This document shows, in pieces, positions 1 to 64,000 of a stretch of DNA of 64,000 bases. The stretch comes from Blastococcus sp. TF02A-26 (GTDB taxonomy: Bacteria; Actinomycetota; Actinomycetes; Mycobacteriales; Geodermatophilaceae): NCBI RefSeq assembly GCF_003319125.1, contig NZ_QOHG01000002.1, forward strand, positions 62,001 to 126,000, in the 5' to 3' direction. Below the pieces are notes generated by a model. That model did not search any database. It was not told the origin of the DNA and was given only the letters and a program-made list of their open reading frames with translations. Numbering within the stretch: the stretch's first letter is position 1; each line of letters begins with the position of its first letter. A program made the position numbers and the translations under genes.

Positions 1-46
1 CCGTGGGGGTTCGTCAAGCGTGGACCAGGGCGGCGCCGGGCGCGCG

Positions 47-52
47 TAGCGT
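47..52 (+). promoter_or_regulatory. -10 box of Nudix gene (leaderless)
   Basis: TAGCGT fits the actinobacterial TAnnnT -10 consensus and ends 7 nt before the GTG at 60. Transcription would begin at or next to that codon, so the mRNA is probably leaderless. No convincing -35 box is visible. Confidence 0.45.
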
Positions 53-59
53 CCGCGGC

Positions 60-503
60 GTGCCCTCTCCCGCCCCTGACAGCGGCCCGGCCGCCGGTGC
101 GCTGCCGGTGGTCGCCTGCGTCGGCGGGGTCGTGCACGACGCCGCCGGGCGGCTGCTGCTGATCCGCCGGGGCACCGAGCCGGGCCGTGGGCGGTGGTCG
201 GTGCCCGGCGGCCGGGTGGAGCCGGGCGAGTCGCTGGCCGAGGCGGTCGAGCGGGAGGTGCTGGAGGAGACGGGGCTGCCGGTGCGGGCGGGCGCGGTCG
301 TCGGCCGGGTGCGCGTGCCCGGGCGGGGCGTCGTCTACGACGTGGTCGACCTCGCGTGCGCGCTGGTGGATCCGTCGGTGGTGCCGGTGGCGGGCGACGA
401 CGCCGACGAGGTCACCTTCGTCGACGCCGCCGCCCTCGAGCAGCTGTCGTGCACGGACGGGCTGCTGGAGAGCCTGGGCGCCTGGGGCGTGCTACCCCGC
501 TGA
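60..503 (+). CDS. Nudix hydrolase
   Basis: A 147-residue Nudix-fold hydrolase of the short MutT/ADP-ribose-pyrophosphatase-like type. It would cleave a nucleoside diphosphate linked to another moiety in the cytosol. The Nudix box is complete: a PGG-R-VEPGES stretch is followed by REVLEETG, which supplies the metal-binding glutamates. Substrate cannot be told from the sequence. An upstream in-frame GTG at 3 would add 19 Arg/Ala-rich residues. The GTG at 60 is preferred because a TAGCGT -10 box lies 7 nt before it, which makes the upstream codon untranscribed. It converges on the MaoC-like gene with a gap of about 20 bp. Family assignment is secure; substrate is unknown. Confidence 0.9.
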   Translation: MPSPAPDSGPAAGALPVVACVGGVVHDAAGRLLLIRRGTEPGRGRWSVPGGRVEPGESLAEAVEREVLEETGLPVRAGAVVGRVRVPGRGVVYDVVDLACALVDPSVVPVAGDDADEVTFVDAAALEQLSCTDGLLESLGAWGVLPR

Positions 504-524
504 CCTGGCCGCCCGCCTCCCGGC

Positions 525-1031
525 TCAGCGGTCCTTGGGCTCCGGGCGGCCGGGCTGCTCGCCGCCGCGGGTGTCGCCGTAGCTGCGCTTGGGGACCATG
601 ACCTTGCGGCGGAAGATGCAGACGACGGTGCCGTCCTGCTTGTAGCCGATGGTCTCCACGTAGACCACGCCGCGGTCGTCCTTGGACTTGGACTCGGTCT
701 TGTCGAGGACCGTGGTCTCGCCGTAGATCGTGTCGCCGTGGAAGGTCGGCTTGACGTGCCGGAGGGACTCGACCTCCAGGTTGGCGATCGCCTTGCCGGA
801 GACGTCGGCGACGCTCATGCCCAGCAGCAGCGAGTAGATGTAGTTGCCGACGACGACGTTCTTGCCGAAGTCGGTGGTCTCCTCGGCGTAGTTCGCGTCC
901 AGGTGCAGCGGGTGGTGGTTCATCGTGATCAGGCAGAACAGGTGGTCGTCGTACTCGGTCACCGTCTTGCCGGGCCAGTGCTTGTAGACGGCCCCGACCT
1001 CGAACTCCTCGTAGTACCGACCGAACTGCAT
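525..1031 (-). CDS. MaoC-like (R)-hydratase/dehydratase
   Basis: A 168-residue single hot-dog-fold MaoC-type protein, a family that hydrates or dehydrates enoyl-CoA or hydroxyacyl-CoA thioesters. The region around NHHPLHLD corresponds to the hydratase-2 motif D-x-N-P-[IL]-H. The Pro-Leu-His part is kept, but the usual catalytic Asp and the following Asn read Asn and His here. Such deviations occur in MaoC subfamilies acting on branched or C5 thioesters, so activity is plausible but the substrate is unknown. The ATG at 1031 was chosen over a start 14 codons upstream because GGGAG lies just before it and family similarity begins at MQFGRYYEEF. The gene stands alone, convergent with the Nudix gene. 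Confidence 0.82.
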   Translation of the reverse strand: MQFGRYYEEFEVGAVYKHWPGKTVTEYDDHLFCLITMNHHPLHLDANYAEETTDFGKNVVVGNYIYSLLLGMSVADVSGKAIANLEVESLRHVKPTFHGDTIYGETTVLDKTESKSKDDRGVVYVETIGYKQDGTVVCIFRRKVMVPKRSYGDTRGGEQPGRPEPKDR

Positions 1032-1153
1032 GTGGGGGCTCCCGCGACGTTGCTGGGTGGAGGGCGCCGGCACGAGCGGGACAGCGGAACCTGGCGGGGC
1101 CGGGTGCTGTGCCCACGCACGCGTCGGTGACCCGCCTGGACGGGCGCCGATCC

Positions 1154-1159
1154 TACGAT
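1154..1159 (+). promoter_or_regulatory. -10 box, leaderless type
   Basis: TACGAT ends 6 nt before the ATG at 1166, the spacing expected for a leaderless transcript. It supports that start over an in-frame GTG at 1109. Confidence 0.42.
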
Positions 1160-1165
1160 GGGCCG

Positions 1166-1654
1166 ATGTCCACGCCCTCCACGGCCGGGAAGGCCACCGG
1201 AACGGACGTGGTCCACCTCTCCGGCACCTCGCGCCGGGTGCGCCTGGGCGTGACCGCGGTGGTGTTCGCGGTGGTCATGAGCGGCACCGTCTGGGGCGAC
1301 GACTCCGACTTCCCGTTCGGCCCGTTCCGCATGTACTCGACGCGCGCCGATCCCGACGCCCCGGTCGTCTCCACCCGGGTGGTGGGCCTGACCGCGGCCG
1401 GGGAGGAGGTGCGCCTGTCCGGCGGTGCGGTGGGGCTGCGCCGGGCCGAGTTCGAGGGCCAGCTGCCCCGGATGCAGGAGGACCCGGAGCTGCTCGGCCT
1501 GCTCGCCGAGACCTTCGCCGAGCGGCACCCGGACGCCGAGCCGCTCGTCGAGGTGCAGGTGATCCACCGCCGCTTCGAGCTCGTCGACGGCCAGCGCACC
1601 GGCGAGTTCACCGACACGGTCGTCGTCGACCACGACCTGGAGGAGGCCCCGTGA
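1166..1654 (+). CDS. Membrane-anchored protein, partner of HTTM-like protein
   Basis: A 162-residue protein of unknown function. After a short polar start there is one hydrophobic segment (about residues 26-42), then an extracytoplasmic-looking domain beginning with WGDDSDFPFGPFRMYS. No catalytic motif was recognised. Its stop overlaps the GTG of the next gene (GTGA), so the two are translationally coupled and probably act together. The pair resembles arrangements in which a small anchored protein sits beside an HTTM/vitamin-K-carboxylase-like membrane protein, which is an inference from context. The start is set by a TACGAT box 6 nt upstream. Confidence 0.7.
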   Translation: MSTPSTAGKATGTDVVHLSGTSRRVRLGVTAVVFAVVMSGTVWGDDSDFPFGPFRMYSTRADPDAPVVSTRVVGLTAAGEEVRLSGGAVGLRRAEFEGQLPRMQEDPELLGLLAETFAERHPDAEPLVEVQVIHRRFELVDGQRTGEFTDTVVVDHDLEEAP

Positions 1655-2580
1655 GCCGGTCCGACGTCTCCTCCCCCGCCGTCCCCGCCGCGGACGACGC
1701 GACGCTGCGGAACCCGCTGCGCCCGGCGTGGTGGTTCCGCCCGGTGCCGCTGACCCGTATCGCGGTGATGCGGACCATCGCCTACCTGTTCATCTGGGTC
1801 GACGTCTGGCTGACCACCTCGTGGGTCAAGGCGCACGCGGACGTGCCGACGGAGTGGTACGCGCCGCTGACCATCGGCAAGCTGCTGGCCCTCCCCACGC
1901 CGACGCACACGGTGGTCACCGTCGTGCAGTGGGCGCTGCTGCTCACCGCCCTGGTCGCGGCGACCGGCCGGGCGCCCCGACTGCTCGGGACGGCGGTGTT
2001 CCTCCTCTACTTCGAGTGGATGGTCATCGCGATGAGCTACGGGAAGGTGGACCACGACCGGATCGCCTTCCTGGTGCTGCTGGCGGTCCTGCCCACCGTC
2101 GGCGTCGCGCGGTTCCGGGACCGGCGGCGGTCGGAGGCCGCGGGCTTCGCGATGGCGGCCGTGTTCGTCACGGTCATGCTCACCTACTTCCTCGCCGCGT
2201 GGGCGAAGATCCGCTTCGGCGGCTGGGACTGGCCGACCGGCGCCACGCTCGCCCGCGCCGTCATCCGCCGTGGCACCCCGCTGTCGGACTGGACGCTGGA
2301 CTTCCCGTGGCTGCTCGAGGCGATGCAGTGGGCGATGATCGTGCTCGAGGCGCTGGCGCCGCTGATGCTGCTCGTCTGGCGTGACCGGGCACGGGTGGCA
2401 CTGGTGGTCCTCCTCATCGGCTTCCACCTGATGGTCTTCGCCGGCGTGACCATCGTCTTCCTGCCGCACTGCGTGGCGATCCTGTCGATCCTGCCGTGGG
2501 AGCGGGTGCCGGAGCTCCGCAGCCGCCTCACCGGCGGTGTCCGCCGTCCCGCCCCGGCCGGATCACCCGCAGGACCCTGA
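1651..2580 (+). CDS. HTTM-like polytopic membrane protein
   Basis: A 309-residue integral membrane protein with about six to eight hydrophobic segments. It looks like the HTTM family (horizontally transferred transmembrane domain, related to vitamin-K-dependent gamma-carboxylase). Features seen are an N-terminal WWFRPVPLTRIAVMR stretch leading into the first helix, a central YFLAAWAKIRFGGWDW segment, and a late FHLMVF segment containing a histidine. No biochemical role is assured for bacterial HTTM proteins. The GTG start at 1651 overlaps the stop of the upstream gene. The C-terminal tail is short and basic, so it is probably cytoplasmic. DoxX-like or MauE-like assignment is an alternative. 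Confidence 0.7.
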   Translation: MSRSDVSSPAVPAADDATLRNPLRPAWWFRPVPLTRIAVMRTIAYLFIWVDVWLTTSWVKAHADVPTEWYAPLTIGKLLALPTPTHTVVTVVQWALLLTALVAATGRAPRLLGTAVFLLYFEWMVIAMSYGKVDHDRIAFLVLLAVLPTVGVARFRDRRRSEAAGFAMAAVFVTVMLTYFLAAWAKIRFGGWDWPTGATLARAVIRRGTPLSDWTLDFPWLLEAMQWAMIVLEALAPLMLLVWRDRARVALVVLLIGFHLMVFAGVTIVFLPHCVAILSILPWERVPELRSRLTGGVRRPAPAGSPAGP

Positions 2581-2590
2581 CCCACCCCGC

Positions 2591-2884
2591 TCAGAGCAGC
2601 GCTCCGATCCGGGCCGCCATCTCCGCCTCGTGCTGCTGGTAGGAGTCGGCGACTCCGGCCAGCAGCGCGCCCATGCCGGTCAGCGCGTCGGCGACCCCCT
2701 GGGCGGCGATCCGCCACTGCTCGTACAGCTCGCTGAAGCGCGCCGCGGCCTGGCTGTCGGTCCACCCGTCCAGTACCGACGTGTTCACGCTGCTGGACAA
2801 GGTGGCCTGGCGCGCCGTGGCCTCCGCCGCCTCGGCTCTGCACTGCCCGGCCATCGACTGCAGCGTGGCGATGTCGACCTTCAT
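2591..2884 (-). CDS. WXG100-family (ESAT-6-like) protein
   Basis: A 97-residue, almost entirely helical protein with the size and hairpin pattern of WXG100 substrates of type VII secretion. The turn contains GWTDSQAAARF: the Trp is present but the Gly of W-x-G is replaced by Asp, while the A-x3-F spacing after it is typical. There are no cysteines or hydrophobic leader, as expected for substrates exported folded by the T7SS ATPase. It is transcribed divergently from the FHA-FtsK/EccC gene, separated by about 150 bp, the natural export partner. The ATG at 2884 follows a strong GGAGGAGG ribosome site. It may be secreted or act as a structural partner of the ATPase. Confidence 0.85.
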   Translation of the reverse strand: MKVDIATLQSMAGQCRAEAAEATARQATLSSSVNTSVLDGWTDSQAAARFSELYEQWRIAAQGVADALTGMGALLAGVADSYQQHEAEMAARIGALL

Positions 2885-2923
2885 GTGTCCTCCTCCGGTC
2901 CGGGTCCCTCCCGGTGACGGCGG

Positions 2924-2929
2924 ACGCTA
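2924..2929 (-). promoter_or_regulatory. -10 box of WXG100 gene
   Basis: TAGCGT on the minus strand, about 39 nt upstream of the ATG at 2884. It leaves room for a short leader carrying the GGAGGAGG ribosome site. Confidence 0.35.
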
Positions 2930-3034
2930 GGCCCGACCGGGGATGGCAGCGCTCCGCCGTCCACAGGCACCGGTGCCGTCCACAGATCCGGGCTCCACGA
3001 CCACCGACGGGCGCTGGTCACGCACGCTCGCCGG

Positions 3035-6000
3035 GTGCGTCCTGCCTCCCCACCCGACCGTCCGCGGACCCGTCGGTGGACCCTCTCCGGCCCGTCCGGA
3101 TCCCTCGACGTGGAGGTGGATGCACCCGACGGGGCACCCCTCGCGACGGTCGCCACCGGACTCGCCGGGATCGTGGGCGGAGAGCCGCCCGAGCTCTGGC
3201 ACGGCTCGACCCACCTGTCCGGGGACACCGAGCTGGGCTCGGTGCTCCTCACCCACGGCGCCGTCCTGGGTGCGGGCCGCCCCGGTCCCCGGTCGGCGTC
3301 CGACCGGCCGGGGAGTGCGCTCTCGCTGGAGGTCGTCGGAGGCCCCGATGCCGGTCTCTCGATCCCGTTGTCCGGAGGGCGGCACGTCGTCGGCCGGGGC
3401 AGCACCGCCGACGTGGCGGTGGACGATGCCGACGTCTCGCGGCGCCACGTCGCCGTCGAGGTCTCCGGTGGTCGGGTGTGGATCCGCGACATGGGGTCGG
3501 CCAACGGCAGCCGGCTCGACGACGTGCCCCTGGGGCCCGAGCAGGTCGAGTGGTGCTCGGGCTCGGTGCTGTCCATCGGCTCCTCGACGCTCACGGTCCG
3601 GGGGCCGGGAGGCGCCCGGCTGGGGACCGCCCCCGCTCCGGGCGGCCGGGTCCTGGTCCGTCCGATCCCCGCCACGGCGTCCCGTCCCGGGGAGACGGAG
3701 GTCCGCTTCCCCGCGCCTCCCGCGGAGGTCGCACGCCGACGGCTGGGCTGGATCGCGATCGCTCTCCCCGCGGTCGGCGGGGCAGCCGCGGCCTGGCTGC
3801 TCGACGCGCCCACCTTCCTGTTCTTCGCCCTCCTCAGCCCGCTCGTGGCACTGGGGACCTGGCTCGGCGACCGGTGGACCGCCCGGAAGACCTCCCGACG
3901 CGGCGCGGCAGCACACGCCGCCGAGACCGCAGCGGCACGCACGGAACTCGAGGAGGCCGTCCGCGCGGACCGGCGGGCGGCCGAGCACGCCGCGCCGGAC
4001 CTGCCCCGGCTGCTGGCCGCCGCCCGTCGCCGCGCCGCCCCTCTCTGGGAGCGGCGGCGCACGGCCCCGCACGCGTTCACGGTCCGGTTGGGACGCGGGG
4101 GCGGGGTCGTCGGAGTCGTGCGGGTGGAGGCCGACGGCACCAGGACGTCGCAGCACTGCAGCGACCTGCCGGTCGTGCTCGACCTGCCTGCCACCGGCGG
4201 CCTCGCGGTCGAGGCTCCTCGGACCGCGGCACTGGGGGTGCTGACCGCCGTGCTCGCCCAGGTCTGCACCCTCCTCGCCCCCGGCGACGTCGGGGTCGCC
4301 GTGCTGACCACGCGCGAGCGGCTGCCCGACTGGCGGTGGCTGCGCTGGTTCCCGCACCTGGACCCGGCCGACGTCCGGGTCGCTGCTGCTCCGGACGCCG
4401 ACCGGGCCGGCGACGCCACCTGGCTCGCGGAGGTGATCGCCCGACGTGGGGCCGCACCCGGAACCGGTGAGACCGACGCCCCCTCGCTCCTGGTGGTGCT
4501 GGACCGCCCACCGGACCGCCGGCTCGCGGCGGCTCTGCGCCCCGGCCGCGGGAGTGGCGTGGTCGTCCTCGCGACCCCCGGCTCGGCCGGTGAGCTGCCG
4601 ACCGCTGTCCTCCGCCTGTCCGGCGAGACCGGGCAGGCCGCGCACCTGCACCGGCCCGGCGTCCCTCCGCAGGACCTGGTCCCGGACCGCCTGCCGCTGT
4701 CCCGAGCGGTACGGCTGGCCCGCGACCTCGCGCCCCTCGCTACCCCGGAGACGGGATCGAGCCGGCTGCCCGACTCGGTCCGGCTCGTCGACGTGCTCCC
4801 CGGGACACCGCCCGGGTCCTCCGGGTGGTCCCGTCGCAGGGACGCGCTCACCGCCGTCCTGGGCCGCTGCGCCGAGGGCCCGGTGGCGGTGGACCTCTGC
4901 CGGGACGGTCCGCACGCGCTGGTGGCCGGCACCACCGGAGCGGGCAAGTCGGAGCTTCTACAGACGCTGATCGCCGGCCTGGCCGTGGCCCACCCACCCG
5001 ACCGGTGCTCGTTCCTCCTCGTCGACTACAAGGGCGGAGCCGCGTTCGCCGAGGCCGCCACCCTCCCCCACACCGTCGGCGTGGTGACCGACCTGGACGC
5101 CCGGACCACGGCGAGAGCCCTGCACTCGCTGACCGCGGAGCTCTCGCGCAGAGAAGCGCTCCTGGCGGCCGCCGGGGTCCCCGATGTCACGGGACTGCCC
5201 GACGACGCCGACCTGGCGCGCCTGGTGATCGTCGTCGACGAGTTCGCCGGGCTGGCCGAGGAGCTTCCGGACTTCGTCCCGGGGCTGGTGGCCATCGCCC
5301 AGCGTGGGCGCTCGCTCGGCGTCCACCTGGTGCTGGCCACCCAGCGCCCCGCCGGGGTGGTGTCCCCGGAGATCCGCGCGAACTGCAGCCTCCGCATCTG
5401 TCTTCGGACGACCGACGAGGCCGACTCCCGGGACGTGCTCGGCACCGGCGTGGCCGCGCACCTGCCGGACCGGCGACCGGGCCGCGCGTTCCTCCGCGTC
5501 GGCGCGGCCGCTCCGGTGCCCTTCCAGGTCGCGCGCGTGGCCGGTCGCCCCGACCTCGGGCTCGATCACCCCCGCGTGCGCCGCTGGGAGTGGCCGACCA
5601 GCGCAGCTCCGGCACGGGCCGAGCGCGAGGAGGGCCCCACCGACCTGGCCCGGATCGTGGCCGACCTGGTGCGGCGCGCGGACCGGCAGGGCGCCGTCCG
5701 GCCGCACCGCCCGTGGACCCCGCCGCTCCCCGACCGCCTGGCGGCGGTCGACCTGCCGGCCCCCGGCGCCCCCGGGGCGAGGTCCCGGCTCCGGGTGGGC
5801 CTGGTCGACCGTCCCGACCTCCAGCGCCAGGACGTCCTGACGGTGGACCTGTCCCGCGGAGGTGGCTGGCTCGCCGTCGGTGGCCCGGCCAGCGGCCGCA
5901 CCACGTTCCTGCGGACGGTGCTCGGCGAGGCGGTCGACAGCCACTCGCCGGCCGACCTGCACGTGCACGTGCTCGACCACGGCGGCGGCGCCCTGGCGGG

Positions 6001-7183
6001 GTCGGTGGCGGGACTGCCGCACGCCGGGACCACCGTGGGCGCCGACGACCCGCTGCGCACCGCGCGGCTGGTCGACCGCCTGGCGGCGGAGGTGGCGCAG
6101 CGGCGCGCGACCAGCAGGTCGACACCGCACCTGCTGCTCCTGATCGACGGAGCGGAGTCGCTGTCGGCGCAGCTGGACGAGGCCGACCCCACCCGCGGCT
6201 CGTCGGCGCTGCTCCGCCTCGTCCGGGACGGCGCGGCGGCCGGACTGACGTGCGTGCTGACCGCCGACCGGGCCGTTCCCGGCGGACGGCTGACCGCGGC
6301 CGTCGGTGTCCGGCTGGTGCTGCCCCTGCCGGACCGCACGGACTACAGCGTGGCCGGCGTCCCGGCCCGAGCCGTCCCGGGTCATCGTCCGCCCGGCCGG
6401 GCGCTGGTCGGCGAGGCGGCCCACGAGTGCCAGATCGCGCTGCCCCGACCGCTGCCCGCTCCGGCTCCGGGCACGCCGTCGGCAGCACTGCGCATCCCGG
6501 AGCTGGCACCGGATCCGCAGCTCCCCCTGCCGGACGGGGACCGGCCGCACCCCTGTCCGGCCACCGTGCCCCTCGGTCCGGGTGGCGACGAGGGCCGGGT
6601 GCTCAGCGTGGACCTCGTGCGGTCGGGCGGGCTGCTGGTCGTCGGTCCCCCCGGCAGCGGGCGGTCCGCCGTGCTGGCCGCCCTCACCGCACACCTCGGA
6701 GCGGCGGGCGTCGTGGTGGCGCGCGTGCTGGCTCCGGGAACCCCGCGCTCGGCGGGCCCACACGACGATGCCCCGGGCACGCGGGTGGACGCCGCGGACA
6801 CGGTCGGCTGGGCCGACTGGGTGGACCGGCTGGACGGGCAGCCCGGTGTGGTGGTCGTCGACGACCACCCGCTCCTGGCCGCGACCCCCGTGGTCACCGC
6901 CCTCTGCACCGAGCCGCCGGCGACCGTCGTCCCGTTGCTCGCCGGCACGGCCGCCGAGCTGGCCGGCGTGTTCCGGGGACCGGTCGCGGCGCTCCGCCGC
7001 CGCCGCAGCGGCCTGCTCCTGTGCCCGGGTCCGGGGGACGCGGACGTGCTCGGCGTCCGCCTCCCGCGCACGCCCCTGCCGGTGCGACCGGGCTCGGGGT
7101 GGCTGGTCGAGGCGGGGTCGGCGCAGCGGGTGCAGGTGGCGCTGCGCCGTGTTCCGGCAGCAGCGTGGGGAGCGGCGGCGTGA
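3035..7183 (+). CDS. FHA-domain FtsK/SpoIIIE ATPase (EccC/EssC-like, type VII secretion)
   Basis: A 1382-residue membrane ATPase with the layout of the type VII secretion motor. Residues 14-82 look like a beta-grasp (YukD/EsaB-like) domain. Residues 98-188 form an FHA domain (GRGS at 120-123, S135-x2-H138, NG at 157-158). Two membrane helices lie at about 238-277, followed by three FtsK-type ATPase modules. Module 1 has an intact Walker A (GTTGAGKS, K638) and Walker B (VVDEF, D735-E736). Modules 2 and 3 have Arg in place of the Walker lysine (R955, R1210) and are degenerate. FHA plus three ATPases resembles EssC of Firmicutes more than mycobacterial EccCa. Its likely substrate is the divergent WXG100 protein. 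EccB, EccD, EccE and MycP are absent from this window. The GTG start is the first plausible one; a later start is possible. Confidence 0.88.
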   Translation: MRPASPPDRPRTRRWTLSGPSGSLDVEVDAPDGAPLATVATGLAGIVGGEPPELWHGSTHLSGDTELGSVLLTHGAVLGAGRPGPRSASDRPGSALSLEVVGGPDAGLSIPLSGGRHVVGRGSTADVAVDDADVSRRHVAVEVSGGRVWIRDMGSANGSRLDDVPLGPEQVEWCSGSVLSIGSSTLTVRGPGGARLGTAPAPGGRVLVRPIPATASRPGETEVRFPAPPAEVARRRLGWIAIALPAVGGAAAAWLLDAPTFLFFALLSPLVALGTWLGDRWTARKTSRRGAAAHAAETAAARTELEEAVRADRRAAEHAAPDLPRLLAAARRRAAPLWERRRTAPHAFTVRLGRGGGVVGVVRVEADGTRTSQHCSDLPVVLDLPATGGLAVEAPRTAALGVLTAVLAQVCTLLAPGDVGVAVLTTRERLPDWRWLRWFPHLDPADVRVAAAPDADRAGDATWLAEVIARRGAAPGTGETDAPSLLVVLDRPPDRRLAAALRPGRGSGVVVLATPGSAGELPTAVLRLSGETGQAAHLHRPGVPPQDLVPDRLPLSRAVRLARDLAPLATPETGSSRLPDSVRLVDVLPGTPPGSSGWSRRRDALTAVLGRCAEGPVAVDLCRDGPHALVAGTTGAGKSELLQTLIAGLAVAHPPDRCSFLLVDYKGGAAFAEAATLPHTVGVVTDLDARTTARALHSLTAELSRREALLAAAGVPDVTGLPDDADLARLVIVVDEFAGLAEELPDFVPGLVAIAQRGRSLGVHLVLATQRPAGVVSPEIRANCSLRICLRTTDEADSRDVLGTGVAAHLPDRRPGRAFLRVGAAAPVPFQVARVAGRPDLGLDHPRVRRWEWPTSAAPARAEREEGPTDLARIVADLVRRADRQGAVRPHRPWTPPLPDRLAAVDLPAPGAPGARSRLRVGLVDRPDLQRQDVLTVDLSRGGGWLAVGGPASGRTTFLRTVLGEAVDSHSPADLHVHVLDHGGGALAGSVAGLPHAGTTVGADDPLRTARLVDRLAAEVAQRRATSRSTPHLLLLIDGAESLSAQLDEADPTRGSSALLRLVRDGAAAGLTCVLTADRAVPGGRLTAAVGVRLVLPLPDRTDYSVAGVPARAVPGHRPPGRALVGEAAHECQIALPRPLPAPAPGTPSAALRIPELAPDPQLPLPDGDRPHPCPATVPLGPGGDEGRVLSVDLVRSGGLLVVGPPGSGRSAVLAALTAHLGAAGVVVARVLAPGTPRSAGPHDDAPGTRVDAADTVGWADWVDRLDGQPGVVVVDDHPLLAATPVVTALCTEPPATVVPLLAGTAAELAGVFRGPVAALRRRRSGLLLCPGPGDADVLGVRLPRTPLPVRPGSGWLVEAGSAQRVQVALRRVPAAAWGAAA

Positions 7184-7212
7184 CCGGCCGGGCGCCGCAG
7201 GTGGGACCGGGA

Positions 7213-7743
7213 TCAGAGCAGGTCGAGCAGCGGACCGACCTCCTGCGTCGCGTACCAGGCCAGCTCGTGCCCCTCGGCCTGGTCGACGACGAACTGCGCG
7301 TCGTCGCTGCCGAGATCGGCCTCGAGGACGACGTTGACGGCAGCGCGGACGTCGTCCTCGGCGTCGGCTCCGTCGACGTGGACACTCGCGACGTCCCGCA
7401 GCCCGATGTCCGCGGTCACCCGCACCGCTCCCGCCTCGATGTGCGGCTCGTCGAGCGAGGTCACGCTCGCGTCGGGAACGTCCGCGGCGACGACCGCCCG
7501 CCGGCGCTGGGCCAGCGGGTCGTTGTCGAGCAGGCGCAGGCTGGCACGGGCCGCGGCCAGGAGAGCGGCGTACTCGAGCTCCTCCGTGTCGGCTCCGGCG
7601 TCGCTCACCGCGTAGTGCTGGCGCAGCACCTCCGTGACGGCGAACGCGGTGTGCGGGCCCGGCAGTCGGCCCTCGTCCACGAGCGTCCGCAGGACCGTCG
7701 TCGTCGCCGGCAGGTACACGCGCACCCGGGTCGCTCCCTCCAT
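7213..7743 (-). CDS. DUF6912-type conserved actinobacterial protein
   Basis: A 176-residue soluble acidic protein beginning with RVRVYLPATTTVLRTL, which matches the actinobacterial family I know as DUF6912. No enzymatic motif, membrane segment or leader is visible. The N-terminal beta-strand and alternating hydrophobic pattern suggest a compact alpha/beta domain. The Asp/Glu-rich body resembles proteins that bind partners rather than catalyse. It converges on the EccC-like gene with a gap of about 29 bp and lies upstream of the WS/DGAT gene, but no operon link is evident. The ATG at 7743 has a TACCGT -10-like box 13 nt upstream, implying a very short leader. Function unknown. Confidence 0.75.
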   Translation of the reverse strand: MEGATRVRVYLPATTTVLRTLVDEGRLPGPHTAFAVTEVLRQHYAVSDAGADTEELEYAALLAAARASLRLLDNDPLAQRRRAVVAADVPDASVTSLDEPHIEAGAVRVTADIGLRDVASVHVDGADAEDDVRAAVNVVLEADLGSDDAQFVVDQAEGHELAWYATQEVGPLLDLL

Positions 7744-7806
7744 CGGTGGAGCGCCGACGGTATCCCGGCCGGCCGGACGCCCTCCGCGGGCGGCGGTCCG
7801 GCCGCC

Positions 7807-9189
7807 TCAGGCGGAGGCCTCGACCAGCTCGGCCATCTCCTGCTCGATGAGGTCGGCGAGCAGATCGACGTCACCGACGGTGTCCCGGTCGGCGTTCAGG
7901 CAGACGTACACCCGGCCGTCGTAACTGGTCATGCCGATGGACAGCCCCTGACCGCGGACCAGGGGTACGACAGGGAAGACCTCGAGCATCCGCGCGCCGG
8001 CCGCGTAGAGCGGCACCTGCGGACCGGGCACGTTGGTGATGACCAGGTTGAACATGCGGCGCGACAGTCCGCGGGCGGCGCGGGCACCGAGCGCGTGCAG
8101 CGTCGGCGGGGCGAAGCCGGTCAGCGCGATCAGCGTGTCGGCGCCCACCGAGCGGCCCGACCGCGCGACCCCACGCATCGCGTAGCTCAGCCTGGCCAGC
8201 CGGACCCGCGGGTTGGCCTCCCCGACGGGCAGGTCCACCAGGTAGCTGGCGACCCGGTTTCCGGGAGCCTCCTGCTCGTCGCCCTGCACCGAGACCGGCA
8301 CGAGGGCCCGCACCGACGTCGACGCGACCACCGCCGCCCCGCGGGACAGCAGCCAGTCGCGCAGCGCACCGGTCACCACGGTGAGCAGGACGTCGTTCAC
8401 CGTGCCGCCGTGGGCCCGCCGCACCGCCTTGAGGTCGTCGAGGTCCGCCCGCGCGACCGCGACCCGGCGCTGCCGGCCACGGGCGGCGTTCAGCGGACTG
8501 TGCGGTGCGGAGAACACCGCCGACCGCGCGGCCCGGACGAACCCGGAGGCCGCGCCACCGAGGCGCGCCATCGTGGCCCGCACATCGGTGACCGCACCGC
8601 CGAGACTCTCCACGGCCGCCGAGGGCCGTTGGACGTACTCGGCCATGGCGGCACGCAGCAGCTCGGCGCCGCTGGGCAGCCGGCGCGGGTGCCACGGCTC
8701 GATCTCCGGCGCCGTGGCATCCGGCGAGGGGTCGAGCAGCACCTGCGCGATGTCCACCGCGCCCAACCCGTCGACCAGGGCCGGGTGCGTCTTGGTGATG
8801 ACCGCGACCCGCCCGTCGGCCAGTCCCTCGACGAGGTAGAGCTCCCACAGCGGCCGCCGTCGGTCCAGCGGTCGAGAGGTCAGCCGGGAGACCAGGTCCA
8901 GCAGCTGGCTCTCGGTGCCCGGCCGGGGCAGCGCCGACTGCCGGACGTGGTAGCTCACGTCGAAGTCGGGGTCGTCGGCCCACACCGGGTCGGCGAGACG
9001 ACCGGGGACCTCCAGCACGCGCTGCCGGTACCGGGGCACGAGCGGGAGCCGGGCCTCGACCAGCGCGGCGATCGCGTCCAGTCCCCCGGCCGGTGGCTCG
9101 AGCAGCAGGACCCCGGCGACGTGCATCGGGGCGTCGGACTCCTCCAGGTAGAGGAACGACGCGTCGATCGTCGTCAGCCGCTCCAGCAT
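7807..9189 (-). CDS. WS/DGAT-family acyltransferase with altered HHxxxDG motif
   Basis: A 460-residue protein of the wax ester synthase/acyl-CoA:diacylglycerol acyltransferase family, which makes storage triacylglycerol or wax esters at the membrane. The N-terminus MLERLTTIDASFLYLE and the later block around VNDVLLTVV and FNLVITNVPGP are typical. The active-site motif HHxxxDG reads H135-P136-A-L-V-D140-G141, so the second, general-base histidine is replaced by proline. The DNA at this point is unambiguous in frame. The enzyme may be inactive, use H135, or have another substrate. A TAGCGT -10 box at 9214-9219 and a GAGGGGGAG ribosome site precede the ATG at 9189. Length is normal for the family, arguing against decay. 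Confidence 0.88.
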   Translation of the reverse strand: MLERLTTIDASFLYLEESDAPMHVAGVLLLEPPAGGLDAIAALVEARLPLVPRYRQRVLEVPGRLADPVWADDPDFDVSYHVRQSALPRPGTESQLLDLVSRLTSRPLDRRRPLWELYLVEGLADGRVAVITKTHPALVDGLGAVDIAQVLLDPSPDATAPEIEPWHPRRLPSGAELLRAAMAEYVQRPSAAVESLGGAVTDVRATMARLGGAASGFVRAARSAVFSAPHSPLNAARGRQRRVAVARADLDDLKAVRRAHGGTVNDVLLTVVTGALRDWLLSRGAAVVASTSVRALVPVSVQGDEQEAPGNRVASYLVDLPVGEANPRVRLARLSYAMRGVARSGRSVGADTLIALTGFAPPTLHALGARAARGLSRRMFNLVITNVPGPQVPLYAAGARMLEVFPVVPLVRGQGLSIGMTSYDGRVYVCLNADRDTVGDVDLLADLIEQEMAELVEASA

Positions 9190-9213
9190 CAGCTCCCCCT
9201 CGGTCCGGCGCCC

Positions 9214-9219
9214 ACGCTA
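9214..9219 (-). promoter_or_regulatory. -10 box of WS/DGAT gene
   Basis: TAGCGT on the minus strand, 24 nt upstream of the ATG at 9189, followed by a clear ribosome site. The -35 region is not convincing. Confidence 0.38.
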
Positions 9220-9269
9220 CGCACCGGCGGCACCGGCCCTGCACGCATCCTGCTGCCCACAGGGCGGGC

Positions 9270-10565
9270 TCACCCGGCGGTCCGGCCGAGCGACCACCGG
9301 GTCCGGCGGGACGCACCGGCGGGGACGCCGGCCAACTGCGCGGCCAGCGCCCGGAGCCCCTCCCGCAACGGCGACGTCGGGGCGACCTCGGCGAGCGTGC
9401 GGCCCGAGGCCAGCGCGGCGTCGGCTGCCCGACGGTCGGCCGGCAGGAAGCAGTCGACCTCGCGCCCGGCGAAGCGTTGCAGGGCCTCTCCGATCTCGCG
9501 CTGCGGATCGCCGGGAACCGGGCCCCGGCGCACCTGGTTGACCACGACGAGCGGCTCGACCCCGGGGAGGACGTCCCGCAGGTCGCCCAGCGCCCGGATG
9601 CACCGCTGCAACGCCACCGGATCGGCGCCGCCGACGCACAGCACCACGTCCGCGGCCTCGAGGACCGCCAGGGTGGCGCCGTTCCGCCGGGGCGCGGCCG
9701 TGTCGAACGACAGCTCCTCGTCCTCCTCGAGACTGAAGCCGCAGTCCACGACGGTCAGCGCGGCAAGCCGGCGCGCCTCCTCGAGCACCTGCACCACCGC
9801 CGAGGGCCGCAGCTCGGGCCAGCGGTCGGCGCGTGCGAGACCGGTCAGCACGCCCAGACCCGGCCTGATCTCCCAGGCCAGTTGCCGCAGGGCCGTCTCG
9901 TCCAGGGTCCCCGCCGCCGCACGCCGCGCGGCTGCCGCCAGTCCGGGTGACTCGTCGAGCAGCCCGAGCACCTGGGCCACCACGCCGCCGTACACGTCGG
10001 CGTCGACGAGCAGGGCCTCGACTCCCAGGCGAGCCGCCTCGTCGGCCAATCCGACCGCCACGGTGGTCCGCCCCGGCGCCCCGGTCGGGCCCCAGACGGC
10101 GACCACGGTGCCGGCGCCGTCGGTGCGCTCCCCGACCGACTCGACCGGCGGCGACCCGGGCAGGGCCGCCCGCGGGTCCGCCACGTCGTGCCCGCTCGGC
10201 GGGCCACCCGCCACCGCCTCCCGCAGCGCCCGGGCGATCTCCTCCGGGCCGGCGTCGGCCGGGAGCACCCGCCGCACGCCCCACGCCTGCATGCGTCCGG
10301 CGGCCCGCTCGTCCCCGGGTTCCACCAGGCCGACGACCGCCACCCCCGCGGCGGCCAGCCGGGCCACCGCGTCGCCGTCCAGCCGGCGCAGGTCGGCCGA
10401 CAGGAGCGCCGCCTGCCCGGTCCCCGTCGCGGCAGCGGCGAGCAGGTCGCCCACGTCGACGCACCGCCGGACGACGGTCACGCCGTGGTCGGCGCGGTCG
10501 AGCGCCCCCACGAGAGCCGACTCCCAGGCGGCGCCGGTGACCGCGGTGAAGACCTGGAGCGCCAT
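9270..10565 (-). CDS. CpaE/MinD-like P-loop ATPase
   Basis: A 431-residue protein with an N-terminal response-receiver-like region (about 1-115) and a C-terminal ParA/MinD-type ATPase domain, the CpaE layout of Flp-type pilus systems. The deviant Walker A is GPTGAPGRTT (159-168), with Arg where the second lysine is usual. LLVDADVYGG and VVDCGFSLEEDEEL follow as switch and Walker B regions. CpaE proteins position pilus or secretion machinery at the membrane. Its ATG overlaps the stop of the upstream SAF-domain gene (ATGA), so the two are coupled. No TadA ATPase, TadB/C or pilin gene lies nearby, so it may serve another envelope process. The Arg-containing P-loop leaves ATP hydrolysis uncertain. 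Confidence 0.8.
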   Translation of the reverse strand: MALQVFTAVTGAAWESALVGALDRADHGVTVVRRCVDVGDLLAAAATGTGQAALLSADLRRLDGDAVARLAAAGVAVVGLVEPGDERAAGRMQAWGVRRVLPADAGPEEIARALREAVAGGPPSGHDVADPRAALPGSPPVESVGERTDGAGTVVAVWGPTGAPGRTTVAVGLADEAARLGVEALLVDADVYGGVVAQVLGLLDESPGLAAAARRAAAGTLDETALRQLAWEIRPGLGVLTGLARADRWPELRPSAVVQVLEEARRLAALTVVDCGFSLEEDEELSFDTAAPRRNGATLAVLEAADVVLCVGGADPVALQRCIRALGDLRDVLPGVEPLVVVNQVRRGPVPGDPQREIGEALQRFAGREVDCFLPADRRAADAALASGRTLAEVAPTSPLREGLRALAAQLAGVPAGASRRTRWSLGRTAG

Positions 10566-11359
10566 CAGCCGGTCGGCCCCGCGGGCGTCGTGGACGGGAC
10601 GGCGGAGGGCCTCGGCCCGCTCGAGGGCACCGTCCCCGACGGCGGCGCCGCGGAGTCCACCGAGTCGTGGACGACCACGACCAGCGGCCGGCCGCCGATC
10701 GCGGCCAGGACGTCGTCGGCGTCTCCGGCGGCCACCGACACGACCACCTGCACCGTCGTCGCCGCGCTCGACAGCACGCCGTCGCTCCGCCCCGACACCG
10801 CCTGCACCGGAGCACCCACGACGACCGGCGTGACCGCACCGTCGGCCGTCCCGGTCGCGCCTGCTGCGGCGTCGGCGACCGCGTACACGTCGACGACCTG
10901 CCCGCGGGCCAGCCCGGGCGGCACGAAGCCGGCCTGCACCGGCAGGGCCAGCTGAACCAGCTCCGGGACGTCCTCGAGCACCGACACCGGCAGCAGCTCG
11001 CCGTCGCCGACGGCCCGCGACAGGGTGCGCCCCTCCGGCCGGGTGCTGGTGGACAGGTACCGCCCCGCGGCGTCCTCGAGCCGGACGTCGACGGCGACCA
11101 GATCACCGTCGGAGAGCACGGTCCCGGCGGCCAGGTCGGCCGAGGCCGCCCACACCGGCACGGTGGTGTCCGCGGCGCCCACCACCCGGGCACCGAGCAG
11201 CACCGCCACCAGGACGAGCAGCACGCCGAGGACCAGCCGCAGGTCCAGCCATCGCGGCGGCCGGACCCGGCGGGGCACCGGGCCGCGCATCCGCACGGTC
11301 GGCGGCGGACCCGCCGGACCCGGCGCAGCCGGTGGAGGAGCCGTCCGGACGTCGGTCAC
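10565..11359 (-). CDS. SAF-domain, CpaB/RcpC-like membrane-anchored protein
   Basis: A 264-residue protein with a proline/arginine-rich cytoplasmic start, one transmembrane helix (about residues 38-58, LRLVLGVLLVLVAVLLGARV), then an extracytoplasmic SAF domain (about 65-130) as in CpaB/RcpC pilus-assembly proteins and flagellar FlgA. The tail is Pro/Ser/Thr-rich and probably extended. In Flp systems CpaB-type proteins sit in the periplasm and help secretin or pilus assembly; in a monoderm the role is less clear. The GTG at 11359 has GGAGG 8 nt upstream, and an in-frame extension to 11812 was rejected because it reads across the opposite-strand HTH gene. It is coupled to the CpaE-like gene. 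Confidence 0.78.
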   Translation of the reverse strand: MTDVRTAPPPAAPGPAGPPPTVRMRGPVPRRVRPPRWLDLRLVLGVLLVLVAVLLGARVVGAADTTVPVWAASADLAAGTVLSDGDLVAVDVRLEDAAGRYLSTSTRPEGRTLSRAVGDGELLPVSVLEDVPELVQLALPVQAGFVPPGLARGQVVDVYAVADAAAGATGTADGAVTPVVVGAPVQAVSGRSDGVLSSAATTVQVVVSVAAGDADDVLAAIGGRPLVVVVHDSVDSAAPPSGTVPSSGPRPSAVPSTTPAGPTG

Positions 11360-11467
11360 CGGCGTCGCCTCCGTCCACGGTCGGCGGGGCGTCCCGCCGC
11401 TGCTCAGCCGCCGGGATCCGACGGTCGGACGCAGATGATGCGCGACGAACACGTGCTCGTGCACGGG

Positions 11468-11491
11468 TTGTCCACACGTTCGGGTGTGGAC
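11468..11491. promoter_or_regulatory. Inverted DnaA-box-like pair (operator candidate)
   Basis: TTGTCCACA at 11468-11476 matches the GC-rich actinobacterial DnaA-box consensus. The perfect 8 bp inverted repeat GTCCACAC (11470-11477) / GTGTGGAC (11484-11491) surrounds a 6 nt loop. It sits between the divergent SAF-domain and HTH genes and could bind DnaA or the HTH protein. Confidence 0.4.
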
Positions 11492-11554
11492 GGTGCGGCC
11501 GCAGCCACCGGGAGGCTGACAGACTGACGCCGACCCCCGGATGAGAGACCGCCG

Positions 11555-11806
11555 ATGCCCACACCGCGCTTCCTGACGCTCGCCGACGTGGCGGAGATCC
11601 TGAACGTCTCCTGGCGGCAGGTGTACGCGCTCGTCCGGCGCAAGGAACTCATCGCCATCCAGATCGGCGGGCGCGGTCAGTGGCGGGTCGAGGTCGACGA
11701 GCTGGAGCGGTTCATCCAGCAGCGCTACGCCGAGGCCCGTGCCGGGAACGTGCCCGAGCTGGAGCCGGAGACCGGGGACTCGGCGGCGGGCGTCGAGGGC
11801 GCCTAG
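11555..11806 (+). CDS. Small excisionase/BldC-type HTH DNA-binding protein
   Basis: An 83-residue protein with a winged helix-turn-helix domain of the excisionase/MerR class at about residues 5-55 (FLTLADVAEILNVSWRQVYALV, then a wing around GGRGQWRVEVDELERF) and an acidic tail. It resembles the BldC-like regulators and small HTH proteins of actinobacteria. No integrase accompanies it, so a regulatory rather than excision role is more likely. It is divergent from the SAF/CpaE pair with the inverted TTGTCCACA site between them, so autoregulation or control of that pair is plausible. Its stop overlaps, by 4 bp on opposite strands (CTAG), the stop of the next gene. Confidence 0.82.
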   Translation: MPTPRFLTLADVAEILNVSWRQVYALVRRKELIAIQIGGRGQWRVEVDELERFIQQRYAEARAGNVPELEPETGDSAAGVEGA

Positions 11807-12393
11807 TCCCACCCGGGGGCGAGTCGTCGCACCGCGGCGACCGCGTCGAGCGCGATCGCGCGGACCCCCTGCACCGCCGCTCCCCGCCGCGGCTCACCGG
11901 CCGGGTGCTCGGCGAGCTCCAGGTAGTCCGCACCCACGCGGTCCACCGTGCCGGTGCACGCCCCGCCGTCGTCGAGCAGTACCTGGACCGCTGCACGGTC
12001 GCGGGCCAGACCACGCAACGCCCACCGCAGGTCCAGCCGCCGGGCGACCTCCCGCTCGTCGGGGACCGCGGTCGTGCGGTCGAGCCCCGCCACCGTGCGC
12101 ACGGCCGGCAGCGCGACGAGCACCTCGCGCCCGCCGGCCTCGGTCATCAGCAGCCAGCCGGGGCCGCACTCGAGCAGGACCCCGCGCAGGTCCCCGGCAC
12201 CCCGGCAGCGCACCGTGAGCTGGCGCCCGGTCGCGCCGCCGATGCGGTCCGCCAGCCGGACCGCGCCGGACTCCAGCCGCGCCCGCGAGGCGTCCTCCGC
12301 CCGCTCGGCCGCGACCTCGCCGGCGTCCAGCTCCGCCTGCAGGTCGGCGAACAACCGCTGCCACCGCACGGGGCGGAGCGTACCTCTGTACAC
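11803..12393 (-). CDS. Conserved actinobacterial protein of unknown function
   Basis: A 196-residue protein that I do not recognise by name. The first part (about 8-50) is a charged helix, WQRLFADLQAELDAGE, typical of a family found near the secA region in actinobacteria. Two beta-rich stretches follow (LTVRCRGAGDLRGVLLECG and VDRVGADYLELAEH) that look like tandem small-barrel, Sm/LSM-like folds. No cysteines of interest, membrane helix or catalytic motif is visible. The GTG at 12393 is the longest start; a GTG at 12369, directly before the WQRLF helix, is equally possible. It is convergent with the HTH gene and divergent from the LysM gene. Confidence 0.68.
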   Translation of the reverse strand: MYRGTLRPVRWQRLFADLQAELDAGEVAAERAEDASRARLESGAVRLADRIGGATGRQLTVRCRGAGDLRGVLLECGPGWLLMTEAGGREVLVALPAVRTVAGLDRTTAVPDEREVARRLDLRWALRGLARDRAAVQVLLDDGGACTGTVDRVGADYLELAEHPAGEPRRGAAVQGVRAIALDAVAAVRRLAPGWD

Positions 12394-12453
12394 ATGCCTT
12401 GCGTTTGGTGACGTTTGCTTGCTCTAGTACTCGAACCGATACGAGGAGGGGCG

Positions 12454-13182
12454 ATGTCGCTACGACGTCTGGCCGGCACGACCGCCGCGATGGCGGTCGT
12501 CGCGGCGCTGCTGGCGGCGCTGAGCGCGGATCTGCCGGGTCCGGGCGTCCTCGCCGACCCGCAGGCGTTCGTCGACACCGCCGGTCCCGATCGCCTCGTC
12601 GCCGGGCTCGCCGCGCAGCTGGCCTGGCTCGCCTGGGGGTGGGGCGCCCTGGGCCTCGTCCTCACCGCACTCTCCGCGATCCCGGGGATCGTCGGCGGCC
12701 TCGCCCGTGGAGTCGGCCGCCTCGTCCTCCCCGCCGGCGTGCGCCGCGCGGCGGCCGTCGCCCTCGGGGTGGGGCTCGTCGTCGTCACGCCGACCCTGAC
12801 CGCCTGCTCCCCCGCGGCCCAGCCGGCGGCCGCGGTCCAGTCGCTGCCCCAGAGCCTCCCCGTGCCCGACTGGCCGGCCGGCCCCGCACCCGCACCCGCC
12901 GAGGCCCCGCCCGCGGCACCCTCTCCCGCACCGGTGCCCGCCTGGCCGGCCGGCGAGCACGTCGTCCTCCCCGGCGACTGCCTGTGGGACATCGCCGCGG
13001 CCGACCTCCGCGCACGCACCGGCGCCGAGCCGCACGCCACCGAGGTCGCGCGGGCGGTCGAGGCGTGGTGGGCCGCCAACGCCGACGTCATCGGGCCCGA
13101 TCCCGACCTGTTGCTTCCCGGCCAGGTGCTGCGCGCACCGGTCACCCCCGCCCCGCCTCCCGAGAGCGAGAACCCCGCATGA
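12454..13182 (+). CDS. LysM-domain membrane protein
   Basis: A 242-residue protein with an N-terminal membrane segment (about 6-25), further hydrophobic segments at about 50-75 and 93-112, a Pro/Ala-rich linker (about 120-165), and a C-terminal LysM-like domain (GEHVVLPGDCLWDIAAADL to LLLPGQVLRAP). LysM domains bind peptidoglycan, so the C-terminus is probably in the wall space. The ATG at 12454 has a strong GAGGAGG site 4-5 nt upstream, which decides it over a start 13 codons earlier. Its stop overlaps the ATG of the Rv3235-family gene, so the pair is coupled. It resembles the LysM proteins upstream of secA in other actinobacteria. The exact role is unknown. Confidence 0.8.
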   Translation: MSLRRLAGTTAAMAVVAALLAALSADLPGPGVLADPQAFVDTAGPDRLVAGLAAQLAWLAWGWGALGLVLTALSAIPGIVGGLARGVGRLVLPAGVRRAAAVALGVGLVVVTPTLTACSPAAQPAAAVQSLPQSLPVPDWPAGPAPAPAEAPPAAPSPAPVPAWPAGEHVVLPGDCLWDIAAADLRARTGAEPHATEVARAVEAWWAANADVIGPDPDLLLPGQVLRAPVTPAPPPESENPA

Positions 13183-13724
13183 CCGCGCCACCGTCCGCCG
13201 CGCCCGCTCCCCCCGTCGCGCCGCTCCGGACGTTCCGCCTGACCGTCGTCCCGACACCACAGCCCCCGCTCTGCGAGGAGCCGCCCACCCCGCTGGTGCG
13301 GCACGGGATGGCACCGCCCCGGCCGCGGTACCGCCCCGGACCGCGCCCCCGCGAGGCACACCGGCGGGCGCCGGACTTCGGGCCGACCTGGTCGGCGCGC
13401 GGTGACCTCCCCGATCCGGCCCTGACCGGGCGGCGGCTGCTCACGCTGGCGCTGGAGGGCCTGGCGGGGCTCCGCCCGCTCTCGCAGGTGCAGCGCCTGA
13501 CCGCACCGAACCTCTACGCGGCGCTCACCGCTCGGCGCCGGCCCGCGTGGTGCGCGGGCGGGACGGCGCCGGTGCTGCTCGGCCCCGTGCACGTCTGCGA
13601 GCCGGTCGACGGCGTCGCCGAGATCAGCGCCGTCGCCCGCCGCTCGGGCCGGGCGCACGCGGTGGCCGCCCGGCTCGAGGGGATCGACGGCCGGTGGCGC
13701 TGCACCGCCCTGCAGATCGGCTGA
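13179..13724 (+). CDS. Rv3235-family (DUF6459) protein
   Basis: A 181-residue protein: a Pro/Arg/Ala-rich disordered first half (about 1-85) and a conserved C-terminal half (about 86-181) with QRLTAPNLYAALTARR and RWRCTALQIG. This matches the Rv3235 family (DUF6459), a conserved actinobacterial protein encoded near secA1. No enzyme motif is visible; the compact C-terminus could be a cystatin/NTF2-like alpha+beta fold, which is speculative. It is translationally coupled to the LysM gene through an ATGA overlap, so the two may act in the same envelope process. It converges on the CNNM pair with a short gap. Confidence 0.82.
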   Translation: MTAPPSAAPAPPVAPLRTFRLTVVPTPQPPLCEEPPTPLVRHGMAPPRPRYRPGPRPREAHRRAPDFGPTWSARGDLPDPALTGRRLLTLALEGLAGLRPLSQVQRLTAPNLYAALTARRRPAWCAGGTAPVLLGPVHVCEPVDGVAEISAVARRSGRAHAVAARLEGIDGRWRCTALQIG

Positions 13725-13746
13725 GCGGCCATCTGCGGCCCGACCC

Positions 13747-14772
13747 TCAGCCCGCTACCACCGCCTGCTGCGGGAACAGCCTGCGCAGGACGTCGGCCAG
13801 GGTGATCACGCCGCTCACCGACCCGGCGTCGGTGACGAGCGCCAGGTGGTTGCGGGTCTCCCGCATCGCCTTGAGCGCGGCGTGCACGGTGGTGCCGGCG
13901 TCGATGGTGAACACGGGCCGGGCGAACGAGGCCGCGGGCGCCTCGTCCGGCGCGGTCAGCGTGTCCCGGACGTGCACCACCCCGGTGATCCGCTCGCCGG
14001 CACCCGTGCCCAGCAGGATCCGCAGGTGACCGCTGCGCCGGGTGAGCGCGCGGACGTCGCCGACCGTCGCGCCGGCCGGGACCCCGGTGGGCACCGACTG
14101 CACACCGAGCAGTTCACGGACCGTCATGTGCTCCAGCTCCAGCGCGCCGGAGATCTGCGCGGAGAACCGCGCGTCCAGCGCGCCGACGTTGGCCGAGTGC
14201 TCGACCAGCGACCGGAGCGCGTCCGGGCTGTGGCCCACGGCCATCTCGTCCGTGGGTTCGACCCCGACCCTGCGGACGAGCCGGTTCGCCAGCTCGTTGA
14301 GCCCGCGCAGCAGCGGCCGGAACACCGCCATGAACCCGCGCATGGGCAGCGCCAGCAGGGTGGCCGACCGCTCGGGGTGGGCGATCGCCCACGACTTCGG
14401 GGCCATCTCGCCCACCACGAGGTGGATGAAGGTGATCACGACCAGCGCGAGGACGAACCCCAGCACGTCGGCGGCCACCAGCGGCAGCCCCCACGACTCG
14501 AACAGCGGGGTCAGCCAGTGGTGGACGGCGGGCTTGCTGATCGCACCCAGCGCCAGCGTCGCCGCCGTGATGCCCAGCTGCGCACCGGCCAGCAGCAGCG
14601 TCAGCTCCCCCGAGCTGCGCAGCGCCGCCCGCGCGGAGCGGCTGGTCGCCGCGGCGTCCTCCAGGCGGTGCCGCTTGGCGGCCAGCGCGGCGAACTCGAC
14701 GGCCACGAAGAAGGCGCTCAGCGCCACGATGCCGATCGTCACCGGGACGACGACCCAGGGACTGTCGCTCAT
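13747..14772 (-). CDS. CNNM/CBS-domain membrane protein (hemolysin-C-like)
   Basis: A 341-residue protein with an N-terminal CNNM transmembrane domain (about 1-185, four helices including PVTIGIVALSAFFVAVEFAALAAKRH) and a C-terminal pair of CBS domains (about 205-335). CNNM proteins are linked to Mg2+ or other divalent cation transport, and CBS pairs bind adenine nucleotides. There is no CorC/HlyC C-terminal domain, unlike its neighbour. Its ATG overlaps the stop of the upstream CNNM gene (ATGA), a common actinobacterial pairing suggesting a heteromeric complex. The start is fixed by the overlap. The old hemolysin name reflects annotation history, not activity. Confidence 0.88.
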   Translation of the reverse strand: MSDSPWVVVPVTIGIVALSAFFVAVEFAALAAKRHRLEDAAATSRSARAALRSSGELTLLLAGAQLGITAATLALGAISKPAVHHWLTPLFESWGLPLVAADVLGFVLALVVITFIHLVVGEMAPKSWAIAHPERSATLLALPMRGFMAVFRPLLRGLNELANRLVRRVGVEPTDEMAVGHSPDALRSLVEHSANVGALDARFSAQISGALELEHMTVRELLGVQSVPTGVPAGATVGDVRALTRRSGHLRILLGTGAGERITGVVHVRDTLTAPDEAPAASFARPVFTIDAGTTVHAALKAMRETRNHLALVTDAGSVSGVITLADVLRRLFPQQAVVAG

Positions 14773-16157
14773 CGCGCGGCCTCCTCGACGGTCCCGGCCG
14801 CGCTCTCGACCTCGGGCAGCGTGAGCCGCACCCGCGCGGGCACGTGCCGCTCGACGGCGAGCACCTCCACGCGCAGGTGGCGGGGCGCGTCGTCGCCACC
14901 GGCCAGCAGACCGGGGTCGGGCGGCAGTTCCACCTCGATGGTCGTGCCCTCCTCGGGCAGGCCGCCGTGCGCGGCGATCACCAGGCCGGACACGGTCTCG
15001 TAGTCACCACGCGGCAGGTCCGTGCCGAGCGCCCGCTCGACCTCGTCGACGTGCACGTCGCCGGCCATCTCCCAGACTCCGTCGCCCTCCACCGGCACGT
15101 AGCCGGGACTGACCTCCTCGTCGTGCTCGTCGGTGATCTCCCCGACCAGCTCCTCGGCGAGGTCCTCCAGCGTGATGACGCCGGCGAACCCGCCGTACTC
15201 GTCGACCACGCAGGCCAGCTGGTTGCGGGAGTCGGCGAGCTGGCGCAGCACGTCGGGCAGCGCGGTCAGGTGCGAGACCACCAGCGCCGGGCGGGCGATG
15301 GCCGTGACCGGCGCGGTGTCCGGCTCGTCGGTCGACAGCAGGTCCGCCAGGTGCACCACGCCGACGACGTCCTGGGTGTCCTCGGCGAGCACCGGGTAGC
15401 GCGAGTGGCCCGCGGCCATGCGCTCGCGCACCTCCCCGAGGGTGTCGACGTCCTCCACGACGTCGACCCGGGCCCGCGGGATCATCGCGTGCTCCACGTC
15501 GCGGCGGGGGAAGTCGAGGATGCGGTCGAGCATCATCGACAGCTCGACCGGCAGGTCACCGCTCTCGCGGGAGTCCTCGACGATGTGCTCGAGGTCCCGG
15601 GCGGTCGCCGCGTGCTCGACGTCGTGCACCGGCTCGATCCGCAGGACCCGCAGCAGCAGGTTCGACGCCTGGTCGAACACCCAGATCAGCCAGCCGAACA
15701 GCTTCAGGTAGAGCACGGTCGAGCCGGCCAGCCGCACCGCGACCGGCTGCGGCCGGGCGATCGCGAGGTTCTTGGGGAACAGCTCGCCGAACAGCATCTG
15801 GACGACGGTGGAGAACAGCAGCGCGAGGACGGCGCCGATGCCCACGCCGACGGCGGTCGGGATGCCGACGCCGCCCAGCAGCGTGCCGAGGGACTCACCG
15901 ATCAGCGGCTCGGCGACGTAGCCGACCAGCAGCCCGGTGACCGTGATCCCCAACTGGGCGCCGGAGAGCATGAACGAGGTCCGCCGGGTCACCTGGAGCG
16001 CGCGGCGCGCACCGGCGTCCCCCGCCTCGGCGCGCGCGGTCAGCGCCGAGCGGTCCACGGACATGAACGCGAACTCCTGGGCCACGAAGTAGCCCGTGAG
16101 CGCGGTGATCGCGCCCACCACGAGCACGCCCGCCAGCAGCGCGAGCACTGTCGTCAC
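14769..16157 (-). CDS. CNNM/CBS/CorC-domain membrane protein
   Basis: A 462-residue protein: CNNM transmembrane domain (about 1-195), CBS pair (about 215-335; RYPVLAEDTQDVVGVVHLADLL and ACVVDEYGGFAGVITLEDLAEELVGEI are typical), and a CorC/HlyC transporter-associated C-terminal domain (about 350-440). The family is associated with divalent cation homeostasis, either transport or control of it. It is the upstream member of a two-gene overlapping unit. The GTG at 16157 precedes the first membrane helix directly, as usual for the family. Length is ordinary. The partner lacks the CorC domain, so this subunit may carry the regulatory role. Confidence 0.88.
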   Translation of the reverse strand: MTTVLALLAGVLVVGAITALTGYFVAQEFAFMSVDRSALTARAEAGDAGARRALQVTRRTSFMLSGAQLGITVTGLLVGYVAEPLIGESLGTLLGGVGIPTAVGVGIGAVLALLFSTVVQMLFGELFPKNLAIARPQPVAVRLAGSTVLYLKLFGWLIWVFDQASNLLLRVLRIEPVHDVEHAATARDLEHIVEDSRESGDLPVELSMMLDRILDFPRRDVEHAMIPRARVDVVEDVDTLGEVRERMAAGHSRYPVLAEDTQDVVGVVHLADLLSTDEPDTAPVTAIARPALVVSHLTALPDVLRQLADSRNQLACVVDEYGGFAGVITLEDLAEELVGEITDEHDEEVSPGYVPVEGDGVWEMAGDVHVDEVERALGTDLPRGDYETVSGLVIAAHGGLPEEGTTIEVELPPDPGLLAGGDDAPRHLRVEVLAVERHVPARVRLTLPEVESAAGTVEEAAR

Positions 16158-16303
16158 CGGCCGCGCACCGCCTCATCGGGCTCCGGGTACGCGGCCTGGG
16201 GTCTGTGACTGGTGCTCATGACTCTCTTCGACGGGGGTGCACGGTCGAGAGGTCGAACGGACGAGGTCGTCCGGCGGTTCCGGACAGTGACGCAGACGAC
16301 CGC

Positions 16304-16347
16304 GCCCCCGCCGGCACACGGGCCGGCGGGGGCGAGGGGGTCCTTCG
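16304..16347 (-). terminator. secA terminator, member of stop-anchored element family
   Basis: Directly after the secA stop, on the minus strand, comes CGAAGGACCCCCTC, then a perfect 12 bp stem (GCCCCCGCCGGC, 16304-16315, with 16322-16333) around a 6 nt loop. No U-tract follows, as is common in GC-rich actinobacteria. The GAAGGACC start is shared with five other elements in the window. Confidence 0.7.
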
Positions 16348-19383
<3,036 letters not shown>

Positions 19384-19389
19384 GGACCC

Positions 19390-19395
19390 AGAGTA
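19390..19395 (-). promoter_or_regulatory. secA -10 box (leaderless)
   Basis: TACTCT on the minus strand ends 6 nt before the GTG at 19383, which predicts a leaderless secA mRNA. It faces the divergent PPOX promoter only about 35 bp away. Confidence 0.5.
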
Positions 19396-19430
19396 GGCGG
19401 CCCACCTCCGAGCACCACGACCTCCGCGCA

Positions 19431-19436
19431 TACCCT
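19431..19436 (+). promoter_or_regulatory. PPOX gene -10 box (leaderless)
   Basis: TACCCT ends 6 nt before the GTG at 19443. With the secA box it makes a divergent leaderless promoter pair inside a 59 bp intergenic gap, so polymerases starting either way must share space. Confidence 0.48.
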
Positions 19437-19442
19437 CCGCCG

Positions 19443-19835
19443 GTGGCAGCAGACCCGCGCACCCTGGGCCCCGGCACGCTCACCTTCCTCACGGAGCGGC
19501 ACCTGGCGACACTGACGACGCTCCGCGCGGACGGCACCCCGCACGTCGTCCCGGTCGGGGTCACCTTCGACCCGGACACGGCCACGGCCCGCGTGATCAC
19601 CTCCGGGACGTCGGCCAAGGCCCGGCACGTCCGCGACGGGCAGGCCCGGGTGGCGGTCTGCCAGGTCGACGGCCGCCGCTGGCTCACCCTGGAGGGGACG
19701 GCGGTCGTGAAGGACGACACCGCCTCCGTCGCCGACGCGGTGGAGCGGTACGCGCGCCGCTACAAGCAGCCGCGGGAGAACCCGGCGCGGGTCGTCATCG
19801 AGATCGCGGTCGACCGGGTGCTGGGCAACGCCTGA
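19443..19835 (+). CDS. PPOX-class F420-dependent-type oxidoreductase
   Basis: A 130-residue split-barrel flavin/deazaflavin-binding protein of the pyridoxamine-5-phosphate-oxidase-like class. The [24 protein letters not shown] start is characteristic of the Rv1155-like F420-binding branch. Such enzymes reduce small substrates with F420H2 or FMN. F420 use is suggested by the family and by fbiA and fbiB in the same window, not proven. The GTG at 19443 is supported by a leaderless-type box. It is divergent from secA and convergent with hpf, with a strong bidirectional stem-loop between. Confidence 0.82.
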
Positions 19836-19836
19836 C

Positions 19837-19881
19837 GTCGGAGTCGCTCGGCGACGGGTCCTGTCACCGAGCGACTCCGAC
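19837..19881. terminator. Bidirectional terminator between PPOX gene and hpf
   Basis: A perfect 15 bp inverted repeat, GTCGGAGTCGCTCGG (19837-19851) against 19867-19881, with a 15 nt loop. It starts 2 nt after the PPOX stop and ends a few bases from the hpf stop, so it can serve both convergent genes. Confidence 0.8.
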
Positions 19882-19886
19882 CGGGG

Positions 19887-20585
19887 TCAGACGGGCGCCG
19901 CCACGGGCTCGGCGGAGGCGGGGACGCGGGCGGCGTCGCCGTCCAGCGGCGTCTCGACCAGGCGGATCAGGCCGTAGTCGTAGGCGTGCCGGCGGTAGAC
20001 GACCGTCGGCCGCCCGGTGTCGGCGCACTGGAAGAGGAAGAAGTCGTGACCGACCAGCTCCATCTCGTGGAGGGCCTGGTCGACGGTCATCGGCGTCGCC
20101 GGGTGGTGCTTCTCCCGGACGACCTGCCCGGGGAGGTGCTCGTCGAGGTCGGTGACGAGGGGTTCCCCGTCGAAGCCGGACTCGAGCACGTCGGCCGCCG
20201 GTCCGGCGGCGAGGGGGGCGAGCGGCTCGGCGGTGGTGCCGGCGATCCGCACGCTCTCGGGGGTGCGCCGGCCGTGGTGCACCCGGCGGCGGTCGGCCGC
20301 CCGGCGGAGCCGGTTCTCGAGCTTGCTGCAGGCCAGGTCGAGCGCCGCGTAGAAGTCCGGCCCCGCGGCCTCAGCCCGGACGACGGGGCCCTTGCCCCGC
20401 AGCGTGATCTCGACGCGCTGACAGCTCGCGGACTGTCGTGGGTTCTTCTCGTGGAACAGCTCGACGTCCATCCGGAGCATCTTCAGCTTGCCGTCGAAGC
20501 GGTCGAGCGAACCGACCTTGTCCTCGACGTGCTGGCGGTAGTGCTCCGGCACCTCGACGTTCCGGCCGCGGACAACGATCTCCAT
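19887..20585 (-). CDS. hpf: Long-type ribosome hibernation promoting factor
   Basis: A 232-residue long-form hibernation promoting factor. The N-terminal S30AE/RaiA-like domain (about 1-105; MEIVVRGRNVEVPEHYRQHVEDKV) binds the 30S decoding region. The C-terminal domain (about 165-222; HPATPMTVDQALHEMELVGHDFFLF) mediates dimerisation into 100S ribosomes in resting cells. The middle linker is Ala/Pro-rich. The ATG at 20585 has GGGAGG 4 nt upstream. Upstream lie TAGCGT and TACTAC boxes that could serve as -10 elements. It lies between secA and comF as in mycobacteria (the Rv3241c position). Assignment is firm. Confidence 0.92.
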   Translation of the reverse strand: MEIVVRGRNVEVPEHYRQHVEDKVGSLDRFDGKLKMLRMDVELFHEKNPRQSASCQRVEITLRGKGPVVRAEAAGPDFYAALDLACSKLENRLRRAADRRRVHHGRRTPESVRIAGTTAEPLAPLAAGPAADVLESGFDGEPLVTDLDEHLPGQVVREKHHPATPMTVDQALHEMELVGHDFFLFQCADTGRPTVVYRRHAYDYGLIRLVETPLDGDAARVPASAEPVAAPV

Positions 20586-20679
20586 GAGACCTCCCGGTAG
20601 TACGGGTCTGTGTCCGGTTGAACGCTAGTCGTCCGGCAGGTGTCCCGACAGTCGAGCGGGCGGACGGCCACGGCCCGGA

Positions 20680-21444
20680 TCAGCCCGCCGACGGTGTCCG
20701 CCCAGGTGGCCCCGCGGGACCCGTCCGGGCGGCCCGGCGCGGCGTCGCGGCCACCACCGCGGCGAGCACCGGCGTGTCGTCCCGGCGTGTCAAAGCCAGG
20801 CCGGTGGCGGCCTCGGTGAGCGTGGCGCCGCTGGTCACGACGTCGTCGACCAGGACGACGAGGGTGCCGGGCGGCACGGGCGCGGCGGCCCGGACGGCGA
20901 ACGTGCCGGCCAGGTTCGCCCGTCGCTGGGCGACCGACAGGCCGGCCGAGTCCGCGACCCGGCCGGTGCGCCGGAGCAGCCGGGCCGACGCCGCGGGGAC
21001 GCCGGCCGCCCGGAGCTCGGCGACGGCGACGCGGGCCAGCTCGGCGACGTGGTCGCGGCCCCGGGCACGGAGCGCCGACCGCGTCGGGGGCAGCGGCACG
21101 AGCAGCACCGGCGTGCCCGTACGCGCGGAGGGGACGCCGGCCCGCACCGCCACCACGGCCAGGGCCAACGCCGTGCCCAGCGGCCGGGCGAGCTCGGCGC
21201 GGCCGTGCTCCTTGAACGCGTTGACCGCCGGACGGACCGGCCCGGCGTAGACGGCGGCGGCGACCGTCGGCGGGAAGCCGGCCGGGAACCGCCGGGGCTG
21301 CGCCAGGTGCGGGACGGCGAACTCCCCCGCGCAGCGCCGGCACAGCATCGGCCCCGGGACGCCGCAGCCGGCGCAGATCCGGGGCAGCACGAGGTCGGCC
21401 AGCGCCGCCGCGGTGGAGCGCACCAGCTCCCCGACGGCACGCAC
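20680..21444 (-). CDS. ComF-family phosphoribosyltransferase-like protein
   Basis: A 254-residue ComF-type protein. The N-terminus has a four-cysteine zinc site (C24, C27, C35, C38). The C-terminal half is a type I phosphoribosyltransferase fold with the PRPP loop VVLVDDVVTSGAT. ComF is needed for DNA uptake in competent bacteria, but in actinobacteria the function is unproven. It sits between hpf and lpqB, as Rv3242c does. The GTG at 21444 has a GGGGGAGGG site upstream. The tail is Pro/Arg-rich and dispensable-looking. No other competence gene is present in the window. Confidence 0.87.
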   Translation of the reverse strand: MRAVGELVRSTAAALADLVLPRICAGCGVPGPMLCRRCAGEFAVPHLAQPRRFPAGFPPTVAAAVYAGPVRPAVNAFKEHGRAELARPLGTALALAVVAVRAGVPSARTGTPVLLVPLPPTRSALRARGRDHVAELARVAVAELRAAGVPAASARLLRRTGRVADSAGLSVAQRRANLAGTFAVRAAAPVPPGTLVVLVDDVVTSGATLTEAATGLALTRRDDTPVLAAVVAATPRRAARTGPAGPPGRTPSAG

Positions 21445-21507
21445 CCGCCCACCCTCCCCCGCCGTGCTGCATGGCCCGGGCCGCCGGCCGAGGCTGTGGA
21501 CGGGGCG

Positions 21508-23226
21508 CTAGGCCGGGAAGAAGGGCTCGGTCCCCGTGCGCGGCTGCTGCCCGCGGACCAGGGTCACCCACGTGCCGCCGGACAGCTGCCACATCGACCC
21601 GCCGGCACTGACGAGCGGCTGCTGGCTCGGGGCGGCGGCGATCGAGCTCGGCTGGCTGGGCAGCCCGGCGGTGGGGACGGCGGTCAGGCCCCAGCCGTCC
21701 ACGCTCATCGAGTAGGGGGCGACGCCCTCCTGCGGCCCGCCGGTGGCGAGGACCAGCAGCCGGTCCGAGGCGCTCCAGGCGACGTCGACCACGCCGGCCA
21801 GCGAGGGCGCGACCGGCCGCAGGTCCCGCAGGGTCACCGGCGCGCCCTCGGCCCGGACGACCGTGCCGACGAACAGCTGGTTGGGGCCGACGATCACCGC
21901 CGCGCGCACCCCGTCCGGGGAGAGCTGCAGCACCGAGGCGCCGCCCAGGTCGTCGAGTGCCGGTGCGCTGACCGGCTGCGGCTGCCCGTCGGCCGGCACC
22001 CGCACGACCGCGGTGCCGTCCCGGACGGTCCAGAACTCGTTCCGGGTGGCCGCGACGGTGGGCACGGTGAACGTGCCGCCGGGCAGCACCTCGGCGAGGT
22101 CCCCGCCGTAGGGGCCGACCAGCAGACTGGCCCGGAAGTCCCTGGTGGTGACGCCGACCATCGCCGACAGCTCGCCGGTGCGCGGATCGGCCGAGACGGC
22201 GGCGGACTGCAGGCCGTAGGTCCCCTGCCCCGCCGGGCCCGGCGCCGGTTCGCCGTCGACCAGGCGCAGCGCGCCGCCGTCCAGGTAGTGCCCGACGGCG
22301 CCGACGGGTGCGGCCTCCGGGTCGAACCGCGACCAGTCCTCGACGGTCTGCACGTCGGGCACGCCCTCGAGGGAGAGCCGCTCCCCGTCGGCGAGCAGCT
22401 CGACCGACGGCGTGCCGGGCAGCTGGGAGAGGGTCCACACCAGCTGCGCCGAGAGCAGGGAGAGCTCCGGCGGCGCGAGCTGGTCGATCCCGGAGAGGTC
22501 GACGGTGACCGACAGGCCGGACACGGTGACCCGGCCGACCAGCCGCGCCTCGCCGAGGAAGTTCTGCACGCCGGGAGCCAGCGCCGAGGAGGGGCCGGCC
22601 AGCAGCCGGTCGACCAGCGCCGTCGGCTGCGCCTCGCCGCGGATCACGTAGCGCGGATCGGGCACCACCCGCTGGAGCGTGGGGTCGACGAAGTAGACGG
22701 CCCGCTGGTCGTAGAGCCGCTCGAAGTCCGGCTCCTGCATGAGCAGCCCGTCGGGCGGGTTGTCCACCCGCCACTCGCCGGAGACCGGCTCCAGGCGGAA
22801 CTCGTAGTTGTAGCTGCCGGCGCCGGTGGTGAGCACCCCGCCGGGGGTGACGGTGCCGAGCAGGTCCGCCGTCACCCGCACGGTCGCGGTGCCCTCGGGT
22901 CCTGGCCGCTCGGTCACCGTGGCGTAGCCGGCGGCGATCACCGTGATGCCGCTGTCGTCGGACCAGGAGTCGGCCACCCGGGGGGTCAGGTGGTCGCGGG
23001 CCACCGGGTGCTGGCGGGCCGTGCTCGCGGCGGCGTCGATGAACCCGCGGACGATCTCCTCGGGGCTGGCGCCCTCGTCCGGCCCCAGGGGCTCGAGGCC
23101 CTCGACGTCGGACGAGCGGTCCGGCTCCTGGGTGATCTGCACGGTGGCGGAGCTGCTGGGCACGGTCGAGCAGCCGGTCAGCGCCAGCAGGACGACGACG
23201 ACGGCGAGCCACGCCGGGCGCCTCAC
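21508..23226 (-). CDS. lpqB: Lipoprotein LpqB, MtrAB-associated
   Basis: A 572-residue lipoprotein. The leader ends in the lipobox LTGC with C19 as the lipidated cysteine. A GerMN-like region (about 185-310) is followed by a beta-propeller-like C-terminal half (about 320-560). LpqB binds the MtrB sensor in mycobacteria and modulates MtrA phosphorylation. Its GTG overlaps the TGA of mtrB, so it is translationally coupled; a longer in-frame start at 23349 lies inside mtrB and was rejected. The operon order mtrA-mtrB-lpqB is the standard actinobacterial one, and comF follows downstream. Confidence 0.93.
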   Translation of the reverse strand: MRRPAWLAVVVVLLALTGCSTVPSSSATVQITQEPDRSSDVEGLEPLGPDEGASPEEIVRGFIDAAASTARQHPVARDHLTPRVADSWSDDSGITVIAAGYATVTERPGPEGTATVRVTADLLGTVTPGGVLTTGAGSYNYEFRLEPVSGEWRVDNPPDGLLMQEPDFERLYDQRAVYFVDPTLQRVVPDPRYVIRGEAQPTALVDRLLAGPSSALAPGVQNFLGEARLVGRVTVSGLSVTVDLSGIDQLAPPELSLLSAQLVWTLSQLPGTPSVELLADGERLSLEGVPDVQTVEDWSRFDPEAAPVGAVGHYLDGGALRLVDGEPAPGPAGQGTYGLQSAAVSADPRTGELSAMVGVTTRDFRASLLVGPYGGDLAEVLPGGTFTVPTVAATRNEFWTVRDGTAVVRVPADGQPQPVSAPALDDLGGASVLQLSPDGVRAAVIVGPNQLFVGTVVRAEGAPVTLRDLRPVAPSLAGVVDVAWSASDRLLVLATGGPQEGVAPYSMSVDGWGLTAVPTAGLPSQPSSIAAAPSQQPLVSAGGSMWQLSGGTWVTLVRGQQPRTGTEPFFPA

Positions 23227-24947
23227 GAGGGCCCCCCGGGCCGGCGGACGATGGCCGGCCGCAGCGGCAGCGGCGAGCTGGTCAGCTCCGCGCCCGAGGT
23301 CACCGGCAGCGTCAGCCGGAACTGCGCCCCCAGCCCCGGGGCGCCCCACACCTGCAGCCAGCCGCCGTGCAGCCGCGCGTCCTCCAGGCTGATGGACAGG
23401 CCGAGGCCGCTCCCGCCGACCGTGCGGACACGGGAGGGGTCCGCACGCCAGAACCGGTCGAAGACGTGCTGGGCGTCGGCCGGGCTGAGCCCCACGCCGA
23501 AGTCGCGGACGGTGACGGCGACGGCGGCCCGGTTCGCCGCCCAGGTGATCTCGACCGGCCGGCCGGCCCCGTGCTCGATCGCGTTGCCGACGAGGTTGCG
23601 GAGGATGCGCTGCACCCGCCGCGGGTCGACGTCGGCGATGACCGGCTGCTGGGGCCCGGTGACCCGCAGCTCGCTGTCGTGCCGCGCCGCCAGCGCCGAG
23701 AAGTCGCCGACCACGCGGTGGACGAGAGCGCCGACGTCGGTGGGCTCCCAGTCGAGCACCGCGGCGCCGGCGTCGTACCGGCTGATCTCCAGCAGGTCGG
23801 TGAGCAGGCTCTCGAACCGGTCGAGCTCCTCGTGCAGCAGCTCCGCGGAGCGGGCGACGTGGGGCGCGAAGTCCTCCCGGGACTCGTGCAGCACCTCCGC
23901 GGCCATCTGCACGGTCGTCAGCGGGGTGCGCAGCTCGTGGCTGACGTCGGAGGTGAACCGCTGCTGGAGCTGGGAGAGCGCCTCGAGCTGGGTGATCTGC
24001 CGCTGGAGGCTGTCGGCCATCGCGTTGAAGCTCGTCGCCAGCCGGGCCAGGTCGTCCTCGCCGCGCACCGCCATGCGTTCCTCGAGCTCGCCCTCGGCCA
24101 GCCGCTGAGCGGTCCCGGCCGCACGGCGTACCGGGTCCACCACCAGCCGGGTCACCAGCACCCCGATGCCGACGACGAAGAGCGTCAGCGCGACCCCGCT
24201 GATGACGACGGTGCTGCGGATCAGCGACAGGCTCTCCTCCTCCTGGTCGAGGGGGAAGGCGTAATAGAGCTCGATCCGCTCGGTCCCGGTGGGGTCCTCG
24301 GTCACCGGCGCGCCGATCAGCAGCGCGGGGCGCGGATCCCCGTCGGCGTCGGGGACGAGGCCGTACTGGGAGAACTGGCCGCCGGAGTGCACGCCGGCCC
24401 GCAGCTCGACCGGCAGGCCCAGGACGACCCCGAGGCGACCGGCGGAGATCTCCCGGTCACCGGCGCGGTAGACGACGACCACCTCGAAGTCGCCCGCGGA
24501 GCCCGCGCGGGTCTGCAGCTGCTGGACGGTGCGGTCGAGGGTGGCCCGCACGCTGGCGGCGTCGCCGGTGGCGATGCCGGTCACCTGGTCGCGGGCGTAG
24601 GTCACGCCGGCCTGCGCCTGGTCGATGGCCGCCTGGCGCTTCACCGAGAGGATCTGGTCGCGGATCTGGCTGAAGAGGACGAGGCTGACGATGATCACGA
24701 CCGTGCCGGCCACCGCCATCGTGATGGCGCCGATCCGCACGTGCAGCGAGGAGCGCCACGCGTGCACCACGGTGGCGGCCAGCCGGCGCAGCACCCGACG
24801 CGCGCGGGCCGCCCGCACCTGGAGCCGCCGGCGCAGCTGCGCACCGCGCCCCCGCTGCGGCGCAGCGGGCGGCACCGGCGGCGAGGGCGGAGGCGGTGCG
24901 GGGGCGGCCGGGGTGGTCACCTCGGCCGGGAGGGGCCGTGCAGTCAC
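23223..24947 (-). CDS. mtrB: Sensor histidine kinase MtrB
   Basis: A 574-residue membrane sensor kinase. A long Pro/Ala/Arg-rich cytoplasmic start (1-60) leads to TM1 (about 72-92), an extracellular domain (93-245), TM2 (about 246-266), HAMP (267-320), a HisKA domain with SHELRTPL (phosphorylated H337), and a HATPase_c domain with an N box (NAIEHG) and G boxes. MtrB phosphorylates MtrA and, with LpqB, couples cell-wall growth and division to osmotic and envelope status. The proline-rich N-terminus is longer than in mycobacteria. It is 10 bp downstream of mtrA and overlaps lpqB. Confidence 0.95.
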   Translation of the reverse strand: MTARPLPAEVTTPAAPAPPPPSPPVPPAAPQRGRGAQLRRRLQVRAARARRVLRRLAATVVHAWRSSLHVRIGAITMAVAGTVVIIVSLVLFSQIRDQILSVKRQAAIDQAQAGVTYARDQVTGIATGDAASVRATLDRTVQQLQTRAGSAGDFEVVVVYRAGDREISAGRLGVVLGLPVELRAGVHSGGQFSQYGLVPDADGDPRPALLIGAPVTEDPTGTERIELYYAFPLDQEEESLSLIRSTVVISGVALTLFVVGIGVLVTRLVVDPVRRAAGTAQRLAEGELEERMAVRGEDDLARLATSFNAMADSLQRQITQLEALSQLQQRFTSDVSHELRTPLTTVQMAAEVLHESREDFAPHVARSAELLHEELDRFESLLTDLLEISRYDAGAAVLDWEPTDVGALVHRVVGDFSALAARHDSELRVTGPQQPVIADVDPRRVQRILRNLVGNAIEHGAGRPVEITWAANRAAVAVTVRDFGVGLSPADAQHVFDRFWRADPSRVRTVGGSGLGLSISLEDARLHGGWLQVWGAPGLGAQFRLTLPVTSGAELTSSPLPLRPAIVRRPGGPS

Positions 24948-24957
24948 CGATCAGCCG

Positions 24958-25665
<708 letters not shown>

Positions 25666-25671
25666 GGGCCC

Positions 25672-25677
25672 ATTCTG
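25672..25677 (-). promoter_or_regulatory. mtrA -10 box (leaderless)
   Basis: CAGAAT on the minus strand ends 6 nt before the mtrA GTG. It lies just downstream of the ahcY terminator hairpin, so any -35 element would fall within about 24 bp of that hairpin. No good -35 is seen. Confidence 0.38.
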
Positions 25678-25700
25678 CGCTGATCGGACCCGATAACGGC

Positions 25701-25734
25701 GACACCCGCCCGGTTCTTCGACCGGGCGGGTGTC
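25701..25734 (-). terminator. ahcY terminator hairpin before mtrA
   Basis: A perfect 14 bp stem, GACACCCGCCCGGT (25701-25714) against 25721-25734, with a 6 nt loop TCTTCG. It lies about 100 nt beyond the ahcY stop and 36 nt before the mtrA start. Confidence 0.78.
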
Positions 25735-25769
25735 CCAACGGCACCGCAGGTACCCCGTGGAGGGCCCGC

Positions 25770-25834
25770 GGTCGGCCCCCTCCCAGGGTCCCGCGCCGCG
25801 CGGAGCGTGGCGTGGGGAGAGAGGGGGTCCTTCG
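25770..25834 (-). repeat. Stop-anchored stem-loop element, copy after ahcY
   Basis: Immediately after the ahcY TGA (minus strand) comes CGAAGGACCCCCTC, ending with GAGGGGGCCGACC. The outer arms CCCCCTC and GAGGGGG pair. It belongs to the family also seen after secA, glpD, whiB2, fbiA and the AlkA-like gene. Confidence 0.6.
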
Positions 25835-27331
<1,497 letters not shown>

Positions 27332-27658
27332 GTCGCTCCAGGGTGTCGCCCGGCGCTCGGGCCGGGGCGGGCCTCGCGGTGCGAGGCGGTCGGATGCAGG
27401 GTCGCTTCGATCCCCGACGACGGGGAGAGCGAGCATGCCGAGGCTTCGGCGGGGCTCGTGCCGGGCGCCACTCTACGCGACGCGGGCCGTCGGTCCGGGA
27501 GATCAGCCGCTTCCCACCCACCGGTCGGGAACTGTCCCCGGAGCCGGGAGGGCGGTACCTTGCCCGACGGCGCGGCTCCCCGCGGCGACCCCCGGCGAAC
27601 GACCGGGTCGGCCGGCCCCTCCCGCCGACGCGCCGACCCTCCGACCTGCAGAGGATGC
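27332..27658. other. Gap between divergent ahcY and membrane-protein gene: structured ahcY leader
   Basis: A 327 bp gap. On the minus strand a TAGAGT box (27470-27475) would give an ahcY leader of about 130 nt. It can fold GCCTCGC-ACC-GCGAGGC, CCCCG-TCGT-CGGGG and GCCGA/TCGGC hairpins. No match to known SAH or SAM riboswitch cores was found. On the plus strand, TACCTT (27556-27561) is a possible -10 for the membrane protein. Confidence 0.4.
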
Positions 27659-29989
27659 ATGGGCACTGCGATCCGTCGGCCACCGGCGTCCGACGTCCCC
27701 TCGCCCGCGGAGCCCGAACCGTCGGAGGGCACGGTCGCGCGGCGCCGGACCTGGCCCGCGGTCCTCCTGTCGACGGCGATCGTGGCCGGGCTCTTCACGC
27801 TGCTCTTCCTGCGCAACCACCGGTTCGCCTGGCTCGACGACCGGCAGGCCGACAGCCTCGCCAAGCTGATCGACATCGGGCGGATCCTGCAGTCCGGCGA
27901 GTGGCCGTGGCTGAGCACGAACCTCGTCAACAGCGGCGCGCACGCGATCGAGGCCCAGTACGGCGTCTTCAACCCGTTCGACCTCGCGTTCGGGGTGCTG
28001 ATCGGGAACCTCGACGACCTGGCGCTGGGCTCCTTCCTGCAGCTGCTCACCCACGTGCTGATCCTGACCGCGGCCGCCGCCTGGCTGGGCCGGCTGATCG
28101 GCCTCACCACCGGCTGGACGGTGGCCTTCGCCGTCTCCGTCGGGTTCGGGACCTACACGATCTACTGGGGCGCGGCCTGGTACGAGGCGGTCACCTCGTT
28201 CTCCTGGTTCGTGCTCGCGCTGGCCGCCGTCGTCGCGATGCACCTGACCGGGCGCACCCGCTACGGCTGGGTGCTGCTGGTGGCCACGTACCTCTGCTAC
28301 CAGAGCGGCTGGCCGCTGGCGGTGCCGCTGCTCGGCCTCACCGTGCTCGTGCTGGTCGCCGCTCGCTTCCTCACCGGCAACCCGCGGGCGACGTCGTGGT
28401 GGATCCTGGCCTGGTACGGCGGCGGCGCGCTCACCTCGCTGGTCGGCCTGTACCCGCTGTTCGTCTCCTTCCGGTTCGCGGCCCGCCAGTCGTCGATCTC
28501 CAACGAGTCGAACGCCAACGTCGCCTCGCTGGAGGGGCTGCTGCACGCCGCCGACCCCTCGTACCACGGCTGGTTGAACCTCTTCAGCGGCGTGAACGAA
28601 CTGCAGCCGCTGCCGCACTACTACGTCGCGTGGTTCCTGCTGCCGGTCGTCTGCTTCTGGCGGATCGACGCGGCCCGGTGCACTCCGCGCGTCCGCGCCC
28701 TGCTCGGGGCGAGCGTGGTGCTCGCGGCCGTCACCGCCCTGGCGGCCCTCGGCCCCGAGCGGCTCCTGGTGTTCCGGTTCCCGACGCGCTTCCTCCAGTA
28801 CGGCGGCCTGTTCCTCCTGCTGACCGCGGCCCTGCTCGTCGCGCACGGCGCGCGCACCGTCACCCGCCGCCGGCTCCTGGTGTTCGGCGCCGCCATCGCG
28901 CTGCTGGCGGTCAACGCCTGGCAGGCCGATCCGGCGGGGCTGCACCGCATCGTCGGCCTGACCGTCGTCGTGACCGCGCTCGGGGTGGCCCTGGTCGGCC
29001 CCCGCGAGGTCCGCGCCGTGCTGCGGTCGGCGGAGCCGGGCACCGGCACCACCGTCCGCACGGTCGGCTGGGTCGCGGCCGCCGGCACCGTCCTCGTCAT
29101 GGCCGCGACGGCCTACGGCAACCCCTACGCCCGGGGAGCCGACCGCGGGCTGCCCTCCAGTCAGTCGGACTTCCAGACCCTGAGCCGGGAGGACTACACC
29201 CTCTGGTACGGCACCCATCCGCAGTTCCTCTACGGCGGCGAGACCGGCGAGGGGGTGGAGGAGGTCCCCCAGGAGTTCCTCGACGGCTTCTACGCCGAGT
29301 ACCACCCCTCCTCGACCGGCCTGATCGCCGGCGACCGGTCGGTCAACGGGTACAGCCCGCTGGCGCACCGCTTCCTGCTCGAGCACGTGCCCTTCGACGA
29401 CCAGGGCAACATGCCGCCCGATGCTGCGCAGTCCTTCCTCGCCGAGGACCCGGAGACCGGGCTGACCTGGCTGGAGCTGCTGCGGGTCGACCAGGTCGTC
29501 GCGCCGCTGGGTCCGCGGGACGACGCCCTGCGCCCGCTGCTGGACGACGGCTGGGAACGGGTGCCCGGCGAGTACACCGCGGCGTACCAGCGGGACCCCT
29601 ACGAGCTGCCGGGACTGCTCTCCTCGGTCTCGCCGGAGGTCACCGTCGCGGCGGAGAGCAGGTGTCCGCAGCGGAACTCCCGGGAGTGCGTCGAGGTGAC
29701 GGTCGACGACGCCCCGGGCCGGGTCGTCTTCGCCCGGCTGTGGTTCCCCGGCTACCGGGCGACGCTGGACGGGCAGCCGATCGACGTCACCCGGCTCGAC
29801 GGCACCCTGGTGGCGGTCGACCTGCCGGCGGGGGCGTCCGGGGAGCTGGTGCTCTCCTACCGGTCACCGGGCTTCGTCCCGTTGGCGGCGCTGGCCGTCG
29901 CGACGGTCGTCGGGCTGGCCGCGGCGCAGACGGTCGCGGTCCGGCGCCGACGCGCGGCCACCCCGGTCGAGGACTCCTCGGAGGTCTGA
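27659..29989 (+). CDS. Large polytopic membrane protein (YfhO/GT-C-like)
   Basis: A 776-residue membrane protein. About a dozen hydrophobic helices (roughly residues 32-500) are followed by a long extracytoplasmic part (about 505-745) and a last helix near 750 with a basic tail. An acidic/aromatic loop (RFAWLDDRQADSL) after TM1 is like the catalytic first loop of GT-C glycosyltransferases. The overall layout, including a late segment beginning VVFARLWFPGYRATLDGQPI, matches YfhO-type envelope proteins. A role in glycosylation of wall polymers is likely but the substrate is unknown. The ATG at 27659 has GAGG 4 nt upstream. It converges on the nuclease-like lipoprotein gene. Confidence 0.75.
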   Translation: MGTAIRRPPASDVPSPAEPEPSEGTVARRRTWPAVLLSTAIVAGLFTLLFLRNHRFAWLDDRQADSLAKLIDIGRILQSGEWPWLSTNLVNSGAHAIEAQYGVFNPFDLAFGVLIGNLDDLALGSFLQLLTHVLILTAAAAWLGRLIGLTTGWTVAFAVSVGFGTYTIYWGAAWYEAVTSFSWFVLALAAVVAMHLTGRTRYGWVLLVATYLCYQSGWPLAVPLLGLTVLVLVAARFLTGNPRATSWWILAWYGGGALTSLVGLYPLFVSFRFAARQSSISNESNANVASLEGLLHAADPSYHGWLNLFSGVNELQPLPHYYVAWFLLPVVCFWRIDAARCTPRVRALLGASVVLAAVTALAALGPERLLVFRFPTRFLQYGGLFLLLTAALLVAHGARTVTRRRLLVFGAAIALLAVNAWQADPAGLHRIVGLTVVVTALGVALVGPREVRAVLRSAEPGTGTTVRTVGWVAAAGTVLVMAATAYGNPYARGADRGLPSSQSDFQTLSREDYTLWYGTHPQFLYGGETGEGVEEVPQEFLDGFYAEYHPSSTGLIAGDRSVNGYSPLAHRFLLEHVPFDDQGNMPPDAAQSFLAEDPETGLTWLELLRVDQVVAPLGPRDDALRPLLDDGWERVPGEYTAAYQRDPYELPGLLSSVSPEVTVAAESRCPQRNSRECVEVTVDDAPGRVVFARLWFPGYRATLDGQPIDVTRLDGTLVAVDLPAGASGELVLSYRSPGFVPLAALAVATVVGLAAAQTVAVRRRRAATPVEDSSEV

Positions 29990-30002
29990 CCCCGGCCGGC
30001 GG

Positions 30003-30881
30003 TCAGCCCTCGCAGCCGATCCCGTCGCCGTCGCCGTCGAAGGCATCGCTCCAGCCGGGATCGCCGCGGCGGATCGGGGCGGCCCCGGCCGCGCGCACCG
30101 CGGCGCAGTCGGCGTAGGTCACCGGGGCGTCCGGCTGCGGTGCCGGTGCGGGCTCCGGGGCCGGCACCGGGACCTGAGCGCCCGGCAGCGGCTCGTCGGG
30201 GCAGCCGGCCAGCACCCCGGCGATCGCGTCGCGCTCCGCGGCGGTCACCCAGAGCCCGTAGTCGAGCTTCACCGCCGTCTGCCGCGCCACGTAGGCGCAG
30301 CGGTAGCCGCGGTTCGGCGGCAGCCAGGTGGCCGCGTCCGCGTCGCTCTTCTGCTGGTTGAGCGGGCCGTCCACGGCGAGCAGGTTGAGCGGGTCGTTGG
30401 CGAAGGCGGTGCGGGTGGCGTCGTCCCAGCCCTGTGCGCCCTTCTGCCAGGCGTCCGACAGCGCCACGACGTGGTCGATCTGCACGTCGTCGCTGGTGTC
30501 CTGCCCTCGGGTGAACTCGATCGTCGTCCCGGAGTACGGGTCGGCGAGGGTCCCGGAGACGACGACGCAGTCCCGGGTGCCGGGCTCGAACGTCTCGCCG
30601 GTGAGGTCGCGGGCCAGCACGTCGTTGCGGGTGTCGCAGCCGTTGCGGTCGGTGTCGACCCAGCCGGCTCCGAACAGGTCGCGGTCGTAGCCGGTGCGCG
30701 GCGCCCGACCGCGGACGTCGAGCTCCCCCAGGGCGGCGAGCGCGGTGTCGGGTCGGGCGGCCGCGATCGCGGCGTCGGCGGTGTCGGAGGTGTCGCTGCC
30801 GAACGTGGTCTCGCAGCCGCCGAGCAGGGCCAGCGCCACGAGGGCGGCGGCCCACGGGGCGCGGGGAGGTCGGTGCCGCAC
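30003..30881 (-). CDS. Lipoprotein with DUF1524 (HNH-type nuclease) and Excalibur domains
   Basis: A 292-residue exported lipoprotein. The signal ends LGGC with C23 lipidated. A DUF1524/GmrSD-like HNH nuclease domain (about 60-235) carries DHVVALSDAW, then NDPLNLLAVDGPLNQQKSD, with the conserved His and Asn residues. After a Pro-rich linker comes a C-terminal Excalibur motif (about 255-292) ending DGDGDGIGCEG, a putative calcium-binding loop. Similar proteins are predicted extracellular nucleases. The GTG at 30881 is preceded by TAGCGT 6 nt upstream, so leaderless. The gene stands between the YfhO-like protein and manA. Nuclease activity is inferred. Confidence 0.84.
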   Translation of the reverse strand: MRHRPPRAPWAAALVALALLGGCETTFGSDTSDTADAAIAAARPDTALAALGELDVRGRAPRTGYDRDLFGAGWVDTDRNGCDTRNDVLARDLTGETFEPGTRDCVVVSGTLADPYSGTTIEFTRGQDTSDDVQIDHVVALSDAWQKGAQGWDDATRTAFANDPLNLLAVDGPLNQQKSDADAATWLPPNRGYRCAYVARQTAVKLDYGLWVTAAERDAIAGVLAGCPDEPLPGAQVPVPAPEPAPAPQPDAPVTYADCAAVRAAGAAPIRRGDPGWSDAFDGDGDGIGCEG

Positions 30882-30887
30882 CGGCCG

Positions 30888-30893
30888 ACGCTA
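30888..30893 (-). promoter_or_regulatory. -10 box, leaderless, of nuclease-like lipoprotein gene
   Basis: TAGCGT on the minus strand ends 6 nt before the GTG at 30881. Confidence 0.45.
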
Positions 30894-30946
30894 CGTCCGC
30901 CGTCCGCCCCTCCCGGGGAGACACACGGGACCGCGCGGGGACGTTC

Positions 30947-32125
30947 TCAGCGCACGTTCGTGGTGGTCCGGTAGAGGACCGCGGGACCGCGGGCGGTCAC
31001 CGGCTGACCGGCCGGCACGAACGCCGACTCCCCGCGGCGGAGCACCAGCTCGTCGTCCCCGGCGCCGGCCAGGACGGCCTCCCCCTCGGTGCACAGCAGC
31101 ACCTGCGGACCGGCCGTGGTGAGGCTGCCGGACTGGTGGTCGAGCTGGCAGCGGGTGAGGTCGAAGTCCTCGACCGGCACGGGGTAGCGCAGACCGCCGG
31201 GACCGAGCACCGGGTGCATCACCGGCACCCGGCCGTCGGTGAAGTCCAGCACCTCGATCAGCGCCGCCAGGTCGACGTGCTTGCGGGTCAGCCCACCGCG
31301 GAGCACGTTGTCGGAGCTGGCCATGACCTCCACGCCGGCGCCGCACAGGTAGGCGTGCAGGTTCCCGGCGGGCAGGAAGATCGCCTCACCCGGCGCCAGC
31401 TTGAGGTGGTTGCACATCAGCGAGATGACCACGCCCGGATCGCCCGGGTAGGCCTCGGCCAGCCGGCCGGCCCAGCGGTAGGTGTTGATGAACTCGGGGT
31501 CGGCGGCGGCCACGAACTGGCCGGCCCGCCGGGCGACCGCCTCGACGAGGTGGGTGCGCCGCTTGCCCGACAGCGCGATGAGCTGCGGGATGGCGGCGCG
31601 CAGGCCACCGCGGGCCAGGGCGGCGATGGTCGGCTTGAGCTCCGGCAGCTGCAGCTTGGCCAGGCAGTGCAGGGACTCCTCGACCGGGCGGAACCCGCAC
31701 AGCGCCTCGAAGGTCGTCAGCGCCAGCAGCAGCTCGGGCTTGTGCCACGGGTCCTTGAACGTGCGGGTCGGGTCGTCCTGCGGGACGCCGGCGGCCTCCT
31801 CGGCCGCGTACCCGGCCATGGCCTGCTCGATGGTCGGGTGGGCCTGCAGCGACAGGGGGGCGTCCGCGGCCAGGATCTTCATCAGGAACGGCAGGCGGTC
31901 ACCGAAGCGCTCCCGCACGCGCGGGCCCAGCAGCCGCACCGGGTCCTCGACGATGGCCTTGTCCAGCGGGCGGCCGTCGGCCAGCAGGCTCGGCAGGTCC
32001 GGGTGCGCGCCCATCCAGAGCTCGGCGTGCGGCAGCTCCGCGGGGGCCGGCCGGCCGAGCAGCTCGGGGATGACGGTGCGGCTGCCCCACGGGTAGTGAC
32101 GGACGTTGCTGGTGAGGTGCCACAT
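30947..32125 (-). CDS. manA: Mannose-6-phosphate isomerase ManA
   Basis: A 392-residue type I phosphomannose isomerase. It interconverts fructose-6-P and mannose-6-P and feeds mannose for GDP-mannose, hence lipoglycans and protein mannosylation. Zinc-site elements are visible in QAHPT, HKPELL and LPAGNLHAYL, and the N-terminal RHYPWGSRT matches the family. The ATG at 32125 has no Shine-Dalgarno sequence, but TAACCT lies 8 nt upstream, so the mRNA may be leaderless. An open frame continues upstream through glpD sequence but has no family similarity there. It occupies the position of Rv3255c, near manB. Confidence 0.95.
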   Translation of the reverse strand: MWHLTSNVRHYPWGSRTVIPELLGRPAPAELPHAELWMGAHPDLPSLLADGRPLDKAIVEDPVRLLGPRVRERFGDRLPFLMKILAADAPLSLQAHPTIEQAMAGYAAEEAAGVPQDDPTRTFKDPWHKPELLLALTTFEALCGFRPVEESLHCLAKLQLPELKPTIAALARGGLRAAIPQLIALSGKRRTHLVEAVARRAGQFVAAADPEFINTYRWAGRLAEAYPGDPGVVISLMCNHLKLAPGEAIFLPAGNLHAYLCGAGVEVMASSDNVLRGGLTRKHVDLAALIEVLDFTDGRVPVMHPVLGPGGLRYPVPVEDFDLTRCQLDHQSGSLTTAGPQVLLCTEGEAVLAGAGDDELVLRRGESAFVPAGQPVTARGPAVLYRTTTNVR

Positions 32126-32133
32126 CGACGAGG

Positions 32134-32139
32134 AGGTTA
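32134..32139 (-). promoter_or_regulatory. manA -10 box (leaderless)
   Basis: TAACCT on the minus strand, 8 nt before the ATG. TGGACC upstream at 19 nt spacing is a weak -35. Confidence 0.35.
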
Positions 32140-32192
32140 CCGGCGAGTCGGGTCCCCGGGTCCAGTGGCGACCCGGATCACCCGGAGGGGGT

Positions 32193-32253
32193 GGCCCCGC
32201 TGCAGGGGCCCGCCGCGAGCCTGCGAGCGGTGGGGGGGCAGGGGGGTCCTCCA
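32193..32253 (-). repeat. Stop-anchored stem-loop element, copy after glpD
   Basis: It begins right after the glpD TGA with TGGAGGACCCCCC and contains GCTCGC-AG-GCTCGC and the hairpin GGCCCC/GGGGCC. It is nearly the same as the copy after whiB2 across about 60 bp. Confidence 0.65.
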
Positions 32254-34050
32254 TCAGACGGCGGCGGCGCGCACGTCCTTCGCGCCCAGCCGCGCGGCGT
32301 CCGCCGTCCGGTCGTCGGGCATCCGCTGCGACTCGCGCTCGGCGGCCACCCGGGCCTCGTAGTGCGCCACCTCCCGCTCGGTCCGCTCGGCGTCCCAGCC
32401 CAGGACCGACGCCATGAGGTCGGCGACGGCCGGAGCGGACTCCGTCCCGCGGTGCGGCGTGCTGATCGACACGCGGGTGCGGCGGGTGAGGACGTCGTCC
32501 AGGTGGAGCGCGCCCTCCGCGGTGACCGCGTGCACGACCTCGGCGGCGAGGTGGGCCGGCGCTCCGGGCAGGGGCCGGGCCAGTGCCGGATCGCCCGCGG
32601 CGAGGGCCAGCACGGCGCCGACCTGGTCGCCGTGGCGCTGCAGCAGCCGCGCGACGGTCTCCTCGGGCAGTCCCGCGGCCGCGGCCAGGTCCGGCGCGGC
32701 GTCGCGGACGGCGGCCCAGCGGTGCGCGCCGACCAGCGGCAGGTCCGCCGTCCGCGAGGGCGCCACCCCGGGGAGCCCGGCGGTGGCCGCGTCCACGGCG
32801 TCGGCGGCCATGACCCGGTAGGTGGTGTACTTGCCGCCGGCCACCAGCACCAGACCGGGGGCCGGGGTGACGACCGCGTGCTCCCGCGACAGCCGGCTCG
32901 TCTGGTCGGCCTCGCCGGCCAGCAGCGGCCGCAGCCCCGCGTAGACGCCGACGATCTGGTCGGCCGTCAGCGGCCGGGCCAGCACGCGGTTGACCTGGTC
33001 GAGCAGGTAGGCGATGTCCTGGCTGCTCGCGGCCGGGTGGTCGCGGTCGAGCACCCAGGGGGTGTCGGTGGTCCCGACGATCCACTGCTCGCCCCAGGGG
33101 ATGACGAACAGCACGCTGGTCGGCGTCCGCAGGATGAGGCCCGGCCGGTGCTCGTCGGGGCCGCCGCCGGTGGCCACGCCCCCCGCCGCGCCGGCGAACT
33201 GACCGCCGTCGATGGCCTCCCGGGGCACCACGAGGTGCACGCCCTTGCTGGCGCGCACGCGGAGGCTGGGGGCGGTGTCGCCCAGCATCTCCCCCACGTC
33301 GTCGCTCCACACCCCGGTGGCGGCGATGACGCTGCGGGCCCGGACCACGTAGGACGAACCGTCGGTGAGGTCGGCGACGCGCACACCCACGACCGGCGCG
33401 TCCTCGCCGTCGCCCTCCCGCAGCAGGCCGGTGACCCGGGCGCTGGACAGGCAGGCCGCGCCGAGTCCGGCGGCGGTCCGCACCACGGCCAGGGTGTGCC
33501 GGGCGTCGTCGACCTGGGCGTCCCAGTAGCGGATCGCGCCGCGGACGGCGTCGCGTCGCAGCCCCGGGAACTCCGCCAGCGCCGCGCGCCGGGACAGGTG
33601 CCGGTGCGCCGGGACGCCGCGGTCGGCGGTCAGCGCCGCACCGAGGACGTCGTAGAGCGCCACCCCGGCGCCGTAGTAGGCGCGCTGCCACACCGGCGCG
33701 GTCAGCGGCAGCAGGAACGGCAGCGGCCGGACCAGGTGCGGGGCGATCGTCGTGACCAGCCGGGAGCGCTCCTGCAGCGCCTCGTGCACGAGCGGGAACG
33801 CCAGCTGCTCCAGGTAGCGGAGTCCGCCGTGGATGAGCTTGCTGGACCGGCTGGAGGTCCCGGCCGCCCAGTCCCGGGCCTCGAGCAGCCCGACCGACAG
33901 CCCTCGGCTGGCGGCGTCGAGCGCGGCACCGGCGCCGGTGACCCCGCCGCCGATCACCAGGACGTCGACGACCCCGGAGGTCAGGCGGTCCCGGTCGGCG
34001 CGCCGCCGTGCGGGCGACAGGAGCGTGCGGTCGGTGGTTCCCCGTTCCAT
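32254..34050 (-). CDS. glpD: Glycerol-3-phosphate dehydrogenase GlpD-type
   Basis: A 598-residue FAD-dependent glycerol-3-phosphate dehydrogenase, which oxidises G3P to dihydroxyacetone phosphate at the membrane and passes electrons to quinone. The FAD-binding GGGVTGAG lies at 34-41, with SSRSSKLIHGGLRYLE downstream as in the family, and a C-terminal GlpD-associated helical domain follows. The ATG at 34050 is chosen over a GTG three codons upstream because of the GGGGG stretch before it. The gene lies between manA and a DUF808 gene. No glycerol kinase or facilitator lies nearby, so it is probably constitutive. Assignment is secure. Confidence 0.93.
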   Translation of the reverse strand: MERGTTDRTLLSPARRRADRDRLTSGVVDVLVIGGGVTGAGAALDAASRGLSVGLLEARDWAAGTSSRSSKLIHGGLRYLEQLAFPLVHEALQERSRLVTTIAPHLVRPLPFLLPLTAPVWQRAYYGAGVALYDVLGAALTADRGVPAHRHLSRRAALAEFPGLRRDAVRGAIRYWDAQVDDARHTLAVVRTAAGLGAACLSSARVTGLLREGDGEDAPVVGVRVADLTDGSSYVVRARSVIAATGVWSDDVGEMLGDTAPSLRVRASKGVHLVVPREAIDGGQFAGAAGGVATGGGPDEHRPGLILRTPTSVLFVIPWGEQWIVGTTDTPWVLDRDHPAASSQDIAYLLDQVNRVLARPLTADQIVGVYAGLRPLLAGEADQTSRLSREHAVVTPAPGLVLVAGGKYTTYRVMAADAVDAATAGLPGVAPSRTADLPLVGAHRWAAVRDAAPDLAAAAGLPEETVARLLQRHGDQVGAVLALAAGDPALARPLPGAPAHLAAEVVHAVTAEGALHLDDVLTRRTRVSISTPHRGTESAPAVADLMASVLGWDAERTEREVAHYEARVAAERESQRMPDDRTADAARLGAKDVRAAAV

Positions 34051-34092
34051 GTCCCCCACTGTCCCAGCCCGCGCCGACGCGCGGCGGACGTC

Positions 34093-35046
34093 TCAGTGGG
34101 CGGCCGCGTCCTCCCGGCCCTTCCCGCGCACCCGCTGCACCAGCATCACCACGACCACGACCACCGCGCCGACGACCAGGCCGATGATCGCGCTGGCGAT
34201 CGTGTTGGTCAGCCAGCCCAGGACCCCACCGAGGGCGCCGACCGCGTCGTGCACCCCCTCCTCCAGGTGGTGGACGACGTCGTAGAGGCCGTGCCAGCCC
34301 AGGTCGTCGGTGCCGACCAGGAGGATGTGCCCGCCGACCCAGAGCATGGCGGCGGTGCCGATCACGGTCAGCGCGGTGAGCAGCTTGGGCATGGCCTTGA
34401 CCAGGCCGCGCCCGAACCGCGCCGTCGCGCCGCTGCCCTTCTCGGCGAGCTTCAGCCCGGCGTCGTCCATCTTCACGATCCCCGCGACGACGCCGTAGAC
34501 GAGCACCGTGATGGCGATGGCGACCACGATCAGGGTCACCAGCCGCGGCACGAACGCCTCGTCGGTGACCTCGTTGAGCGAGATCACCATGATCTCCGCG
34601 GACAGGATGAAGTCCGTCCGCACGGCCCCGCTGATGATCGTCTTCTCGTCCTTGGGCCCCTCGTCGTCCGCGCCGTGCCCGTGCCCGTGGCCGCTGACCT
34701 TCTCCCAGACCTTCTCCGCGCCCTCGTAGCAGAGGTAGGCCCCGCCGAGCATGAGCAGCGGGGTGAGCAGGTCCGGCAGGAACTCGCTGAGCAGCATGAT
34801 CGCCGGGAGGATGAACAGCAGTTTGTTGCGCAGGGAGCCCTTGGCGATGCGCAGCACGATCGGGATCTCGCGCTCGGCGGCCAGCCCGCGCACGTACTGC
34901 GGCGTCACCGCGGTGTCGTCGACGACGACCCCCGCGGCCTTCGCGCTCGCCTTCGCGGCGGCGGCGCCGATGTCGTCGATCGAGGCCGCGGCCGCGCGCG
35001 TCAGCGTCGCCACGTCGTCCAACAGGGCTGCCAGTCCACCCGCCAC
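34093..35046 (-). CDS. DUF808 (YedI-like) membrane protein
   Basis: A 317-residue integral membrane protein of the DUF808/YedI family. The N-terminal MAGGLAALLDDVATLTRAAA and VTPQYVRGLAAEREIPIV blocks are typical. Hydrophobic segments lie at about 77-102, 165-195, 220-250 and 268-300. An HGHGHG stretch in the first loop could bind metal but may be a neutral insertion. Function is unknown in all bacteria. It sits 43 bp upstream of glpD on the same strand, so cotranscription is possible. The start is standard. Confidence 0.87.
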   Translation of the reverse strand: MAGGLAALLDDVATLTRAAAASIDDIGAAAAKASAKAAGVVVDDTAVTPQYVRGLAAEREIPIVLRIAKGSLRNKLLFILPAIMLLSEFLPDLLTPLLMLGGAYLCYEGAEKVWEKVSGHGHGHGADDEGPKDEKTIISGAVRTDFILSAEIMVISLNEVTDEAFVPRLVTLIVVAIAITVLVYGVVAGIVKMDDAGLKLAEKGSGATARFGRGLVKAMPKLLTALTVIGTAAMLWVGGHILLVGTDDLGWHGLYDVVHHLEEGVHDAVGALGGVLGWLTNTIASAIIGLVVGAVVVVVVMLVQRVRGKGREDAAAH

Positions 35047-35119
35047 GGGAGGTCCTCCACTCGTTCGGGGTCGTGAGTCAGATCGTGCTCGGTCGAGCCG
35101 GGGGCCGCGACCGCGGAGG

Positions 35120-36265
35120 TCAGGAGCGCAGCGCGCGCTCCTGGTCCAGGGCGAGCGCGAGGTAGACCGCGCTGAAGTCGGCCACGGCCAGCTGGCGGGC
35201 CAGCTGGCACATCCGCCCGTGCCGCTCGGGCTCCCCGTGCTCGGCGAGGCCGCTCACCGGGACGTTCGCCGTGGCCGCGGTGCGCAGCACCTCGTGCATC
35301 GCCTCGGCCGCCGAGCGCGGCTCCCGCTCGCCGTGCCCGTCGTGGTCACCGGCGTCGGTGTCGCGGATGGTCAGCAGCCGCAGCCGGCGGCCGGCGTCCT
35401 CGGCGCGGTCGCGGAAGAAGTCGTCCTCGCCTGCGTGCGGGGCCAGCGGCCCGCCGAGCACCGCCCGCGCGGCCACCCGCTGGTCGGGCAGCCGGAACGT
35501 GGTGACCGGCAGCCCGGCGAGGGTCTCCAGCTGGTCGGCGACACGGGTCGCCGCGGCACCGGCGAGCGGACCCTCCGCGGCGATCACCGGGAGCGCGTCG
35601 AGCAGTTCGAGGGCGAGGGTCTTGGCCGGGTTGACGAACGACTCCTGCGCCGGGCCGCACTCGCGGGCGACCTCGTCGAGGGCGTCGGCGATCGCGGCGA
35701 GGTCGGCGGTGCTCGCGGGCACCAGCCCGAGGTCGGTGGCGAGCTTCAGCAGCGGCGTGAGCAGCGACCACAGCGTCGTGTGCTGGACCCGCGAGCGCGG
35801 CAGCGGGACGTAGGGCGCGCGGGCGGTCGAGCAGGCCGCGCGCAGCGGCGCGTCCTCGGCCCCGATGCCGACGAGGGTCACGCCCCGCCGGGCCGCCTCG
35901 TAGGCGGGCGCGACGGCGTACCGGCCGGCGCCGGTCCGCGTGGCGACGACGGCGATGTCGGTCGGCCCGGTCCACACCGGCAGGTCCGGCCCCGGCACGA
36001 CGTCGACGGTGACCGGGCTCGTGGGGCCCAGCAGGGCGCGCAGCACCGACGCCGCGACCGCCCCCTCGCGCCGGGCCACGATGACCAGGCCGCGGGGACG
36101 CCCGCCGTCGGCGACCCGCGCCAGCCCGGACTCCTCGACCAGCCGGGTGGTCTCCCGCACCTGGGCGCCGGCGCCGGCCACGGCCGGCAGCAGCCCCCGG
36201 GGGTCGCGGGCCCGCAGCACCTCGAGGTCGTCGAGGACCTCCTCGGCCAGCTCCGGGGAGGTCAT
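35120..36265 (-). CDS. SIS-domain phosphoglucose/phosphomannose isomerase-like protein
   Basis: A 381-residue protein resembling the bifunctional PGI/PMI family (SIS fold, two subdomains). Family blocks include RVQHTTLWSLLTPLLKLATDLGL and the C-terminal DFSAVYLALALDQE. The protein occupies the Rv3256c position between manA and manB, so a role in the fructose-6-P/mannose-6-P step or its control is plausible. Classical ManA is also present, so this may be a regulatory or degenerate homologue. The ATG at 36265 overlaps the stop of the Trm112-like gene (ATGA); an upstream extension in frame was rejected. It is the last gene of the manB-Trm112-SIS unit. Confidence 0.83.
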   Translation of the reverse strand: MTSPELAEEVLDDLEVLRARDPRGLLPAVAGAGAQVRETTRLVEESGLARVADGGRPRGLVIVARREGAVAASVLRALLGPTSPVTVDVVPGPDLPVWTGPTDIAVVATRTGAGRYAVAPAYEAARRGVTLVGIGAEDAPLRAACSTARAPYVPLPRSRVQHTTLWSLLTPLLKLATDLGLVPASTADLAAIADALDEVARECGPAQESFVNPAKTLALELLDALPVIAAEGPLAGAAATRVADQLETLAGLPVTTFRLPDQRVAARAVLGGPLAPHAGEDDFFRDRAEDAGRRLRLLTIRDTDAGDHDGHGEREPRSAAEAMHEVLRTAATANVPVSGLAEHGEPERHGRMCQLARQLAVADFSAVYLALALDQERALRS

Positions 36266-36480
36266 GCGCCGGAGGTCCCCCGGTGACGGGCCTCGTCGAG
36301 CAGCAGGACCGGGATGCCGTCGCGGACCGGGAAGGCCCGGTCGCACGTCGTGCACAGCAACTCGGCGGCGGCCTCGTCGACCGTCAGCGGGCTGTGGTGG
36401 GTGTCGGGGCAGGCGAGGATCTCCAGCAGGGCGGGGTCCAGCCCCAGCGGTCCCCGCGCGGGCTCGGTCGTTGCGGTCAT
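36262..36480 (-). CDS. Trm112-like (UPF0434) small protein
   Basis: A 72-residue Trm112/UPF0434-like protein. The core LDPALLEILACPDTHH to LLCTTCDRAFPVRDGIPVLLLDEAR is a compact zinc-ribbon-type fold. The first knuckle has Cys-Pro followed by histidines rather than a second Cys, while the second (CTTC) is intact. Trm112 proteins activate partner methyltransferases. In bacteria the partners are unclear. It overlaps manB at its start (ATGA) and the SIS gene at its end, so three genes are translationally coupled. Confidence 0.85.
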   Translation of the reverse strand: MTATTEPARGPLGLDPALLEILACPDTHHSPLTVDEAAAELLCTTCDRAFPVRDGIPVLLLDEARHRGTSGA

Positions 36481-37841
36481 GCGCGCACCATCTCCAGTAC
36501 TCGGTCCCGTAGCCGTTCCATGGACGCCGCATCGGGCGCCTCGACGTTCAGCCGCAGCAGCGGCTCGGTGTTGCTGGCCCGCAGGTTGAACCACGAGCCG
36601 TCGGGCAGCTCGACGGTCAGCCCGTCGAGCTCGTCGATCGTGACGCCCTCGGCGTCCTCGTAGGCCGCACGGACCTCGGCGGTGCGTGCGGCGGCGTCGG
36701 TGACGGTCGAGTTGATCTCGCCCGACGCGGCGTAGCGGCTGTACGCGGCGGTGAGCTCCGACAGCGGCCGGCCCTGCTCCCCCAGCGCGGCCAGCACGTG
36801 CATCGCCGCCAGCATGCCGGTGTCGGCGCGCCAGAAGTCGCGGAAGTAGTAGTGGGCGGAGTGCTCGCCGCCGAAGACCGCGTCGGTGCGGGCCATCTCG
36901 GCCTTGATGAACGAGTGGCCGACGCGGGTGCGCACCGGCTCCCCGCCGTGCTCGCGGACGATCTCCGGGACCGCCCGCGAGGTGATCAGGTTGTGGATGA
37001 TCGTGGTCCCGCGGCCCTTGGCCAGCTCGCGGACGGCGACCAGCGCGGTGATCGCCGAGGGGCTGACCGGCTCGCCGCGCTCGTCGACGACGAAGACCCG
37101 GTCGGCGTCGCCGTCGAAGGCCAGCCCGATGTCGGCGCCCTCGCGGACCACGGCGGCCTGCAGGTCGACGAGGTTCGCCGGGTCCAGGGGGTTGGCCTCG
37201 TGGTTGGGGAAGCTGCCGTCGAGCTCGAAGTACAGCGGGACGACGTCCAGCGGGAGGTCGGCGAGCACGACCGGGACGGTGTGCCCGCCCATGCCGTTCC
37301 CGGCGTCCACGACGACCCGCAGCCGCCGGATGCCCGAGAGGTCGACGAGCGAGCGCAGGTGGGCGGCGTACTCGGCGAGGAGGTCGCGCTGGGCGATCTC
37401 GGCCTGCCGGTCCGGCGTCCGGTCGTAGCTGTCGCGCTCGGCGAGCTCGCGGATGGTGACCAGCCCGGACTCCTGGCCGATCGGCGCCGCCCCCGCCCGG
37501 CACAGCTTGATGCCGTTGTACCGGGCGGGGTTGTGGCTCGCGGTGAACATCGCACCGGGGACGTCGAGCGAACCGGCCGCGAAGTAGAGCAGGTCGGTCG
37601 AGCCGAGGCCCGCCTCCACGACGTCCACCCCGCGGGAGAGGACGCCCTCGGCGAAGGCCCGCGACAGCGGGACGGAGGAGTCGCGCATGTCGTGCGCGGT
37701 GACGACGGCGGTCGCGCCGGTCTCGGCGTGCACGAACTCGGCGAAGGCGGCGCCGATGCGGCGGGCGACGTGCTCGTCCCACTGGTCGGGCACCACGCCG
37801 CGGACGTCGTAGGCCTTGATGATCGAACTCAGGTCCACCAC
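36477..37841 (-). CDS. manB: Phosphomannomutase/phosphoglucomutase ManB
   Basis: A 454-residue alpha-D-phosphohexomutase. The phosphoserine loop is TASHNP (S102), the metal loop DGDADR (D243, D245, D247), the sugar loop GGEHSAHYYF, and the phosphate-binding RASNTEP near the C-terminus. It converts mannose-6-P to mannose-1-P for GDP-mannose, supplying lipomannan-type and glycoprotein mannose. The GTG at 37841 has GAGGGG upstream with somewhat long spacing. It is the first gene of the three-gene overlapping unit and matches Rv3257c. A TAGGAT box at 37899-37904 may be its -10. Confidence 0.95.
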   Translation of the reverse strand: MVDLSSIIKAYDVRGVVPDQWDEHVARRIGAAFAEFVHAETGATAVVTAHDMRDSSVPLSRAFAEGVLSRGVDVVEAGLGSTDLLYFAAGSLDVPGAMFTASHNPARYNGIKLCRAGAAPIGQESGLVTIRELAERDSYDRTPDRQAEIAQRDLLAEYAAHLRSLVDLSGIRRLRVVVDAGNGMGGHTVPVVLADLPLDVVPLYFELDGSFPNHEANPLDPANLVDLQAAVVREGADIGLAFDGDADRVFVVDERGEPVSPSAITALVAVRELAKGRGTTIIHNLITSRAVPEIVREHGGEPVRTRVGHSFIKAEMARTDAVFGGEHSAHYYFRDFWRADTGMLAAMHVLAALGEQGRPLSELTAAYSRYAASGEINSTVTDAAARTAEVRAAYEDAEGVTIDELDGLTVELPDGSWFNLRASNTEPLLRLNVEAPDAASMERLRDRVLEMVRA

Positions 37842-37898
37842 GTGTTCGTCGCCCCTCGCCGGGTCGCGCGACGGCTCCCCGGCCGCTCGCGCCCGCTG

Positions 37899-37904
37899 AT
37901 CCTA
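37899..37904 (-). promoter_or_regulatory. manB -10 box
   Basis: TAGGAT on the minus strand, 57 nt upstream of the GTG at 37841. It gives a leader of about 50 nt that carries the GAGGGG site. Confidence 0.38.
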
Positions 37905-37917
37905 GGAGGACCGGGCG

Positions 37918-38271
37918 TCAGCTGAGGTCGGGGAGGACCCGCAGGTGGCCGCGGCGCGTGCCCCGGCCGTCGTCGGCCGGGTCGCGGGGCGGCTCCGGCC
38001 GCGCGGCCTCGCGCACCGCGTCGGCCAGGGCGAGCAGGTCGTCCCCGGTCGGGCCGACGTCGTCGACGTCGATCTCGTGCCGGACGACCTCCCAGCCGCG
38101 CGGCACGGTCAGCCGCTGGGCGTGGAACTCGCAGAGGTCGTAGCTGTGCGGCTCCGAGAACGTCGCCAGGGGTCCCACGACAGCGGTGGACTCCGCGTAC
38201 ACGTAGGTCAGGGTCGCCGCTGCCGGTTGCGCGCAGCCGCTGCGCGAGCAGCGACGTGACTGCCTCACCAC
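37918..38271 (-). CDS. DUF3499 family protein (Rv3258c-like)
   Basis: A 117-residue actinobacterial protein of the DUF3499 family. The N-terminus RRCSRSGC and the later SYDLCEFHAQRLTVPRGWEV provide a probable zinc site (two Cys, then Cys-x2-His). The C-terminal half is charged and disordered. Function is unknown. It is always near manB and whiB2 in actinobacteria (Rv3258c position), which suggests a link to mannose metabolism or growth. Tandem GTG codons at 38271 and 38268 follow GAGGAA; the first is used. A TACTGT box at 38290-38295 may be its -10. It is divergent from the SDR gene. Confidence 0.85.
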   Translation of the reverse strand: MVRQSRRCSRSGCAQPAAATLTYVYAESTAVVGPLATFSEPHSYDLCEFHAQRLTVPRGWEVVRHEIDVDDVGPTGDDLLALADAVREAARPEPPRDPADDGRGTRRGHLRVLPDLS

Positions 38272-38370
38272 CGGTTCCTCACGCCCTGGACAGTAGACGC
38301 GAGACGCCGACGACGGGAGCAGGCGCACCGGGTTTTCGGAGTGACGAGAGCAGGAGACACATCCTGCACG

Positions 38371-39132
38371 ATGGACCCCATGGGCACCGATGGCGACCCG
38401 GTCCTCGTCCTCGGCGGACGCAGCGAGATCGGTCTGGCGGTCGCGCAGCGGCTGGTGGCCGCGGGCGCGCGGCACGTCGTCCTCGCCGCCCGGCGCGCCG
38501 GCGATCTCGACGACGAGGAGCGCGCCCTCCGTGCGGCCGGGGCGCTCACCGTCGACCGCGTCGAGTTCGACGCCGACGACCTGGCCTCCCACGCCGACGT
38601 CCTCGCCGAGGTCGAGCGCCGGCACGGCCTGCCCGGCACGACCCTGGTCGCCTTCGGCGTCCTCGGCGACCAGGCGACCGCCGAGCGCGACCCGGCGGCG
38701 GCGGTGGCCCTGGTGCATACCGACTACGTCGCGCAGGTGCACGTGCTCACCCTCCTGGCGCAGCGGTACCGGGAGGCCGGCCGGGGCCGGATCGTCGTCT
38801 TCTCCTCCGTGGCGGGGGCGCGGGTCCGCCGGGCCAACTACGTCTACGGATCGGCGAAGGCGGGGCTGGACGGCTTCGCCTCCGGGCTGGCCGACGCGCT
38901 CGCCGGCTCGGGGGTGCGGCTGCTGCTGGTCCGCCCCGGGTTCGTGATCGGGCGGATGACCGCCGGGATGTCACCGGCACCGCTGTCGACCACCCCCGAC
39001 GCCGTGGCCGACGCGGTCGCCGGGGCCCTGGCCGCCGACCGCCAGGTGGTCTGGGTGCCGCGGGCGCTCGGACCGGTCGCCGCCCTGATGCGGGTGGTCC
39101 CCCGCGCGCTGTGGCGCCGGCTCCCGCGCTGA
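38371..39132 (+). CDS. SDR oxidoreductase, DprE2-like
   Basis: A 253-residue short-chain dehydrogenase. The Rossmann start VLVLGGRSEIGLAVA lacks the usual GxxxGxG and has the GGRSEIG form typical of decaprenylphosphoryl-beta-D-ribose 2-epimerase reductase subunits (DprE2). The catalytic Ser (FSSVAG) and YGSAK are present. DprE2 with DprE1 makes the arabinose donor of arabinogalactan. DprE1 is absent here, so the role is inferred from the motif and length. The ATG at 38371 is chosen; ATG 38380 or GTG 38341 are possible. It stands between two genes of the Rv3258c-Rv3259 block, so it is an insertion relative to mycobacteria. Confidence 0.8.
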   Translation: MDPMGTDGDPVLVLGGRSEIGLAVAQRLVAAGARHVVLAARRAGDLDDEERALRAAGALTVDRVEFDADDLASHADVLAEVERRHGLPGTTLVAFGVLGDQATAERDPAAAVALVHTDYVAQVHVLTLLAQRYREAGRGRIVVFSSVAGARVRRANYVYGSAKAGLDGFASGLADALAGSGVRLLLVRPGFVIGRMTAGMSPAPLSTTPDAVADAVAGALAADRQVVWVPRALGPVAALMRVVPRALWRRLPR

Positions 39133-39136
39133 GACG

Positions 39137-39142
39137 TACTCT
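39137..39142 (+). promoter_or_regulatory. -10 box of zincin-like gene (leaderless)
   Basis: TACTCT ends 9 nt before the ATG at 39152 and starts just after the SDR stop. Confidence 0.38.
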
Positions 39143-39151
39143 CCTGTCGCC

Positions 39152-39619
39152 ATGACCCGACCTCCCCGCCGACCGGCCCGGTCCCGCCGGGACCGCCACG
39201 GCCGCGGGCTGCGTGGCCGGCTGGTGCCCGCCGAGGTCCCGCTGTCGCGCAGCCGCGCCGAGCAGTTCGACGACCTCGTGCTCGACGCGGTCGAGGAGCT
39301 CGAACGGCGCTGGGAGCGGGAGCTGGCCGGCGTGGAGTTCGCCGTCGAGGACGTCCCGTGGGTGGAGCACACCAGTCCGGACGAGGTCGTCCTCGACGCC
39401 GACGTGCTCGACGACAGCAGCGTCCCGCTGGCGCGCGTGCTGCCCGCCCACCGCGAGGGCGGCCGGGAGGTGCCCGCGCGGATCATCGTCTACCGGCGGC
39501 CGCTGGAGATCCGGGCGCACGACCGCGACGACCTGGCCGACCTGGTGCGCGACGTCGTCGTCGACCAGGTGGCCGTGCTGCTGGGTCGCGACCCGGAGGA
39601 GATCGACCCCACCGGCTGA
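39152..39619 (+). CDS. Zincin-like metallopeptidase-family protein without HExxH
   Basis: A 155-residue protein matching the metallopeptidase family PF06262 (Rv3259-like). It has an N-terminal Arg/Pro-rich tail, then a core from about 40 (FDDLVLDAVEELERRW) to the end. The family's zinc helix normally reads VxHExxHH; here the corresponding stretch is DVVVDQVAVLLGRDPEEID, so the His and Glu ligands are gone. It cannot be a zinc peptidase in the ordinary way and is probably a structural or regulatory relative. It precedes the whiB2 region as in mycobacteria. A TACTCT box 9 nt upstream suggests leaderless expression. Confidence 0.8.
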   Translation: MTRPPRRPARSRRDRHGRGLRGRLVPAEVPLSRSRAEQFDDLVLDAVEELERRWERELAGVEFAVEDVPWVEHTSPDEVVLDADVLDDSSVPLARVLPAHREGGREVPARIIVYRRPLEIRAHDRDDLADLVRDVVVDQVAVLLGRDPEEIDPTG

Positions 39620-39663
39620 TCCGGACGCCGGTCGGCGCCGCCGCCCCTGCGATGCTGGGCGCG

Positions 39664-40617
39664 ATGGACGCCGTCGCCGTGCTCTGGGCCGTGCTCGGCG
39701 TCCTGGGGCTGGCCGCCGCCGCGGCGCTGGCCTCCCCCGCCCTCCGGCGCCGGACCCGGACCGGCCCGGCCGCACCGGCCGGACCGCGCCCGGCCTTCCT
39801 GCAGGACGACCTGCCGTCGTTCCACGCCGCGCCTCCCGGGACCCCCGGCGCGACGCCGGCCGCGGCGCGGGAGCGACCGGCCGTCGACCCGACCGGCGCG
39901 ACCGGCCCGTCCGCGGGTCGGGTGGTGGCGGCCATGGGGGCCGCCGCCCTGGTCCTGCTCGGCACGCTGGCGGTGATCGCCGCCGTGACCCGGGACCCCG
40001 CCGGCGACCCGGCCGAGGACGGGGCGGCGACCCCGTCGACGTCCGCCCGGCCGGTGCCCGCCCTGCCCCCCGTGCCGCCCGCCCCGGCCGCCGGCGAGCC
40101 GGGCGCCGGGCAGCTCGCCGCCCTGTCGGTCCCGCTCGACCCCGGCGGCTGGGCCGGGCGGCTGACCTTCGCGCCCGTCGTCCTCGAGCGGCGGGCGGTC
40201 GGCACCACGGTGACCACTGCGGCGGTCAGCGTGACCCGGCGCACCGACGGGACGGCGCTGGCCCACGTCCGGCTGCCCACCTGGAACTGCCTGGCGGGCG
40301 AGGCGCCCGCCGATCCGGCGGCGGCCGGCTGCGCGCCCGGGCCGGTGGAGTACGCCGACCTGCCCTCCCCCGCGCTGACCACCACGGACGACGACGAGGT
40401 GCTGCGCCTCACCGGGCGGTTCCCCACCTACACGCGGCCCAACGGCGACCCCCCGGTCTACACCGGCCGGGTCTACGAGCTCACCGTGTCGCTGAGCGCC
40501 GCGGAGCCGGCGGGGCCGGGCCGCTGGGCGGCGGCGGACGGCACCCTCTTCCTGGGCACCGACCGGGCCGAGACGGTCCCCGACCCCGGGCTCAGCGCGG
40601 TACTGCGGGCCGGTTGA
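39664..40617 (+). CDS. Membrane-anchored protein of unknown function
   Basis: A 317-residue protein. It has a first hydrophobic segment (about 3-22), a Pro/Ala-rich stretch, a second transmembrane segment (about 85-104, RVVAAMGAAALVLLGTLAVIAAV), a Pro-rich linker, and a C-terminal beta-rich domain (about 160-317). Two Cys near NCLAGEA and AAGCAPG may pair outside the cell. No family was recognised. The ATG at 39664 is used; ATG 39652 is equally possible and neither has a good ribosome site. Its 3' end overlaps the convergent next gene by 26 bp. Confidence 0.65.
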   Translation: MDAVAVLWAVLGVLGLAAAAALASPALRRRTRTGPAAPAGPRPAFLQDDLPSFHAAPPGTPGATPAAARERPAVDPTGATGPSAGRVVAAMGAAALVLLGTLAVIAAVTRDPAGDPAEDGAATPSTSARPVPALPPVPPAPAAGEPGAGQLAALSVPLDPGGWAGRLTFAPVVLERRAVGTTVTTAAVSVTRRTDGTALAHVRLPTWNCLAGEAPADPAAAGCAPGPVEYADLPSPALTTTDDDEVLRLTGRFPTYTRPNGDPPVYTGRVYELTVSLSAAEPAGPGRWAAADGTLFLGTDRAETVPDPGLSAVLRAG

Positions 40618-41431
40618 ACCAGCGGTCGGCCAGGCGCAGCGAAGTGGCCGGCGCGCCCATCTCCTGCCCGAGGGCGGCGGGCTCCCCGCAGCCCACCCAG
40701 GGCTGCCGGTCGACGCCGTCGACGAGGGTCAGCAGGGCCGCGCGCACGGACGCCCCCTCCGCCGCCACGGCCACCTCCACCTGACCCACCGACGCGTGCA
40801 GCCGCGCCGTCGCGCGGAGCAGGAGGCGGGACCGCGTGTCCGGCTGCGCCACCAGCAGGGCGGGGAGCAGGCGCTCGACCTCGCGGGGGTCGCGGCTGCG
40901 GACGACGGGAGCGCCGAGGTCGTCCAGCCGGTCGACCAGCCGGGCGGTGCGCGCCGTGCCGAAGGCGGCCTCGGGGCGCAGGGAGCCCAGCGCCCGCGAG
41001 GTCGGGTCGCCCAGGGGCAGACCGGACAGCGACAGCTGCCACGGGGCGCGACGGCCGGCGACGAGTCCGAGCACGCCGGCGGCCAGCTGCGCGGCGACCT
41101 CGTCGTCCCGGGCGAGCAGCCGGGCGGGCGGGCGTCCCGGTGGCAGCGGACCGAGCCCGTCGCCCAGCAGCGTCAGGTGCAGCGCGGGTCCGCGCCGGCG
41201 GGCGGTCAGCAGGGCGAGGCCGTCCGGCCCCTGCCCGGGCTCGCGCTCGACCACCACGGCGACCGGGCGACCACTGCCACATCGGGCGGCCGTGACGTTC
41301 AGGACCGCGGTGAGCCACGGGGCGCGGGCCGGGATCGGCGCACGCAGCGCGGCCATCAGCGGCGCGGCGGCCCGGAGCTCGCGGACGACGTCCCCGTGGC
41401 CGCTCACCACCCGCGTCTGCACGACCGCCAT
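40592..41431 (-). CDS. Conserved hypothetical protein
   Basis: A 279-residue soluble protein I do not recognise. It is Leu/Ala/Arg-rich, with VVQTRVVSGHGDVVRELRAAAPLM at the start. Alternating strands and helices (RPVAVVVEREPG, ALHLTLLGDGLG, WQLSLSGLPLGD) suggest an acyltransferase-like or other alpha/beta fold, without a clear active site. The 3' end overlaps by 26 bp the opposite-strand gene. It lies downstream of whiB2 on the same strand, separated by the stop-anchored element and a 13 bp inverted repeat directly before its ATG, so it probably has its own control. The ATG has no obvious ribosome site. Confidence 0.6.
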   Translation of the reverse strand: MAVVQTRVVSGHGDVVRELRAAAPLMAALRAPIPARAPWLTAVLNVTAARCGSGRPVAVVVEREPGQGPDGLALLTARRRGPALHLTLLGDGLGPLPPGRPPARLLARDDEVAAQLAAGVLGLVAGRRAPWQLSLSGLPLGDPTSRALGSLRPEAAFGTARTARLVDRLDDLGAPVVRSRDPREVERLLPALLVAQPDTRSRLLLRATARLHASVGQVEVAVAAEGASVRAALLTLVDGVDRQPWVGCGEPAALGQEMGAPATSLRLADRWFNRPAVPR

Positions 41432-41438
41432 ACGACCA

Positions 41439-41468
41439 CAGCCGCCGACAGCGGACTGTCAGCGGCTG
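41439..41468. promoter_or_regulatory. Inverted repeat before the hypothetical gene at 41431
   Basis: CAGCCGCCGACAG (41439-41451) and CTGTCAGCGGCTG (41456-41468) pair at 12 of 13 positions with a CGGA loop. It lies 8 nt upstream of the ATG at 41431. It could be an operator or a second stem-loop of the whiB2 transcript. Confidence 0.45.
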
Positions 41469-41483
41469 CGATGTCGACCTGCG

Positions 41484-41546
41484 GTCGGCCCCTGGCAGGG
41501 GCCCGCCGCGAGCTCGCGAGCGGTGGGGGGCCGAGGGGGTCCTCCG
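41484..41546 (-). repeat. Stop-anchored stem-loop element, copy after whiB2
   Basis: Begins after the whiB2 TGA with CGGAGGACCCCCTCGG, contains CGCGAGCTCGCG (perfect palindrome) and GGCCCC/GGGGCC hairpin arms, and ends with GGCCGACC. Nearly identical to the glpD copy 9 kb away. Confidence 0.65.
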
Positions 41547-41882
41547 TCAGACGGCGCGGCGGCGCAGCCGACGGCGCTCCCGCTCGGAGAGCCCGCCCCA
41601 GATGCCGAATCGCTCGTCGTTGGCCAGCGCGTACTCGAGGCACTCGGCCTTGACCTCGCAGCCGGTGCAGATCTTCTTCGCCTCGCGGGTCGAGCCGCCC
41701 TTCTCGGGGAAGAACGCCTCGGGGTCGGTCTCGGCGCACAGGGCGCGCTCCTGCCACGAGGGCGCGTCGTCCTCACCCAGCCCCAGCAGGCTGCCGAAGG
41801 CCGGAGTCGAGGCGACGGTCCCCCGGTCGGCCGACCGCTCCGACGCGCTCACGTGATCGCTCAACCACGACACCTCTGCCAT
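41547..41882 (-). CDS. whiB2: WhiB-family regulator WhiB2
   Basis: A 111-residue WhiB protein with the iron-sulfur cysteines C49, C72, C75 and C81, the PEAFFPEKGGSTREAKKIC block characteristic of WhiB2/WhmD, the GIWGG turn (93-97) and a basic C-terminal DNA-binding tail. WhiB2 controls septation and growth with the principal sigma factor. The ATG at 41882 has GAGGGG upstream; an earlier start at 41957 would place translation beyond the promoter. A strong promoter (TTGACG-18-TGTAAT) lies upstream. It is divergent from fbiA, exactly as Rv3260c is. The first 40 residues are variable. Confidence 0.95.
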   Translation of the reverse strand: MAEVSWLSDHVSASERSADRGTVASTPAFGSLLGLGEDDAPSWQERALCAETDPEAFFPEKGGSTREAKKICTGCEVKAECLEYALANDERFGIWGGLSERERRRLRRRAV

Positions 41883-41964
41883 GACGATGCGTCCCCTCTC
41901 GTCCTCGTCGCCGGGGCGATCCCCGGGACGTTCCCAGGGCTCAGCTCTCGGTGACACCGCGGGA

Positions 41965-41994
41965 ATTACACGCGTGTCGTTGGGTGACCGTCAA
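41965..41994 (-). promoter_or_regulatory. whiB2 promoter
   Basis: On the minus strand, TTGACG (41989-41994) and TGTAAT (41965-41970) are separated by 18 bp, the best sigma-70-type match in the window. It would give a leader of about 75 nt before the ATG at 41882. Confidence 0.7.
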
Positions 41995-42111
41995 CTTCGC
42001 ATGGTGTAACCAAATGACCACAGGAGCCCCACGAGTCACAGATCATTCGTCAGATCTCGTTCCGCGCCGCGACACGCCGGGCGAACAGTCGACAACTGCC
42101 CATGGGGCACC

Positions 42112-43083
42112 ATGAACTTCGTGGAGATCGTCGTACTCGCCGGCGGCATCGGCGGCGCCCGGTTCCTCACCGGGCTCAAGGACGCCCTCGGGGACGTCAC
42201 CCCCGCGTCACGGATCACCGCCGTGGTCAACACCGGCGACGACGTCACCCTGCACGGGATGCGCATCTGCCCGGACCTCGACACGGTCATGTACACCCTC
42301 GGCGGGGGCATCGACCCCGAGCGCGGGTGGGGTCTGGCCGGGGAGAGCTGGCGGGTCAAGGAGGAGCTGGCCGCCTACGGCGCCGAGCCCACCTGGTTCG
42401 GTCTCGGCGACCGCGACCTCGCCACCCACCTGATCCGCACCCGCATGCTCGACGCCGGCTACCCGCTGTCGCAGGTCACCGCGGCACTGGCCGACCGGTG
42501 GCAGCCGGGTGTCGAGCTGCTCCCCATGAGCGACCAGAGGGTGGAGACCCACGTCGTCGTCACCGATCCCGACTCCGGGCGCCCGGCGGCGATCCACTTC
42601 CAGGAGTGGTGGGTGCGCCACCGTGCGGAGCTGCCCGCCAGCGGGTTCGTCCAGGTCGGGGTGGACGATGCCCGTCCCGCGCCCGGCGTGGCCGAGGCGT
42701 TCGCCCGCGCCGACGCCGTCCTCCTGGCGCCGTCCAACCCGGTCGTGTCCATCGGCACGGTGCTCGGCGTCCCGGGGCTGCGCGACGCGCTGCTGGCCAC
42801 GAAGGGCAGGGTCGTCGGCGTCTCCCCCATCGTCGGCGGCGGACCGGTGCGCGGGATGGCCGACCGGTGCCTGCCCGTCGTCGGCGTCGAGGTCAGCGCC
42901 GAGGGCGTCGGGCGGCACTACGGCGCGCGCTCCGACGGCGGGCTGCTCGACGCCTGGCTGGTCGCCCCCGGCGACACCGCCGACGTGCCCGGCGTGGACG
43001 TCCGCCAGGTCCCGCTGCTCATGTCCGACCCCGACGCGACGGCGGCCCTGGCCCGCGCCGCGCTCGACGCCGCCGGTGTCTGA
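42112..43083 (+). CDS. fbiA: 2-phospho-L-lactate transferase FbiA/CofD
   Basis: A 323-residue CofD/FbiA protein. It transfers the phospholactyl or phosphoenolpyruvyl moiety from its GDP-linked donor to the deazaflavin Fo, making (dehydro-)F420-0. The start [16 protein letters not shown], the block [19 protein letters not shown] and the later [22 protein letters not shown] are family hallmarks. It is divergent from whiB2 and followed by fbiB, the usual actinobacterial arrangement. The ATG at 42112 is adopted. No strong promoter is seen in the shared 229 bp gap. A structured element lies between it and fbiB. Confidence 0.95.
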
Positions 43084-43157
43084 CGAAGGACCGCGCTCTC
43101 GGCCTCGCCCAGAGGCTCGTGCCGAGCTCGCGAGGCATGAGGGGGGCGAGGTCCTTT
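43084..43157 (+). repeat. Stop-anchored stem-loop element, copy after fbiA
   Basis: Begins directly after the fbiA TGA with CGAAGGACC and closes with GGTCCTTTC. AAGGACC (43086-43092) pairs with GGTCCTT (43150-43156), and CTCGGC (43098-43103) with GCCGAG (43121-43126). It lies inside the fbiA-fbiB gap and may attenuate fbiB. Confidence 0.6.
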
Positions 43158-43198
43158 CTCTCGCACGCTCGGCGCGGGACCCTGACGAGGGGCCACCG

Positions 43199-44236
43199 GT
43201 GGGACTGTCGGTGCATCCGGTGCCCGGACTGCCGGAGTTCTCCCCCGGCGACGACCTGGCCGCCGCCATCGCCGCCGCGGCGCCCTGGCTGGCCGACGGG
43301 GACGTCCTCGTCGTCACCTCCAAGGTCGTCGCCAAGGTCGAGGGCCGGCTGGTGCCCGTCGCACCGGGCGAGGACCGCGAGGCCGCCCGGCAGCGGGCCA
43401 TCGACGGCGAGACGGTGCGCGTGGTCGCCCGCCGGGGACCGCTGCGGATCGTGGAGACGCGGCACGGCTGGGTGGTCGCCGCCGCCGGCATCGACGCCTC
43501 CAACGTCGCCGGGGACGCCCTGGTGCTGCTCCCCGAGGACGCCGACGCCTCGGCGCGCCGGTTGCGCGCACGCCTGGCCGAGCTGCTCGGCGTCGACGTG
43601 GCGGTGGTCGTCAGCGACACCTTCGGCCGCACCTGGCGGGAGGGGCTGACCGACGTCGCCGTGGGCGCGGCCGGGATCGCCGCCCTCACCGACTTCCGCG
43701 GCACGGTCGACGCGCACGGCAACCGGCTGGAGACCACGCAGGTCGCCGTCGTCGACGAGCTCGCCGCCGCCGCGGACCTGGTCAAGGGCAAGCTCGCCGG
43801 GCTGCCGGTGGCCGTCGTGCGCGGCTGGGCGGCTCCCGCACCGGCCGAGGACACCGGCACCCGGCCCCTGGTCCGGCTGGGGCCCGGTGACCTGTTCCGG
43901 TTCGGCACCCGCGACCTCGTGCCCAGCCGCCGGCCGGCCGCCGAGGTCGTCCCGCGGCCCGGTGACCTCGATGCGGTCGCCGAGGCCTTCCGCGTCGCGG
44001 CCGCGGCACTCCCCGACTTCCCGGTGGTGCTGCGCTACGGCGGTGGCGACGGCGTGGTCGACGTCCACCTGCCGGAGCGGGCCACGGTGACCACCGCGCT
44101 CAACCTCGGCGCGGTGCTCGGGGCCGTCGTCGTCCAGCTGCACGCCGAGGGCTGGGCCACCCGCTGGGAGCCGGTCGGCACGCCGGGCGGCTCCTCACTC
44201 GTCGGGAGGTTGTGGCTGGGCTCGACCCCGGCCTGA
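43199..44236 (+). CDS. fbiB: F420-0:gamma-glutamyl ligase FbiB (CofE), shortened C-terminal domain
   Basis: A 345-residue protein. Residues about 1-240 are a CofE ligase that adds glutamates to F420-0 (motifs [30 protein letters not shown]). The remaining 100 residues match only the late part of the FMN-binding nitroreductase-like domain of mycobacterial FbiB, which is about 200 residues. The reductase step that converts dehydro-F420-0 may therefore depend on this short form or on another enzyme. The GTG at 43199 has GAGGGG 7 nt upstream. A longer in-frame start within fbiA is not supported. It follows fbiA after a structured gap of about 115 bp. Confidence 0.9.
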
Positions 44237-44251
44237 CCTGCACGGAGTCGG

Positions 44252-44257
44252 TAGCGT
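44252..44257 (+). promoter_or_regulatory. rmlA -10 box (leaderless)
   Basis: TAGCGT ends 8 nt before the ATG at 44266, between the fbiB stop and rmlA. Confidence 0.42.
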
Positions 44258-44265
44258 CCACCCCC

Positions 44266-45135
44266 ATGCGCGGGATCATCCTGGCCGGGGGCACGGGGAG
44301 CCGTCTCTTCCCCATCACGCAGGCCGTGAGCAAGCAGCTCATGCCGGTCTACGACAAGCCGATGGTCTACTACCCGCTCTCCACGCTGATGATGGCCGGC
44401 GTCCGCGAGGTGCTGGTCATCACCACCCCCGGCGACCAGGCCGCGTTCCGGGCGCTGCTCGGCGACGGCAGCCGGCTGGGCATGCGGATCGAGTACGCCG
44501 TCCAGGAGCGCCCCGAAGGGCTGGCCCAGGCCTTCCTCATCGGCGCGGAGTTCATCGGCGCCGAGTCCGTCGCGCTGGTCCTGGGCGACAACATCTTCTA
44601 CGGCGCGGGCCTGGGCACCGCCCTGGGCCGGCTGCCCGACCCCGACGGCGGGCACGTCTTCGCCTACCACGTGGCCAACCCCCAGGAGTACGGCGTCGTG
44701 GAGTTCGACGGCGCGGGCCGGGTGCTCTCCATCGAGGAGAAGCCGGTCCGGCCCAAGAGCTCCTACGCGGTGCCGGGGCTCTACTTCTACGAGTCGTCGG
44801 TGGTCGACGTCGCCCGCGACATCACGCCCAGCGCCCGCGGCGAGCTGGAGATCACCGCCGTCAACGAGCACTACCTGCGCCAGGGCCGGCTCACCGTCAC
44901 GGTGCTCGACCGCGGCACCGCCTGGCTGGACACCGGCACCTTCGCCTCGCTGCGCCAGGCGACGGAGTTCGTCTCGGTCGTCGAGGAACGGCAGGGCCTG
45001 AAGATCGGCTGCATCGAGGAGGTCGCCTGGCGCCAGGGCTGGCTGTCCGACGCCGAACTGCAGGCGATCGCCGAGCCGCTGGGCAAGAGCGGGTACGGGG
45101 TCTACCTGCTGGGGCTGCTCGCCGAGCCCCGCTGA
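44266..45135 (+). CDS. rmlA: Glucose-1-phosphate thymidylyltransferase RmlA
   Basis: A 289-residue nucleotidyltransferase that makes dTDP-glucose, the first step of dTDP-rhamnose and other dTDP-deoxysugars. The nucleotide loop [30 protein letters not shown] and the VLGDNIFYG metal-binding region are all intact, and the length is standard. RmlB, C and D are absent here. The ATG at 44266 follows a leaderless-type TAGCGT box; an in-frame start at 44212 inside fbiB was rejected. A palindromic terminator follows its stop. The product could feed the glycan genes downstream. Rhamnose is the most common destination. Confidence 0.95.
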
Positions 45136-45136
45136 C

Positions 45137-45154
45137 CCCACTCCGCGGAGTGGG
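45137..45154 (+). terminator. rmlA palindromic terminator
   Basis: CCCACTCCGCGGAGTGGG is a perfect 18 nt palindrome starting 2 nt after the rmlA stop. No U-tract follows. Confidence 0.55.
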
Positions 45155-45234
45155 TCCGGACACGCCCGGTCCCCAGGCGCCCCAGGGCCCACCATGCGTC
45201 ACGCGCACCCCGGGGTCGGACGTGACGGGACGGT

Positions 45235-45240
45235 TAGTCT
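45235..45240 (+). promoter_or_regulatory. glmS -10 box (leaderless)
   Basis: TAGTCT ends 8 nt before the ATG at 45249. No -35 of note. Confidence 0.4.
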
Positions 45241-45248
45241 CGGCCTCC

Positions 45249-47138
45249 ATGTGCGGCATCGTGGGTTACGTCGGTCCGCAGGAGGCCCTGGGCGTCGTCC
45301 TGGAGGGTCTGCGCCGGCTGGAGTACCGGGGCTACGACTCGGCAGGGGTGGCGGTCCGGGTCGGGAACGCCGCGGGGGGCGAGCTCTCCACGGCCCGGAA
45401 GGCGGGCAAGCTGGCCAACCTGGAGAAGGTGCTCGCCGAGGAGCCGCTGCCCTCGTCGACCGTCGGGATCGGGCACACCCGGTGGGCCACGCACGGCGGC
45501 CCCACCGACCGCAACGCCCACCCGCACCGGTCCACCGACGGCCGGGTGGCGGTGGTCCACAACGGGATCATCGAGAACTTCGCCGCCCTGCGGGAGGAGT
45601 TCGAGGCCGCCGGCACCGAGTTCGGGTCCGACACCGACACCGAGGTCGCCGCGCACCTGCTGGCCGCCGCCTACGACGGGCTCCCCGCCGGACCCGACCG
45701 GTTCGCCGAGGCCATGCGTGTGGTCTCGCGGCGGCTGGAGGGCGCCTTCACCCTCGTGGCCACGCACGCGGACGAGCCGGACGCGGTGGTCGCCGCCCGG
45801 CGCAACAGCCCTCTCGTCGTCGGGATCGGCGAGACCGCCGACGGCACGCCCGAGTACTTCCTCGGCTCCGACGTCGCCGCGTTCATCGCGCACACCCGCG
45901 AGGCCCGCGAGCTCGGCCAGGACCAGGTGGTCGAGATCCACCGCGAGCGCGGCCTGACCGTGACCGACTTCGCCGGCACGGCCGTGGAGCCCACCGCGTA
46001 CACCGTGGACTGGGACTCCGCCGCCGCCGAGAAGGGCGGCCACGACTGGTTCATGCTCAAGGAGATCGCCGAGCAGCCCCAGGCCGTCGCCGACACCCTG
46101 CTCGGCCGGATCGGCGACGGTGGCGAGCTCGTCCTCGACGAGGTGCGGCTGTCCGACCAGGAACTGCGCGACATCGACAAGGTCTTCGTCGTCTCCTGCG
46201 GCACCTCGTTCCACGCGGGGTTGATCGCCAAGTACGCGATCGAGCACTGGACCCGCATCCCGGTCGAGGTCGAGGTGGCCAGCGAGTTCCGCTACCGCGA
46301 CCCGGTCCTCGACCGGTCGACCCTGGTGATCGTGATCAGCCAGTCCGGCGAGACCATGGACACGCTGATGGCGCTGCGGCACGCCAAGGAGCAGAAGGCC
46401 CGCGTCCTCGCGATCTGCAACGTGAACGGGTCGACGATCCCGCGGGAGTCCGACGCCGTCCTCTACACCCACGCCGGCCCGGAGATCGCGGTCGCGTCGA
46501 CGAAGAGCTTCCTGGCGCAGATCATCGCCTGCTACCTGGTCGGGCTCTTCCTCGCCCAGGTCCGCGGCGTGAAGTACGCCGACGAGGTGGGCGACATCGT
46601 CGAGGACCTCCGCCGCCTGCCGCAGGCCGTCGAGGAGGTCCTCCTCCAGATGAAGCCGGTCCGCGAGCTGGGCCGGTCGCTGGCCTCGGCCGACACGATC
46701 CTGTTCCTCGGCCGGCACGTGGCCTACCCGGTCGCGCTCGAGGGTGCGCTCAAGCTCAAGGAGCTCGCCTACATCCACGCCGAGGGCTTCGCCGCCGGTG
46801 AGCTCAAGCACGGCCCCATCGCGCTCATCGACCAGGGCACGCCCGTGGTCGTCGTCGTCCCCTCACCCCGGGCCCGGGGGTCGGTGCACGGCAAGGTCGT
46901 CTCCAACATCCAGGAGGTCCGGGCCCGCGGGGCGCGCACCATCGTCATCGCCGAGGACGGCGACGACGACGTGCTGCCCTACGCCGACCACGTCATCCGC
47001 GTCCCCCGGACGCCGACGCTGCTCGCGCCCGTGGTGACCACGGTGCCGCTGCAGGTGCTGGCCTGCGAGATCGCCGACAGCCGCGGCTACGACGTCGACC
47101 AGCCCCGCAACCTCGCCAAGTCCGTCACCGTGGAGTGA
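45249..47138 (+). CDS. glmS: Glutamine:fructose-6-phosphate aminotransferase GlmS
   Basis: A 629-residue enzyme making glucosamine-6-P, entry point to peptidoglycan and amino-sugar glycans. The N-terminal glutaminase starts MCGIVGYVG with nucleophile Cys2 exposed after Met removal (about 1-245). Two SIS domains follow (about 300-610), with SCGTSFHAG and SQSGETMDTL binding the sugar phosphate and the C-terminal KSVTVE latch. No glmS ribozyme is visible in the short upstream gap. The ATG at 45249 is the only sensible start. It converges on the AlkA-like gene with a stem-loop element between. Confidence 0.97.
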   Translation: MCGIVGYVGPQEALGVVLEGLRRLEYRGYDSAGVAVRVGNAAGGELSTARKAGKLANLEKVLAEEPLPSSTVGIGHTRWATHGGPTDRNAHPHRSTDGRVAVVHNGIIENFAALREEFEAAGTEFGSDTDTEVAAHLLAAAYDGLPAGPDRFAEAMRVVSRRLEGAFTLVATHADEPDAVVAARRNSPLVVGIGETADGTPEYFLGSDVAAFIAHTREARELGQDQVVEIHRERGLTVTDFAGTAVEPTAYTVDWDSAAAEKGGHDWFMLKEIAEQPQAVADTLLGRIGDGGELVLDEVRLSDQELRDIDKVFVVSCGTSFHAGLIAKYAIEHWTRIPVEVEVASEFRYRDPVLDRSTLVIVISQSGETMDTLMALRHAKEQKARVLAICNVNGSTIPRESDAVLYTHAGPEIAVASTKSFLAQIIACYLVGLFLAQVRGVKYADEVGDIVEDLRRLPQAVEEVLLQMKPVRELGRSLASADTILFLGRHVAYPVALEGALKLKELAYIHAEGFAAGELKHGPIALIDQGTPVVVVVPSPRARGSVHGKVVSNIQEVRARGARTIVIAEDGDDDVLPYADHVIRVPRTPTLLAPVVTTVPLQVLACEIADSRGYDVDQPRNLAKSVTVE

Positions 47139-47144
47139 GGCACG

Positions 47145-47204
47145 GGTCGGCCTCCCTCCCGGTGCCCGCTGCGAGCGTGCGAGCGAGGGGGCAGGGAGGT
47201 CCTC
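47145..47204 (-). repeat. Stop-anchored stem-loop element between glmS and AlkA-like gene
   Basis: On the minus strand, right after the AlkA-like TGA, comes GAGGACCTCCCTGCC. The arms CCTCCCT and AGGGAGG pair perfectly, with GCTCGC repeats between. It fills the convergent gap and may end both transcripts. Confidence 0.6.
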
Positions 47205-48056
47205 TCAGATGCGCCGGTGGTCGGTCGGCGCGTTGCGCGGGCCGAACCGCGGTGCGCGCGCCCTCCCGTTGACCAGCAGCAGCCGCACCACCCGGTGCCG
47301 CTGACCACGCCAGGGCTCCAGCAGGGCCATCATCGCGTCGTCGTCGGTGCGGGCGGCACCGGTCAGGGCGAACCCGACCTGGTTCTTCAGGTGGTAGTCG
47401 CCGTAGCTCACGGTGTCGGGGCAGCCGAACACCCGCTGCACCACCTCGGCCGCCGTCCAGACCCCGATGCCCGGGACGGTCTTCAGCCGCCGCTGCAGGT
47501 CGGCGGAGTCCAGCGCCTCGGGCGGCTCCATGCGCGCGGCCACCGAGGCGACGGCGCGCAGGGCGCGGCGACGGGCTCCGTCCAGACCGCAGCGGTGCCA
47601 CTCCCAGTCGGTCACCTCGAGCAGCCGCCGGGGGGACGGCGGCACCCGCATCCCCTCGGGGGCGGGCCCCGGCGCCGGCTCCCCCGCCAGGCGCAGCAGC
47701 GCCCGCCAGACGCGATGCGCCTCGGTCGTGGTCACCTTCTGCTCGAGGACGGCGGGCACGAGGGAGTCCCACGTCCGCCCCGTCCGGCCCAGCCGCAGCC
47801 ACGGCGTCGTGCGGTGCAACCGGGCCACCAGCGGGTGGTCGCGGCAGTCGAGCGCGGCGGGGTCGTCCTCGGCGCCGAGCCACGCGGGCACCCGCCGGCC
47901 GGCCCAGTCCGCCCCCGGCCCCCAGGCGGCGATCCGCACCTCCCCGGCGACCACGGCGATGCGCACCGTGGCCGGCCCGTCGGGGGTGGTGGTCACCCGC
48001 CAGGCGGCGTCCGGCTCGAACCGCAGCGTGGGGTCGCCGGTCCCCCGCAGGTGCAC
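47205..48056 (-). CDS. AlkA-like DNA-3-methyladenine glycosylase
   Basis: At least 283 residues of an HhH-GPD DNA glycosylase related to AlkA, which excises alkylated bases. The helix-hairpin-helix LKTVPGIGVWTAAEVV and the following SYGDYHLKN (catalytic Asp region) are clear; the N-terminal domain is degenerate. The GTG at 48056 is the first canonical start, but the same frame upstream encodes RPDWPLDVRRTLS, which looks like the true family N-terminus. A CTG at 48158 with GGAG about 6 nt upstream may be the real start. No iron-sulfur cluster motif is present. It converges on glmS. Confidence 0.85.
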   Translation of the reverse strand: MHLRGTGDPTLRFEPDAAWRVTTTPDGPATVRIAVVAGEVRIAAWGPGADWAGRRVPAWLGAEDDPAALDCRDHPLVARLHRTTPWLRLGRTGRTWDSLVPAVLEQKVTTTEAHRVWRALLRLAGEPAPGPAPEGMRVPPSPRRLLEVTDWEWHRCGLDGARRRALRAVASVAARMEPPEALDSADLQRRLKTVPGIGVWTAAEVVQRVFGCPDTVSYGDYHLKNQVGFALTGAARTDDDAMMALLEPWRGQRHRVVRLLLVNGRARAPRFGPRNAPTDHRRI

Positions 48057-48233
48057 CGACAGCGTCCGGCGGACGTCCAGTGGCCAGTCGGGGCGGAAGG
48101 CCGACGTGAAGGCCGGCGGGGCCGCGGGGGCCGTGGCGGTGGCGGTGGCGGTGCTCAGGGTCTGCTCCGGGAGGCGGGGAAGCGGAACCCGCCGAACGCT
48201 ACGCCGCGGTCGAGGGTGTCCGCCGGGACCGGG

Positions 48234-48686
48234 TCAGGCGGCCGGCCGGGCCACGGCCCGGGGCGCCGGCGCCACCTCGGCGAGCGCGGTCACCGACGCC
48301 GTGGACGCCGGGACGGCCATCGCCCAGCGGGTGAGCAGGAAGGCCGCCGGCATCGTGACGGCGACGGCGACCGGCGGGACGATCTGCTCGGGCACGGTCA
48401 GCACGTCGACCATCAACCAGGACACCGCCATCCGCAGGACGATCGTCGACCCGTTCGCCACCACGTAGCGCGCCAGCGACGACCGGGAGGTCTCCACACC
48501 GAACGCGTACCGGGCGTTCGCCACGTAGGCCACGAGGACGGAGATCACCAGCGCGAGGGCGTTGGCCACCATGTACGGGCTGATCAGCAGCAGCGCGAGG
48601 TACAGGCCCCAGTACAGACCGGTGTTCAGGCCGTTGACCAGGAGGAACCGCAGGAACACCCCGACCTGGGGACGGCGAGCGGTCAC
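48234..48686 (-). CDS. GtrA-family membrane protein
   Basis: A 150-residue GtrA-like protein with four hydrophobic helices (FLRFLLVNGLNTGLYWGLYL, then about 40-62, 82-105 and 108-130). GtrA proteins are thought to flip undecaprenyl- or polyprenyl-phosphate-linked sugars made by a GT2 partner. Its GTG overlaps the stop of the GT2 gene upstream (GTGA), the classical gtrA-gtrB pairing. It is the last gene of the six-gene overlapping operon. The tail is Ala/Pro-rich and probably disordered. Confidence 0.85.
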   Translation of the reverse strand: MTARRPQVGVFLRFLLVNGLNTGLYWGLYLALLLISPYMVANALALVISVLVAYVANARYAFGVETSRSSLARYVVANGSTIVLRMAVSWLMVDVLTVPEQIVPPVAVAVTMPAAFLLTRWAMAVPASTASVTALAEVAPAPRAVARPAA

Positions 48687-49498
48687 TCCTGCCCGCCGTC
48701 GTAGCGCCCGCGCGCCGCGCGCCAGAGGATCTTGACGAGCTCGAACTGGGCACGCCGGCCGTGGATCTTGGTCGGCACCGAGCCGGCGTCGGGGTAGGCG
48801 CGGGTGACCGGCACCTCCTCGCACCGGTACCCCAGCCGGGCGGCGCGGATCGGCAGGTAGGCGAGCAGCTCGTAGGTGTCGAACACCTCGCGCATCGGCG
48901 CCACCCGCGGGTCGGACAGCAGCCGGCGGGAGTGGCCGCGGAACCCGTTGGTCGTGTCGGTGTAGCGCCGGCGCGCGGCGACCGAGGTCAGCGGCGCGTG
49001 GAACAGCTTGATGGCCAGGGTGCGCTCGCGCGGGGTGTTGATGGCCGCGCCGCCCGGCACGTACCGGGAGCCCTGGACGAAGTCGCCGCCGGCGTCGAGC
49101 GCCTCGACGAAGCGCGGGATCGCGTCCACGCCGTCCTTGCCGTTGCCGTCGACGGTGATGACGCCGTCGTAGCCCTCCGTCAGGGCGAACGCGAAGCCCA
49201 TGCGCAGCTGCGCCGAGAGCTTCCCGGAGTCCCGCTTGACCAGCAGGGCGCGGACGCCGAGGTCGCGCATTAGCTCCGGGTCGTTGGAGCCGTCGGTGCT
49301 GCCGCCGTCGGCGACGACGACGTCGAGGCCGAGCCCGAGGTCCTGGATGCGGCGCAGCTGGCCGAGGATCCGCTCGCCCTCGTTGATCACGGGGATGAGC
49401 ACGACGTAGCGGCTACCGCGTTCGCGCAGCACGTGCACGTCGGCGCGGGGCACCGCCCACCCGGCGGTCGTGGCGTCGACGAGGAGGTCGTTGGTCAC
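48683..49498 (-). CDS. GT2-family glycosyltransferase (GtrB/DPM1-like)
   Basis: A 271-residue family 2 glycosyltransferase. The GT-A start YVVLIPVINEGERI, DGGSTDGS and VDGNGKDG supply the nucleotide-sugar and metal site. RYTDTTNGFRGHSRRLL is typical of polyprenyl-phosphate sugar synthases. No C-terminal membrane helix is evident, and the GtrA neighbour may provide that role. The enzyme probably loads a sugar onto polyprenyl phosphate. Its GTG overlaps the stop of the isomerase-like gene; all six genes of the operon are coupled. Confidence 0.87.
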   Translation of the reverse strand: MTNDLLVDATTAGWAVPRADVHVLRERGSRYVVLIPVINEGERILGQLRRIQDLGLGLDVVVADGGSTDGSNDPELMRDLGVRALLVKRDSGKLSAQLRMGFAFALTEGYDGVITVDGNGKDGVDAIPRFVEALDAGGDFVQGSRYVPGGAAINTPRERTLAIKLFHAPLTSVAARRRYTDTTNGFRGHSRRLLSDPRVAPMREVFDTYELLAYLPIRAARLGYRCEEVPVTRAYPDAGSVPTKIHGRRAQFELVKILWRAARGRYDGGQE

Positions 49499-50307
49499 TC
49501 GTAGGTCTTCCTCACATAGTCCGCGGTGCGCCGGACGGCGCCCTGGGGGTCGTCGGCGACGGTCAGCATCTCCACCGACACGTGGCCCTCGTAGCCGACC
49601 TCGCGCAGGGCGGCGGCGACGACCTCGTGGTCGACGGGGCCGTCGGGCCCGACCGGCCCGAGCTGCGGCGCGCTGGCGTGCACGTGGGCGAGGACGTCGG
49701 CGCCGGCGCGGACCCGCTCCGCGGCGTCGTCCCCGGCCAGGGCCATGCAGGCGGTGTCCAGGTGCAGCCGGACACCGGGCGAGTCGACCGCTCGCACGAA
49801 CGCCGTGGAGGCGACCGCGTCGGTCAGGTAGTCGCAGCGGTACACCTCGGGGTTGGCCTCGATGCAGAAGCACACCCCGAGGTCGGCGGCCCGGGCGCCG
49901 ATGCCGGCGAACAGCTCGACGGCCATCTCGTCGGCCTGCTCGACCGGCAGGTCCCCGCGGCGGCGGTTGCCCGGCGAGCCGAAGACCAGCCGGGTCGCGC
50001 CGAGGCCGGCGGCCAGGCGGGCCATCCCGACGAGGTGGTCGGCCAGGCCCCGGCGGGCCTGGGCGTCCCCGAACAGCTGCAGCTCCGGGCGCTGGAACAG
50101 CAGGGACTGCAGCGCCACGATCCGCACGCCCGCCGCCTCGGCGGCGGCGCGGACCCGGGCGACCTCGTCGGGTCCCTGCGCCAGTGGGTCGTCCCACAAC
50201 CGGGTGGGGGCCACCTCGAGCGAGGCGAACCCGAGCTCGGGGAGCTCGGGCAGCACGGCGTCGTCGAGCTCGGCCGGCCAGGCGAGGTTGGAGTACGCGA
50301 GCCTCAC
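49495..50307 (-). CDS. Sugar phosphate isomerase/epimerase-like TIM-barrel protein
   Basis: A 270-residue member of the xylose-isomerase-like/AP-endonuclease 2 TIM-barrel family. Metal-binding residues are suggested by CIEANPEV, HLDTACMAL, HVHASAP and VEML near strand ends. Activity is probably isomerisation or epimerisation of a sugar or sugar derivative. The N-terminal RLAYSNLAWP is typical of the family. The GTG at 50307 overlaps the epimerase gene's stop. In a glycan operon such a barrel is unusual and may form a rare sugar. The true substrate is unknown. Confidence 0.8.
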   Translation of the reverse strand: MRLAYSNLAWPAELDDAVLPELPELGFASLEVAPTRLWDDPLAQGPDEVARVRAAAEAAGVRIVALQSLLFQRPELQLFGDAQARRGLADHLVGMARLAAGLGATRLVFGSPGNRRRGDLPVEQADEMAVELFAGIGARAADLGVCFCIEANPEVYRCDYLTDAVASTAFVRAVDSPGVRLHLDTACMALAGDDAAERVRAGADVLAHVHASAPQLGPVGPDGPVDHEVVAAALREVGYEGHVSVEMLTVADDPQGAVRRTADYVRKTYE

Positions 50308-51089
50308 GCAGGAGCCCCCACGAGCGCCGCACCCCACGCGCGGATGCCGGCGAGCACCTCGCCGGCCGAGCGCAGGTAGGCGCCGTCGCGGCCGGCGAGC
50401 CGGGCGGCGTGCGCGGTGCGCAGGTCGTAGGCGACCTGCGGCCGGTCGGTGCACGAGTACTCGACGCCGAAGCACTCCCGGGCGACCTGCGCCGAGGACA
50501 CGGGTTCGGTCGCGAGGTTCACGACCCGCAGGCCGGCGTCGCGGGCGAGGAGCACGTGACCCCAGAGGTCGCGCACGTCGTAGAACTGGAAGGTCGAGTC
50601 CTCGTGGGCGAACCGGGCCCCGGGCTGGTGGATGAGGTCGTAGACCAGGTTCTTCTTCAGCCCGGGACCGAACATGCCGGGCAGCCGGACGACGAGGGAG
50701 TCCTCGAACCGCTCGGTGACGAACCGCTCGAGCAGCGCGCGGTGCCGCCCGTAGGCCTGCTCCTGCGCGGTGTCGGCGGCGGTGTCCTCGTCGGCCTGGC
50801 GCGAGTCGCTGTAGACGTCGACGGTGCTCACCAGCACGCAGGAGCGCGCGCTGCTGCGGTCCAGGGCGTCGATCAGCCGCTGGATGTTGGCCCGGTCGGC
50901 CTCGGGCTCGGCGTTGGCCTTCCACTTCTCGGCCGGGGCGCCGGCGCAGACGACCTCGTCGACGTCGGCGGCGGGGAGCTGGTCGATGTCGGTGCTGCGG
51001 AACCGGGCGACCGGGGCGATCCGCCGGTCGAGCTCGCCGCCGACGAAGCCGGTCCAGCCGATGAGCGCCCGTCGGCGCGCGGCGCTCAC
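50304..51089 (-). CDS. NAD(P)-dependent epimerase/reductase-like protein
   Basis: A 261-residue Rossmann protein of the extended SDR type. The start LIGWTGFVGGELDRR departs from GxxGxxG (the loop reads GWTGFVGG). VSTVDVYSD supplies a Ser-like catalytic position and YGRHRALLE a Y-x3-R in place of YxxxK. The Lys-to-Arg change leaves redox activity uncertain. NDP-sugar epimerase or reductase is likely. It is the third gene of the six-gene unit; its GTG at 51089 overlaps the stop of the second. Confidence 0.75.
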   Translation of the reverse strand: MSAARRRALIGWTGFVGGELDRRIAPVARFRSTDIDQLPAADVDEVVCAGAPAEKWKANAEPEADRANIQRLIDALDRSSARSCVLVSTVDVYSDSRQADEDTAADTAQEQAYGRHRALLERFVTERFEDSLVVRLPGMFGPGLKKNLVYDLIHQPGARFAHEDSTFQFYDVRDLWGHVLLARDAGLRVVNLATEPVSSAQVARECFGVEYSCTDRPQVAYDLRTAHAARLAGRDGAYLRSAGEVLAGIRAWGAALVGAPA

Positions 51090-52159
51090 GCGTCGGTCCG
51101 GGACTCGTCGCGCACGGCGGCGGCCTCGGCGTCCACGTTGAGCATGTCGCGGGCGGCGAGCACCGAGCTGGTCGCCTCGAAGGCCACCCGGTAGATCGGC
51201 CGCTCGTTGGCCGTCTCGTTGGCCTGGAACATGAACTCGGCCATGATCCCGATGACCACGCTGAGCAGCAGGAACATGAAGGACATCTGCAGGCTCATCG
51301 AGGTCCAGCCGGCGACCGCATCGCCCGAGGCGCCGATGATCGCGACGTAGAGCGCGTAGATGACGTTGACCAGGCTCGCGGCCATCGAGATGCCGACGGC
51401 CACGCGGAGCGGGCGGCCGCTGGCGTAGAAGATCGACCGCACGACCTGCCGGAAGCTGCTCGCCGGCCGGGGGTGCTGGCGGGCGCCGGAGGTGTACTCC
51501 ATGACGGCGCAGGGGTAGCCGGAGATCGAGGGCAGGAGGCGCAGCACCCGGTCGCGGTCACGACGGGGCAGCCAGGCGTCGAGCGCCGGCCGGCTGTAGC
51601 CGCGCAGGCCCAGGCTGACCGTGGCGATCTCCTCGCCCATGCTCCGGCTGGCCAGGGCGCGGCTCAGCCGCAGCGCGACCCGTCGCCCGGCCGGGTCGGC
51701 CTTGTTGAGGCCGACGACGACCGCCGTCTCGTCGCTGACCATGCCCGCGCAGCGGACGATGTCCTCCGGGTCGTCGACGCCCAGCCGGGCGGTGACGACG
51801 ATGTCGCCGAGCGCGCCGTCGAGGCCGGCGGTGAACGCCACCTCGTCGCGCACGCCCTTCACGAGGCCGAGGACCTGCATGTTGGCCTGCTGCTCGGCGA
51901 GCTTGCGGGCCCAGGCGATGCGGCCGCGGGCGCCGGGGAGCACGAGGACGATCTCGTGCACCGGGTAGGCCGCGGAGACGACGGCGTCGAGGGCGGCGAG
52001 GTCGCGCTCGACCTCCGCCGGAGCGCCCTCGGCGACCACCACGACGCTCAGGAACGTGCCGGTCCGCGCGGCGGGCGCCGGGGTGCGGACGACGACGTCG
52101 GCGCGCGGCGTACCGGCCTCGGTCGCCTCGGGAAGGGTCTGGGTGTCAAACAGCGTCAC
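51086..52159 (-). CDS. GT2-like glycosyltransferase with C-terminal membrane helices
   Basis: A 357-residue protein. The N-terminal part (about 35-230) resembles a family 2 glycosyltransferase (TFLSVVVVAEGAPAEVERDLAAL, with weak metal-site DGALGD). Two membrane segments (about 262-287 and 297-323) follow, as in DPM1-type enzymes. A membrane glycosyltransferase acting on polyprenyl phosphate is likely, although the DxD site is not clear. The GTG at 52159 has GAGGAG 6-7 nt upstream and lies within the 3' end of the flavin oxidoreductase gene (14 bp overlap), deciding it over an upstream start. It is second in the operon. Confidence 0.76.
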   Translation of the reverse strand: MTLFDTQTLPEATEAGTPRADVVVRTPAPAARTGTFLSVVVVAEGAPAEVERDLAALDAVVSAAYPVHEIVLVLPGARGRIAWARKLAEQQANMQVLGLVKGVRDEVAFTAGLDGALGDIVVTARLGVDDPEDIVRCAGMVSDETAVVVGLNKADPAGRRVALRLSRALASRSMGEEIATVSLGLRGYSRPALDAWLPRRDRDRVLRLLPSISGYPCAVMEYTSGARQHPRPASSFRQVVRSIFYASGRPLRVAVGISMAASLVNVIYALYVAIIGASGDAVAGWTSMSLQMSFMFLLLSVVIGIMAEFMFQANETANERPIYRVAFEATSSVLAARDMLNVDAEAAAVRDESRTDA

Positions 52160-53321
52160 GGAGGTGCTCCTCAGCCACTCGGAGTGCGTCACCGATGTTG
52201 TCGATCTTGGATCCCAGGAGGGACAGGACCCGGCCACCGTCGGAGCGACGGAGCACGACCGGGCGCGCGTCGTCGCTGTCTCGGCGGGCGGGGACGGACT
52301 TGACGCCCCACAGCGACTCGCGGTGCACGGCCTCGCCGATGGCGGGCACGAAGCGCGCGGCGTCGCGGATCATCCAGTCCGCGCGGCTCGCCAGACCGCC
52401 CCGGAGGGCGGCGGCGGCCTGCTCGTACGTCGGGTACGAACCGTGCGGGGTGTACCGCACGTGACTCAGGGTGTGGTACGGCGTGGAGGGGAACGGCATG
52501 AGCGAGAAGTACGGGCCGTCCATGACGGTCACGCCCTTGCCGCGCAGCGCGTCCGGGAGGTCGACCAGGGCCATCTCGCACGGCTCGCAGTGCAGGCCGG
52601 CGTACTCGACGCCCGCCGGCAGGGCCTTGATGCCCTCACCGTAGGTGCACACGAGCGCCTGCCCGGCGGTGACGAGCTCGCCGTCCTCCAGGACCACCTC
52701 GACACCGGTGGGCCGCTCCTGCACGCCGGCGACCGGCGTGCCCAGGCGGACGGTGACGCCGGCCTCGTCCAGCTCCTCGCGCACCAGCTCGCGCAGCCGC
52801 ACGGCGTCGAAGACCGCCTCGCGGACGACCCAGGAGGCCTCGACGGTCGCGGAGTTGAACATCTTGCGGACCGAGACCGGGGCATCCATCAGCGGGGCCC
52901 CGATGTAGTCGCAGACGCGCCGGAACTTGCGGGCGTTGGTCAGCGACCCGCGGGCCACGGCGTAGATGCAGAGGAAGTCGTCGACGACGCAACCGGAGTA
53001 CCGCGCCATGAAGGCCTCGTACGAGGCCTGGCTGCGGCCGGCGGTGCGCAGGGACCGGGGGTAGTGGTAGCCGCCGTGCACCCGGGCCTGGTTGAAGTAG
53101 CTGGCCCCGCCCAGGAGGTCGGCGCGGGCCTCGAGGAGGACGACGCGGGCTCCGCTGCGGGCGGCCTGCGCGGCGAGCGAGGAGCCGTAGAAGCCGCCGC
53201 CGACCACGACGACGTCCCACTCGCCCGAGGCGCCCCGGCCGGCGAGCTCCTGGCCCTCGTACGTGCGACGGGGCTGGGGGATCGACGGCTCCGCGGGGGA
53301 CTCGCGGAGAGCTCGGACCAC
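52146..53321 (-). CDS. FAD-dependent oxidoreductase (DAO family)
   Basis: A 391-residue flavoprotein of the D-amino-acid-oxidase-like family. The FAD-binding loop is DVVVVGGGFYGSSLA (about 36-50). GGASYFNQARVHGGYHYPRS follows, and a late GSKIDNIGDAL segment completes the pyrophosphate and substrate region. These enzymes oxidise amines, alcohols or sugars. As the first gene of a glycan operon it may oxidise a sugar or an amino-sugar, which is inference. The GTG at 53321 is preceded by an AGAGGAG site. The transcript would start from the TACGCT promoter at 53375, which is duplicated elsewhere in the window. Confidence 0.82.
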   Translation of the reverse strand: MVRALRESPAEPSIPQPRRTYEGQELAGRGASGEWDVVVVGGGFYGSSLAAQAARSGARVVLLEARADLLGGASYFNQARVHGGYHYPRSLRTAGRSQASYEAFMARYSGCVVDDFLCIYAVARGSLTNARKFRRVCDYIGAPLMDAPVSVRKMFNSATVEASWVVREAVFDAVRLRELVREELDEAGVTVRLGTPVAGVQERPTGVEVVLEDGELVTAGQALVCTYGEGIKALPAGVEYAGLHCEPCEMALVDLPDALRGKGVTVMDGPYFSLMPFPSTPYHTLSHVRYTPHGSYPTYEQAAAALRGGLASRADWMIRDAARFVPAIGEAVHRESLWGVKSVPARRDSDDARPVVLRRSDGGRVLSLLGSKIDNIGDALRVAEEHLRDAV

Positions 53322-53374
53322 GGGGGGCTCCTCTGCGGCGTTCGGTGTGGGGGTCCGCGTTGTGCGGCAAATGA

Positions 53375-53380
53375 AGCGTA
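53375..53380 (-). promoter_or_regulatory. -10 box of six-gene glycan operon
   Basis: TACGCT on the minus strand, preceded by TCGCGCC-N2. The same TCGCGCC-N2-TACGCT occurs at 57704-57709, each 32 bp from the shared TTCGGC motif. Confidence 0.5.
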
Positions 53381-53412
53381 ACGGCGCGAATACGGACCGC
53401 TACAGCCCAAAA

Positions 53413-53611
53413 GTCGCCGAAACGAGACCGGCTCGGCTGGAGCGGTCCCGTCCGTCACACCCGTCACAGGCGACACGGGCCACGGACCGCTGACCTGCGA
53501 GGACACGGCGTCGACGGGCCGGGTCGCCAGAACCGGACCCGCCCGGACGACACCCCGGCGGGCCGCCGGGCGAGACCTCGGCAGAGCGGACGGACCGGTT
53601 CGGCAGATGTT
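53413..53611 (-). repeat. Duplicated upstream element, copy A
   Basis: About 200 bp with three blocks shared with copy B: near GCCGAAACGAGACCGG, CTGACCTGC, and GACCGGTTCGGCAGATGTT. Position relative to the -10 box is the same in both copies, so it is likely to be regulatory. Confidence 0.6.
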
Positions 53612-53700
53612 GCCCGCTCCGACACGCAGCCGGCGCCGCCGGCTCGTCGAGCTGCTCCTCCGTGGCGAGGCCCTTCCGGGAGCGGGTCCGCGCATGCCGA

Positions 53701-53748
53701 CGTCCCCGCAGGCGCGGGTCCCCTCCGGGACCCGCACCTGCGGGGACG
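53701..53748 (-). terminator. Terminator of large membrane-protein gene
   Basis: A stem of 22 positions with 21 paired, starting CGTCCCCGCAGG (53701) and closing CCTGCGGGGACG (53748), with loop CTCC. It lies 23 nt after the stop of the gene at 53771. The strongest stem-loop in the window. Confidence 0.82.
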
Positions 53749-53770
53749 GGCGAGCGGCAGCCGCGAGCGG

Positions 53771-56176
53771 CTACGGCCGGAGCGTGAAGGAGTTCGGGGC
53801 GCCGGCCACGGCTGGGTCGAGCGGCGGGCCCTCGAGGCGGATGTCCAGCCACGGTCCGTTCGGCTCCACCGCGCGGATGGTCCGGACCACCCCGTCCGAG
53901 AAGCGCACCGCCCGCGCGTCCTCGAACTCCTCCTGGTTGCGCACCGTGTTCGGGACGAAGAAGGCCGCCGTGTCGTTGGCCACGCCACGGGTCCAGTAGG
54001 TGTCGGTCAGGTCGACCGGACTCCGCATCAGGTACGAGAAGTACTGCATCGTGGCCGCGCCGTCCGGGACCGTGATCGCCGACGCCGAGCAGCCGGTGAC
54101 GGTCGTGAGCGGCTCGTCGTCCGGGGAGATGTCCCGCATCGCTATCGTCGTCCCGCCGGGCGTCGGCTGGTTCACCGCGACCGGGAACCGCTGGCTCTCG
54201 GCGCCGGGGTCCAGCGGCACGAACCCGCGGGCGCTGGCCGCGATGTTGATGTTGTTCTCGACCATCGTGAACGACCGCGCGTTCGCGCCCGGGCCGACGT
54301 AGTCCAGGGTCACCTCGTAGAGCCCGGCCTCCTCCGCGCCCAGCACGGCCTCGCCGTCCTGCACCGTGCAGGGGACGTCCGCCCACTCCGCCGGGGCCAC
54401 CGGCGTCCAGTGCAGGGTCGTCGGCGACACCTGGACCGGCTCGTAGGACCGGAACAGGGAGCGGTAGAACCACCAGTTCGCGCTGACGTTCCACGACACC
54501 CAGTCGCTGAGCCCGGGCACCGTGGTCGCCACCAGGTCGTGGGTCCGCTCCTCCATCTCCTCCTCGAAGACGGCGCGCTGGCTGCCCAGCGCGGCGATCA
54601 CCGAGTCCACCGGCAGGTCCCGGTTGGGTCCCGTCAGCGCGCCCGCCAGGCCCATGTACTCCTCAACGACGTCGGGGCCGGCCTGGTCGACGGCGGCCAC
54701 CTGGTCGCGGAAGTAGACGGAGAGGTAGCCCCCGAGCCGCGGCTCGAAGACGTACTCCGGGTCCTCGGCGAGGGAGTCCCGGGCGTCGCGCATGTCGTCC
54801 ACGCCCAGGGAGCCGGTGACCACGAGGGCGCCGACCACGGCGGCGGCGAGCACGGCACGGCCCGCGACCACCCAGGAACGGCCGATCCCCCCGCGCCGCT
54901 GGAGGAGCCACGGGACCGCGACGGTCAGCGCCCGCGCGGCCGCCATGACCAGGACCACCGTCCCCCAGAGGTGGAACGACCAGAAGTACATCCCCTGGTG
55001 CCCACCGATGGTCCCGGCGAGACCGCCGGCGAGCAGCGAGCCGCCGACGTAGGTGAGCAGCAGGGAACCCCAGCCCCGCCGGAGCAGCGCGTACACCGCC
55101 ACGGCGACGAGGACCACGAGGGTGAGGAGCACGTTCTCGGCATCCATGATCCGCACCAGGTCACCGAGGGAGTAGACGCGGTAGGGCTCCTCCCAGGACG
55201 CGAAGTACCAGCTCTGGTCCCCGCGGACGTCGGAGAAGTTGTAGCGGAACATCGTCGGGAAGTGCCCGGCGGTCGCGGCGAAGCCGGAGACGAGGAAGCC
55301 GACGAGCGCGGCCCCCCACAGGGCACCGAGTCCGCGCAGGCGGTCGCCCAGGCCCCGGCGCAGCACCTGGAAGGTGACGACCGCCAGGAGGAGTCCGCCG
55401 GAGACCAGCCCGTAGTCGTTGGACCACAGCGCGACGATCAGCCCGGCGCTCGCGCCCACGACCGCCGCCCGGCGCGGCGTCCACCGCTCGCGCAGCGCCA
55501 CCAGGGCCACGGCCGCCAGCAGGTACGGCGCGACGGCCCGGATCGGCCGGAGGCTGTTGCCCGGGAACGCGGCGATGGCGAGGTCGCCGGCGCTGGCCCA
55601 CCACATGCTCGGCCAGAAGTTGGTCACGGCGACCAGCACCGTGGGGACGACCATCCCCCACACCATCGCCAGGCCCCGGCGACGGGAGAACACCAGGGCC
55701 GCGACGACGCCGACGAGGAACTGGAACGCCACGAGCGTCACGAAGTGCGACGAGAACACCGAGTCGGCCAGGTCGCCGCCGCGCAGCGCGAACACGGGGT
55801 AGATGGCCAGCACCGGCCCGATCCCCAGGTACGGGAAGAAGTCCCGACCGGGCCACTCGCCGTCGGCGATGCGGAGGAGCCCGCTCACCGTCTGGAAGGC
55901 CCCGTCGAGGTGGAAGGTGGGCACCTCGTAGGCGAACCGCCGCGCGTGCAGCGCTGCATAGGCGAGGACGAAGAGCACCGGCACGACGTGGCTCGCGACT
56001 CGCAGCACGAGCCGCAGCCGGCCGCGCCCACCGGGGACCGCGGACCGCGCCGCGCCCCGCCGCGCCCCGCCCCGGGTGCTCGGCGCCCCGGCCGCGTCCG
56101 GCGCGCCGGAGGGCACCCGCGTGGCGGTCGTGACGGGATCGGCCTCGTCACGGGTCATCGTTCCGTCGAGCTTCAC
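53771..56176 (-). CDS. Large polytopic membrane protein with extracellular domain
   Basis: An 801-residue membrane protein. After a Thr/Pro/Ala-rich start (to about 60) come about ten to twelve helices (about 65-460), then a long extracytoplasmic domain (about 465-801) rich in aromatic and acidic residues (WNVSANWWFYRSLFRSY; VENNINIAASARGFV). The first loop after TM1 has HLDGAFQTV. The layout resembles polyprenyl-phosphate-dependent GT-C glycosyltransferases of actinobacterial wall assembly, but sequence identity is not recognised. The GTG at 56176 has GAGG upstream; the ATG at 56158 is possible. It follows the next upstream membrane gene by 97 bp and probably shares its transcript. Confidence 0.68.
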   Translation of the reverse strand: MKLDGTMTRDEADPVTTATRVPSGAPDAAGAPSTRGGARRGAARSAVPGGRGRLRLVLRVASHVVPVLFVLAYAALHARRFAYEVPTFHLDGAFQTVSGLLRIADGEWPGRDFFPYLGIGPVLAIYPVFALRGGDLADSVFSSHFVTLVAFQFLVGVVAALVFSRRRGLAMVWGMVVPTVLVAVTNFWPSMWWASAGDLAIAAFPGNSLRPIRAVAPYLLAAVALVALRERWTPRRAAVVGASAGLIVALWSNDYGLVSGGLLLAVVTFQVLRRGLGDRLRGLGALWGAALVGFLVSGFAATAGHFPTMFRYNFSDVRGDQSWYFASWEEPYRVYSLGDLVRIMDAENVLLTLVVLVAVAVYALLRRGWGSLLLTYVGGSLLAGGLAGTIGGHQGMYFWSFHLWGTVVLVMAAARALTVAVPWLLQRRGGIGRSWVVAGRAVLAAAVVGALVVTGSLGVDDMRDARDSLAEDPEYVFEPRLGGYLSVYFRDQVAAVDQAGPDVVEEYMGLAGALTGPNRDLPVDSVIAALGSQRAVFEEEMEERTHDLVATTVPGLSDWVSWNVSANWWFYRSLFRSYEPVQVSPTTLHWTPVAPAEWADVPCTVQDGEAVLGAEEAGLYEVTLDYVGPGANARSFTMVENNINIAASARGFVPLDPGAESQRFPVAVNQPTPGGTTIAMRDISPDDEPLTTVTGCSASAITVPDGAATMQYFSYLMRSPVDLTDTYWTRGVANDTAAFFVPNTVRNQEEFEDARAVRFSDGVVRTIRAVEPNGPWLDIRLEGPPLDPAVAGAPNSFTLRP

Positions 56177-56273
56177 ACTGCCTCGTTCTCGGTCTCCGTC
56201 CGTGGTCGGCGCTGTCGTCGCGCGCGACCGGGCGGACGGCCCGGGGACCGGGGTGGCCGGCACCGGGGGATGG

Positions 56274-57647
56274 TCAGAGAGGGAGCCCGCTCGGGTCGTT
56301 CCGCCGGACGGCGGGCACCTCGGGGAAGCGGACGAGGTCGTCGGGCACCAGCCGGGCCGTCGGGGGGTCGTCAGGCCTCGGGGCGGCGGGCGGTGGCTGC
56401 GCCCGGCTGCCGCGCCCGGCCCACACGCGGCGGCTCACCTCGGCCGTGCGCAGGGCGATCATGAGGAAGACCACGGGCAGGAACGGCAGGTAGAACACGA
56501 TCGCGTCGATGTGGACGTGGTTGATCATGTGGCCGTAGGCCAGCACCAGCCACGAGAGCGCCCCGGCGAGGCCCAGGCCGCCCGCGACGGCGAGCCGCCG
56601 CTGGAGCGCGGCGTCGGGCCGGCGGCCGCGGTACGCCTCCACCGCGAGGGCGGCGTAGACCGCGACGAAGGCCCAGATCGGGATGCCGTAGACGCCCGGA
56701 CCGAAGCCGGTCGCCGTCGGCGCCGGCAGCGTCACCGCGGGAGCCCGGAGGTAGGCCGTCATCTGGTAGAGCCAGAGACCGACCACGTCGCCGGAGCCGA
56801 GCAGCCAGCCGAACAGCGGGTCGTCCTGCGCGCGGGCGAGGTCGAGGGCCAGCGCCATGCTGCTGGGTGAGAACGTCCGCTCCCCCATGCGCTCGCCGAT
56901 GACCGAGGCGTCCCCGTAGAGGGCCAGCAGCTGGCCGACGTGCAGGGCCATCGCGAGGGCGAAGCCGGCGACGCCGGCGACGAGCACCACCCCGAGGCGC
57001 AGGAGGAGCCGCCGGTCGATCCGGCCCCGGAACTCGTGGAAGGCGACGGCGGCCGCGGAGCCCAGCAGCACGGTGCTGATGAACTCGTACCCGCACAGAC
57101 ACTTGAGCAGGACGAGCCCGGCGACGAGGGCGCAGCCGCGCACCCACTTGCGCCGGCCCTCGCCCAGCCGGGGCCACACCAGCAGCGGGACCAGGATCGG
57201 CAGCAGCATGGTCCACAGCTGCCAGTAGGTGCTCGCGCCGAAGCCGTTGGTCCAGAAGGACAGGGTCAGCAGGACCAGGAGCACGGCGGCCACCCGGTTC
57301 CCCCACGCCCGCCGGCTGGCCATCACCGCGGTGGCGAGGACGGCGGCGGCGAGCAGCGCCGTCGTCATCCGCATGGCCTCGTAGAGGTGGTCCCCCGGGC
57401 TCAGCCAGTTCATGACCATGCCCTGCAGGCCGAACTGGCTGGTGTACTCGGCGCCGCGGGAACCGAGCGGCGGCAGGAGCACCGGGGCGGGGTCGAGCAT
57501 CTCGGCGCGGACCAGCGCGTCCGAGTCGGCCTGGAAGAGGTCCTTGTAGCCGGGGTCGAGCAGCCTCAGGACGTCGAACCGGATCTCCAGCGCCAGGAGG
57601 ACCGTGACGGCCAGCCAGGCGAGCCGCTCGCGGGTCATGCGCAGCAC
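56274..57647 (-). CDS. Polytopic membrane protein, GT-C-like
   Basis: A 457-residue protein with about ten hydrophobic segments spread over residues 8-410 and a Pro-rich cytoplasmic tail. The loop after TM1 contains DPGYKDLFQADSDALVRAEM, an acidic stretch like the catalytic loop of GT-C transferases. A later short motif YGHMINHVHIDAIVFYLPF is distinctive. A polyprenyl-phosphate-sugar-using transferase or polysaccharide polymerase is likely, without proof. The GTG at 57647 has GAGAGGGGGG upstream; the ATG at 57638 is possible. Its promoter carries copy B of the duplicated element, so it may be co-regulated with the six-gene operon. Confidence 0.68.
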   Translation of the reverse strand: MLRMTRERLAWLAVTVLLALEIRFDVLRLLDPGYKDLFQADSDALVRAEMLDPAPVLLPPLGSRGAEYTSQFGLQGMVMNWLSPGDHLYEAMRMTTALLAAAVLATAVMASRRAWGNRVAAVLLVLLTLSFWTNGFGASTYWQLWTMLLPILVPLLVWPRLGEGRRKWVRGCALVAGLVLLKCLCGYEFISTVLLGSAAAVAFHEFRGRIDRRLLLRLGVVLVAGVAGFALAMALHVGQLLALYGDASVIGERMGERTFSPSSMALALDLARAQDDPLFGWLLGSGDVVGLWLYQMTAYLRAPAVTLPAPTATGFGPGVYGIPIWAFVAVYAALAVEAYRGRRPDAALQRRLAVAGGLGLAGALSWLVLAYGHMINHVHIDAIVFYLPFLPVVFLMIALRTAEVSRRVWAGRGSRAQPPPAAPRPDDPPTARLVPDDLVRFPEVPAVRRNDPSGLPL

Positions 57648-57703
57648 CGGTCCCCCCTCTCGCTGACTCGCGGCGCCTGAGGGCACCGTCGTCCGGTACG
57701 GCC

Positions 57704-57709
57704 AGCGTA
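57704..57709 (-). promoter_or_regulatory. -10 box of membrane-protein unit
   Basis: TACGCT on the minus strand, preceded by TCGCGCC-N2 and by a GTGACC -35-like hexamer at 17 bp spacing. The layout matches the box at 53375-53380. Confidence 0.52.
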
Positions 57710-57741
57710 TGGGCGCGACCACGCACGGTCACGACGCAGAT

Positions 57742-57942
57742 GTTGCCGAATCGGGACCGGTTTCGGCTGGAGTCCGGCGACGAGGCGGCCGATGCCCGCT
57801 GACACCCGACTGACCTGCACGAACACCGACGACCGGGTCAGCACGCCGGCGCGACTCCGACGTGCCCGGTGTGACGGAGTGGTCCCGATCACTACAGGGT
57901 GCGGACCCTGACACCCCGGAACCGACCGGTTCGTCAGATGTT
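57742..57942 (-). repeat. Duplicated upstream element, copy B
   Basis: Shares with copy A the blocks GCCGAATCGGGACCGG, CTGACCTGC and GACCGGTTCGTCAGATGTT. It lies in the 286 bp gap before the membrane gene and reaches 9 bp into the 3' end of the gene at 57934. A small CAGGGT/ACCCTG hairpin at 57895-57910 may end that gene's transcript. Confidence 0.6.
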
Positions 57943-59496
57943 CACCACTGCGCGGGCGCGGTCGGCCCGGCGTGTCGCCCGGCGGTCCGCACCCGAGCGG
58001 AACCGGTCGGCGGCGAACAGCAGGCCCGCCAGGGTGACGCCGATGGCCGGCCAGTACACGTAGCGGTAGTCGTAGCCGATGACCGTGGGCACGTAGCTGA
58101 CGATGTACAGCAGCGAGGACGCGCACAGGGCCAGGACCACCGGCGCGTGTGGCAGGTCCCGACGCCGGCGCCAGGTCACGGCCAGGAGCACGGCGCCGGC
58201 CAGCAGCCAGGTGAACGGCTTGTAGAGGAAGCCGAAGTTGCGGAACGAGAAGTCCACGTAGGTGTACAGCCCGTCGGTCGCCGCGTTCGGCGTGAAGGTC
58301 AGGCCGTACGGGTTCGGGCCGACCCCGTACCACCACACGAAGCTCTCGCCGAAGGGGGTGTCGAGGAACCGGCTGAAGACGTAGGCCCGGTAGTGGAGGT
58401 AGCCCAGCGGGTCGCCGGCGATCCCGCTCAGGTACAGGTCCCGGATCTCCGCGGGGTGGTCGAGGAGGAACTGCGGGATGTCCCCGGTGCTGGCGCACCG
58501 CCACGTGTAGTTGACGTCCCGCTCCGAGGAGGGGCACCGCTGCGCCAGCGCCACGAGCTCCCGACGCAGCGACGGGCTGACGTCCGCGTCGGCCAGCTCC
58601 TCGACCGTGTACAGGTGCATGACGTCGTCGAGCATGATGCTCGACGAGGGGTGGGTCGCCGCCACCGGCCGCACCAGGTCGATGACCGGGGTGACCGCCA
58701 GGGCACCGACGACCACGCCACCGGCCAGCGCCAGGCGCGCGCGCCTCGCGTTGCGGGCACCGGGCCACCGCAGGAGGAACAGCAGCGGGACCAGCGCCGG
58801 CAGGGCGTTGTAGCGGACGGCTCCGGCGTAGGCGAGCAGCAGGACCACCGCGGCGACGGCGGCGGTGCGCAGCCACCGCCGGCCGATGCCGAGCTGCAGG
58901 TGCAGCAGCAGCGCGACCGCGCCGAGCATGGCGAACGCGAGATGGGTGTCCTTCCAGATGACACCCGAGATGTTGGCGACGTACGGCAGCACGCCCAGCG
59001 CCAGAGGCAGGAGGGAGACCGGCCGCAGGCCGGTCCGCCGGAACGCGTAGACGGCCAGGAGGACGAGGCTGCTCCACAGGGCCGTGAGCTGCACGACGAG
59101 CATGGCGCCGACGGTCTGGAAGGAGAGCTTGTTGACCACCCACCACAGGGCGGTCATGACCGGCGGGTGCCAGTCGTCCAGCTGCCGGGTGTCCAGCGCC
59201 TGACCGAACTGGTCGATGGAGTCGTTGGACAGGAAGCCCGGGTAGTACGCGACGACGTTGAGGGCCAGCAGTCCCACGCCCAGGGCGACCAGCACCCGCG
59301 GCCAGGAGCCCAGCGCCCGGGTGGCGGTGTCCAGCACCCGCGTGCCGGCGTGCCGGACACGCCGCCAGCGGTTCCCCGCCGGTGGGCGGGAGGGGAGCGC
59401 CGTCCGGCGCCCGGCCGGGCCGGGGTCCGGGGCGGCCGCGGCCTGCTCCGGTGCGGCCGGGACCTCGAGCGGCGACGCACTCGTCTGGGTCAGCAT
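57934..59496 (-). CDS. Large polytopic membrane protein (ArnT/PMT-like or polymerase)
   Basis: A 520-residue membrane protein with a Pro/Ala/Arg-rich start (1-65) and about eleven helices (about 67-500). The first loop after TM1 reads YYPGFLSNDSIDQFGQALDTRQLDDWHPPVM, which resembles the acidic catalytic loop of GT-C family members. A second extracytoplasmic segment (about 240-370; SSERDVNYTWRC, FGESFVWWYGVGPNPYG) is large. Eight-residue patterns such as DWHPP are seen in DUF6020-like proteins of actinobacteria. Function is presumed to be glycan transfer or flipping. The ATG at 59496 follows a TAGAGT box about 90 bp upstream. Confidence 0.7.
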   Translation of the reverse strand: MLTQTSASPLEVPAAPEQAAAAPDPGPAGRRTALPSRPPAGNRWRRVRHAGTRVLDTATRALGSWPRVLVALGVGLLALNVVAYYPGFLSNDSIDQFGQALDTRQLDDWHPPVMTALWWVVNKLSFQTVGAMLVVQLTALWSSLVLLAVYAFRRTGLRPVSLLPLALGVLPYVANISGVIWKDTHLAFAMLGAVALLLHLQLGIGRRWLRTAAVAAVVLLLAYAGAVRYNALPALVPLLFLLRWPGARNARRARLALAGGVVVGALAVTPVIDLVRPVAATHPSSSIMLDDVMHLYTVEELADADVSPSLRRELVALAQRCPSSERDVNYTWRCASTGDIPQFLLDHPAEIRDLYLSGIAGDPLGYLHYRAYVFSRFLDTPFGESFVWWYGVGPNPYGLTFTPNAATDGLYTYVDFSFRNFGFLYKPFTWLLAGAVLLAVTWRRRRDLPHAPVVLALCASSLLYIVSYVPTVIGYDYRYVYWPAIGVTLAGLLFAADRFRSGADRRATRRADRARAVVNI

Positions 59497-59670
59497 CGAT
59501 CTGGAAACCGTTCTCGTGCGGGCCGGGGGCGTCTCGAGGAGACCCCGGCCTCCGCCGGCCGAGCTCGGCCGCTGCGCACGGACTCTAAAGTCGAACGGCA
59601 CCGCCGCCAGGACGTCGGGAGCGTGTCAGCCCCACCCGTCCCACCGTGATCACGAGCCGCCCCGAGGGGC

Positions 59671-60441
59671 TCAGCGCGGCGCCATGCGGAGGGCGCCGTC
59701 CATCCGGATCACCTCTCCGTTGAGGTAGCCGTGCTCCATGATCGCCAGTGCCAGCTGCGCGAAGTCGTCGGGCCGGCCGAGACGCTGCGGGAACGGGATG
59801 CCGGCCGCGAGCGCCTCCCGGGCCGGCTCCGGGAGCGCGCCCAGCAGCGGCGTGTCGACCAGGCCGGGCGCGATCGTGCACACCCGCACGCCCACCGCGG
59901 CCAGGTCCCGCGCGGCGGGCAGCGTCATCCCGACGATGCCGCCCTTGGACGCGGCGTAGGCCACCTGGCCGATCTGCCCGTCGTAGGCGGCGATCGAGGC
60001 GGTGTTGACGACGACGCCCCGCTCGCCGTCCTCGAGCGGCTCGGCCGTCGCCATCGCGGCGGCGGCGAGCCGGAGCACGTTGAACGTGCCCACGAGGTTG
60101 ACCTGGACGGTCCGGCTGAACGCGCCGAGGTCGTGCGGCTCGCCGCCACGACCCAGCGTGCGCTGCGCCCAGCCGATGCCCGCACAGTTGACCGCGATCC
60201 GCAGCGGCCGGTCCTTGCCGGCGGCCTCGGCGACGGCGGCGCGCACCGACTCCTCGTCGGTCACGTCGGTGCGGACGAAGGTCGTGGCGCCGCCCAGCTC
60301 CGCGGCCAGCGCCTGCCCCTTCTCCTCCTGCAGGTCGAGGACGGTCACCGCCGCACCGCGCTCGGCGAGGGCGCGCACCGTCGCCTCGCCGAGGCCCGAG
60401 GCCCCACCGGACACGACCGCCGCGACGTCGTAGGTCTTCAC
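59671..60441 (-). CDS. SDR oxidoreductase (3-hydroxyacyl-CoA dehydrogenase type-2-like)
   Basis: A 256-residue classical short-chain dehydrogenase. The cofactor loop GGASGLGEATV, NCAGIGWAQRT, the catalytic Ser region NTASIAAYDG and YAASKGG (Y-x3-K) are intact. It resembles human HSD17B10-type 3-hydroxyacyl-CoA dehydrogenases of beta-oxidation, NAD-linked. The GTG at 60441 overlaps the stop of the glycosyltransferase gene (GTGA), so the two are cotranscribed although functionally unlike. Its metabolic role is unknown; a fatty-acyl link to lipid-linked glycan is speculation. Confidence 0.87.
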   Translation of the reverse strand: MKTYDVAAVVSGGASGLGEATVRALAERGAAVTVLDLQEEKGQALAAELGGATTFVRTDVTDEESVRAAVAEAAGKDRPLRIAVNCAGIGWAQRTLGRGGEPHDLGAFSRTVQVNLVGTFNVLRLAAAAMATAEPLEDGERGVVVNTASIAAYDGQIGQVAYAASKGGIVGMTLPAARDLAAVGVRVCTIAPGLVDTPLLGALPEPAREALAAGIPFPQRLGRPDDFAQLALAIMEHGYLNGEVIRMDGALRMAPR

Positions 60442-61553
60442 GAGGGCCCACCGTAGCCGCGACCGGTGAGGGCGAGCAGCCGGTCGACGACCGGCGGCCA
60501 GGTGTAGCGAGCGGCGATCGTCCGGCGCAGCGCCTCGCCGGCCTCCGTCGCCTCGGCCGGGCGCACGGCCAGCGCGCGCAGCCGGGCGGCGGCCTCCTCG
60601 AGGTCGTGCACCCGCCACCCGCCACCGCCGGCCAGCAGCTCCTCGGTCCCGCCGACGGGGAGGGTGACCACGCTGCACCCCACCGCGCCGGCCTCGAGCA
60701 GCACGGTGGGGAACCCCTCGGACTCCGACAGGCAGACGATCACGTCGGCGTCGGCGAGGAGCTCCTGCACCTGCGGGTGCGGGAGCGGGCCGGTCAGGGT
60801 GATGGGGCGGGGGGACGCCGCCGCGCGCCGGGCCAGCTCCCCGGCCAGGGAGCCCCCGCCGCAGACGGTCAGCTCCACGTCGACCTCCGCCGGCAGACCG
60901 GCCACCAGCTGGACGGCCTCGAGCGCCCCCTTGCCCGCCTCGAGCCGCCCGACCGACACCACCCGGAGCGGACCGTCCCGGCGCCCGTCCCGGGCCGGGC
61001 CGACCGCGGACACCGCGTTGCCGACGCTCGCGCTCGTGTGCACCCCCATGTGCCCCAGCCACGCAGCGGCCTCCCGGGAGACGCCCGCGACGGTGCGGAC
61101 CCGCCGCTTGAGGCGGCCGGCCAGCACGTGCTCGTACGCGGTCACCCCCAGGTCGGCCGCCCGACTGCCGGTCGCCACGTGGTCGCAGCCGTGGTTCAGC
61201 CACACGGCGTCGGCGTCCCCGACGGCCCGGGCCACCATCAGGCTGGAGACGAACAGGTGCGAGTTGACCAGCACGAAGTCGTACGCGGTGTCCCTGACCT
61301 CGGTCATGATCCGGGCGTTGCGCGCGGTGCGGCGCGGGAAGGGCAGCCGCCCGGCGACGAGCCGCGCGTCGAGGCCGTGCAGCCGCTCGCCCACGGGCCC
61401 CTCGGTCCGCTCGGCCGCCCCCGGGTCGGTGGCGCAGTGGACGACGTCGACGACCCAGCCGCGGGAGACGAGCTCGGCCGCCACCCCCGCGCTGAAGCGC
61501 TCGATGCCCCCGGGGTGCGGGGGGTAGTACGGGGCGGCGATGAGGGCTCGCAT
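60438..61553 (-). CDS. GT4-family glycosyltransferase
   Basis: A 371-residue GT-B glycosyltransferase. The N-terminal acceptor domain starts LIAAPYYPPHPGGIERF, and the C-terminal donor domain has SVGRLEAGKGALEAVQL and E-x7-E in ESEGFPTVLLEAGAVGCSV. Such enzymes add a sugar from NDP-sugar in capsule, mannan or glycolipid synthesis. The ATG at 61553 has AAGGA 6 nt upstream. It is divergent from the flippase-like gene and leads a two-gene unit with the SDR. Confidence 0.9.
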   Translation of the reverse strand: MRALIAAPYYPPHPGGIERFSAGVAAELVSRGWVVDVVHCATDPGAAERTEGPVGERLHGLDARLVAGRLPFPRRTARNARIMTEVRDTAYDFVLVNSHLFVSSLMVARAVGDADAVWLNHGCDHVATGSRAADLGVTAYEHVLAGRLKRRVRTVAGVSREAAAWLGHMGVHTSASVGNAVSAVGPARDGRRDGPLRVVSVGRLEAGKGALEAVQLVAGLPAEVDVELTVCGGGSLAGELARRAAASPRPITLTGPLPHPQVQELLADADVIVCLSESEGFPTVLLEAGAVGCSVVTLPVGGTEELLAGGGGWRVHDLEEAAARLRALAVRPAEATEAGEALRRTIAARYTWPPVVDRLLALTGRGYGGPS

Positions 61554-61670
61554 GTCGTCCTTCGTTCGCGGTGGCGACCGGCCGGCTGCCCGAGATGCTA
61601 GTGACCGGACGGGTAACGTCTCGGCTCGCACGGCCACCCCGAAGACCGCACCACCGGAGGCGTGTCCCGC

Positions 61671-62879
61671 GTGAACCGGCTCGTCCTCGCCCTGTCGGCC
61701 GTCACCGGGGGGCTGAGCGCGGCGCTGGTCCCCGTCCTCGCCGTGCTCCTCCTCCCGGTCGACGACTACGGCACCTTCGCCCTGGTCTTCCTCGTGTTCG
61801 CGGAGGGCTGGTCGATCCTGCTGTCGGCCGTGGCCGACACCTGGGCGCGGGTGCGGGCCGCCGGCTCCTCGGCCGGCAGCTGGGCCGACTACACCGGCGC
61901 GCTCGCCGCCGTCGGCGCCGTCGCCGGCGTGGTCACGCTCGCGGTCGGCTGGCCGGTCCTGGGCTCGGGCGGGCTCGCCGCGACGATGGCGGTCGCCGTC
62001 ACGGCGACGCTCTACCGCCAGGGCGCCCGCTACCACCACGCGGTCGAGCACGGGGTGCGGGCGGTCCTGCCGTCGGACGCGGTCGCCGTCGTCGTGCTGG
62101 TCGCGGTGCTGGCCGCACTCCTGCTCGCCGACCGCTCCCTGCTGACGTCCCTGCTGGTCGCCTGGGCGGTCTCCGCGGTCGCCGCGGCCGCCCTGTTCAC
62201 CCGGGGAGCGCTGCGCGGCGGCGGCCCGGTCGGCTGGTACCGCCGCAACCGCCGCACCGTCCGGGTGCTGCTCGGCGAGTCCCTGCTGATGGACGCCGGC
62301 GCCACCGGCACACCGGTCCTCGTGGCCCCGGTACTGGGGCTGTACGACTTCGGCGTCTACCGCAGCGTGTCGAGCCTGTCGGTCCCGATCCAGCTGCTCA
62401 TCGACCCGGTCCGGCCGCTGATCTCCCAGGTGAGCCTGAGGCGGCTGGCCACCGCCCGCGTCGCCGGGGGCCTGCTCGCGGTCGCCACCGCGCTGACGGT
62501 CGTGGGGTACCTGGCGCTGGAGTTCGTCGTCCCGGCGGTCCTGTCGTTCAGCCCGGTGCTCTCGGCGCTGAGCGACTTCGCCGTCCCGTGCGGACTCTTC
62601 ATCGGCCTGCAGTTCCTCACCTACGTGCTGGGCATCCTCGCCCGCATGCGGGTGGCCCACCGCCGTCTGCTGGTCGGCCGGGCGGTGCACACGGTGTTCG
62701 CCATCGCGCTGCCGCTGCTCGGCGCGGTGCTGGGCTCGGCGTCCGGCGCCATCTGGGGCTTCGTCGTGTCGACCGGGATGACCGTCGTGATCTGGACGGC
62801 GCTGTTGGTCGGCGCGGCACGGGGGCCCGACCCCGCCCCCGCCGCTCCCCCGCAGGCCGGGACGCTCGTCCCCGAGTGA
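61671..62879 (+). CDS. Wzx/MATE-like polysaccharide flippase
   Basis: A 402-residue membrane protein with about twelve hydrophobic helices. The start RLVLALSAVTGGLSAALVPVLAVLLLP matches polysaccharide biosynthesis (Wzx/MOP) flippases, which move lipid-linked glycan units across the membrane. The GTG at 61671 has GGAGG 10 nt upstream; GTG 61662 is possible but the site would be too close. A TAACGT box upstream may be its -10. It is divergent from the GT4 gene and convergent with the DUF2304 gene, with a stem-loop between. Confidence 0.82.
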   Translation: MNRLVLALSAVTGGLSAALVPVLAVLLLPVDDYGTFALVFLVFAEGWSILLSAVADTWARVRAAGSSAGSWADYTGALAAVGAVAGVVTLAVGWPVLGSGGLAATMAVAVTATLYRQGARYHHAVEHGVRAVLPSDAVAVVVLVAVLAALLLADRSLLTSLLVAWAVSAVAAAALFTRGALRGGGPVGWYRRNRRTVRVLLGESLLMDAGATGTPVLVAPVLGLYDFGVYRSVSSLSVPIQLLIDPVRPLISQVSLRRLATARVAGGLLAVATALTVVGYLALEFVVPAVLSFSPVLSALSDFAVPCGLFIGLQFLTYVLGILARMRVAHRRLLVGRAVHTVFAIALPLLGAVLGSASGAIWGFVVSTGMTVVIWTALLVGAARGPDPAPAAPPQAGTLVPE

Positions 62880-62896
62880 GGCGAGAGCACCGACGA

Positions 62897-62931
62897 CGAC
62901 GGCCCCCGCACCGGGGGTGCGAGGGCCGTCG
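62897..62931. terminator. Bidirectional terminator
   Basis: Arms CGACGGCCCCCGCACC (62897-62912) and 62916-62931 pair at 15 of 16 positions around loop GGG. It lies between the convergent flippase and DUF2304 genes. Confidence 0.75.
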
Positions 62932-62949
62932 GGAACCGGGGGTCCGGCG

Positions 62950-63324
62950 TCAGGTCCGCGGCTGACCGGTGAGTGTCCCGCCCTGCGGGCGGGCCAGCAG
63001 CCGGGCCTCGGTCTCGGCCAGGGCGACCTGGCGGGCGAGCCGGACCAGCCGGGCCTCCTGCTCGCGGAAGCGCACGCTGGTGCTGCCGACCGAGTAGATG
63101 ACGACGATCGCCAGCAGGTAGAGCAACAGGTCCGTGCCGCGGTCGACGCCGACGACGTCGGCGAGCTCCTGCAGCAGGCCGGGGAAGATGACGGCGAGGA
63201 CGCCGGCGAGGACCGTCAGCCCGGCGAGGATCTTCCGCCGGGCCTGGCCGCGCAGCGACGCGCGGGAGCGCAGCGAGAAGAAGACGGCCATGACGACCGC
63301 CGGGGCGAGCAGGAACTTGATCAC
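62950..63324 (-). CDS. DUF2304 family membrane protein
   Basis: A 124-residue DUF2304 protein with three hydrophobic segments (about 2-20, 32-52, 66-82) and a charged coiled-coil C-terminus (VRFREQEARLVRLARQVALAETEARLL). DUF2304 genes typically accompany DPM1-like GT2 enzymes and are thought to anchor or assist them. Its GTG overlaps the stop of the GT2 gene (GTGA), so the pair is coupled. Function is inferred from pairing. Confidence 0.85.
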   Translation of the reverse strand: MIKFLLAPAVVMAVFFSLRSRASLRGQARRKILAGLTVLAGVLAVIFPGLLQELADVVGVDRGTDLLLYLLAIVVIYSVGSTSVRFREQEARLVRLARQVALAETEARLLARPQGGTLTGQPRT

Positions 63325-64000
63325 GCTCGGCTCCAGGTGCTCACGCGGTGGGCGAGGATGTCACCCAGGATGTTCACGCTGTTGAGCAGCGGCTGCCCCT
63401 TGGAGCGCGAGTACTCCGTGTAGAGCACGTGCACCGGGAACTCGGTCAGCCGGTAGTGCGGCTGGGTGAGCACCTGCTCCAGCTCGCTGGCGTGGGCCAT
63501 CCCGTGGAAGGCGAGGTTGATCCGCGCCGCGACGTCGCGGGTCACCAGGCGCAAGCCGTTGTGCGCGTCGGTCAGCTTGTGCGCGCTCCCGCGGTTGAAG
63601 ACCTTGGTCGCCGTCTTGAGGATCATCCGGCGGAGGAAGCTCATCTCCGTCGTGCTCTCCAGGAAGCGCGAGCCGAGGACGACGTCGTAGCCGCCCTCCT
63701 CCGCCTTGGCGATCATCCCCAGGAGGTCGGCGGCCTGGTGCTGGCCGTCGGCGTCGAACGTCGCGACGTACTTGGCGTCGGTGAAGCGCAGCGCGGCCTC
63801 GAAGCCGGTCTGCAGCGCCCCGCCCTGGCCCAGGTTGATCGGGTGGGAGACGCGGATCGCGCCCGCGGCCTCGATCTCGGCGGCGGAGTCGTCCCGGCTG
63901 CCGTCGTCGACGGCGATCACCGTGAGTCCGAGGTCGACCAGCTCGGCGATGACCCCCCGCACGACGGTCGCCTCGTTGTAGACGGGCATGACGACTGCCG
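63321..64000 (-). CDS. GT2 family (DPM1-like) glycosyltransferase, partial at 5' end
   Basis: The 3' part (at least 225 codons) of a family 2 polyprenyl-phosphate sugar synthase. It begins in mid-protein with PVYNEATVVRGVIAEL and VDDGSRDDS; DADGQHQAADLL is the metal site, and LGSRFLE and DAHNGLRLVTRD are hallmarks of DPM1-type enzymes. The codons before MPVYNE (AVV) remain open to the window edge, so the start lies outside. The GT2-DUF2304 pair would load a sugar, often mannose, onto polyprenyl phosphate. Confidence 0.88.
   Translation of the reverse strand, partial: AVVMPVYNEATVVRGVIAELVDLGLTVIAVDDGSRDDSAAEIEAAGAIRVSHPINLGQGGALQTGFEAALRFTDAKYVATFDADGQHQAADLLGMIAKAEEGGYDVVLGSRFLESTTEMSFLRRMILKTATKVFNRGSAHKLTDAHNGLRLVTRDVAARINLAFHGMAHASELEQVLTQPHYRLTEFPVHVLYTEYSRSKGQPLLNSVNILGDILAHRVSTWSRA

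Follow-up and report, generated by a model that had tools for sequence, protein, structure and literature searches.

Two intergenic regions, designated copies A and B, are found in a 64,000-nucleotide stretch of the Blastococcus sp. TF02A-26 genome, referred to here as the window. Every gene involved lies on the minus strand, and both copies read from high to low coordinates. Copy A (53375-53611) lies between the stop codon of a gene for an 807-residue membrane protein (53771) and the GTG start of an FAD-oxidoreductase gene (53321). Copy B (57704-57942) lies between the stop codon of the gene at 57934-59601 and an ATG at 57638. The features of the locus are as follows.

53593..53611, minus strand: copy A, S1 site AACATCTGCCGAACCGGTC (sequence; whole-window and genome motif search)
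53599-53615, minus strand: copy A, wider S1 core GGGCAACATCTGCCGAA
53490..53498, minus strand: copy A, middle block GCAGGTCAG, weak and possibly a chance match
53416..53437, minus strand: copy A, S2 site GCCGAGCCGGTCTCGTTTCGGC, an inverted repeat 35 bp 5' of the -10
53375..53380, minus strand: copy A, TACGCT as the inferred -10 of the six-gene unit (sequence; orthologous FAD-oxidoreductase promoters)
48234..53321, minus strand: six-gene unit behind copy A (family and profile matches)
57924..57942, minus strand: copy B, S1 site AACATCTGACGAACCGGTC (sequence; whole-window and genome motif search)
57810..57818, minus strand: copy B, middle block GCAGGTCAG, weak and possibly a chance match
57745..57767, minus strand: copy B, S2 site GCCGAAACCGGTCCCGATTCGGC
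57737-57744, minus strand: second AACATCTG, directly after copy B S2
57704..57709, minus strand: copy B, inferred -10 hexamer TACGCT (sequence; Blastococcus ortholog promoter)
53771..57638, minus strand: two-gene unit behind copy B (genes 56274-57638 and 53771-56194)
53701..53748, minus strand: strong hairpin with 22-nt arms, 95% complementary, without a T run

The unit behind copy A encodes an FAD oxidoreductase (DAO), a PgfS-like glycosyltransferase, an NAD epimerase, a xylose-isomerase-like protein, a family 2 glycosyltransferase and a GtrA-like membrane protein. Both large proteins of the copy B unit lack a Pfam or NCBIfam match and are classed as membrane proteins by their hydrophobicity. 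This arrangement, with six genes behind copy A and a membrane-protein unit behind copy B, is that described in an earlier sequence-only reading of the locus. The hairpin lies directly 3' of the membrane-protein gene; it is plausibly the end of the copy B transcript and is consistent with two separate transcription units. A consensus sigma-70 scan and a terminator scan gave no match. Orthologs of the oxidoreductase are present in 8 of 115 genomes of the family and those of the copy B gene in 3 of 115 (the window genome counted in each case), indicating that the glycan cluster is accessory. The oxidoreductase orthologs that carry organism names identify this family as Geodermatophilaceae. In two of the ortholog-bearing genomes, the B gene directly precedes the oxidoreductase gene; in the window genome, the 807-residue gene and copy A lie between the two.

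Copies A and B share a chain of short blocks in identical order. On the coding (minus) strand, the 19-bp upstream site S1 (AACATCTGNCGAACCGGTC) is followed by GCAGGTCAG, by the inverted-repeat site S2 (GCCGA..CCGGTC..TTCGGC) and by TCGCGCCNNTACGCT (TACGCT, -10-like), which terminates at 53375 in copy A and at 57704 in copy B. The 5' ends of S1 and S2 are 174 bp apart in one copy and 175 bp apart in the other, and S2 is 35 bp from TACGCT in both. The blocks, order and near-equal spacing given in the sequence-only reading were all recovered. Its description of a duplicated 200-bp promoter is overstated for sequence identity, as much of the intervening ~240 bp is dissimilar. S1 of copy B overlaps the last codons and stop (GTG AAC ATC TGA) of the upstream gene.

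The actinobacterial -10 type is TANNNT, to which TACGCT conforms. At the position equivalent to the copy A -10, promoters of orthologous oxidoreductase genes read TACTCT or TACGCT; for the copy B -10, a Blastococcus ortholog promoter likewise has TACGCT.

The likeness between the two copies is well beyond chance. Local alignment of the A and B intergenic regions scored 22.5, compared with 11.9 ± 1.6 for dinucleotide shuffles, and 0 of 2,000 shuffles reached the observed score; the last 100 bp 5' of the -10, omitting most of the hexamer itself, gave a z-score of 8.9. S1 with ≤3 mismatches occurs twice in the 64 kb, versus 0.04 expected, and twice in the whole 4.68-Mb genome, as copies A and B. 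The weakest block is GCAGGTCAG, with three copies in the window versus 0.77 expected, and its match may be due to chance. The search for S2 covered the window. BLAST with copy B found no third full copy in the genome, in a search so insensitive that copy A itself was unlisted; a third copy of the proximal part could therefore escape detection if it had diverged. With only two occurrences of S1 genome-wide, the copies do not belong to a dispersed repeat, the explanation that had been set against shared control when the copies were first described.

The S1 pattern has matches in 24 of the 115 family genomes, the controls giving none, and nearly all matches in relatives are upstream of one small helix-turn-helix gene, HTH1. 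The exact 17-bp core GGNCAACATSTGMCGAA, a near-dyad (GKCA-N5-TGMC), is found at 34 places in 115 Geodermatophilaceae genomes (0 control matches), comprising 28 HTH1 promoters, two of which lie at contig ends close to the gene start, five flagellar intergenic regions and copy A. HTH1 is a small protein with a proline-rich N terminus and a domain of the HTH_17/excisionase type, and it has a weak BldC-family match; in the window genome, it is encoded at contig C16:249183-249356. Upstream of it (L244 7616-8346) are small genes that look, by eye, like ANTAR- and STAS-type regulator genes.

A protein search distinguished two paralogs, of which HTH2 is present in almost every genome and HTH1 in about 40. 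Of the 38 HTH1 promoters gathered through protein homology, every one has the conserved element, GGTCAACATCTGACGAASCGGACCGGTYCGTCTCGTCC or a close form, ~50 bp 5' of the -10, and the window genome's own HTH1 promoter has GGTCAACAGTTGACGAATGGGACCGGTCCGTCTCGTCC. A related element, TTCTGCCNAGGACGGACCGGTCCGCCTGTTCG, with GGACCGGTCCG, occupies the equivalent position in HTH2 promoters, which is what autoregulation within the family would predict. Most genera of the family share a strongly conserved block, TTCTGCCNAGGACGGACCGGTCCGCCTGTTCGTTTCA, in the HTH2 promoter (L032, L213-L232).

The link between the glycan units and HTH1 is also found with an independent matrix, constructed from 37 HTH1 promoters of other genomes that were collected by protein homology and aligned without the motif. 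Over 17 bp, this matrix gives 30.2 bits for copy B and 28.7 for copy A, the next-best site in the window scoring 10.3. Over the full 38 bp, copies A and B score 0.3 and 10.6, respectively, whereas the HTH1 set scores ≥49.5. Retention of no more than the left part of the HTH1 operator accounts for this gap: the match extends over about 19 to 22 bp only, and the right half (CCGGTYCGTCTCGTCC) is altered in both copies. The loss in copy A is readable as the deletion of one ACCGG unit, with TCCGTC still matching once this is allowed for. The position also differs: HTH1 promoters have the element ~50 bp 5' of their -10, whereas in copies A and B it lies far upstream, as S1. For a model named R1, which was trained on a set containing A and B, the scores in their own genome are not independent.

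Several other readings of the core were rejected. Core matches in low-molecular-weight phosphatase genes (L139, L140 and L141) are coincidental, the DNA coding there for CTGNICRS, and such coding sequence can mislead motif searches. D2-only matches (GACGAAGCGGACCGTTCCGTC) in many genomes were judged from their near-identical flanks to be conserved-protein coding sequence. Promoters of the sigma-28 type (GCCGATAA) or ECF type, considered by eye in A, B and the flagellar copies, are unfit in spacing or upstream hexamer.

The flagellar core matches (L122, L124, L135, L136 and L138; genomes G085, G088, G035, G074 and G081) are located within a flagellar cluster, where a csrA-like gene lies on one side and, on the other, an unknown gene that is followed by a sigma-factor-like gene, these names being taken from translations read by eye. 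The element here, CGACACGGGCAACATCTGCCGAA, shares 17 bp identically with copy A and is followed by a further conserved stretch (GACACGGCGAGTGTTGT). G085, a one-contig genome, has the flagellar core and HTH2 and no HTH1 match, and HTH1 thus cannot be the sole reader of the core. The operator could be real and be read by a different transcription factor that also controls HTH1 and, in relatives, a flagellar gene, with HTH1 as a target, and the near-dyad core would suit a dimeric factor better than head-to-tail binding. We consider this a serious alternative, at perhaps one chance in three: a third protein with HTH1, the glycan units and the flagellar gene all under its control is almost as good a fit. 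However, no particular protein is indicated, the element accompanies HTH1 in every genome that has HTH1 and in at least two different gene neighborhoods, and the paralog HTH2 has its related element at the same place.

It is improbable that a promoter segment was simply duplicated within the cluster and kept by descent, with no special regulator beyond that of a normal promoter. Such an origin would account for the alignment of A with B over the 100 bp 5' of the -10, a region that does not align convincingly with the orthologous promoters of relatives, and for the lack of a visible third copy in the insensitive BLAST search. Against it, the inter-block sequence has diverged while blocks and spacing are retained, and S1 corresponds to an element whose conservation extends far beyond the glycan cluster. 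An ancestral glycan-cluster promoter kept in orthologs was rejected, as neither copy aligns convincingly with promoters of the orthologous genes; copy B reached a z-score of 4.7 with the Geodermatophilus africanus promoter, but close relatives of G. africanus gave about 0, so this value is likely due to chance.

A duplicated regulatory RNA or leader, the other mechanism first suggested for the copies, is very improbable and found no support: conserved, equally spaced blocks precede both units and a short stem is possible from S2, but the blocks lie 5' of the inferred -10, the element matched by S1 in HTH1 promoters is likewise 5' of the -10, an Rfam search gave no match, and the predicted folds of the two RNAs differ, with unremarkable z-scores (-1.7 and -0.65). 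Short common elements before polysaccharide operons are known in JUMPstart/ops and the eps-associated RNA (EAR), which act on the transcript after initiation. Copies A and B resemble them as short common elements ahead of polysaccharide units and differ in lying 5' of the inferred -10 and in having no Rfam family match.

The data support a shared DNA operator, since the same specific sequence is present beyond chance at the promoters of more than one unit. The shared regulator first proposed for the two copies is upheld to this extent: both lie directly upstream of separate minus-strand units, and S1 is nondispersed and matches an element in the promoters of a regulator gene of the family. We give about an even chance to the fuller reading, in which A and B are DNA-level regulatory regions under a shared operator, with HTH1 as the reader that coregulates both glycan units. 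HTH1 is probably the reader and is the best candidate because regulators commonly carry their own site and the paralog HTH2 has a matching element.

Under control by HTH1, each copy would comprise a promoter with TACGCT as its -10, a proximal S2 ~60 bp 5' of the inferred transcription start and a distal S1 ~175 bp above S2, a distance of near whole helical turns (16 to 17). S1 would be the left part of the longer operator carried in HTH1's own promoter. HTH1 would bind S1, and possibly S2, to set the expression of both glycan units together, and would also regulate itself. The near-equal 175-bp spacing suggests joint action of the two sites. The analysis shows the common layout, its significance and the match to HTH1 promoters across the family; protein binding, the role of HTH1 as binder, the cooperation of S1 with S2 and the direction of control (activation or repression) are inferred.

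HTH1 is a small HTH protein of the MerR-like/excisionase type that matches the BldC model weakly, and it invites comparison with BldC of Streptomyces, which binds direct repeats as head-to-tail multimers, at sites that vary in length and precede several targets (PMC5859096). HTH1 scores 20.5 bits against NCBIfam HTH_BldC, below the curated cutoff of 77, and is therefore not filed as BldC. Furthermore, BldC sites are AT-rich direct repeats of AATTNNNNC, whereas the operator of HTH1 is GC-rich and dyad-like, and inspection of the operator by eye found none of the AATT-type 9-bp repeats known for BldC. A broader scheme would make HTH1 an accessory, self-regulating, BldC-like protein that uses one conserved operator for surface glycans in some Geodermatophilaceae and for flagellar genes in others, and that bridges two sites 175 bp apart at the glycan promoters; as a whole, this is speculative and unlikely.

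The closest named relative of HTH1 is presumably Rv0500A of Mycobacterium tuberculosis, whose HTH domain is probably of the same type. Rv0500A binds promoter DNA and represses, and its targets belong to the pH, chloride and potassium response (PMC6375644), in contrast to the glycan genes here. No definition of its site was found in the text of that paper (PMC6375644).

The kind of control proposed is ordinary, and the locus would be a new example of it rather than a new mechanism. What began as a visual likeness between promoters becomes a testable regulon, with an operator, a candidate regulator with coordinates and surface-glycan units as targets. To our knowledge, the binding sequence of this branch of small HTH proteins is undefined, and regulation in the stress-tolerant Geodermatophilaceae of rock and soil is little worked out. 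The S1 element may provide a candidate DNA site for this branch, including its relative in M. tuberculosis.
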